From Gammaproteobacteria bacterium (GTDB lineage: Bacteria; Pseudomonadota; Gammaproteobacteria; Pseudomonadales; Azotimanducaceae), in assembly GCA_024640825.1 (NCBI GenBank), contig JAHEEG010000022.1:1-36450 (forward strand): a DNA stretch of 36,450 nucleotides, read 5' to 3'. This document shows, piece by piece, positions 1-36,450 of this stretch; the stretch's first letter is position 1, and every line of letters starts with the position of its first letter. A program made the translations under genes and the position numbers. A model generated the notes under the pieces. The model was given only the letters and a program-made list of their open reading frames with translations. It was not told the origin of the DNA and did no database searches.

Positions 1-937
1 GATGCTGCACCTGAAGCCGTCAGACCGGGGCACAAACTTGGGATCGCTGGTCCGGGTTCCCGACTTTACTACCCTCATAAAGGGTAACGTCCCGGACAGC
101 GTCATCGAGTTCGCCTCCCCGTTTGACAAATCTGTAAGGATAGAGGCCAGGCGCATAAGCCTTCCCCCAGGTCACGCGCTCATCCTCGCTCGAGACGTCA
201 CACATCTCAACCGCCTGCTGACGATGCGTCAGGATTTCGTCGCTAACGTCTCCCATGAACTGCGGACCCCTCTGACCGTCATCGTCGGCTATCTGGAGAC
301 GATGGCGACCGAGGACCTGGACGCGGAGACCTTGAAAGAGATTCTTCACAGGCTGGAACCCCCTACTCAGCGTATGCGTGCGCTGGTCGATGACCTGCTG
401 CTGCTCACCAGGCTGGAGGCCAGTGCAGCCCCGGAGCCCAGGGAGGTCGACACTCTCGATATTGGCGCTATCGTCCGCAGCTGCATATCAGAGGCTCGGA
501 TGCTCAGCCAGGGTAAACACAGGTTTCACACAGCGTTGGCCTCGGATGCTCCGCTTCTGGGTGTCGAAGGAGAGATCTACAGCGCTTTGCTCAACATGAT
601 CACCAATGCCGTTCGTTACAGCCCGGATGGCGGCAACATCACCATAACCTGGCGACGTGCATCACAGGGAGCATGCTTCTCGGTCAGCGACGAGGGCGTC
701 GGAATACCTGCTGAAGATATCCAACGCATTACCGAACGTTTTTACAGGGTCGATTTTGCGAAATCACGTGTGAGAGGTGGGACCGGACTCGGTCTCGCCA
801 TTGTCAAACACGTGCTCAAAAGACATCGCGCCACGCTTCGGGTCGAAAGCGCCCTCGGCGCAGGCACGACTTTCTACTGCGATTTTCCGAATTCGCAACT
901 GCAACCACCCACAACCAACCTTCAGGAAGCAAAATGA
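1..937 (+). CDS. phoR: PhoR phosphate-regulon sensor histidine kinase, 5'-truncated by window edge
   Basis: Membrane sensor kinase that phosphorylates PhoB when phosphate is low. The frame is open to the left edge, so the first Met in the track is probably internal and the membrane and early PAS parts are missing. Visible are a PAS-like tail (about residues 20-75), the H-box SHELRTP with phosphoacceptor His85 (visible numbering), the N-box [11 protein letters not shown] (about 198-208), the G1 box DEGVGIP (230-236) and the G2 box GGTGLGLAI (259-267). The kinase core is therefore complete. Its stop overlaps the pstS start in an ATGA, which ties it to the Pst genes. Identification as PhoR rather than another HisKA/HATPase kinase rests on this context plus the PhoR-like H-box region. 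phoB would be expected just to the left. Confidence 0.93.
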
Positions 938-1893
938 AGATATCGATGATTGCTGCGGGCCTGCTGTTCCTCTTGAGCCTGCCCGGCCACGCGGAAGAAC
1001 CCGGCGATACGCTGCCAGATTATCAGCGGGTCAGCGGGGTTTCCGGCAACCTTTCCAGCATCGGCTCCGACACCCTGGCAAATTTGATGACGCTCTGGAC
1101 CGAAGCGTTCAAGAAGGCGTACCCCAACGTAAACATTCAGGTCCAGGCCGCCGGGTCCTCCACCGCGCCTCCAGCGCTGACCGAGGGAACGAGCAATCTC
1201 GGCCCCATGAGCCGGGCGATGAAAGACAAGGAGATAGAAGCCTTCGAGGCGAGATATGGCTACAAGCCAACGGCTATTCGCGTCGCCATTGATGCTCTGG
1301 CCGTGTATGTACACAAGGACAACCCCATCCAGTCCATGACCATACCTCAGGTGGACGCCGTCTTCTCGGTTACCCGGCGCTGCGGCGCAGACGCCGACCT
1401 GTCAAACTGGGGACAACTGGGCCTGGGCGGCAGCTGGCAGGATCGGCCCATCCAGCTCTACGGGCGCAACTCCGTATCCGGGACCTACGGCTACTTCAAA
1501 CAGGCGGCACTCTGTTCGGGAGATTTCAAAAACACGGTGAACGAGCAGCCGGGATCTGCCTCCGTCGTTCAGGCGGTCTCCTCTTCTCTGAACGGCATCG
1601 GCTATTCGGGTATCGGCTACGTGACCTCTGGCGTCAAGGCGCTTCCCCTGGCCGAAGTTGAGGGCTCAGACCCGGTTCCGGCGAGCCCGGAAGCGGCGCT
1701 CTCGGGAGACTACCCTCTGTCGCGATATCTCTACGTCTACGTCAACAAGAAGCCTGGTACGGCCCTGGCTCCGCTGGAACAGGAATTTATGAAACTGATT
1801 CTCTCGCGTGAAGGTCAGGATATCGTCGGCAAAGATGGCTATATTCCCCTGACGTCCCGGCTGGTGGCTCGCGAGCTTAAAAAGCTTCAGTAG
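934..1893 (+). CDS. pstS: PstS phosphate ABC transporter substrate-binding protein
   Basis: Periplasmic phosphate-binding protein of the high-affinity Pst system, 319 aa. The N-terminus [20 protein letters not shown] is a Sec signal peptide, with probable cleavage before EEPG. The mature protein shows typical PstS loops: [10 protein letters not shown] early, [11 protein letters not shown], then [11 protein letters not shown] and [11 protein letters not shown], the segments that ligand phosphate in the family. Two cysteines flank the central lobe and could form a disulfide (inference). The start ATG lies inside the phoR stop (4-nt overlap), so translation is probably coupled to phoR and there is no room for a separate promoter. 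pstC follows after 32 nt, with AGAGGGG serving as its ribosome-binding site. Confidence 0.95.
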
Positions 1894-1925
1894 TTTTCTG
1901 CAGGACTGAGTAAAGAGGGGATCTC

Positions 1926-4166
1926 ATGGCGGTTACCGTCAGGCTGTCAAAAATGCCAATGCGTCGACGTCTGGTCAACACCTTGACCCGAGTGGTTGTC
2001 GCCTTGGGCGGCGCGGGCGTGATAGCCGCCATCGTGCTGATCTTCGTTTATCTTCTGTGGGTCGTCGCTCCCATCTTCAGCGCCACGAACATTGAGACTG
2101 GTCTGGCCTATGACCTGCCAGCCGGCGATACGCTGCTCGTAACGACCAACGAAACCGACGAAGTGGGTCTGCGAATCACCCGATCAGGCGACGCTACTTT
2201 CTTTGGCGTCTCTTCCGGCCGTTCTTCCGGCTTCTCTTCTGATCTCAAAAATACGGAACAGGCGAATGCCAGCGTGTCAGACCGCAGCATTTCGCTGGGT
2301 CGTACGCTCGAACGGGTGATCGAAGTCGCCGGGCACACCGGCCTGTATGCAGCGGTGGATACCGATGGTGCGGTTACGATGCTGCAGGCGAGCTATCCGG
2401 TCGCGTTCGACGACGACGTCAGGGTCATACAGCCATCCCTCGACTATGTATTCGAAGATGACTGGCTGGAAGTTGAAGCGAGCGGCGCTCTGGACGTGTA
2501 TTACGGAGACTTCGAGGTGCGCATCGCCAAAATTGACCGGCGCAGCCTGACCATCCACCAGTACCGGGATGCCGAACCCGGGTTCGCACTGGAGTTACCG
2601 CGACGCGGGCGCCTGCAGTTGGATACCGACTACAAGCGCGTACTGTTCGGACCCCGAGGACAGTGGCTCTATCTTTTGGGTGTTGACGGCACCGTAGAGA
2701 TTCTAGATATCGCGCGCCCGACAGCACCGAAATCGATCTACATCGGGCGACTTGTCCCGGAAAACCGGACGGCCACTGCCGTGGAACCCCTTCTGGGCCG
2801 TTATTCTCTACTGGTATCCGACGACGCCGGACTGGTGACTCAATGGTTCGTGGTGCGCGATGAGTTTGGCTATCAATTCAAATCGGCCCGCCGGTTCGAA
2901 CTGGACACGCCCGCCGTAAGGCTTGTCCCGGAGCCAAGACGTAAAGGGTTCGGAGCCATTGACGCTGCGGGCCACATCCATCTTTTTTACACTACGTCGC
3001 AACGGTCTCTGGCAAGTGCCGATCTGGTAACTGAGGATGTCGTCTTTGCCAGCATCGCTCCGCGATCCGATCTGATGCTCACCGCCGCCCGCGACGGCAC
3101 CGTGCAGAGCTATCACCTGGACAACGAGCATCCCGAGATTTCCTGGTCCACCCTGTGGTCCAAGGTCTGGTACGAAGGCTACAGTGAGCCCGTGTACAGC
3201 TGGCAATCGTCATCTGCCGACAATGACTTCGAGCCCAAGTTTTCTCTCACCCCGCTTCTATTCGGCACGCTCAAAGGCGCTTTCTACGCAATGGTATTCG
3301 CAGTGCCGGTAGCGATCATGGGGGCCATTTATACAGCCTACTTCATGGCCCCCTCGATGCGTCGGCTGGTCAAACCGGGCATTGAGATCATGGCCGCGTT
3401 GCCAACCGTGATCCTGGGGTTCCTGGCGGGACTGTGGCTCGCCCCTATCATCGAAGCCAACCTGTCCTCCGTGCTCAGCATCATTCTGGTCATGCCCGTG
3501 GGCGTGATGGTGTGTGCGTGGCTGTGGAGCCGCATTCCGGACGGCATTACGCGCCGCTTCGACGGCTGGTACGGGCTGATGGTTCTGCCGGTACTTCTGT
3601 TGACCATCTGGATTGCATTCGCCATCGGTCCATGGCTGGAAACCCAGTTTTTCGGCGGCGATTCAAAAGCCTGGTTTCTGGAGAACTGGGGGCTCAGCTA
3701 CGATCAGCGCAACGCGCTGGTGGTAGGGCTCGCCATGGGCCTAGCGGTAATCCCGACCATATTTTCAATCGCCGAAGACGCCATCTATGGCGTGCCCACG
3801 CACCTGGTCAACGGGTCACTGGCGTTGGGCGCCACACCCTGGCAGACGCTCATTCGAGTCGTCATGCTGACCGCAAGCCCGGGAATTTTTTCAGCGATCA
3901 TGATCGGCCTGGGAAGGGCCGTGGGCGAGACCATGATTGTCCTCATGGCCACTGGCAACACGCCGGTCATGGATCTGAACATCTTTGAAGGTATGCGCAC
4001 CTTTGCCGCAAACATAGCGGTGGAACTGCCGGAATCTGAGGTAAGCAGCACCCACTACCGGATCCTTTTTCTGACTGCGCTAGTGCTGTTCCTCATCACC
4101 TTCGCGTTCAACACCCTGGCGGAGATCGTCCGACAGCAACTGCGCAACCGGTACGGAAACCTCTAA
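1926..4166 (+). CDS. pstC: PstC phosphate ABC transporter permease, long form
   Basis: Inner-membrane permease subunit that, with PstA, forms the phosphate channel. At 746 aa it is more than twice the length of E. coli PstC (about 320 aa). One N-terminal membrane helix (about residues 25-52) is followed by roughly 380 residues of soluble, beta-rich sequence with propeller-like character. The MetI-type permease core occupies about the last 300 residues and ends with the EAA-type loop [12 protein letters not shown] and the conserved GRAVGETM. Long PstC forms with a periplasmic insert are known in Pseudomonas-type bacteria. What the insert does is not evident from sequence. The ORF ends 2 nt before pstA. 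Confidence 0.93.
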   Translation: MAVTVRLSKMPMRRRLVNTLTRVVVALGGAGVIAAIVLIFVYLLWVVAPIFSATNIETGLAYDLPAGDTLLVTTNETDEVGLRITRSGDATFFGVSSGRSSGFSSDLKNTEQANASVSDRSISLGRTLERVIEVAGHTGLYAAVDTDGAVTMLQASYPVAFDDDVRVIQPSLDYVFEDDWLEVEASGALDVYYGDFEVRIAKIDRRSLTIHQYRDAEPGFALELPRRGRLQLDTDYKRVLFGPRGQWLYLLGVDGTVEILDIARPTAPKSIYIGRLVPENRTATAVEPLLGRYSLLVSDDAGLVTQWFVVRDEFGYQFKSARRFELDTPAVRLVPEPRRKGFGAIDAAGHIHLFYTTSQRSLASADLVTEDVVFASIAPRSDLMLTAARDGTVQSYHLDNEHPEISWSTLWSKVWYEGYSEPVYSWQSSSADNDFEPKFSLTPLLFGTLKGAFYAMVFAVPVAIMGAIYTAYFMAPSMRRLVKPGIEIMAALPTVILGFLAGLWLAPIIEANLSSVLSIILVMPVGVMVCAWLWSRIPDGITRRFDGWYGLMVLPVLLLTIWIAFAIGPWLETQFFGGDSKAWFLENWGLSYDQRNALVVGLAMGLAVIPTIFSIAEDAIYGVPTHLVNGSLALGATPWQTLIRVVMLTASPGIFSAIMIGLGRAVGETMIVLMATGNTPVMDLNIFEGMRTFAANIAVELPESEVSSTHYRILFLTALVLFLITFAFNTLAEIVRQQLRNRYGNL

Positions 4167-4168
4167 CC

Positions 4169-5869
4169 ATGGTGAAGAAAGACGGACTCAAACTGAACGC
4201 CTGGTTCGCCTCCGGTGAGCCATGGGTATGGATGAACGCGGCGGCAGTCGGCATCAGCATCGCGGCCGTGGTAGGTCTCCTGTTGCTGATCGCGGCTCGC
4301 GGTTTTGCGCATTTCTGGCCGGCGTCGGTTGCACAACTGGACGTGGAATTTCCAAATGGCGTCAGCGGGGTGCTTCTGGGAGAAATCGCCGACCGGGAAT
4401 CTCTGTCAGCCAACCAGTATCTTGAATCCACAGGGCAGACCACCGAGGCGCTGGAACCGGAACAAGCCGTCGTCGAACGCTGGCTCATAAAGACGGGCAA
4501 CCGTCGCGTAGCGCCTCCAGATTTCCGCTGGGTAGCAACCCACTACATACAGGCAATCGACTATCCAGAGAATGCGCTCGTCCTGGAGCGTATGGAGTGG
4601 GGCAACGCCTACGGCTTTCTGGAAGCCGTCTACCAGGACGGAGAGCTTTCGAGCGAGGGCGAAGGCGCCTGGTCAGACCTGGAAAACCGACTGAAACGGA
4701 GTGTCGGGCTGCGCGTGGAAATCCACGCTCTGGAAAGCGGCGAGCTGAACGGCATCAACTACGCGCTGGAGCGCCTCAGGCTCGAACGTCGCTCGCTGGA
4801 CAGGCGTGGAACCGTCGATGACGCCACCCGCGAAGCCCGGCTGAGCGCTCTGGCCGAAGAGGAAAATTTGTTGCTGGCTTCGTTTCAGGACGCGGAATCC
4901 AGGCTCCGATCGCTGGAAGAGTCGCTGGCGCGGGATTCGATTCGTATCAGCACCAGCTCCGGGCAGGAACTCGAAGTAAGTCTATCCGAGATCCTGCGAG
5001 CTTGGCGTCCGAACAGCATGAGCACACCCCAGAAAGCGTCTCACTACCTTCGCAGCCTGTGGATATTTCTTTCGGAACCACCCCGGGAAGCCAACACTGA
5101 GGGTGGCATATTTCCAGCCATATTCGGTACGGTGATGATGGTGATGCTGATGTCTGTCCTAGTGACACCTTTCGGCGTCATCGCGGCGCTGTATCTTCGG
5201 GAGTACGCTAAACAGGGCGCCTTTGTGCGCCTCATTCGCATTGCGGTCAACAATCTCGCCGGTGTGCCATCCATTGTGTATGGCGTATTCGGATTGGGGT
5301 TCTTCGTCTACTTCCTCGGGGGAAATCTCGACGCGCTGTTTTTTCCCGACGCGTTACCTGCCCCCACGTTCGGCACCCCGGGAATGCTGTGGGCATCGCT
5401 CACTCTGGCCTTGCTGACCGTGCCGGTGGTCGTGGTTTCCACAGAAGAAGGACTGACTCGCATACCACGCTCGATTCGAGAAGGCAGCCTGGCTCTCGGC
5501 GCCACCAAGGCGGAAACCCTGTTCAAAGTGGTGCTGCCCATGGCCAGTCCCTCTATCCTGACCGGCGTTATCCTCGCCGTGGCCAGAGCCGCCGGAGAAG
5601 TAGCGCCTCTGATGCTGGTCGGGGTGGTAAAACTGGCTCCGAGCCTGCCGCTGGATGGCAACTTTCCGTTCGTACACCTGGAGAGAAAGTTCATGCATCT
5701 GGGCTTTCACATTTATGACGTCGGCTTCCAGAGCCCGAACGTTGAAGCGGCGCGGCCTCTGGTGTTCGCCACCGCCTTGCTTCTGGTCATTCTCATCATC
5801 TTCCTGAACCTGACCGCAATCATGCTGCGGAACCGTCTGGAGCGTCGCTACCGGGGCGTAGAGGCGTGA
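4169..5869 (+). CDS. pstA: PstA phosphate ABC transporter permease, long form
   Basis: Second Pst permease subunit, 566 aa against about 290 in E. coli. After a first membrane segment (about residues 24-48) there is a soluble region of about 240 residues. Its part around residues 190-255 ([14 protein letters not shown] and [12 protein letters not shown]) is strongly heptad-like, so a coiled coil is likely. The MetI-type core follows, with [14 protein letters not shown] and [12 protein letters not shown] matching the EAA loop that contacts PstB. The extra region parallels the one in PstC, so the two may form a shared periplasmic assembly (inference). It is spaced 2 nt from pstC and 31 nt from pstB, consistent with one operon. 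Confidence 0.94.
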
Positions 5870-5900
5870 AATCGATCAAGCAACCGGAAATCTCAACCCC

Positions 5901-6734
5901 ATGACTTCAGAATCTACTGCCGCTCCTGCGAACCCTGGTTTTCAGTCGGAAACCGCAAGCCACTCCGGCGGGGCAAGCACGGATGCCAGCCTGCTGGTGA
6001 ACGATCTGTGTCTTTTTTACGGCGACCAGCAGGCGCTGAAAGACATAAACCTCTCTATACCCCGCAAGGAGGTGACCGCTTTCATCGGCCCGTCAGGATG
6101 CGGCAAGTCCACGCTCCTTCGCTGCTTCAATCGAATGAACGATCTCATCGATACCGTAACCGTAACCGGTACGCTGCTGCTCGAAGGGCAGAACATCTAT
6201 GCGAACGATGTGGACGTGGCTCAGCTGCGTCGGCGCGTTGGCATGGTATTCCAGCGGCCAAATCCGTTCCCGAAGACGATCTACGAAAACGTCGCCTACG
6301 GGCTTCGCCTGGAAGGAAAGATTCCTCGCAAAGAGCTGGATGACCGTGTGGAATGGGCTCTGAAAAGCGCCGCGTTGTGGGATGAAGTAAAGGATCGCTT
6401 GAAAGAATCCGCACTGGGCCTGTCAGGCGGCCAGCAGCAGCGCCTGGTGATAGCCCGCGCCGTTGCGGTGCAACCGTCGGTTCTGCTGCTGGACGAACCC
6501 GCGTCCGCCCTCGACCCGATATCAACGCTGAAAATCGAGGAGCTGATTCATCAACTGAAATCCGACTACACTATCGTTATCGTTACGCATAATATGCAAC
6601 AGGCAGCAAGGGTGTCGGATTTCACGGCGTTCATGTATCTGGGGGAATTGGTCGAATTTGATAAAACGGACGATGTATTCACGAATCCAAAAAAACAACA
6701 AACCGAAGACTACATCACCGGCCGTTACGGATAA
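5901..6734 (+). CDS. pstB: PstB phosphate ABC transporter ATP-binding protein
   Basis: Cytoplasmic ATPase that drives phosphate import through PstCA, 277 aa. It carries Walker [10 protein letters not shown] (about residue 62), the Q-loop in [11 protein letters not shown] signature LSGGQQQR, Walker [13 protein letters not shown] and the H-loop VTHNM. The PNPFP and [14 protein letters not shown] segments are characteristic of PstB rather than other importers. The first 30 residues are a low-complexity Ser/Ala-rich extension compared with E. coli PstB. An internal start is possible, but none has a better ribosome-binding site. phoU follows after 17 nt. Confidence 0.96.
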
Positions 6735-6751
6735 CAAATCGAGGTGCGCCA

Positions 6752-7435
6752 ATGAACCCACATATCTCGGAACAGTTCGACGCAGAGCTGGATGCTGCAC
6801 GCAGCCAGCTGATGGAAATGGGCGGCATGGTCGAGAAGCTGCTGCGGGATGCCACGGAAGCTCTGGTTGACCAGGATGCGGCGCTGGCTGAAAAGGTAAA
6901 GCTGGCAGACAAGCGGGTCAACCAGCTCGAAGTTGATATCGACGAACAATGCGTCAATATCATCGCCCGAAGACAGCCGGCGGCCTCGGATCTGCGAACC
7001 CTGATATCCGTGATGAAGGCGAGTACCGACCTGGAACGCGTCGGCGACGAGGCCGGACGTATTGCAAAAATGGCCATCAGCCTGGCCGATCTGGATTATC
7101 CAACCGACGAATTCAGCGACTTCCGACACATCGCGACTCTGACTCACCAGATCGTCGCCAGCGGTCTGGACGCTTTCGCCCGCCTCGATACTGACGGTGC
7201 AATGCGCGTCATCGCATCTGATCAGGCCATCGATGACGCATACGACGAGCTGGTGCGCCAACGATCCTCCAAAATGCGAGAGGACCCGGAAAGCATCGAG
7301 GGAGACATGTGCATCATTTGGGCAGCCCGTGCGCTGGAACGTATCGGTGATCACGCAAAGAACATCGGCGAGTACGTCGTCTACCTGGTACGCGGTCAGG
7401 ACCTGCGTGGTCGTGGCAAGCATCAGCTAGGCTGA
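6752..7435 (+). CDS. phoU: PhoU phosphate signalling / transport regulator
   Basis: Cytoplasmic regulator that links the Pst transporter to PhoR and represses the Pho response when phosphate is ample. The 227-aa protein has the usual size and the two PhoU three-helix repeats. Each repeat carries the metal-binding E/DxxxD type pattern, seen in STDLERVGDEAGRIAKMA (first) and ARALERIGDHAKNIGEYV (second). An SD-like GAGGTGCGCC precedes the ATG. It is the last gene of the + strand phosphate operon; the next gene is convergent about 100 nt away. Confidence 0.96.
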   Translation: MNPHISEQFDAELDAARSQLMEMGGMVEKLLRDATEALVDQDAALAEKVKLADKRVNQLEVDIDEQCVNIIARRQPAASDLRTLISVMKASTDLERVGDEAGRIAKMAISLADLDYPTDEFSDFRHIATLTHQIVASGLDAFARLDTDGAMRVIASDQAIDDAYDELVRQRSSKMREDPESIEGDMCIIWAARALERIGDHAKNIGEYVVYLVRGQDLRGRGKHQLG

Positions 7436-7463
7436 GGCTCCGGATCATCCCCGGCACATCTGG

Positions 7464-7493
7464 GGCGCATTCTTTGAAGGCGCATCCCTTGAA
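7464..7493. repeat. two tandem copies of a 15-bp unit
   Basis: GGCGCATTCTTTGAA is followed directly by GGCGCATCCCTTGAA, with 13 of 15 positions identical. The pair lies in the short convergent gap between phoU and the SDR gene. No function is evident; it may be a local slippage duplication. Confidence 0.55.
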
Positions 7494-7536
7494 AAGGCTC
7501 AACTGATCGTCCTTGCCTCGCCCCTCCCCGAGCCAT

Positions 7537-8322
7537 CTACCGTCGAGCCAGCGGCATTTGAGTAAGATGATGCCCGCCATCGAGCAGCAGCGTCTCGCCG
7601 GTAATGACGTCGGCCCCGCCCAGAAAGTAGACGATCGCCTCAGCGATGTTGTCGGGGGTCGTGGTCAACCGCAGCGGCGTGTTCTTTTCGAGATACGCCT
7701 TTGTTCGCGCGTACGTATCTGAGCCCATACCCTGCTCCAGCCAGTCGCCCTGAATGAATCCGGGGCACACGGTGTTGACCCGGACCTCCGGACCCAGGGC
7801 CCTTGCCAGCGACAGGCCGAGCGTTATCATGGCGCCCTTAGAGGCCGCGTAGGCGATGGAGCTGCCGACACCCATTACCCCGGCAATTGAGGCCACGTTG
7901 ACTACGCTGCCTCTCCCGCCCCTTTGCATTGCCGGTACGACGGCTCGTGTCATCTGAAAGGCACCTACCGTGTTTACACCGTAGATGTGCTGAAAATCTG
8001 CAGCGTCCAGGCCATCGAGATTGGCGTGATCGCAGAACTTCGTCGTTCCGGCATTATTTACCAGCGCGTCGATGCGCCCCCACTTTTCATCTGCCGTCGC
8101 TGCCATGCGCCGGCAATCCTCATCCCGCGAGACATCCGCCTTGATGACCAGAGTTTCTACTCCGAAGCCCTCGCAGGCGGCCTGTGTGACCCGGGCACCC
8201 TCCTCATTGTGGGCATAGTTGATTACCAGGTGACACCCCTTCTCAGCCAGCCGACGGGCTGTGGCGGCCCCCACCCCGGACGACGAACCGGTCACTATCG
8301 CCACACCTGCTTCCAGATCCAT
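7537..8322 (-). CDS. SDR-family oxidoreductase (classical short-chain dehydrogenase)
   Basis: NAD(P)-dependent dehydrogenase of the classical SDR class, about 261 aa. It shows the cofactor motif TGSSSGVG near the N-terminus, NNAG in the middle, the catalytic Ser in NVASIAGVMG, and YAASK as the catalytic Tyr-Lys pair. A C-terminal GGADVITGETLLLDGG is typical of the FabG/glucose-dehydrogenase-like branch. I placed the start at the second Met (MDLEAG), because AGGGG lies about 7 nt upstream of it and nothing comparable precedes the upstream ATG at 8337. The substrate cannot be told from sequence. It converges on phoU and diverges from a second SDR gene. Confidence 0.87.
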   Translation of the reverse strand: MDLEAGVAIVTGSSSGVGAATARRLAEKGCHLVINYAHNEEGARVTQAACEGFGVETLVIKADVSRDEDCRRMAATADEKWGRIDALVNNAGTTKFCDHANLDGLDAADFQHIYGVNTVGAFQMTRAVVPAMQRGGRGSVVNVASIAGVMGVGSSIAYAASKGAMITLGLSLARALGPEVRVNTVCPGFIQGDWLEQGMGSDTYARTKAYLEKNTPLRLTTTPDNIAEAIVYFLGGADVITGETLLLDGGHHLTQMPLARR

Positions 8323-8495
8323 AGCTCCACCCCTCATTGATCTTGTGACGCAAAACTAGCAAAGCGTCCATGGCCAAGCCAGCGCAACGCCGCTGTGCAG
8401 CAGGAACCCCGCCTCCCAACCTCCGCGCCGACAGGCGCAAAGTGGCTGCCCGAAGCCACATCCATTAACATCCGCGCTCCCGTCGCCAGATGACC

Positions 8496-8503
8496 AAGAG
8501 AGG
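8496..8503 (+). promoter_or_regulatory. Shine-Dalgarno sequence fixing a GTG start
   Basis: AAGAGAGG sits 8 nt before the GTG at 8512 but only 2 nt before the TTG at 8506 used in the ORF track. The GTG is therefore the better start for the downstream SDR. Confidence 0.6.
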
Positions 8504-8511
8504 TATTGCCC

Positions 8512-9294
8512 GTGTCCTTCGCCCCCTTTGACCTGAGCGGAAAAGTAGCCCTCATCACCGGCGGCAACGGCGGCATTGGTCTGGGTATGGCCCAGGGATT
8601 GGTCGAGGCCGGCGCGGAGGTGAGCATCTGGGGCACCAATGAGGACAAGAACGCGAGCGCACTGGCGCAGGTAAGCGGTATCGGCCCGAAAGTCACCGCG
8701 ATGAAATGCAACGTGGCTGATGAGAAGGACGTAGCACGCTGCTTTCAGGCAACGCTGGATGCCCACGGCCGAGTCGATGGCTGTTTCGCCAACGCCGGCC
8801 TGGGGAGTCGTGGGACCCGTTTCGACGAAATGACCGAAGAGGAGTGGCGACGTATCCTGGCAGTAAACCTGGACGGGGTGTTCTACGTCTTCAAGCAGGC
8901 CGCTCGTCATATGCGGGAAAGGGCTGAGGCCGGGGACCCATTTGGCAGGCTGATCGCCACGGCCAGCCTGGCGGCCATATCAGGGCAGGCGCGTGGCGAG
9001 CACTACGCCGCAGCCAAAGGCGGCCTGGTATCCATGGTCAAAGCCCTTGCCGTGGAGTATGCGCGCTACGGGGTCACTGCCCACACGCTGCTGCCGGGCT
9101 GGATAGCAACGGGAATGACGGAACGCACCTTCGCCTGGCAGAAGTTTGCCGATAACGTCATGCCGCGCATTCCAATGCGCCGCTGGGGTCAACCGGAAGA
9201 TTTCGCCGGCATCGCCATATACATCATGAGCGACGCCAGTCGCTACCATACCGCCGAGACGTTCCTCATCGACGGCGGCTACTTCAGTTTTTGA
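8512..9294 (+). CDS. SDR-family oxidoreductase
   Basis: Second classical short-chain dehydrogenase, about 260 aa and clearly distinct from the divergent one. It has cofactor motif TGGNGGIG, NAG in FANAGLGS, the catalytic Ser region TASLAAISGQ, and the Tyr-Lys pair in YAAAKGG. The C-terminus SRYHTAETFLIDGGYFSF is the usual SDR ending. The GTG start at 8512 is chosen from SD spacing. It is followed after 15 nt by a HAD hydrolase gene and likely shares its transcript. The partner gene and the divergent SDR suggest a small catabolic unit, but the substrate is unknown. Confidence 0.87.
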   Translation: MSFAPFDLSGKVALITGGNGGIGLGMAQGLVEAGAEVSIWGTNEDKNASALAQVSGIGPKVTAMKCNVADEKDVARCFQATLDAHGRVDGCFANAGLGSRGTRFDEMTEEEWRRILAVNLDGVFYVFKQAARHMRERAEAGDPFGRLIATASLAAISGQARGEHYAAAKGGLVSMVKALAVEYARYGVTAHTLLPGWIATGMTERTFAWQKFADNVMPRIPMRRWGQPEDFAGIAIYIMSDASRYHTAETFLIDGGYFSF

Positions 9295-9309
9295 GCGGGG
9301 AGCCAGTCT

Positions 9310-9951
9310 ATGATTCAAGCCATACTTTGGGATTTCGGTGGCGTGCTGACGACCAGCCCCTTCGAAGCGTTCAACCGCTACGAAGCAGAAAAAGGTCTGC
9401 CCAGGGATTTCATCCGCCAGATCAACGCTACCAACCCGGAAACAAACGCCTGGGCTCAGTTCGAGTCCAACCAGGTGACATTGGATGAGTTCGACGATCT
9501 GTTTGCCGAGGAAAGCACGGCCCGCGGTCACCGCATTCCGGGACGTCAGGTAATCGAGCTGTTGTCCGGCCACATACGACCGCGCATGGTAAGCGTTCTA
9601 GAGCACTGCAAAGCCCACTATCAGGTTGCATGTATCACCAACAACGTCCGTTCAGGACAAGGCCCGGGCATGGCCAGGAGCAGCGAGCGGGCATCTCAGA
9701 TCGCGGAGGTTATGGCGCTGTTTGACCTTGTGGTGGAATCCAGCCAGGAAGGAATACGCAAACCCAATCCGCAGATCTATCAGCTTACCTGCGAGCGTCT
9801 GGGTGTATCCCCGGAAGCAGCGGTTTTTCTGGACGACCTGGGCATCAATCTCAAGCCCGCTCGAGCGCTGGGCATGCAGACAATAAAGGTGCTGGACGAA
9901 AACCAGGCCATCGTTGATCTGGCCAGCGTTACGGGTCTGCAGTTTCCCTGA
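9310..9951 (+). CDS. HAD-IA family hydrolase
   Basis: Predicted phosphatase or hydrolase of the haloacid dehalogenase superfamily, 213 aa. Motif I is WDFGGVLT, where the usual second Asp of DxD is Gly, as in YihX/ACAD10/soluble-epoxide-hydrolase-like members. Motif II is ITNNV, motif III the Lys in GIRKPNPQIY, and motif IV FLDDLGIN. The helical cap lies between motifs I and II. ACAD10-like HADs often sit near acyl-CoA dehydrogenases and SDRs, so the SDR immediately upstream fits, but no acyl-CoA dehydrogenase is in this window. It converges on the MoaD-like gene with a 10-nt gap. Confidence 0.85.
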   Translation: MIQAILWDFGGVLTTSPFEAFNRYEAEKGLPRDFIRQINATNPETNAWAQFESNQVTLDEFDDLFAEESTARGHRIPGRQVIELLSGHIRPRMVSVLEHCKAHYQVACITNNVRSGQGPGMARSSERASQIAEVMALFDLVVESSQEGIRKPNPQIYQLTCERLGVSPEAAVFLDDLGINLKPARALGMQTIKVLDENQAIVDLASVTGLQFP

Positions 9952-9961
9952 CCCCTAAGGT

Positions 9962-10204
9962 TCAGCCGCCCTCAATCCGCTGCATGAAAAAAACTTCGCT
10001 ATCGGGGTTCAACCCTTCCAGAAAGGCATCCTGATAGATCTGACCATCGATCGCGGCAGCACATTTTCCCAGAACGACCGTGCTATCAGGCCAGCGCGCT
10101 TCCAGCGCGATCAGCAGCTCACGAAAGTTTTTTGCAGCTACCTCGACCTCCCGCTCACCCCCGGTGAGGGTAAGCAGGTGGTCAGGTATGACGACTTTCG
10201 CCAA
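9962..10204 (-). CDS. MoaD/ThiS-family ubiquitin-like sulfur carrier
   Basis: Small beta-grasp protein of 80 aa, predicted to carry sulfur as a C-terminal thiocarboxylate. The evidence is the C-terminal Gly-Gly (MQRIEGG), the pattern LTGGEREVEV near the N-terminus, an FRELLIALEARWP helix and the NPDSEVFF strand before the tail. The ORF track shows a 115-aa frame, but its first 35 residues are read through the end of the upstream molybdopterin gene. The TTG at 10204 starts the conserved region, although no strong SD precedes it. It lies 13 nt after the molybdenum hydroxylase large-subunit stop, so a role in molybdopterin sulfur transfer for that enzyme is a reasonable inference. A ThiS-type or other role is possible. 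Confidence 0.75.
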   Translation of the reverse strand: MAKVVIPDHLLTLTGGEREVEVAAKNFRELLIALEARWPDSTVVLGKCAAAIDGQIYQDAFLEGLNPDSEVFFMQRIEGG

Positions 10205-10217
10205 GGAAAATCGGGCT

Positions 10218-12476
10218 TCAAGCGTTGTCGAGCGCCTCGAGTACTCGAGGCGGCGAGAAAGGCAGATCGTTAATCCGCAGGCCGGTCGCAGCCCGCACGG
10301 CATTCGCAATCACCGCCAGCGGTGCCACGATAGGCGTCTCGCCAACCCCTCTGACCCCATAGGGATGGCTGGGGTTGGGAACCTCGATGATCTGAGTGTC
10401 GATCATCGGCAGATCGGATGCCACCGGGATGCGATAATCCAGAAACCCTGCATTTTCCATTACGCCGTCGGTGTTGAAGATGTACTCCTCATTTAGCGCC
10501 CATCCTATGCCCTGAGCCGCACCGCCCTGCATCTGCCCTTCGACGTAGGCGGGGTGAATGGCCTTGCCCGCATCCTGAATTGCCGTGTAGCTCAGCACGT
10601 CCACCTTTCCCGTATCACGGTCGACTTTCACGTCGGCGATATTGACCGCAAACGAAGCGCCAGCGCCTTGTGCGTTGAGGGACGCCCGACCCAGCAGCGG
10701 ACCGCCGGTACGAGCAGCATTGGCGGCTATGTCAGCCAGGCTCAGCGGCTTGACGTCCGCATTGACTCCGGGGGCCGGGACGGCCTGGCCGTCTTCCCAT
10801 TCCACCTGGTCTTCATCTACGCCCCAGGTGGCGGCCGCTCGGGCCTTGCACTGAGCAATGATGTCCTCACACGCCTGGACCACGGCCATGCCGGTAGCGA
10901 AGGTGGTCCGGCTGCCGCCGGTAACATTGGAGAACCCCGTGCTTTCGGTATCGCCGATCAGGGTACGCACCTGCTCGTAGGTAACGCCCAGGGTCTCAGC
11001 CGCCATGAGGCACATCGAGGCTCGCGAGCCACCGATGTCCGGATTTCCTTCCACCACAGTCACCGTACCGTTTTCGTTGATGTGCACTTCTGCGCTGGAC
11101 TGCATTCCCACGTTAAACCAAAAGCCAGCGGCAACCCCCCGGCCCGCCCCTTCAGGAATCGGCCGGGTGTAATGCGGATGCTGCTTCGCGGCTTCCAGAC
11201 AGGCCTTGAAACCGATAGCGGGGAATTTCGGCCCATAGGGGGCTTGAGTGCCCTCTTCCGCCGCGTTCTTCATCCGCAGGTCTATGGGATCCATACCCAA
11301 CTCACGTGCCAGATCGTCAAGCGCGCATTCCATGGCATGCATGGACTGCGGCGCGCCCGGTGCCCGGTAGGCGGCCACCTTAGGCTTGTTCACCAGCACG
11401 TCCAGCGCCTCGATATGAAAGTTATCGAGCCTATAAGGCGCGAAGATAGACATTGCCCCCGGGCCCATGGGCGCCCCTGCGAAGGCCCCAGCTTCATAGG
11501 CCAGCCATGCGGTCGCAGCGGTCAGGGTGCCGTCCTTCTTGGCGCCGACCTTGACCTTGCAATGGGTACCTGAAGTTGGACCGGTGGCGCGGAAGACCTC
11601 TTCCCGGGTCATCGTCATCTTGACCGGACGATGGGATTTCTGAGAAAGCAGGATAGCCAGGGGCTCGAGATAGAGCACGGTCTTGCCGCCAAAGCCGCCT
11701 CCGATTTCCGAAGCAATGAACTTCAGGTCGGCGATGTTCATATTCAGCACTTTCGAGGCCATGGCCCGGAACTCGAAGTGACCCTGAGTGCAGCACCAGA
11801 CCGTCGCCTGCCCCCCTTCATTCACCGAAGCAGTACACGCATGGGGTTCGATATAACCCTGGTGCGCCATGGGAATGCGGTATTCGCCCTCCACTATGAC
11901 GTCGGCGTCTGCGAAACCGGCTTCGACGTCACCGCGCGCCAGTTGCATGACGGCTGCAATGTTGCTCGGCTTGTCCGGCTTCTCGGGAAGATTCTTGGTA
12001 AAGCAGTTTTCGTCCAGCAGGGTCGCATCCACTGCCATGGCGGCGTCGAGATCCAGAACCGGTGGCAACGGCTCGTAGCTGACATCGATGGCTTCCAGCG
12101 CGGCTTCCGCCAGCTGCACGGAACGGGCGGCTACCGCAGCCACCGCATGACCGTGGTAAAGCACCTTATCTCTCGCCATGATGTTTTTGGCCAGGTCGGC
12201 AACATCGCCGCCGCCTTCCCCGCCGATCTCGCCGTGTTGGGCCTGGGGGAAGTCGGCACCGCTGACAGCGGCATAGACGCCGGGCATGGCCAGCGCCTTG
12301 GAGAGATCCACCGACTTGATCCGAGCGTGGGCGTGGGGGCTTCGAAGCACCTTGCCGTAGATCATGTTCGGCAGGTTCATATCCGCCCCGTACTGGGCGC
12401 GACCCGTGACTTTGTCCACGCCGTCCGGACGGACCGGTGATGTACCAATCACTTTATAATCAACAGCTTCTGCCAT
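10218..12476 (-). CDS. Xanthine dehydrogenase/CoxL-family molybdopterin-binding large subunit
   Basis: Catalytic subunit of a molybdenum hydroxylase, 752 aa, expected to bind Mo-molybdopterin cytosine dinucleotide. It has an aldehyde oxidase/xanthine dehydrogenase a/b-hammerhead domain (about residues 15-135), the pterin-binding GGGFGGK (259-265), the substrate-loop motif AYRAPGAPQ (369-377) and the catalytic Glu in RGVGE (Glu713). True CO dehydrogenases carry AYxCSFR (form I) or AYRGAGR (form II) at the 369 position. Neither is present, so I do not call it CODH. The substrate could be an aldehyde, purine or N-heterocycle. AAAGGAG lies about 11 nt before the ATG. It is third in a FAD-FeS-Mo gene order. 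Confidence 0.9.
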   Translation of the reverse strand: MAEAVDYKVIGTSPVRPDGVDKVTGRAQYGADMNLPNMIYGKVLRSPHAHARIKSVDLSKALAMPGVYAAVSGADFPQAQHGEIGGEGGGDVADLAKNIMARDKVLYHGHAVAAVAARSVQLAEAALEAIDVSYEPLPPVLDLDAAMAVDATLLDENCFTKNLPEKPDKPSNIAAVMQLARGDVEAGFADADVIVEGEYRIPMAHQGYIEPHACTASVNEGGQATVWCCTQGHFEFRAMASKVLNMNIADLKFIASEIGGGFGGKTVLYLEPLAILLSQKSHRPVKMTMTREEVFRATGPTSGTHCKVKVGAKKDGTLTAATAWLAYEAGAFAGAPMGPGAMSIFAPYRLDNFHIEALDVLVNKPKVAAYRAPGAPQSMHAMECALDDLARELGMDPIDLRMKNAAEEGTQAPYGPKFPAIGFKACLEAAKQHPHYTRPIPEGAGRGVAAGFWFNVGMQSSAEVHINENGTVTVVEGNPDIGGSRASMCLMAAETLGVTYEQVRTLIGDTESTGFSNVTGGSRTTFATGMAVVQACEDIIAQCKARAAATWGVDEDQVEWEDGQAVPAPGVNADVKPLSLADIAANAARTGGPLLGRASLNAQGAGASFAVNIADVKVDRDTGKVDVLSYTAIQDAGKAIHPAYVEGQMQGGAAQGIGWALNEEYIFNTDGVMENAGFLDYRIPVASDLPMIDTQIIEVPNPSHPYGVRGVGETPIVAPLAVIANAVRAATGLRINDLPFSPPRVLEALDNA

Positions 12477-12551
12477 TTTCTTAACGTCTCCTTTGGGCCT
12501 AGTGGGGCCTTTTTCTGTGCTCTGAATACCTGGGTTCGCGTTTGTTTTAAT

Positions 12552-13031
12552 CTACGCCGGATGGGCCAGTTCTTTTGCTGCATCCTGCACTGCCCGTACG
12601 ATCTTGTCGTAACCAGTACACCTGCAGAGATTCCCAGCCAACCAGTAACGGATGGTCTCTTCGTCCGGATTCGGGTTCTTGTCCAGCAGCGCCTTGGTCG
12701 CGACGATCAGCCCCGGCGTGCAAATCCCGCACTGCAGCGCCGCGTGCTCCAGAAACTTCTGCTGAATGGGATGCAGCCCCTCGCTGCCGGCCATCCCTTC
12801 GATGGTAGAAATTTCGCTGCCTTGCGCTTCGACACCGAGGACCAGACAGGAACAGACAAGCCGGTCGTCGAGTAGTACGCTGCAGGCGCCACAGTCACCG
12901 GTCGAGCACCCTTCCTTGGTGCCCGTCTTGTCCAGCGTTTCGCGCAGCACCTCCAGCAGTGTCTGCTGCGGCTCGCAGAGAAACTCGACTTCTTCCCCGT
13001 TGATCGATGTTGAAACCTGTACCTTGTTCAT
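12552..13031 (-). CDS. (2Fe-2S)-binding small subunit of molybdenum hydroxylase (CoxS-like)
   Basis: Iron-sulfur subunit of the same enzyme, 159 aa. The N-terminal plant-ferredoxin-type cluster ligands are seen in GCSTGDCGAC plus a later Cys in LVCSC. The C-terminal four-helix domain holds the second [2Fe-2S] through CGICTPG and NLCRCTGY. This order matches the CoxS/XdhC/QorS family. The ORF track begins 35 codons too early; the start MNKVQVS has a near-perfect SD (GAGGAGGT) that overlaps the stop of the upstream FAD gene. It passes electrons from the Mo site to FAD (family knowledge). Spacing is 10 nt after the FAD subunit and 75 nt before the large subunit. Confidence 0.93.
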   Translation of the reverse strand: MNKVQVSTSINGEEVEFLCEPQQTLLEVLRETLDKTGTKEGCSTGDCGACSVLLDDRLVCSCLVLGVEAQGSEISTIEGMAGSEGLHPIQQKFLEHAALQCGICTPGLIVATKALLDKNPNPDEETIRYWLAGNLCRCTGYDKIVRAVQDAAKELAHPA

Positions 13032-13035
13032 TTTG

Positions 13036-13043
13036 ACCTCCTC
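13036..13043 (-). promoter_or_regulatory. Strong Shine-Dalgarno for the 2Fe-2S subunit
   Basis: GAGGAGGT on the minus strand lies 4 nt before the ATG at 13031 and overlaps the TGA of the FAD subunit. It fixes the start downstream of the one in the ORF track. Confidence 0.8.
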
Positions 13044-13917
13044 AGCCTTTGGCCCGATCGCGGGCAATAGCAGCCGCTCTTCGGCACAGAACCGCGACCA
13101 CTTTGCGGCGATACTCCACGGTACCGCGCTTGTCACTGATCGGTGAACTCGCTGCCGTGCAGGCCGCGCCCGCCGCTGTCAGGGCGTCGTCGTCCAGCTT
13201 GGAACCCAGCAACGCCTCTGCTGCGGCAGGTACGAGCAATGCCGTAGGCGCGACAGCACCAATGGCCACCCTGGCCGCGGTGCAGGTACCGTTCTGATCC
13301 AGGGTCACGCTGACACCGCAACCTGCCACAGCAATATCCATCTCGGTGCGCGGGATAAAGCGCAGGTAAGCGTCCGCCGTGCGCGGTCCGGGGCGCTTGA
13401 ATTTCAAACCCAAGAGCAGCTCACCGGGTTCCAGAGCATTTTTGCCGACCCCGGTCAGGAAATCTTCGACCGGCAGCTCGCGGGTGCCTTTGGCACCGAC
13501 GATGACGCAGACGCCCCCGGCGGCGATCATTGCCGGTATGCTGTCCCCGGCAGGCGAGGCGTTGCAAAGGTTCCCACCCACCGTGGCCCTGCCCTGAATC
13601 TGTGTGGAACCGATGAGATCCGCAGCTTCCAGCAGCCCCGGAAACAGAGCGGCCAGCTCAGTATTTTCATTGAGCACAGCGCTGGGTATAGCCGACCCGA
13701 TGTAGACCTCTTCGGACCCGATATCAATACGATTGGTTTCCGCGATCTTTTTGATGTCGACGATGGTGCGCGGGGTCTTGTCTGCCGAACGCAACTGCAC
13801 CAGCAGATCGGTGCCGCCGGCAAGCAACTGCGCGCGCGTTCCCGCTGATGCGTGCTCCTTGAGAACGGCCAAAGCCTCTTCGAGATTCGAGGGTGCTACG
13901 TAAGCGAAAGCTCCCAT
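13042..13917 (-). CDS. FAD-binding medium subunit of molybdenum hydroxylase (CoxM-like)
   Basis: Flavin subunit of the molybdenum hydroxylase, about 291 aa. The two FAD pyrophosphate-binding motifs are LLAGGTDLLVQL near residue 35 and TVGGNLCNASPAGD near residue 110. A CO_deh_flav_C-type domain makes up the last 100 residues. There is no cysteine-rich insert of the kind that carries an extra 4Fe-4S cluster in 4-hydroxybenzoyl-CoA reductase. The start is placed at the second Met (MGAFAYV): GGGAGGA sits 3 nt before it, and the ATG at 13929 has no SD. First gene of the operon; an 18-bp dyad lies just upstream. Confidence 0.9.
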   Translation of the reverse strand: MGAFAYVAPSNLEEALAVLKEHASAGTRAQLLAGGTDLLVQLRSADKTPRTIVDIKKIAETNRIDIGSEEVYIGSAIPSAVLNENTELAALFPGLLEAADLIGSTQIQGRATVGGNLCNASPAGDSIPAMIAAGGVCVIVGAKGTRELPVEDFLTGVGKNALEPGELLLGLKFKRPGPRTADAYLRFIPRTEMDIAVAGCGVSVTLDQNGTCTAARVAIGAVAPTALLVPAAAEALLGSKLDDDALTAAGAACTAASSPISDKRGTVEYRRKVVAVLCRRAAAIARDRAKG

Positions 13918-13928
13918 GGATCCTCCCA

Positions 13929-13946
13929 TTCAAATTGTTGTTTGAA
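13929..13946. promoter_or_regulatory. 18-bp dyad, candidate operator of the molybdenum hydroxylase operon
   Basis: TTCAAA-N6-TTTGAA is a perfect 6+6 inverted repeat. It ends 11 nt before the FAD-subunit start codon in the divergent gap with pepQ. Its position between any promoter and the SD would suit a repressor (inference). No regulator gene is adjacent. Confidence 0.4.
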
Positions 13947-14062
13947 GCGTCACTAGCCGGGCAATCTAACATGAAGTTCGGCCCCGGGGGAGACTTCACA
14001 CAACAACAACGCCCTTGCCCACGTGTCGCCACGACATGGTCGCCGCTCAGGGCCACCAGGGC

Positions 14063-14071
14063 TGATATACT
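14063..14071 (+). promoter_or_regulatory. Extended -10 promoter element upstream of pepQ
   Basis: TGATATACT reads as TG-N-TATACT, an extended -10. No matching -35 is visible 17 nt upstream, as is common for extended -10 promoters. It ends 8 nt before the pepQ ATG at 14080. Confidence 0.4.
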
Positions 14072-14079
14072 CTCCGGCG

Positions 14080-15426
14080 ATGAATACTATGGATGAAGAG
14101 CAACTGGACCTCTATTCCGAACACCTCGATCTGCTGGCCCGACGTTGGGAAGCGGCACTGGCCTTCGCCGGTTTCGATGCCGCCATCGTCGTCGCGGGGC
14201 AACCGGCGGAGTACTTCCTGGACGACCAGGCCACCCCTTTTCGACCCAACCCACATTTCGCCCAGTGGTTTCCTGAAGACGACGCTGTCGGCAGCGCGCT
14301 GCTCATCCGCCCGGGCGAGCGTCCAAAGCTGTACTTTTTGCAGCCCGCCGACTACTGGCATCAGCCGCCGCAGCAGCCGGACTGGGCAGACGGGAATTTG
14401 GACCTCGAGGTGTTCGACGATCCAGCAAGATTGCAGGAAGCTCTGGCGTCCGCGGCGGCAGGACAGAACCGCACGGCGTTCGTCGGCGAGCGGCAGCCGG
14501 GCAATCTGTCGATAGCCTCCGTCAATCCCGCGCTGCTGCTGAACCACCTGCATTTCCATAGGGCTTACAAGAGCGAGTTCGAGGTCCACTGCATGAAGGC
14601 GGCCACAGAACTGGCCGTCACCGGGCACCGGGCGGCCCGAGATGCGTTTCGCGCGGGCGGCAGCGAATTCGAGATTCATATGGCCTACCTGGCAGCCTCT
14701 AGGCAGACGAGCGACGCACTGCCCTACGGCAACATCGTAGCGCTCAACGAGCATGGGGCCGTGCTTCACTACCAGCACTACGACCGCGACCCGCCGGACC
14801 AGAGCCGCAGCTTCCTGATTGACGCGGGTGGCCGGTACCTGGGCTACGCCGCGGACGTTACTCGATCCTATGCTGCTGTGGGCCCGGAACATGAGCGCTT
14901 CTCAGCACTGGTCACCGCCATGGACCAGGCACAGCAGTCGATGATCCGGGAGATTCGCCCCGGGGTGGACTACCTCGAGCTGCATGAAAACGCGCATCGG
15001 CGAATCGCTGAAATCCTGAGCGACCACGGGCTTGTGCGCTGCCCGGCGGAAACCGCCTTCGATACGGGCATAACGAGAACCTTCCTGCCTCACGGCCTGG
15101 GCCACCTCATCGGCCTCCAGACGCACGATGTCGGCGGTCTTCAGACCAGTGCCGAAGGCGGTCATCGCCCGCCCCCGGAAGATTATCCCGCGCTGCGCCT
15201 TACCCGAACCGTAGAGAAAGACCAGGTATTCACCATTGAGCCCGGGCTCTATTTCATCCCTCAATTGTTGGATGAGCTGAAAGCCAAAGACCGATCGCAG
15301 CTGATCCACTGGGAGAGCGTCGACACCCTGCGCGGTTACGGGGGCATTCGCATAGAGGACAACGTTCTGGTGACGGACGAAGGCACGGAGAACCTGACGC
15401 GGGACGCTTTCGCCCGTCATGAGTGA
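14080..15426 (+). CDS. pepQ: PepQ Xaa-Pro dipeptidase (prolidase)
   Basis: Cytoplasmic dimetal peptidase that cleaves dipeptides ending in proline, 448 aa against 443 in E. coli. The pita-bread fold ligands can be followed: Asp in FLIDAGG, Asp in YAADVTRS, His in PHGLGHLIGL, Glu in FTIEPGLY and Glu in GGIRIEDNVL. The N-terminal part aligns with E. coli PepQ from about LYSEHLDLLARRW, so the start is at MNTMDEE (14080) or the second Met (14089), not the upstream start of the ORF track. No SD precedes either. The stop overlaps the next gene by 8 nt, indicating an operon with the S9 peptidase and the acetyltransferase. Confidence 0.92.
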   Translation: MNTMDEEQLDLYSEHLDLLARRWEAALAFAGFDAAIVVAGQPAEYFLDDQATPFRPNPHFAQWFPEDDAVGSALLIRPGERPKLYFLQPADYWHQPPQQPDWADGNLDLEVFDDPARLQEALASAAAGQNRTAFVGERQPGNLSIASVNPALLLNHLHFHRAYKSEFEVHCMKAATELAVTGHRAARDAFRAGGSEFEIHMAYLAASRQTSDALPYGNIVALNEHGAVLHYQHYDRDPPDQSRSFLIDAGGRYLGYAADVTRSYAAVGPEHERFSALVTAMDQAQQSMIREIRPGVDYLELHENAHRRIAEILSDHGLVRCPAETAFDTGITRTFLPHGLGHLIGLQTHDVGGLQTSAEGGHRPPPEDYPALRLTRTVEKDQVFTIEPGLYFIPQLLDELKAKDRSQLIHWESVDTLRGYGGIRIEDNVLVTDEGTENLTRDAFARHE

Positions 15427-17593
15427 TCTGACTGTCGAACGACTCTTCAGCGATCCCCCGCTGACCGGTAAGCTTCCGTCGAACCTTCAGTTTTCTCCAG
15501 ATGGCGAACGCATCGCCTATCTGAAGACCGCCGATGACGACCGGGAACGCACGGATCTCTGGCAGTATTCCATCGCCAGCGGTGAGCACAGGCTGTGGCT
15601 GAACGCGGCCGAGATCCTGGATTCGAAAACGGCGGAGTCCGCGGCGGAATCCGCGGCAGAAAAAGCGTCACGGGAGCGAAGGCGCAGCTTTAATCATGGC
15701 ATAACCAGTTACAGCTTCAGCCCGGACGGCTCCCAGGTGCTGCTGCCGGTGGACGGCGCCGGCTATCTGCTGGATACCGCGTCCGGTGCCGTTCGCTGCT
15801 TCACCCCATCAAACACCAGGCAGACTGATCTGAGGTTCTCTCCGAAGGGCAGCTATGCCACCTACGTCCGGGCGGGAAACCTGTACCGCTATCATTTACG
15901 GGACGAAGAGGAACAACGCCTCACGGACGACGGTAGCGACCTGGTGAGCAACGGCATGGCCGAGTTCATCGCGCAGGAAGAAATGCACCGCTTCACCGGC
16001 TACTGGTGGTCGCCGGATGAGCACTATCTGGCCTTTACCCGCGTCGACGAAACGCCAGTTGCTCTAAGCTACCGCTACGAGATCGATGCCGAAGGCATTC
16101 AGGTGGTTCCGCAGCGCTACCCCTATGCCGGAGCGACCAACGCGGAGGTGCGCCTCAAGCTGCTCGATTGCCGCAGCGGCGAGACCCGCGAGTTGAAATA
16201 CAAAGCGCGCAAAGACGACTATCTTGCCCGGGTGGACTGGTTGGGCGACAAACTGGTGGTACAGCGCCAGGACCGCGAGCAGAAAATTCTCACCCTGCTG
16301 CGAATCGATCCAGGGGACGCCACCACGCAGACTTTGCTCACTGAGCATGCCGACACCTGGGTCAATCTGCACGACAACTTCAAGCCTCTGGATCAGGCGC
16401 GTTTTCTCTGGACCTCAGAGCGCGAAGGCAACAGCCGTCTGTATCTTTTTGACAAGGGCGAGCTTCGAAATCTGAGCGACGGTGCGCGCAGGATCAATCG
16501 CGTTGTTCAAGCCGACGGCAACCACGCCTGGGCGCTGGGATGGAACCAGTCACCTACCGAGCAGCATCTGTTCCGTATCTCTCTCGCGGAGCGCAACCTG
16601 CTGCAGATCAGCAGCGACCCCGGATGGCACGAGGCCACGGTGAGCGCCGACGGCCGCTGGCTGCTCGACCGGGTTACCGCGCTGGACGACCCGGGGCGAA
16701 TCACCCTACGACTGCTGGATAATGCGGCAAGGCAGACGACCGGGAACGCAGCAGTTATCGCGAGCGGGGACCCCCACACCATCGCCAGGGAGATGATTGA
16801 TGAGAACCATCCATACTTCCCCTACGCGCAGGAACACGTGACCCCGGAGCTTGGCACGCTGTCGACTGAGGATGGGCAGACCCTGCACTATCGTCTGACC
16901 AGACCTTCGGGGGCGCCCCCAGCAGGTGGCAGACCCGCAATTGTTTTCGTTTACGGCGGTCCGGGGGTACAACGGGTAAAGAACGAGTGGCCGCCGCTGC
17001 TCCTGCAGCTGCTCGCCCGGCACGGATTCGGCGTGCTGGAACTCGACAACCGCGGGTCCGCCAACCGAGACCGCAAGTTCGAAACCGCGATCTACGGCCA
17101 GTTGGGCGAGGTCGAAGTTCGCGACCAGCTGGTGGGCGCAACCTTTCTGCAGTCCCTCGACTGGGTAAACGGCGAACGGATCGGCGTGTTCGGCCATAGC
17201 TACGGTGGCTATATGACCATCATGTGCATGGCCAAAGCCGCGCACGTCTTCCGAGCCGGCGTGGCTGTCGCCCCGGTGACGGACTGGCGCCTCTACGATA
17301 CCCATTATACGGAGCGCTACCTGTCTACCCCGGAACGCAACCCCGGAGGCTACGAGTCCAGCGGCGTGTTTCCACATCTGCATGGACTCGCTGGCAGGCT
17401 GCTGCTCATCCACGGCATGGCCGACGACAACGTGCTGTATACCCACAGCACGATGCTCTACCGCGCGCTGCAGGCCAGGATGCAGCCCTTCGAGATGATG
17501 GCTTACCCGGGGTCCAAACACGCCCTGCAGGAGCGGGACGTATCGATACACCGTTTCAATCTGATGCTGGATTTTTTCGAGAAATCCCTATGA
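15419..17593 (+). CDS. S9 family peptidase, dipeptidyl-peptidase IV-like
   Basis: Serine peptidase of 724 aa with an N-terminal DPP IV-type beta-propeller (about residues 15-450) and a C-terminal alpha/beta-hydrolase domain. The nucleophile elbow is GHSYGGYM (Ser594), the acid lies in GMADDNVL (Asp about 670) and the His in GSKHALQ (His701). The EEMHRFTGYWWSPD segment matches the Glu-containing helix that anchors the substrate N-terminus in DPP IV. No signal peptide is visible, so a cytoplasmic enzyme is likely, removing Xaa-Pro dipeptides that PepQ then splits (inference). It overlaps pepQ by 8 nt and the GNAT gene by 4 nt. Confidence 0.9.
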   Translation: MSDLTVERLFSDPPLTGKLPSNLQFSPDGERIAYLKTADDDRERTDLWQYSIASGEHRLWLNAAEILDSKTAESAAESAAEKASRERRRSFNHGITSYSFSPDGSQVLLPVDGAGYLLDTASGAVRCFTPSNTRQTDLRFSPKGSYATYVRAGNLYRYHLRDEEEQRLTDDGSDLVSNGMAEFIAQEEMHRFTGYWWSPDEHYLAFTRVDETPVALSYRYEIDAEGIQVVPQRYPYAGATNAEVRLKLLDCRSGETRELKYKARKDDYLARVDWLGDKLVVQRQDREQKILTLLRIDPGDATTQTLLTEHADTWVNLHDNFKPLDQARFLWTSEREGNSRLYLFDKGELRNLSDGARRINRVVQADGNHAWALGWNQSPTEQHLFRISLAERNLLQISSDPGWHEATVSADGRWLLDRVTALDDPGRITLRLLDNAARQTTGNAAVIASGDPHTIAREMIDENHPYFPYAQEHVTPELGTLSTEDGQTLHYRLTRPSGAPPAGGRPAIVFVYGGPGVQRVKNEWPPLLLQLLARHGFGVLELDNRGSANRDRKFETAIYGQLGEVEVRDQLVGATFLQSLDWVNGERIGVFGHSYGGYMTIMCMAKAAHVFRAGVAVAPVTDWRLYDTHYTERYLSTPERNPGGYESSGVFPHLHGLAGRLLLIHGMADDNVLYTHSTMLYRALQARMQPFEMMAYPGSKHALQERDVSIHRFNLMLDFFEKSL

Positions 17594-18048
17594 GCAACAC
17601 GATCCTGGTAAAACCGGCCAGCACCGATAATGTTGCCGCACTGGTCGAATTCAACCGGGCGATGGCGAGGGAAAGTGAAGACAAAGGCCTGGACGAAGAG
17701 GTGCTGGCGCGTGGCGTCCGCAATCTTCTTAGCCGACCGGATGAGGGTTTCTATCTGGTCGCTGAGTACAGCGGCACGCTGGCGGGCAGTCTGATGGTGA
17801 CCTACGAGTGGAGCGACTGGCGGGATGGCCGCTTCTGGTGGATACAAAGTGTCTATGTGCGCCCGGAGTTCCGGCGCAAAGGGGTCTATCGAGCACTGCA
17901 CGAGCGTGTGCGGACATTGGCGAAAAACACCAACGATGCCTGCGGCATTCGGCTTTATGTAGAGCGGGAAAACACCGGCGCCATGGCAACCTACCAGAAC
18001 CTGGGCATGTCAGAAACCCACTACCGACTCTACGAAGAAGAATTCTGA
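17590..18048 (+). CDS. GNAT-family N-acetyltransferase
   Basis: Acetyl-CoA-dependent acetyltransferase of 152 aa. The start is the ATG of an ATGA overlapping the S9 peptidase stop; the ORF track extends the frame falsely upstream. Acetyl-CoA-binding motif A is seen as IQSVYVRPEFRRKGVYRAL (about residues 79-97), followed by the IRLYVERENTGAMATYQNLGM stretch typical of GNAT motif B. The acceptor is unknown. Translation coupled to two prolyl peptidases suggests an amino acid or peptide product, but this is inference. Confidence 0.88.
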   Translation: MSNTILVKPASTDNVAALVEFNRAMARESEDKGLDEEVLARGVRNLLSRPDEGFYLVAEYSGTLAGSLMVTYEWSDWRDGRFWWIQSVYVRPEFRRKGVYRALHERVRTLAKNTNDACGIRLYVERENTGAMATYQNLGMSETHYRLYEEEF

Positions 18049-18067
18049 CCTCGCCTCTGACCTTGGA

Positions 18068-18086
18068 GGGCGGCTATAAGCCGCCC
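18068..18086. terminator. Hairpin between convergent GNAT and tatD genes
   Basis: GGGCGGCT-ATA-AGCCGCCC is a perfect 8-bp stem with a 3-nt loop and includes the tatD stop codon. There is no U-run on either side, so it may be only a weak bidirectional terminator or an mRNA 3' stabiliser. Confidence 0.4.
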
Positions 18087-18844
18087 GCTTCTGGCAGCCG
18101 CACCCGGTCGAACAAACGACGGAAGTTCTCACCGGTGACGCTTGCGACTTCCTCAGCCGACCAGCCCCGAAGCTCGCCGATGCAGGCGGCCGTATCGACC
18201 ACGAAGGCGGGTTCATTAGTCTTGCCGCGGTGGGGCACTGGTGCCAGCCAGGGGCAGTCGGTTTCTACAAGGAGCCGGTCGCCGGGAAGGCGCCTGGCAA
18301 CCTCGCGGACATTCTCACCGTTGCGAAACGTAACGATTCCGGAGATGGAAACGTAGTATCCCAGATCCAGGGCGGCCGAGGCCATTTCCCAGGATTCGGT
18401 AAAGCAGTGCAGTACCCCGCGGACCCCTGGGTGAGCACGCAGCAGACTCAGCGTCTCAGATTCTGCACCTCGAGTGTGAATGACCACCGGCAGCCGCTGT
18501 TGTTCGGCTAGGTGCAGTTGATAGTCGAATCGCGCCTGCTGCCGGCTCTTTTCTTGCGCCCCGTGTTCTCGATAGAAATCCAGGCCCATCTCGCCCAGAG
18601 CCACGACTCGCGGGTGGTCAAGGTAGGTATCGATCCAGCCGGGATCGGCGGCGGCCGCTTCGGGATGTTGGCCCACACTGGCCCAGACATCGGCGTGGTC
18701 GTCGGCCAGCGCCAGAACCGCTTCAATACCTTCCGCATCGACACCAATACACAGAAAACCCTGGACACCCCGCGCGCGAGCCGCCTGCAGCCGGGCTTCA
18801 GGTTCGTCCAGATAGTTCAGGTGACAGTGGGAGTCGACCAGCAA
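18074..18844 (-). CDS. tatD: TatD-family metal-dependent hydrolase
   Basis: TIM-barrel metallohydrolase of 256 aa, family members of which act as DNases or D-aminoacyl-tRNA deacylases. Metal ligands are visible in DSHCHLNYL (HxH), GEMGLDFYR (Glu), VIHTRG (His), HCFTES (His) and ETDCPWLAP (Asp). The start is TTG, 6 nt after the pilZ stop, with no clear SD, so it is probably reached by coupling. In Pseudomonas the order holB-pilZ-tatD is the same. This is the ycfH-type paralogue of the fab/holB cluster. Confidence 0.9.
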   Translation of the reverse strand: MLVDSHCHLNYLDEPEARLQAARARGVQGFLCIGVDAEGIEAVLALADDHADVWASVGQHPEAAAADPGWIDTYLDHPRVVALGEMGLDFYREHGAQEKSRQQARFDYQLHLAEQQRLPVVIHTRGAESETLSLLRAHPGVRGVLHCFTESWEMASAALDLGYYVSISGIVTFRNGENVREVARRLPGDRLLVETDCPWLAPVPHRGKTNEPAFVVDTAACIGELRGWSAEEVASVTGENFRRLFDRVRLPEAGGL

Positions 18845-18850
18845 GGCTGG

Positions 18851-19201
18851 CTACATGGTATGGGTGTGACGATCCGATTGCAGGGCACCGGCAAGATAAG
18901 TTTCTATCTTGGAACGGGCCACATCGTCCTGATCGTTAAACTGCACGCCAATGCCTGCGGCGCGCGCACCTTGCGCGCCTTTTGGTGTGACCCAGACGAC
19001 CTTTCCGGCTACCGGGATCTTTTCCGGCTCGTCCATGAGGTTGAGCAGCATGAAGACTTCGTCTCCGAGCTCATAGTCTTTCTTCGTCGGGATGAACAGC
19101 CCACCATTGCGAACAAAGGGCATGAATGCGGCGTAGAGCACCGCTTTGTCTTTGATCGCCAGGGAAAGAATCCCGTTCCGGGCGCCGCGTTTCGGTTCCA
19201 T
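18851..19201 (-). CDS. pilZ: PilZ domain protein, type IV pilus assembly
   Basis: PilZ of 116 aa, very close in pattern to Pseudomonas aeruginosa PilZ (ARNGILSL, FVRNGGLFIPT, VAGKVVWVTPKGAQG and the HTHTM end). In Pseudomonas it is required for type IV pilus biogenesis and interacts with PilB/FimX. Canonical c-di-GMP binding needs an N-terminal RxxxR and a D/NxSxxG motif. Here only NGGLFI is present at the second site and RxxxR is absent, so direct c-di-GMP binding is unlikely. It is separated from holB by 192 nt, unlike its tightly packed neighbours, and may have its own promoter. Confidence 0.92.
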   Translation of the reverse strand: MEPKRGARNGILSLAIKDKAVLYAAFMPFVRNGGLFIPTKKDYELGDEVFMLLNLMDEPEKIPVAGKVVWVTPKGAQGARAAGIGVQFNDQDDVARSKIETYLAGALQSDRHTHTM

Positions 19202-19393
19202 GAGGGCAATAGTCCTTTCTGCAAAAAAGCGTCCGCAACAGCGCGTTGTGCTTAATGCCTTTCGAGGCGTCCGCGTGCCACGCCCCCGGGGCTGCGACAG
19301 GAACGGATCTCAACGACCTCCATCTTCGGCACCACGAGTCCCGGTGTCAACGGAAGGAGCGAGAACCCGATCACGAAATCCGATGCACAAAGT
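19202..19393 (-). other. 192-nt holB-pilZ intergenic leader
   Basis: I see no convincing gene here. A perfect -35-like TTGACA occurs on the minus strand (19345-19350), but the hexamer 17 nt downstream (GAAGAT) is a poor -10. A promoter for pilZ is possible but not shown. AAGGA about 12 nt before the pilZ ATG is a distant SD. Confidence 0.35.
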
Positions 19394-21928
<2,535 letters not shown>

Positions 21929-22022
21929 AGACCGGGATCCGCAGCTAACTGTGACAACCTAATTCTACACGAGCCCCAAGGGCCCTCACCCCCGGCACGC
22001 TGAGCCGCGGAAAATGCGAGCC

Positions 22023-23258
22023 CTAGATCTGTCGGAAGATGAGTGTTCCGTTGGTACCGCCAAAGCCGAAGGAATTGGAGAGCCCCACGCGCACCTTTGC
22101 TTGGCGCGCCGTATTAGGAACGTAGTCGAGATCGCAGCCTTCACCAGGGTTTTCGAGATTGATCGTGGGCGGCAGAGCCTGGTCGCGCAGCGCAAGGATA
22201 GTGAAGATAGCTTCCACTGAACCGGCCGCGCCAAGCAGATGGCCGATCATGGATTTGCTGGAACTCACCGCAACCCGGGTATCCTCCCCAAATACTTTCT
22301 TGATGGCCCTGGTCTCGGCGACGTCGCCCTGGGGAGTAGAAGTCCCGTGCGCGTTGATGTAATCCACCTGGTCCGGGTTGATCTCCGCATCGGTCAGCGC
22401 GTTATTCATTGAAGCGATGGCGCCTTCGCCGTTTTCGGACGGACTGGTGATGTGATAGGCATCGCCGCTCATTCCGAAACCCACCAGTTCGCAGTAGATT
22501 TTTGCACCGCGGGCTTTGGCGTGCTCGTACTCTTCCAGAACCAGTACGCCAGCGCCCTCTCCGAGAAGAAATCCGTCCCGATCACGGTCCCACGGGCGGC
22601 TGGCTGCTTCGGGATCGTCATTGCGGGTCGAGAGCGCCTTCATGGAAGCGAAGGCGGCCACCGTAATGGGCGACGTCGCATGCTCCGCGCCGCCGACAAC
22701 CATCACGTCCGCATCGCCATGCCGGATCATCCGGGCACCAAAACCAATGTTGTGGGTACCCGTGGTGCAGGCGGTGACCACGGCAATGTTGGGGCCTTTG
22801 AATCCATAGCGGATGGACAGATTCCCCGCAATCATGTTAATTACGCTGGCAGGGACGAAAAATGGAGAAACCCGGCGCGGACCGCTCTTAAGCAGCGTAT
22901 TGTGGGTCTGCTCTATGGTGTTTATTCCGCCGATACCCGAGCCGATAGCGACGCCGCAACGGTGTGCATCCTCCGGGTTGGCCTCAAGCCCCGCGTCCTC
23001 TACTGCCTCGATACCGGCTGCAAGCCCGACTTGGATAAAGCCGTCGATGCGCCGAACTTCTTTACTGTCCAGAAACTTGGTGGGGTCAAAGCCCTTGAGC
23101 GAGGCACAGATGCGCACACTGTAATCGGAAGCATCGAATGCATCTATCGGAACAGCGCCGCTCTTCCCGGCCAGCGCGCTGTCCCAGGACGTCGGCACAT
23201 CGTTCCCGATGGGCGAGAGCATGCCGAGCCCAGTCACAACTACGCGTCGATTGCTCAT
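22023..23258 (-). CDS. fabF: FabF beta-ketoacyl-ACP synthase II
   Basis: Condensing enzyme that elongates acyl-ACP with malonyl-ACP, 411 aa (E. coli 413). The active site is Cys in [11 protein letters not shown], His in [11 protein letters not shown] and His in [12 protein letters not shown]. The C-terminus [12 protein letters not shown] is diagnostic. The start is [10 protein letters not shown], with GGGAGG 7 nt upstream; the ORF track begins 12 codons too early. It follows acpP after a hairpin with a U-run, so part of its expression depends on read-through from acpP. Confidence 0.96.
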
Positions 23259-23292
23259 AGAATCGCCTCCCGGATCCCTAGCGCCCATAAGC

Positions 23293-23325
23293 AAAAAGCC
23301 GCACTACGCATGACAGTGCGGCTTT
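23293..23325 (-). terminator. Intrinsic terminator/attenuator between acpP and fabF
   Basis: On the minus strand an 11-bp perfect stem, AAAGCCGCACT / AGTGCGGCTTT, encloses a 9-nt loop and runs on into TT, giving a run of five U. It lies 24 nt after the acpP stop. It should end a share of transcripts so that acpP mRNA exceeds fabF mRNA, fitting the high cellular demand for ACP. Confidence 0.8.
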
Positions 23326-23349
23326 GAGCATGCAAAGCAGTGGACCTTT

Positions 23350-23583
23350 CTACTGATGAGCCAGTATGTAGTCGATCGCTTCCTTAACAGTTGTGATCTT
23401 CTCAGCTTCTTCATCTGGAATTTCGGTTTCAAACTCCTCTTCAAGAGCCATCACCAGCTCTACGGTATCCAGTGAGTCTGCTCCAAGGTCCTCAACGAAG
23501 GAAGCATCGTCCTTCACTTCGTCTTCCTTGACGCCAAGTTGCTCACAAATGAGTTTCTTCACACGTTCTTCTACACTGCTCAT
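23350..23583 (-). CDS. acpP: Acyl carrier protein
   Basis: Carrier of acyl chains during fatty-acid and lipid A synthesis, 77 aa, the usual size. The phosphopantetheine site is the Ser in [10 protein letters not shown], and the protein is strongly acidic. The start [10 protein letters not shown] has GGGAG upstream; the ORF track extends it falsely by 25 codons. It has its own promoter in the 150-nt gap after fabG and a terminator-like hairpin after it, so it can be expressed above the rest of the operon. Confidence 0.97.
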
Positions 23584-23629
23584 TCTGCAGAGATCTCCCA
23601 ATCTGTTTCCTGGGGTGCAGGGCGTGCGC

Positions 23630-23658
23630 ATTCTATCGGTGGCGCATACCCAATTCAA
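23630..23658 (-). promoter_or_regulatory. sigma70-type promoter of acpP
   Basis: TTGAAT (-35, 23653-23658) and TAGAAT (-10, 23630-23635) are separated by exactly 17 nt on the minus strand. The predicted start near 23623 leaves a leader of about 40 nt with GGGAG before acpP. Confidence 0.7.
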
Positions 23659-23733
23659 GCGAAGCTCTGAGGCCGCCCGGATTAACTTGCTGGCGGGCTT
23701 TTCGTAGAGTATTCCTCTCGGTTGATGACGCGG

Positions 23734-24492
23734 CTATCCCATGTAGAGCCCGCCATTGATTTGCAGGGTTTCCCCTGTTACGTATCCTGCTCCGTCGCTG
23801 GCAAGGAACGAAACGGCATGGGCGATATCCTCGACCGAGCCCAGGCGGCCCACCGGAATGCGTTCGCGCATTTGTTGCACTTGACTTTCTTCCAACTGCG
23901 CGGTCATGTCGGTCTCGATGAAGCCAGGGGCTACCGCATTGACGGTGATCCCCCGTGAAGCAATCTCCTGCGCCAGGGAGCGGGTAAAACCTTCGATACC
24001 CGCCTTGCTCGCCACATAGTTGCTCTGCCCCGGATTGCCCATTCGCGCGACGACCGAACTGAGATTGATGATACGGCCCCAGCGGGCTTTCATCATATGC
24101 CTGAGTGCGGGCTTGATAACGAGATACAACGAGGAAAGATTGGTTTGAACCACCGTTTGCCAGTCCTCTGCCTTCATCCGTAGCAGCAGGTTATCGCGCG
24201 TGACGCCCGCGTTATTGACGATAACCAGAGGCATCTCGTAACGATCTTCGATCTCCCGATACGCGTCAGCGACAGAAGCTTCGTCTTCTACCCGCATGAC
24301 CATACCTTCGCCCATGCCGGCCAGGGCAGCGGAAATCTGCGCCGCACCTTGGGTCGATGTGGCGGTGCCAATCACACGGTGACCGTCGCTGGCGAGGCGC
24401 CGTGCGATCGCCGCGCCGATCCCACGCGTTGCGCCGGTGACCAGAGCGACTCTTCTCTCATCGTCCGAACGATTGCTGTCCTCTCCGCTCAC
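23734..24492 (-). CDS. fabG: FabG 3-oxoacyl-ACP reductase
   Basis: NADPH-dependent SDR that reduces beta-ketoacyl-ACP, 252 aa. Cofactor motif TGATRGIG, NNAG, catalytic Ser in NLSSVVARMG and Tyr-Lys in YVASKAG are all present. The ending GYVTGETLQINGGLYM is the FabG signature. The start is GTG (SGEDSNR follows), with AAGG about 10 nt upstream; the N-terminus is about 8 residues longer than in E. coli. It sits between fabD and acpP, the standard place, which separates it from the two catabolic-type SDRs in the left half. Confidence 0.95.
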   Translation of the reverse strand: MSGEDSNRSDDERRVALVTGATRGIGAAIARRLASDGHRVIGTATSTQGAAQISAALAGMGEGMVMRVEDEASVADAYREIEDRYEMPLVIVNNAGVTRDNLLLRMKAEDWQTVVQTNLSSLYLVIKPALRHMMKARWGRIINLSSVVARMGNPGQSNYVASKAGIEGFTRSLAQEIASRGITVNAVAPGFIETDMTAQLEESQVQQMRERIPVGRLGSVEDIAHAVSFLASDGAGYVTGETLQINGGLYMG

Positions 24493-24530
24493 AGATCATT
24501 AACCTTCATTGCTAGTGACCAAGCGCCTCA

Positions 24531-25451
24531 TTATTGACCGAGCGCCTCGCGCATTCCCGACAGAGTGCCCAGACTGTCTGTCTTCAGCGATTTATCAATG
24601 CGTTTGATCAATCCGGCAAGAACCCGACCCGGACCGCACTCCACGAGACGGACAACGCCTGAGTCGGCCATCGTCCGAACGCAACCGGTCCAGAGCACCG
24701 GTTGAGAAATCTGCGCCAGCAGCTTCACTCGCACCTCATCAACGGAGGCAGCGATCGCGGCGTCCACATTCTGCACCACCGGAATCGTCGGTTCGTGAAT
24801 CGCTACGGACTCGAGATCCGCGGCGAAGGCTTCCTGCGCCGGTCGCATAAGCGCACAATGAAAAGGACCGCTGACTTGCAGCAAGGTTACCCGACGGGCA
24901 CCCATCTGTTGGCATTTCTGCGCGGCGTCTTCCACAGCGGAAGCAGTTCCCGCGATGACCACCTGCCCTGGCGCGTTGTAGTTGGCCGCGGAAACAACCC
25001 CGGGGACCGCCGAACAGGCCTCTTCCACCAGTCCATCTTCGAGCCCTAGCACGGCGGCCATTGCGCCCTCTCCCTGGGGAACCGCCTCCTGCATCAGTTG
25101 ACCGCGTCGATTCACCAGCCTAACAGCGTCCCGGAAACTCAAAGCCTCTGCGCAGACGAGGGCGGAATACTCTCCCAGGCTGTGCCCGGCAACGTACGCG
25201 GGTGCAGCGCCGCCCTCCGCCTGCCAGACCACCCACAGTGCCACACTGGCGGTCAGCAACGCCGGTTGCGTTATATCGGTGCGAACCAGGGTGTCTTCAG
25301 GACCTTCGGTCACGATGCGCCAAAGCGGCTCAGATATCTCTTCTCCGGCGGCTTCGAAGTGCTCACGGATCTGCGGGTATTCGGCGGCAAGATCACTGAG
25401 CATGCCCACCGATTGTGCCCCCTGCCCTGGAAAGACGAAACCCAAACTCAT
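24531..25451 (-). CDS. fabD: FabD malonyl-CoA:ACP transacylase
   Basis: Loads malonyl groups from CoA onto ACP, 306 aa. It has the N-terminal FPGQGAQ, the nucleophile elbow GHSLGEYSAL with the active Ser, and the catalytic His in SGPFHCALM. The start is the ATG of MSLGFVF: AGGAG lies 5 nt before it and overlaps the GTG used in the ORF track. plsX directly precedes it; fabH, between them in E. coli, is absent, as in Pseudomonas. Confidence 0.95.
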   Translation of the reverse strand: MSLGFVFPGQGAQSVGMLSDLAAEYPQIREHFEAAGEEISEPLWRIVTEGPEDTLVRTDITQPALLTASVALWVVWQAEGGAAPAYVAGHSLGEYSALVCAEALSFRDAVRLVNRRGQLMQEAVPQGEGAMAAVLGLEDGLVEEACSAVPGVVSAANYNAPGQVVIAGTASAVEDAAQKCQQMGARRVTLLQVSGPFHCALMRPAQEAFAADLESVAIHEPTIPVVQNVDAAIAASVDEVRVKLLAQISQPVLWTGCVRTMADSGVVRLVECGPGRVLAGLIKRIDKSLKTDSLGTLSGMREALGQ

Positions 25452-25497
25452 GCGCACTCCTGACTGGCAAAATCACTTGCTGGCAAGGGTAGCACTG

Positions 25498-26505
25498 TCA
25501 CGGCGAGAATTGATGCGTGAGGCGCTGCGGAATTCGTGCGAATACCTCTGCGATTGCCTCCTCAATGGCGCAGGCGAAGCCCTGCGAGTCCGCGCCGCCG
25601 TGACTCTTGACTACAACGCCGGCAAGCCCTACGAAGCTTGCTCCGTTGTACTTCTGTGGATTGAGATCCCAACGCAGGGATACCAGGCGCGATCGCGAAA
25701 GGAAAAGACCCGCCTTCTGCAGCGCGGACAGCGACCCCAGCCAATCACGCATCATATGTCCCGCCATCCCGGCCGCCCCCTCCATGGACTTCAATGCAAT
25801 GTTACCTGCAAAACCATCGCACACGACAACGTCTGCACATCCGTCAAACAGCGCGCTGCCTTCGATGTATCCGACGTACTCGTACTGAGGATCATGTTCG
25901 AGAGATACTGCAGCCTCGTGAAGCACGGCCGGACCCTTGTTCTTTTCAGTACCGACGTTCAGGAGAGCAACCCGCGGCCGTGCGATCCCGCCCGCATGAC
26001 AGGCCAGGGTCATCCCCATGCCGGCAAATTGGATCAGCAACTCAGGACTGCAATCGAGATTCGCTCCAAGATCCAGCATCCAGAAAGGCCCACGTTTGCC
26101 CTGGATAGCCTTGCAGATCGCCGGACGTTCGATACCGGGGATCATGGAGAGCAACATCCTGGACAACGCCATGAGCGCCGCAGTGTCGCCGGCGCTGACA
26201 ACCGCATCTACCTGGCCCTGCGCATGCAGCGCAAGCGCCCGGCGCATGGACGTATCCGGTCTCCGGCGCAGGACATCGCTGAATGAGTCAGAGTCGGCTA
26301 CTTGATCGCTGGCATGGACAATGGATATCGGCCCCAAGGCGCGAGGAAGTTCAGCACGAATCGCCGCCTCATCTCCGACGAGCGTGATATCTGCCCGATC
26401 TCGCAGCGCCCGGGCTGCCGCGACCGCAACTTCCGGGCCAGCATCGCCACCCATGGCGTCGACGGCAATTCGCGGCCGGTTGGCTGAGACAGCACACTTG
26501 CTCAC
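25498..26505 (-). CDS. plsX: PlsX phosphate acyltransferase
   Basis: Converts acyl-ACP to acyl-phosphate for phosphatidic acid synthesis, 335 aa. The family start IAVDAMGGDAGPEV and conserved VSAGDTAALMALS, DLGANLDCSPELL and DGFAGNIALKSMEG segments are present. The only usable start is GTG (SKCAVSANRP follows). No SD precedes it, and it lies in the 3' arm of a small hairpin. It stands between rpmF and fabD. Confidence 0.94.
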   Translation of the reverse strand: MSKCAVSANRPRIAVDAMGGDAGPEVAVAAARALRDRADITLVGDEAAIRAELPRALGPISIVHASDQVADSDSFSDVLRRRPDTSMRRALALHAQGQVDAVVSAGDTAALMALSRMLLSMIPGIERPAICKAIQGKRGPFWMLDLGANLDCSPELLIQFAGMGMTLACHAGGIARPRVALLNVGTEKNKGPAVLHEAAVSLEHDPQYEYVGYIEGSALFDGCADVVVCDGFAGNIALKSMEGAAGMAGHMMRDWLGSLSALQKAGLFLSRSRLVSLRWDLNPQKYNGASFVGLAGVVVKSHGGADSQGFACAIEEAIAEVFARIPQRLTHQFSP

Positions 26506-26522
26506 CGATTTAGAGCCGGTGA
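26502..26522 (-). promoter_or_regulatory. Hairpin covering the plsX GTG start
   Basis: On the minus strand TCACCG-N9-CGGTGA forms a 6-bp stem whose 3' arm contains the plsX GTG. With no SD in sight it could limit plsX translation, but the stem is short. Confidence 0.3.
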
Positions 26523-26589
26523 CACGGATCGAGGCTCACAAATCGGGGGTTACTGTCAGCAGCCGCTAGCGCTGGTCACAGGCGGGCTT

Positions 26590-26766
26590 TCAGTCTTCAC
26601 CCTGGACGACTTTTCTACCTCGATAGTAGCCGTCGGCGGACACATGATGACGACGATGGGTTTCCCCGGACATCGGATCAATGGACAAAGCCGGCTTGGC
26701 GAGAGCGTCATGTGACCGTCGATTGCCGCGTCGGGCGCGGGTGGATTTATTCTGCTGAACTGCCAT
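26590..26766 (-). CDS. rpmF: Ribosomal protein L32
   Basis: Large-subunit ribosomal protein of 58 aa, missing from the ORF track because of its length. I translated it from the minus strand. It opens [20 protein letters not shown], followed by the conserved [22 protein letters not shown], and ends QGED before TGA. GGAGG lies 4 nt before the ATG. The basic N-terminus and position between yceD and plsX are the rule in Proteobacteria. No zinc-binding cysteines are present, as in E. coli L32. Confidence 0.96.
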
Positions 26767-26778
26767 AGAACCTCCAAA

Positions 26779-27321
26779 TCATGAATCGGCCTGATTCTTC
26801 AGCGCCGCCAGGACGCTAAAGGGATTTTCGCTGCCAGAATCCCTTTCTTCTGCAACCGTCTCCACCGCGGGGTAGTAGAGCTGCGGGGCGTGCTCGCAGG
26901 GTTCACGCTCACAGAGTCTTTCCGGTAGCGCCATAAGCAGATCGTCTTCAACAAGATCCGACAGCAAAACCGTATCCGACCCGGCAGTAAACACGTCCGA
27001 CTCTTTAGCGAGCTTACTCGCCAGGGGCTCCTGCGCGATACAGAAGCTCACCTCGGCATGCAACGCCCGGTCGAAATTCTCAAGACACCTCTGACACCTG
27101 GTTTGCACGCGCGCATCTGCCGAGCCTCGTACCCAGCACCGACCTAGCTCATCGGACTTGAACTCCAGCACCACATCCACGTTGTCCTGAATGCGGGCAA
27201 TAGAGGAAAGCCGGGAGAGATCCTGCGCGGCCAGACGCCGCTCGACCCTGGCGCCCTGCCGGGCCAATTCTATGTAGGAAAGGCGCTCGTCCAGGCGGGT
27301 ATTCATAGCGGGCGCAATCAT
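26779..27321 (-). CDS. yceD: YceD family protein (DUF177), 23S rRNA accumulation protein
   Basis: Conserved protein of 180 aa, linked in E. coli and plants to 23S rRNA accumulation; the biochemical role is unclear. The family core is visible in VQTRCQRCLENFDRAL (CxxC) and the acidic DLVEDDLLMALP stretch. The C-terminal NPFSVLAALK is the usual ending. AAGGGT lies about 5 nt before the ATG; an internal Met at residue 6 is an alternative start. First gene of the minus-strand operon that continues into rpmF after 12 nt. Confidence 0.92.
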   Translation of the reverse strand: MIAPAMNTRLDERLSYIELARQGARVERRLAAQDLSRLSSIARIQDNVDVVLEFKSDELGRCWVRGSADARVQTRCQRCLENFDRALHAEVSFCIAQEPLASKLAKESDVFTAGSDTVLLSDLVEDDLLMALPERLCEREPCEHAPQLYYPAVETVAEERDSGSENPFSVLAALKNQADS

Positions 27322-27450
27322 AGGTACCCTTGCACCCTGTGTAAAGCAGAATCTGGACCAGCAGGCTGCTCGTAACCGTCTAGATTACCAGGCTTTTTTG
27401 CACTAAACCCGGGGCGAGCCGGCCGCGTTCAGACGCCGCCGCGGGAAGAC

Positions 27451-27455
27451 AGGAG
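27451..27455 (+). promoter_or_regulatory. Shine-Dalgarno supporting the TTG start of maf
   Basis: AGGAG lies 6 nt before TTG at 27462, and no ATG or GTG is present in frame nearby. It supports a genuine TTG start. Confidence 0.6.
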
Positions 27456-27461
27456 AAACCT

Positions 27462-28076
27462 TTGACAGAGCTCATTCTAGCCTCTTCGTCACGATACCGT
27501 GCAGAGCTGCTTGCCAAACTGGGCCTGCCTTTCACCACTCGCAAGCCGGATATTGATGAAAAACCCCAAGTCCGGGAAGCCCCACATGCCCTCGTTCTCA
27601 GGCTCGCCGAGGAGAAAGCCAGAGCCGTCGCAAGAGGCCCCGAGGCAGCACTCATCATCGGCTCAGATCAGGTGGCCGTCTGCGATGGAGAGATCCTGGG
27701 CAAACCTGGGACCGCAGCCCGAGCGCGCGAGCAGCTGTCCCGGCTGTCCGGGAATGCTGTGCTGTTCCTCACCGGTCTGTGCCTGCTGGACGCCGCCGGC
27801 AACCGCACTCAGACCGCTGTGGTCGACACCATCGTGCACTTCCGCAACCTGACGGCAGAGGAAATACGCAACTACGTCAGCCGAGAACAGCCCCTCGATT
27901 GCGCCGGGGCGTTCAAATCCGAAGCGCTGGGCATTGCCCTGTTCGACGCCATCGAAACAACGGACCCTAACGCGCTGATCGGGCTGCCGCTGATCGAACT
28001 CTGCAACATGCTGCGGGCCGTCGGCGTCGACGCGCTGGCGAGCACCGCTCAGCGCAGTGCCGACCAGGCCTCCTGA
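27462..28076 (+). CDS. yceF: Maf-family nucleotide pyrophosphatase, YceF type (7-methyl-GTP pyrophosphatase)
   Basis: House-cleaning nucleotide pyrophosphatase of 204 aa. It follows E. coli YceF closely: LILASSSRYRAELLAKLG at the start, IIGSDQVAVCDGEILGKP in the middle with the catalytic Asp, and CAGAFKSEALGIALF and GLPLIELCNMLR near the end. These place it in the YceF (m7GTP) subgroup rather than the dTTP/UTP subgroup. The start is TTG with a good SD. It diverges from yceD, as in E. coli, and its 3' end overlaps the convergent rluC by 28 nt. Confidence 0.93.
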   Translation: MTELILASSSRYRAELLAKLGLPFTTRKPDIDEKPQVREAPHALVLRLAEEKARAVARGPEAALIIGSDQVAVCDGEILGKPGTAARAREQLSRLSGNAVLFLTGLCLLDAAGNRTQTAVVDTIVHFRNLTAEEIRNYVSREQPLDCAGAFKSEALGIALFDAIETTDPNALIGLPLIELCNMLRAVGVDALASTAQRSADQAS

Positions 28077-29029
28077 AAGTCCTCTGGCGGCTCCGCGACC
28101 AAACGCAGCTTGCGTCCCTGGTAGTTGATCAGCAACTCGCTGGCGTGCAGACACAGGCGCTGCACGCCCAGTCCGGAAGCGAGCGCCAACTGCTCAGGGT
28201 TTGCGTATTTCTGATCCCCCACGACCGGGTGACCCGATGCCTGCGCATGAACTCGGATCTGATGAGTGCGACCCGTGTGGAGCCGTGCCTGCAGCAAAGT
28301 GCCGTTGCGACCGTATTCCACAACCTCGAAGTCCGTCCGACTGGGCTTACCCGCGCTGGAAACCCGAACCCGCCGCTCACCCGAAGCCGTGTTATAGCGT
28401 TCCAGGGGCAGGCGCACCGTCCTGCGCCGACGCGGCCAGCGCCCGATTGCCACCAGCGAGTAGACTTTCTTGACCTCGCGATCCCGCAGGGACTGATGAA
28501 GCCCCAGCAGTACCGGTCTGGATTTCGCCAGCAGCAGGCAACCGGAGGTATCCCGATCCAGCCGGTGAGCCAACCCGAGCTCGTCAGAGGGGCGCAATCG
28601 CCGCAACACTTCTATAGCTCCGAATGACAGACCGCTTCCGCCGTGCACCGCGAGACCGGCAGGCTTGTTGATTACCAGGAGCCGCTCATCCTCGAAGATA
28701 ATTGACTGCTCTACAGCACGCAGCAGTTTGTCGCCGATAAAGGCCAGCCCGGCGTTACCTGAACTGGGAACGTGCACCGGCGGGATACGCAGCTGATCGC
28801 CCGCGTTCAGGCGATACGTGGGCTTGATGCGCCCACCATTCACCCTGACCTCGCCTTTTCGGAGCATCTGATAGATGCGACTTTTCGGAACGCCGTGAAG
28901 CTCCCGAAGGAGATAGTTATCGATGCGCTGTCCCGCCGCCGCCTCAGCAATAAGCAAATGTCGGACGGCCCTCTTGCCTGGACTCTTCTCGAGCGTTGCG
29001 ACCGTTCCGTCTGTCTCATCATTCTGCAT
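28049..29029 (-). CDS. rluC: RluC 23S rRNA pseudouridine synthase
   Basis: Modifies 23S rRNA uridines 955, 2504 and 2580 in E. coli numbering; 326 aa from the chosen start. An S4 RNA-binding domain (QRIDNYLLRELHGVP ... KGEVRVNGG, about residues 35-90) precedes the catalytic domain. That domain carries the catalytic Asp in AHRLDRDTSGCLLL and the RTHQIRVHAQASGHPVVGD block. The start MQNDETDG is preferred because the extra 36 residues in the ORF track have no family likeness; its SD is weak. It diverges from rne as in E. coli and Pseudomonas. Its last 28 nt run antisense to the end of maf. Confidence 0.94.
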   Translation of the reverse strand: MQNDETDGTVATLEKSPGKRAVRHLLIAEAAAGQRIDNYLLRELHGVPKSRIYQMLRKGEVRVNGGRIKPTYRLNAGDQLRIPPVHVPSSGNAGLAFIGDKLLRAVEQSIIFEDERLLVINKPAGLAVHGGSGLSFGAIEVLRRLRPSDELGLAHRLDRDTSGCLLLAKSRPVLLGLHQSLRDREVKKVYSLVAIGRWPRRRRTVRLPLERYNTASGERRVRVSSAGKPSRTDFEVVEYGRNGTLLQARLHTGRTHQIRVHAQASGHPVVGDQKYANPEQLALASGLGVQRLCLHASELLINYQGRKLRLVAEPPEDFQEAWSALR

Positions 29030-29054
29030 ATGGGTAATCAATTTCTTTAAGGGT

Positions 29055-29083
29055 TTGAAGCACTTATAAATGACTGCTACTAT
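29055..29083 (+). promoter_or_regulatory. sigma70-type promoter reading toward rne
   Basis: TTGAAG (29055-29060) and TACTAT (29078-29083) are 17 nt apart, with TGC just before the -10 (extended -10). The predicted start is near 29090, about 780 nt before the rne ATG. It lies only 26 bp from the divergent rluC start. Confidence 0.6.
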
Positions 29084-29089
29084 CCATGC

Positions 29090-29872
29090 GCGGCGCTGGA
29101 AGGTCCAGGACACGATTTCGTACGACAGACCATCCACCGCGGCCAGCTGAGGCAGGCGCTACAGACAAAAGCAGCGAAGCCTGAGCGACTAAACTTTTCC
29201 TAATGGTTTTACAGAAATGATATTGGTCAAGCTCCAGAGGAGTTTGATTTAGCCGACGGCAAGGCGAATTGTAACCGAGAAGCCGGACTTACCCCGAAAA
29301 ACGTGGGCAGCAGTAAAATGCGACGGGTTCTCAAAGGCGGACCGCGCGGAACCAGCAAAGGGCAGAAGACTATTTGCTGACGGTTCTGGCGAAGCGCCAA
29401 AGCACACAGAGCAGACACTAAGAATCAGACAGTTGAGACAGCGAACGAAAGAAAGAGCAGAGAAATTGAATCGTCACGGTGCGTAGGCATCGTGTCGTCA
29501 ACTCCACGAGAAGCATTCATGCAGAGCGCACTGTGCGCTCATCGGAGCACTTGGCGCAACGAGCAAGGAACACGACAGAAGCGGAAGCAGAATCAGAGGC
29601 GGTACTGGCCATGTCTTCAGCCAGCCCCTTTGAAGGCTCAACCGGTCCAGCCGACCGAGAAGCCCTGAAACCCGCAAAGTCCGGTGATCTGATGCCAATG
29701 GCAGAACTCACCAGGCAAATCGTTCTTGGCGCTCCGGGAATATTCTCCTCCCGCTCTACTCTGTCTTTCGACCTACCGTCGATTCTGGGGTTCCTCTGCC
29801 CTCCTCGCCCGCCGTCCTGTCGAGCACTCATAGGAAATTCCGTGGGTGCGCCCAACGAGGGACCTGAAACAC
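29090..29872 (+). other. Long rne 5' leader without a credible gene
   Basis: This is the only gene-free stretch over 300 nt. It lies between divergent rluC and rne, and should be transcribed as the rne leader if the promoter at 29055 is used. It contains small hairpins (29387-29399 and 29524-29540) and an A-rich tract near 29440-29470. E. coli rne has a 361-nt leader through which RNase E controls its own mRNA; a similar role here is inference. I could not match the hp2/hp3 elements by eye. The ORFs crossing it show no family likeness. Confidence 0.5.
29524..29540 (+). promoter_or_regulatory. Hairpin in the rne leader
   Basis: GAGCGCA-CTG-TGCGCTC is a perfect 7-bp stem with a 3-nt loop. It is a candidate structural element for rne leader control. 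Confidence 0.4.
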
Positions 29873-32683
29873 ATGAAACGTATGCTTATAAACGCGACGC
29901 AGCCCGAAGAGGTTCGCGTCGCCCTGGTGGATGGCCAGAAACTTTACGACCTGGATATTGAGAATCGCGAACGCGAGCAGAAAAAGGCAAGTATCTACAA
30001 AGCCCGTATAACCCGGGTGGAACCCAGCCTTGAAGCTTCGTTCGTCGACTTCGGCTCGGAACGCCACGGCTTCCTGCCGCTGAAAGAGATATCGCGCCAG
30101 TACTTCAAGAAGACATCGGACGAACCCGGCGGCCGTGTGATGATTCAGGATGTCATCGACGAAAAGCAGGAGGTGATGGTCCAGGTAGATAAAGAAGAGC
30201 GCGGTACCAAAGGCGCTGCGCTGACCACGTTCATCAGCCTGGCCGGGCGCTATCTCGTGCTGATGCCTAACAATCCAAGGGCCGGGGGCATTTCCAGGCG
30301 TATTGAAGGCGAAGAGCGGGATGAATTACGCGACGCGTTGAGCCAGCTGAACATTCCCCAGGGCATGGGCGTAATCGTAAGGACAGCTGGCGTCGGCCGC
30401 AGCGCTGAGGAACTGCAGTGGGACCTCGACTACCTTCTCCAGCTCTGGGACGCCATTCAGAAAGCCGAGAAAACAGAACGGGCGCCAACCCTGATTTACC
30501 AGGAAAACAACGTCATCCTGCGTGCCATCAGGGACAACCTGCGCAAGGATATCGGCGAGGTCCTGATCGATGGGAAGGAGGCGTACGAAGAAGCCAGCGT
30601 TTTCATCGAGCAGGTCATGCCTCACTACAAGGACCGGGTGAAGTACTACTCAGACAGCATTCCGCTGTTCAACCGATACCAGATTGAAAGCCAGATCGAG
30701 ACGGCGTTCCATCACACGGTGAAACTGCCATCCGGCGGCAGCATAGTCATCGATCCCACGGAAGCACTGGTTTCCATAGACATCAATTCCGCGCGCGCTA
30801 CCAAGGGTGCCGATATCGAAGAGACGGCGCTGAACACCAATCTTGAAGCCGCGGAAGAAATCGCCCGCCAGCTGCGACTGCGGGACGTGGGGGGCCTGCT
30901 CGTCATCGACTTCATCGATATGAGCAACGTAAAGAACCAGCGCGCCGTCGAGAACAAAATGCGTGAGGCGTTGGAAGCTGATCGAGCCCGGGTGCAGGTT
31001 GGCCGCATCTCACGTTTCGGCCTGATGGAAATGTCCCGCCAGCGGCTCCGCCCATCGCTAGATGAGCTGACCACCGAAGTCTGCCCGCGCTGTAGTGGCC
31101 AAGGCCGCATACGCGACATCCGCTCACTGGCGCTGGGCATTCTTCGCATCATGGAAGAGGAGGCGCTCAAAGACCGCAGCTCTATGATCCGCGCGATGGT
31201 TCCGCTGAACGTCGCCGCGTATCTCCTCAACGAAAAGCGCAGTGAGGTCGCAGAAATCGAAGTCCGGACCGGTGCGCATCTGGTGATTATTCCGAACGTG
31301 AACCTAGAGACGCCCCACTATGAAGTTCAACGAATGCGTGAAGATCAGGTTTCCGAAGAAGGCGGCAAAGCCAGCTTCGAGCTGACCCAGACCGGGGATC
31401 AGCCCGTCGCTTTCGAGGAGAAGAAAGAATCCGCGCTGGCGCCTCGCCGGGCGGCAGTTCAAGCCATACAGCCCAGCGCGCCCATGCCAAGCAGTGCCGG
31501 ACGCCAGTCGGCTGAACCTTCTGAAACCCCGTCACCCGCAGTGGCCTCGAGCCGTGCCAGCGAGGGAACGCCTAAACCGGCCCCTTCCGAAACTTCCGGC
31601 CCCAGGTTCCTGAAAAGGATCGTCGCGACGCTGTTCGGGCCCGGCGTCGACGAGCCCGCGGCCAGCCGACAAGCACCGGCGCCTCACGAAACCCAGCCTC
31701 AGGCGCCTAATGCGCGGAGCGCCAACGATGGAGGATCAAAGCAACGGTCTCAGGAGGCCGGAGAAGAAAATCGCGATACGCGATCGAGGCGCGGCGGCAG
31801 GCAGGGGCCGAAGAGCAGCGAAAGGAGCAGCCCTGGCCGTACCGGTACCGAAGGCGAGGCTCAGAACGGCCGCAAGTCTGCCAAACGGGGTGGTCGGAGT
31901 GAACAATCCGATCAGCGTCAGGACCGCGGCAACGGCGATGCCCGCCGTAGCGGTGGGCGTCGCGGTGACAACCGCCGCGACGGCACGAGCGAAGGGGGCA
32001 ACCGAGGACGTGACGCCGGAGGCGAGAGCAGGCGCCGCGAATCCAGTGCATCCACCGGCGCAGAAAAGCTGGATCAGCAGCAGCCGGAAGCTCCCCAGGC
32101 GCAGGTTATCCCGATGGAAGAGCGCCGCCCGGCTGCAGAGGCAATCGCCCAGAGCAAGCGTCGCCCACACCGCGATCGTGCCGGCCTCTCCGGCGCTGAA
32201 ACCCGCCCCCCGCGGGCAGCGCCCGCGGCTAACAAAGAGACCGCCGCGGATACAGAGCCTACAACCAATACTCCAACCACCACTAATACAGAAACCGTTC
32301 CCGTAATCGCTTCCGCGGTATCAACCAATCAAGGCAGCGCAACAACAGATGACCCGCAGGTGCAGGCGACCGCCGCTCGTGAGCCGTCAAAAGTTCGCGA
32401 AGGCTCAAGCGCCTCATCTTCTGGCACGCCAGTAGAAACGTCGACGCTTGCAGATGTCGATTCTGGATCGTCGACAGCTGAGGGGCAGAAACAGGGGGAA
32501 CCGCAATCGGCAACCCAAGTGCAGACGTCTGATGCAGATGCAAAGGCTGACATTAAGGAAGCTCAGCCGAAAACGACGGCAAGCGGGCGGGCGTACAACG
32601 ATCCGCGGGAGGTGAAACGCCGTCAGCGGGAGGCCGAACTGAAAGCTCAAGGGGTCATACCGAAGAGCCACGATCAGTCCTGA
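29873..32683 (+). CDS. rne: Ribonuclease E
   Basis: Main endoribonuclease of mRNA decay and rRNA/tRNA processing, 936 aa from the start [10 protein letters not shown] (the ORF track adds 9 codons). The catalytic half follows E. coli so closely that key residues share its numbering: Asp303 in [12 protein letters not shown], Asp346 in VIDFIDM, and the zinc-link Cys404 and Cys407 in CPRCSGQG. An S1 domain lies at about residues 36-120. After about residue 510 the protein is low complexity: Pro/Ser-rich, then an Arg/Gly-rich RNA-binding stretch (about 640-730), then a Thr/Ser/acidic part ending in [19 protein letters not shown]. No helicase- or PNPase-binding microdomain could be recognised. The 3' end overlaps convergent murB by 10 nt. 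Confidence 0.97.
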
Positions 32684-33699
32684 CCCAGGATACGGGGCTC
32701 GATTTCCAGATCGACCCCGTAGCGGCTAGCCACGTCGTGGCGGATGGCATCTGCCAGGTGAAGTACTTCCGCCGCCGTGGCGCCTCCTAAATTGATCAAC
32801 ACTAAAGGCTGGCGCTGCCAGACTCCGGCACGCCCGTTTTGCTTCCCTTTCCAACCGCAACGATCAATCAGTTGGGCGGCTGATAGCTTAACCATACCGT
32901 GGCCGCTTTCCCGCAAACTCAGATGGGGATGCCGCTGGGAAAGCTGCTCGGCCTGCGCAGTAGGAAGTACCGGATTCTTGAAAAAGCTGCCTGCGTTACC
33001 CTGAAAACGAGGGTCCGGCAACTTACGCCGGCGGACCCGTATAACCGCTTCCGCAATCTGCACTGCCGACGGCTCACCGCAACCCATCATCTGCAGCTCG
33101 TCGCGCAGGTCAGGGTAGCCAACCATCGGCCGCGGTTTCTCAGAAAGTCCCAATGTTATTTCAATAACAATGAATCGATCCGCGTCATGAGCCCTGAAAC
33201 GGCTGTCACGGTAGCCGAAGCCACAGGCGTCCCGATCGAAAACGCGAATCGAACCGTCGTCCAGATCCAACGCCCGCAGACTGACCAACCGGTCCGCGAG
33301 TTCCACGCCGTAAGCGCCGATGTTCTGCATCGGCGCCGCACCCACGGACCCTGGAATGAGCGCCAGATTCTCGAGACCCGACCACCCCTGACCGAGGGTG
33401 TAACGGACCAGATCGTGCCAGGGTTCTCCCGCCGCCGCGGTCACGTTAATAAATCCGCGGGCACCACGCTCCCAACGGATGCCTCGGGTACGCATCAAAA
33501 CAACGGTCCCCGGTAGGTGTGGCCTTAAAACAACGTTGCTGCCACCTCCTAGCACCTGAAAAGGCCGCTTGGTCAGATCTCCAGCCGCCAGCAGATCGAA
33601 GAGCTGCGATTCCTTCTCGATGACCACCAGATGCTCTGCGCTCGCGTGTAGCCCCAACGTATTACAGACCGAAAGATCAACCGCGCCGGTCACGGTCAC
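32674..33699 (-). CDS. murB: MurB UDP-N-acetylenolpyruvoylglucosamine reductase
   Basis: FAD- and NADPH-dependent reductase making UDP-MurNAc, 341 aa, the length of the E. coli type I enzyme. FAD-binding is shown by LGGGSNVVL and [20 protein letters not shown]. The proton-donating Ser is in NAGSFFKNP and the catalytic Glu in EIEPRILG at the C-terminus. The GTG at 33699 overlaps the alkB stop by 4 nt (GTGA). A second GTG two codons on has a better-spaced GGAG, so either could be used. It ends 10 nt inside rne on the opposite strand. Confidence 0.95.
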
Positions 33700-34271
33700 T
33701 CCAGAAACCGGAAGCTGAGATTGATACGTTCAGCCACCGCTCGGCGCGTCTTTGGGAGCGAATGGGGTTCACGGCCATCCAGCAACAGCAATGAGCCGTG
33801 TTCCAGATCCCATCGCACCGACGGTCGGCCTGCACCGGGCCGAGTCAGGAACCGCCGCGCGCCGCCCAGACTCAAAGACGCAACCAGCGGCCGGTGCCCG
33901 CTTTCATCGTCGGTGTGCCAGCCCATGGAATCCTGGCCGTCCCGATAGCGATTCAACAGCACGAAATTGGTCTCGAGCCCGCACCGCGCATGAATTTCCT
34001 GACGCAGCGCGTCCAGCTCGGGATGCCAGCCGGAGCTAAGGTGATCAGACCCGGCATAGCGGTAGTTCAAACCCGGATCACCAAACCAGGAAACGAGCCG
34101 GGGGACTGCGCTGGTTCGACCGTAGAGGCTGAACGTCTCTGATAACCAGACCAATTCCCCGCTCAGGCGTGACAGCAACTGATCTGCCGCCGATCGGTCG
34201 AGAAAACCAGGGCGGTAAAAGTGCCGCCCGCCGGTATTGTTCTCAATCCCCCGCTGCACCAACAATCTCAC
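33696..34271 (-). CDS. alkB: AlkB-type 2-oxoglutarate/Fe(II) dioxygenase
   Basis: Predicted oxidative demethylase that repairs alkylated bases, up to 191 aa. The iron-binding HxD is in GWHTDDE, the second His in GREPHSLPKT, and the 2OG-binding Arg in RINLSFRF at the C-terminus. A nucleotide-recognition lid resembling the ALKBH2/3 class (PRLVSWFGD, YRYAGSDH) precedes it. All possible starts (GTG 34271, TTG 34265 or 34262, GTG 34259) lie inside the end of kdsB, so the overlap is 17-29 nt. It overlaps murB by 4 nt. In Pseudomonas a low-molecular-weight phosphatase gene is found at this place. Confidence 0.9.
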   Translation of the reverse strand: MRLLVQRGIENNTGGRHFYRPGFLDRSAADQLLSRLSGELVWLSETFSLYGRTSAVPRLVSWFGDPGLNYRYAGSDHLSSGWHPELDALRQEIHARCGLETNFVLLNRYRDGQDSMGWHTDDESGHRPLVASLSLGGARRFLTRPGAGRPSVRWDLEHGSLLLLDGREPHSLPKTRRAVAERINLSFRFLE

Positions 34272-35034
34272 GAACCCGCGTCAGGTCTTGCGGCGTATCT
34301 ACACCACCGGGCACCGGGACCACCGCCTCTGCGACGCGGATTGCCAAGCCGAAATCGAGCATTCGCAGCTGCTCAAGCGCTTCGGTGTTTTCCAGAGTGC
34401 TGCCCGGAAGCGCAACGAAACGGGAGAGTGACCGGACCGTAAAACCATAGATGCCAATGTGGCGAAACCAGAGATCAGGCCGCGGCAGCGGGCCGTCTTC
34501 CGCTGGGTCGACCTGCCCGGTGGAAAACTCATCGCGGGCATAAGGTACCGGCGCCCGCGAGAAGTACAGCGCCAGCCCCTGTTGCGATATGACAACCTTG
34601 ACCACGTTGGGGTCGAACAGCGCGCTGCGCCCGGCGAGGGGTTCACACAGCGTCGCCACTTCCACGGAACCCGGCACCTCCAACAGCTCAGCAACCTGAG
34701 CGATAACCGATGGCGGTATCAGCGGCTCATCGCCTTGCACGTTGACCACGCGGACATCGTCAGTCCAACCGCGCTGTGTCGCCACCTCCATCACCCGGTC
34801 CGAACCCGACGCATGATCCACTCGGGTGAGCGCGACTTCATAACCGGCACTGGAAACCGTCTCAGCCACCCGCTCGTCGTCGGTTGCCACCACAACCTCG
34901 CCGGCTCCGCTACGCAGCGCACGAGAAACGACATGCAGGATCATCGGCTGCCCGCAGATATCGGCGAGGGGTTTACCGGGCAGCCGAGTCGAGGCGTATC
35001 TCGCCGGGATGACGACTTTAAAGGGCCGGCTCAT
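34243..35034 (-). CDS. kdsB: KdsB CMP-Kdo synthetase
   Basis: Activates Kdo with CTP for transfer to lipid A, 263 aa. The nucleotidyltransferase N-terminus is VVIPARYASTRLPGKPL. Further conserved blocks are VVNVQGDEPLIPP, YFSRAPVPYARD and RHIGIYGFTVRSL, and the C-terminal metal-binding Asp lies in GGVDTPQDL. The ATG shares one base with the preceding lpxK stop (TGATG), so translation is coupled to the MsbA-LpxK frame. The YcaR/Trm112-type gene found here in many relatives is missing. Confidence 0.96.
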   Translation of the reverse strand: MSRPFKVVIPARYASTRLPGKPLADICGQPMILHVVSRALRSGAGEVVVATDDERVAETVSSAGYEVALTRVDHASGSDRVMEVATQRGWTDDVRVVNVQGDEPLIPPSVIAQVAELLEVPGSVEVATLCEPLAGRSALFDPNVVKVVISQQGLALYFSRAPVPYARDEFSTGQVDPAEDGPLPRPDLWFRHIGIYGFTVRSLSRFVALPGSTLENTEALEQLRMLDFGLAIRVAEAVVPVPGGVDTPQDLTRVREIVGAAGD

Positions 35035-36450
35035 CAGCTGCCGATCCCGTGAACCCGGAGCAATTCCTGCAGCTTCTCTTCCGCACTGGGATCCATCGCA
35101 GTGTCGATCTCCAGGTACCAGCAGTCTTCAGGCACACTGGCCAGACGCCGCAGTTTCGTCGCATCTTTTTCCGTCACCACAACCGGCCAATCATCGTCAA
35201 AGAGAACTTCGTCGCCTCGATACCTATGGTGATCAGGCAGCGGATGTAACTGGGGTTCCAGACCCAGTTCTCGCAAGGTACGTGAGAAGCGGGATGGATT
35301 ACCAATCCCAGCCACCGCATGCACTTCGCGATGCATCTTCACAAAGGCGGCGCAATCCATCCTGTCGGTGCCTGTCACCCGGACAAAAGCTCTTGGCTCC
35401 GCCTGCATCAGGATCTCATTGTCAGCCAGGCCGGTCAGAGCACCGTTGGCAACCACGAGATCCACACCCTGCAGACGACTGAGCGGCTCCCGCAGCGGAC
35501 CTGCCGGCAGGCACAGCCCGTTGCCTGCGCCGCGATAACCATCGAACACGACGATCTCCAGGTCCCGCGCCAGGGCGTAATGCTGAAGGCCATCATCCGC
35601 CACCACAATATCCACCGCGTGCTGTTCCACGAGATGCTGCGCCGCCGCGACTCGGTCCTTACACACAATCACGGGCACACTCGTTCTGGCAGCTATCAGC
35701 GGCGGCTCATCACCAACGTCATCTGGCTCAGCGTCTTCTGTGACAAGCCGGGGTACCGAGCCGGTACCGCCACCATATCCCCGGGACACCACGCCAGGAT
35801 TGAAGCCCGCGGATTTCAGCCAGTTGACCAGCCAGACCACGAGTGGCGTTTTTCCCGTACCTCCAACGGTCATGTTGCCAACGATGACAACGGGCACCGG
35901 CGCGCGCCATGAAGTCTTTTTACCGGTCAGATACGCCAACCGACGGCGTCGCACAAACCAGCGGAAAAGCCAGGACAGGGGGGAGAGCAGTCTCACCCAG
36001 CGCGCGTTCGAATACCAGGCTCGAGCCAGCGGATTAAGCGCCCGCTCAGAGTAGCTGGCAGGAAGCTGCTGTCGCGACTTGGGAAAACGCTTCCAGCCTG
36101 TAAGCGCCTTCGCAGGCTCGGCTGGAGCGCCGTCCGAAAACTGAGCGTCGTAGAGACCCGCATAGATACCGCCTTTCGCAAGCAGCGACTGATGGTCGCC
36201 GGTCTCGACGATCCTGCCGTCTTCCATAACGATAATCAGGTCGGCTTTCTCTATGGTGGAAAGCCGATGCGCGATGACCAGCGTCGTGCGCCCGCGCATT
36301 ACCTCGTCAAGCGCCGATTGAATATGCCGTTCGCTCTCGGTGTCCAGCGCGGAGGTCGCCTCATCCAGAATCAGCAAGGGCGCATCCTTCAACAACGCTC
36401 GCGCTATGGCCACGCGTTGACGCTGACCGCCAGAAAGCAGCACGCCGTCA
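35034..36450 (-). CDS. msbA-lpxK: MsbA (C-terminal ATPase)-LpxK fusion protein, truncated at window edge
   Basis: One uninterrupted frame joins two enzymes. Visible residues 1-104 are the end of an MsbA-type lipid A flippase: signature [15 protein letters not shown], Walker [14 protein letters not shown]-loop VIAHRLST and the usual ending [13 protein letters not shown] linker of about 35 residues (Pro/Ala/Lys-rich) follows. From about residue 139 it is LpxK, tetraacyldisaccharide 4'-kinase: amphipathic N-terminal helix [13 protein letters not shown]-loop [12 protein letters not shown] (189-200), [18 protein letters not shown] and [10 protein letters not shown]. No stop, ATG or TTG lies between the parts. 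The only internal start is a GTG at 35996 without SD, already inside conserved LpxK sequence. The membrane half of MsbA lies outside the window. A sequencing error hiding a stop is the main alternative. Confidence 0.9.
36030..36131 (-). other. Linker joining MsbA and LpxK domains
   Basis: About 34 codons between the last MsbA-like residue (QFSD) and the first LpxK-like residues (LARAWY). They read [13 protein letters not shown] and onward, with basic and Pro residues and no predicted membrane segment. No SD, ATG, GTG or TTG in frame suggests a separate lpxK start. Confidence 0.7.

Follow-up and report, generated by a model that had tools for sequence, protein, structure and literature searches.

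The msbA-lpxK locus

The window, that is, the whole stretch of 36,450 nucleotides that was analysed, holds at its end a minus-strand open reading frame (36449 to 35034) of 471 amino acids, uninterrupted and open at the contig end, which leads from the MsbA signature motif LSGGQRQR to the end of the ATPase domain and then, through about 34 residues, into a full LpxK (Table 1). The share of MsbA within the window is confined to its last ~105 residues. In profile searches, residues 2-105 of the ORF correspond to positions 468-571 of TIGR02203 (MsbA), and residues 152-464 to LpxK (PF02606, E = 3.2e-105). The kinase part lies above the cut-offs of both LpxK families (352 bits against 27 for Pfam PF02606 and 253 bits against 92 for TIGR00682), matches the LpxK structure 4EHX of the PDB (E = 1.8e-24) and has K51, T52, D99, E100, D138, D139 and H261 all present. 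The fusion gene is directly followed by kdsB, the TGA stop codon of the former and the ATG of the latter having one base in common (TGATG at 35036-35032). The initial annotation, made from the sequence alone, had proposed an in-frame MsbA-LpxK fusion with an intact kinase, a stop-free linker of about 34 residues and a coupled kdsB, and all of this is borne out by the uninterrupted frame, the profile matches to both proteins, the P-loop and catalytic residues of the kinase, the direct reading of the linker and the overlap of the two genes.

On the far side of kdsB, an AlkB-like 2-oxoglutarate/Fe(II) dioxygenase protein (identified by reading; 33696-34271, minus strand) is encoded between kdsB and a murB-like gene, within the same run of overlapping genes.

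Table 1. Features of the fusion gene and its neighbour in the window
Feature	Position	Strand	Basis
MsbA ATPase (nucleotide-binding) domain, C-terminal part, with LSGGQRQR, Walker motif and H-loop VIAHRLST; runs off the contig end	36135..36449	-	TIGR02203 468-571
Linker of ~34 residues, without stop and without ATG/GTG/TTG	36033..36134	-	Direct reading, start-codon scan, codon-position pattern
Complete LpxK (tetraacyldisaccharide 4'-kinase) domain, including the N-terminal helix region	35037..36032	-	PF02606, TIGR00682, match to 4EHX
LpxK P-loop GGTGKTP (K51, T52 of Aquifex aeolicus LpxK)	35844..35864	-	Residue mapping
LpxK catalytic pair D99/E100 (GDEP)	35706..35711	-	Residue mapping; roles in PMC6286764
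LpxK DDGLQH (D138, D139, H143)	35580..35597	-	Residue mapping
LpxK D260/H261 (PDHH)	35229..35234	-	Residue mapping
Stop codon TGA of the fusion gene, overlapping the kdsB start	35034..35036	-	Sequence
kdsB (CMP-Kdo synthetase), next gene, outside the fusion	34243..35034	-	ORF and translation; family by reading

Continuity across the contig break

The window corresponds to all of contig C40 in the genome assembly of an uncultured bacterium (4.09 Mb in 296 contigs, 96% complete), and position 36450 appears to be the end of that contig, as judged from the open frames found there and on a second contig of the same genome, C209. The remaining part of MsbA, which the initial annotation had placed beyond the contig end, is the last, open frame of C209 (TIGR02203 positions 1-466), where it is preceded by an ExbD-like frame and where the Walker A motif of the protein is located. 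Against TIGR02203, the gene scores 508 bits on C209 and 198 bits on C40 (positions 468-571). The ends of the two contigs share no long overlap; a one-base overlap would keep the frame, the join itself being unsequenced, and the residues made by it have a form also present in fused relatives at the same place.

In the nearest relative, from the same genus (G004), the whole frame is unbroken over 981 codons, with ~92% identity over the two domains. A single chain with ABC_membrane, ABC_tran and LpxK domains, which had been suggested as a further check, is present in the complete relative P0001 of genome G413, with both NCBIfam equivalogs over cut-off (697 bits for TIGR02203 and 232 bits for the kinase). 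The same frame in congeners and in single-contig genomes rules out a contig-end artefact, and a chance frame is excluded because the architecture is conserved across more than 100 genomes. At the level of sequence, the fusion is thus confirmed as real and not an accident of the window's contig.

Integrity of the two domains

The MsbA half of the fusion resembles known MsbA proteins (TIGR02203; 6BPL from E. coli and 9BD6 from P. aeruginosa) in having the membrane domain, the ATPase domain and all nucleotide-binding motifs, and its best fold matches are MsbA structures. Complete fused relatives exceed the curated TIGR02203 cut-off of 602 bits, as illustrated by P0001 and by L111 (693 bits) and the SAR86 sequence L130 (621 bits), and the Walker A, Q-loop, signature, Walker B and H-loop motifs are found in 79-84 of 84 near-full-length fusions. 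The difference lies at the C-terminus: known MsbA ends soon after the ATPase domain, whereas the fusion adds a linker and a whole second enzyme.

The other half resembles LpxK (PF02606/TIGR00682; 4EHX from Aquifex) over its full length, with the P-loop, D99/E100, DDxxxH, D260/H261 and the N-terminal helix. Among 86 aligned fusions, K51, E100, R119, D138, D139, H143, D260, H261 and K280 are invariant, position 99 is D in 82 and E in 4, and position 52 is T or S. The roles of the catalytic residues have been described, and the N-terminal amphipathic helix is required for activity in Aquifex LpxK (PMC6286764); the sequence of this helix is kept in the window and in its relatives. Unlike the enzyme of Aquifex (4EHX), the kinase of the fusion has no start of its own, and its N-terminus is joined to MsbA instead of being free. 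In all sequence criteria that were tested, neither half departs from the standard of its own family.

An AlphaFold2 model of a fused relative (L111, 983 aa; 16-sequence alignment, mean pLDDT 78, pTM 0.51) shows an MsbA part folded as in solved MsbA structures and a folded LpxK with N-terminal helices at residues 641-648 and 653-676, while residues 614-638, the stretch equivalent to the linker, have pLDDT values below 50. The placement of the domains relative to each other is not reliably predicted in this model. The linker is accordingly predicted to be disordered and both domains to be well folded.

The linker as coding sequence

Across the fusions, the linker measures ~25-35 residues and is variable in sequence. 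Between the window and G004, its substitutions fall on codon positions 1, 2 and 3 in numbers of 5, 6 and 12 over 30 linker codons, with no indel. In this one pair, with small counts, the synonymous rate of the linker (0.46) matches that of the flanking domains, and the nonsynonymous/synonymous ratio is 0.41 for the linker, 0.05 for the ATPase domain and 0.17 for LpxK. The linker sequence is, on this pattern, translated and weakly constrained, since its substitutions concentrate on the third codon position and leave the frame without indels.

Distribution within the family

The window's family (f1) was sampled together with relatives from its order. In the relatives sample, almost all f1 genomes with an LpxK have it in a frame of 939-1050 codons, the exceptions being the window's genome, cut by the contig end, and G034 (435 codons); in genomes from other families of the order, the frames that hold LpxK measure 326-476 codons, with one fragment of 106. 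The initial annotation had regarded msbA and lpxK as normally separate neighbours, which describes the rest of the order well, and had asked whether close relatives keep them apart; the opposite was found, the fusion being old, widespread and the rule in the family. In a sample of 201 f1 genomes, 122 of the 150 listed LpxK lie in frames of at least 900 codons, a count made on frame length alone; a further 7 lie in frames of 450-899 codons that reach past LpxK, and 21 in frames of fewer than 450 codons, several of them cut by contig ends. The fusion is present in seven single-contig f1 genomes (G413, G347, G441, G452, G454, G456 and G494).

In the f1 genomes checked, the fused copy is normally the sole LpxK; in the six complete ones tested for MsbA, no other copy exceeds the cut-off. 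A backup copy of either protein was looked for in complete fused genomes, and none over cut-off was found in those tested. The fused gene must therefore do both jobs if these organisms make lipid A. As for the identity of the family, the sequence of f1 genome G028 is that of L112, a record titled 'K189A clade bacterium', with zero branch length between them on the tree, and NCBI places the K189A clade with HTCC2089 in the OMG group; f1 is for this reason probably the KI89A/HTCC2089 lineage.

Some members of the sample have no LpxK. These are G014, G424, G443 and G458 (genus g11), G017 and G427 (g14), G029 (g26) and G421 (g169) in f1, and G044, G147 and G173 in genus g41 of family f9, all of them 90-100% complete. 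LpxC was not found in any of the LpxK-less genomes tested (all but G173), nor MsbA over cut-off in those of f1, and LptD is encoded in every LpxK-less genome except G029. From this gene content, these lineages look like ones that lost lipid A synthesis and kept the LPS assembly protein LptD, a retention that raises the question of its export substrate there.

Fusions in other lineages

Searching the class with the fused protein gave stop-free, full-length matches in at least eight further family codes (G638, G748, G619, G854, G932, G837, G767, G604 and G752), all of them single frames with both domains. All seven SAR86-titled loci examined are fused, and with G748, G854 and G604, which group with SAR86 on the tree, the SAR86-type total is ten of ten; single members of several other gammaproteobacterial families are fused as well. 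Among the matches listed for 399 phylum-wide genomes, every one spanning both domains had an internal stop.

One candidate was rejected: the 968-codon LpxK frame of G137, in family f38 (L093, G137:C3:65500-71500, 978-3881), is spurious, as MsbA sits in a different, overlapping frame. Long frames alone do not prove fusion in GC-rich genomes. Because such chance read-through occurs, the fusions named here and those on the trees were accepted only with both domains in one frame by profile search. A separate oddity is found in G511 (L103, G511:C251:38000-44000, 2789-3898), where a seeming MsbA N-terminus (MKDSGWSTYRRLL) leads straight into LpxK, without a membrane or ATPase domain. This frame directly follows an exbD-like frame, and no MsbA over cut-off was found in G511; it is either an in-frame deletion inside a fusion or an assembly error.

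Gains and re-separation of the fusion

Trees were built from the concatenated MsbA and LpxK domains only, under a simple model, with compositional bias or long branches in several rows. The ten SAR86-type sequences group together. Both trees also unite f1, moderately supported in the second. In AU tests, joining L186 to f1 plus SAR86 was rejected (p = 2e-70), as was joining L190 to them (p = 0.005), and a single origin shared by f1 and SAR86 was not rejected (p = 0.63). One origin of all fusions is ruled out by the tests on L186 and L190, which point to at least two origins and probably more.

Separate msbA and lpxK genes occur within f1 in genus g55 and in part of genus g8. Forcing the unfused g8 subset outside the rest of f1 was rejected (p = 1e-77), and placing g55 there was not (p = 0.58), so that an ancestral state for all unfused f1 members is ruled out for the g8 subset but not for g55. 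With the g8 subset nested and its outside placement rejected, the simplest reading is that its fusion was split again; g55 may keep the ancestral separate state. At g8 loci L094 and L096, the same frame is kept, with a stop between msbA and lpxK and a new start downstream, and at L095 and L097 the two frames are shifted. In the unfused relatives L204 and L205, the GTG of lpxK immediately follows the TGA of msbA in the same frame (TGA-GTG), so that one substitution would make a fusion. The fusion is not indispensable, because at least one group inside the family has separate genes again.

Proposed function and alternative readings

In E. coli, msbA and lpxK are co-transcribed and co-expressed within the ycaI-msbA-lpxK-ycaQ operon (PMC10328246). 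The fusion consists of the same two genes in the same order, as one open frame where E. coli has two proteins. No natural MsbA-LpxK fusion or complex was found in the open-access literature searched, and a review from 2025 on the regulation of lipid A does not use the word 'fusion'. Some of the fusions may already bear a multi-domain label from automatic annotation. On the sequence evidence, the fusion combines known proteins in a new domain architecture that is conserved and recurrent, without being a new kind of system. It is established as one conserved open frame with intact domains and motifs, recurring across lineages and normally the sole LpxK of its genome.

Under the reading that we consider probable, the stop codon of msbA was lost in an ancestor with adjacent msbA and lpxK, and the resulting gene would encode a single bifunctional inner-membrane protein, in which an N-terminal MsbA half-transporter (membrane domain plus ATPase) is connected to a complete LpxK by a flexible cytoplasmic linker of ~25-35 residues. 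If the MsbA part dimerises as usual, each lipid A flippase would bear two tethered kinases on the cytoplasmic face, close to the membrane surface where LpxK works. There, LpxK would produce lipid IVA, which WaaA and the secondary acyltransferases, whose genes lie elsewhere, would modify before it is flipped by the MsbA part. A single stable polypeptide, its dimerisation, both activities and any benefit are what we infer. The likely outcome would be a fixed 1:1 dosage, with the exporter and the last indispensable enzyme of lipid A synthesis co-localised. A benefit is not obvious, because LpxK and MsbA work at non-consecutive steps. LpxC, LptD, WaaA and LpxL/M-type acyltransferases are encoded in the window's genome, which has two LpxC homologues over cut-off (G000:C189:12078-12890 and G000:C5:708-1520), as does G413 (G413:C1:3081423-3082235 and 1634981-1635790).

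The alternative with the best standing is a neutral fusion, in which stop loss between adjacent, co-transcribed essential genes in the same frame was tolerated, the two halves function just like separate proteins and the tether brings no benefit. This is a real possibility, if not the one that we favour. It agrees with the single mutation that separates the TGA-GTG relatives from a fusion, with a linker that is variable and predicted to be disordered, with the renewed separation inside g8 and with the singletons in several lineages; against it, the fusion has been kept through nearly the whole family and in every SAR86-type sequence examined, and fission is rare although it needs only a stop and a start.

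Production of two proteins from the fused gene, by internal initiation or by cleavage of the linker, is improbable. An in-frame ATG, GTG or TTG does occur in or near the linker at 75 of the 85 fusion loci, and the linker is predicted to be disordered, but the positions of these codons are not conserved and a good ribosome-binding site precedes them at only 3 of the 85 loci, leaving 82 without. The window itself has no such codon in frame from residue 75, in the ATPase domain, to residue 152, in the N-terminal helix of LpxK, in agreement with the earlier view that no credible separate LpxK start exists; an independent start is thus absent from the window and conserved in none of the other fusions.

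Direct passage of the LpxK product to the attached MsbA, with export skipping the intermediate steps, is very improbable. The two proteins do share one chain, and E. coli can stay viable on lipid IVA in some mutants (PMC6286764), but fused f1 and SAR86-type genomes do have WaaA and the acyltransferases, encoded apart from the fusion, which makes a hand-over unlikely, and the linker is long and predicted to be disordered. The initial judgement against channelling is supported by these genes, and co-localisation with fixed dosage is the better reading. An assembly or sequencing error in the window's genome has virtually no chance of being the explanation: the contig break at which the window ends does cut the MsbA ATPase domain, but it lies outside the linker, and the recurrence of the frame in congeners and single-contig genomes refutes such an error for the architecture.

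Implications

Both MsbA and LpxK are targets for antibiotics, and in typical Gram-negative bacteria each is essential for LPS. The fusion matters for annotation because one gene bears two essential functions, a combination that may be missed by single-name pipelines. Fixed in the family and in SAR86-type genomes, present elsewhere too and sometimes undone, it constitutes a natural experiment, and it suggests that being tethered 1:1 to the flippase is tolerated by LpxK or advantageous to it. A bolder proposal, which we regard as rather unlikely, is that the fusion is a real physical unit in which the synthesis of lipid IVA and the export of LPS are coupled, that selection has favoured it repeatedly and maintained it in dominant marine lineages, and that it points to a transient MsbA-LpxK contact in bacteria with separate proteins. 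If this were true, the state of the transporter might, for example, regulate the kinase, or the level of the kinase product might regulate export. With SAR86, an abundant ocean group, among its bearers, the fusion offers a natural case for testing a physical link between making and exporting outer-membrane lipid, and a contact between MsbA and LpxK in standard bacteria becomes directly testable.
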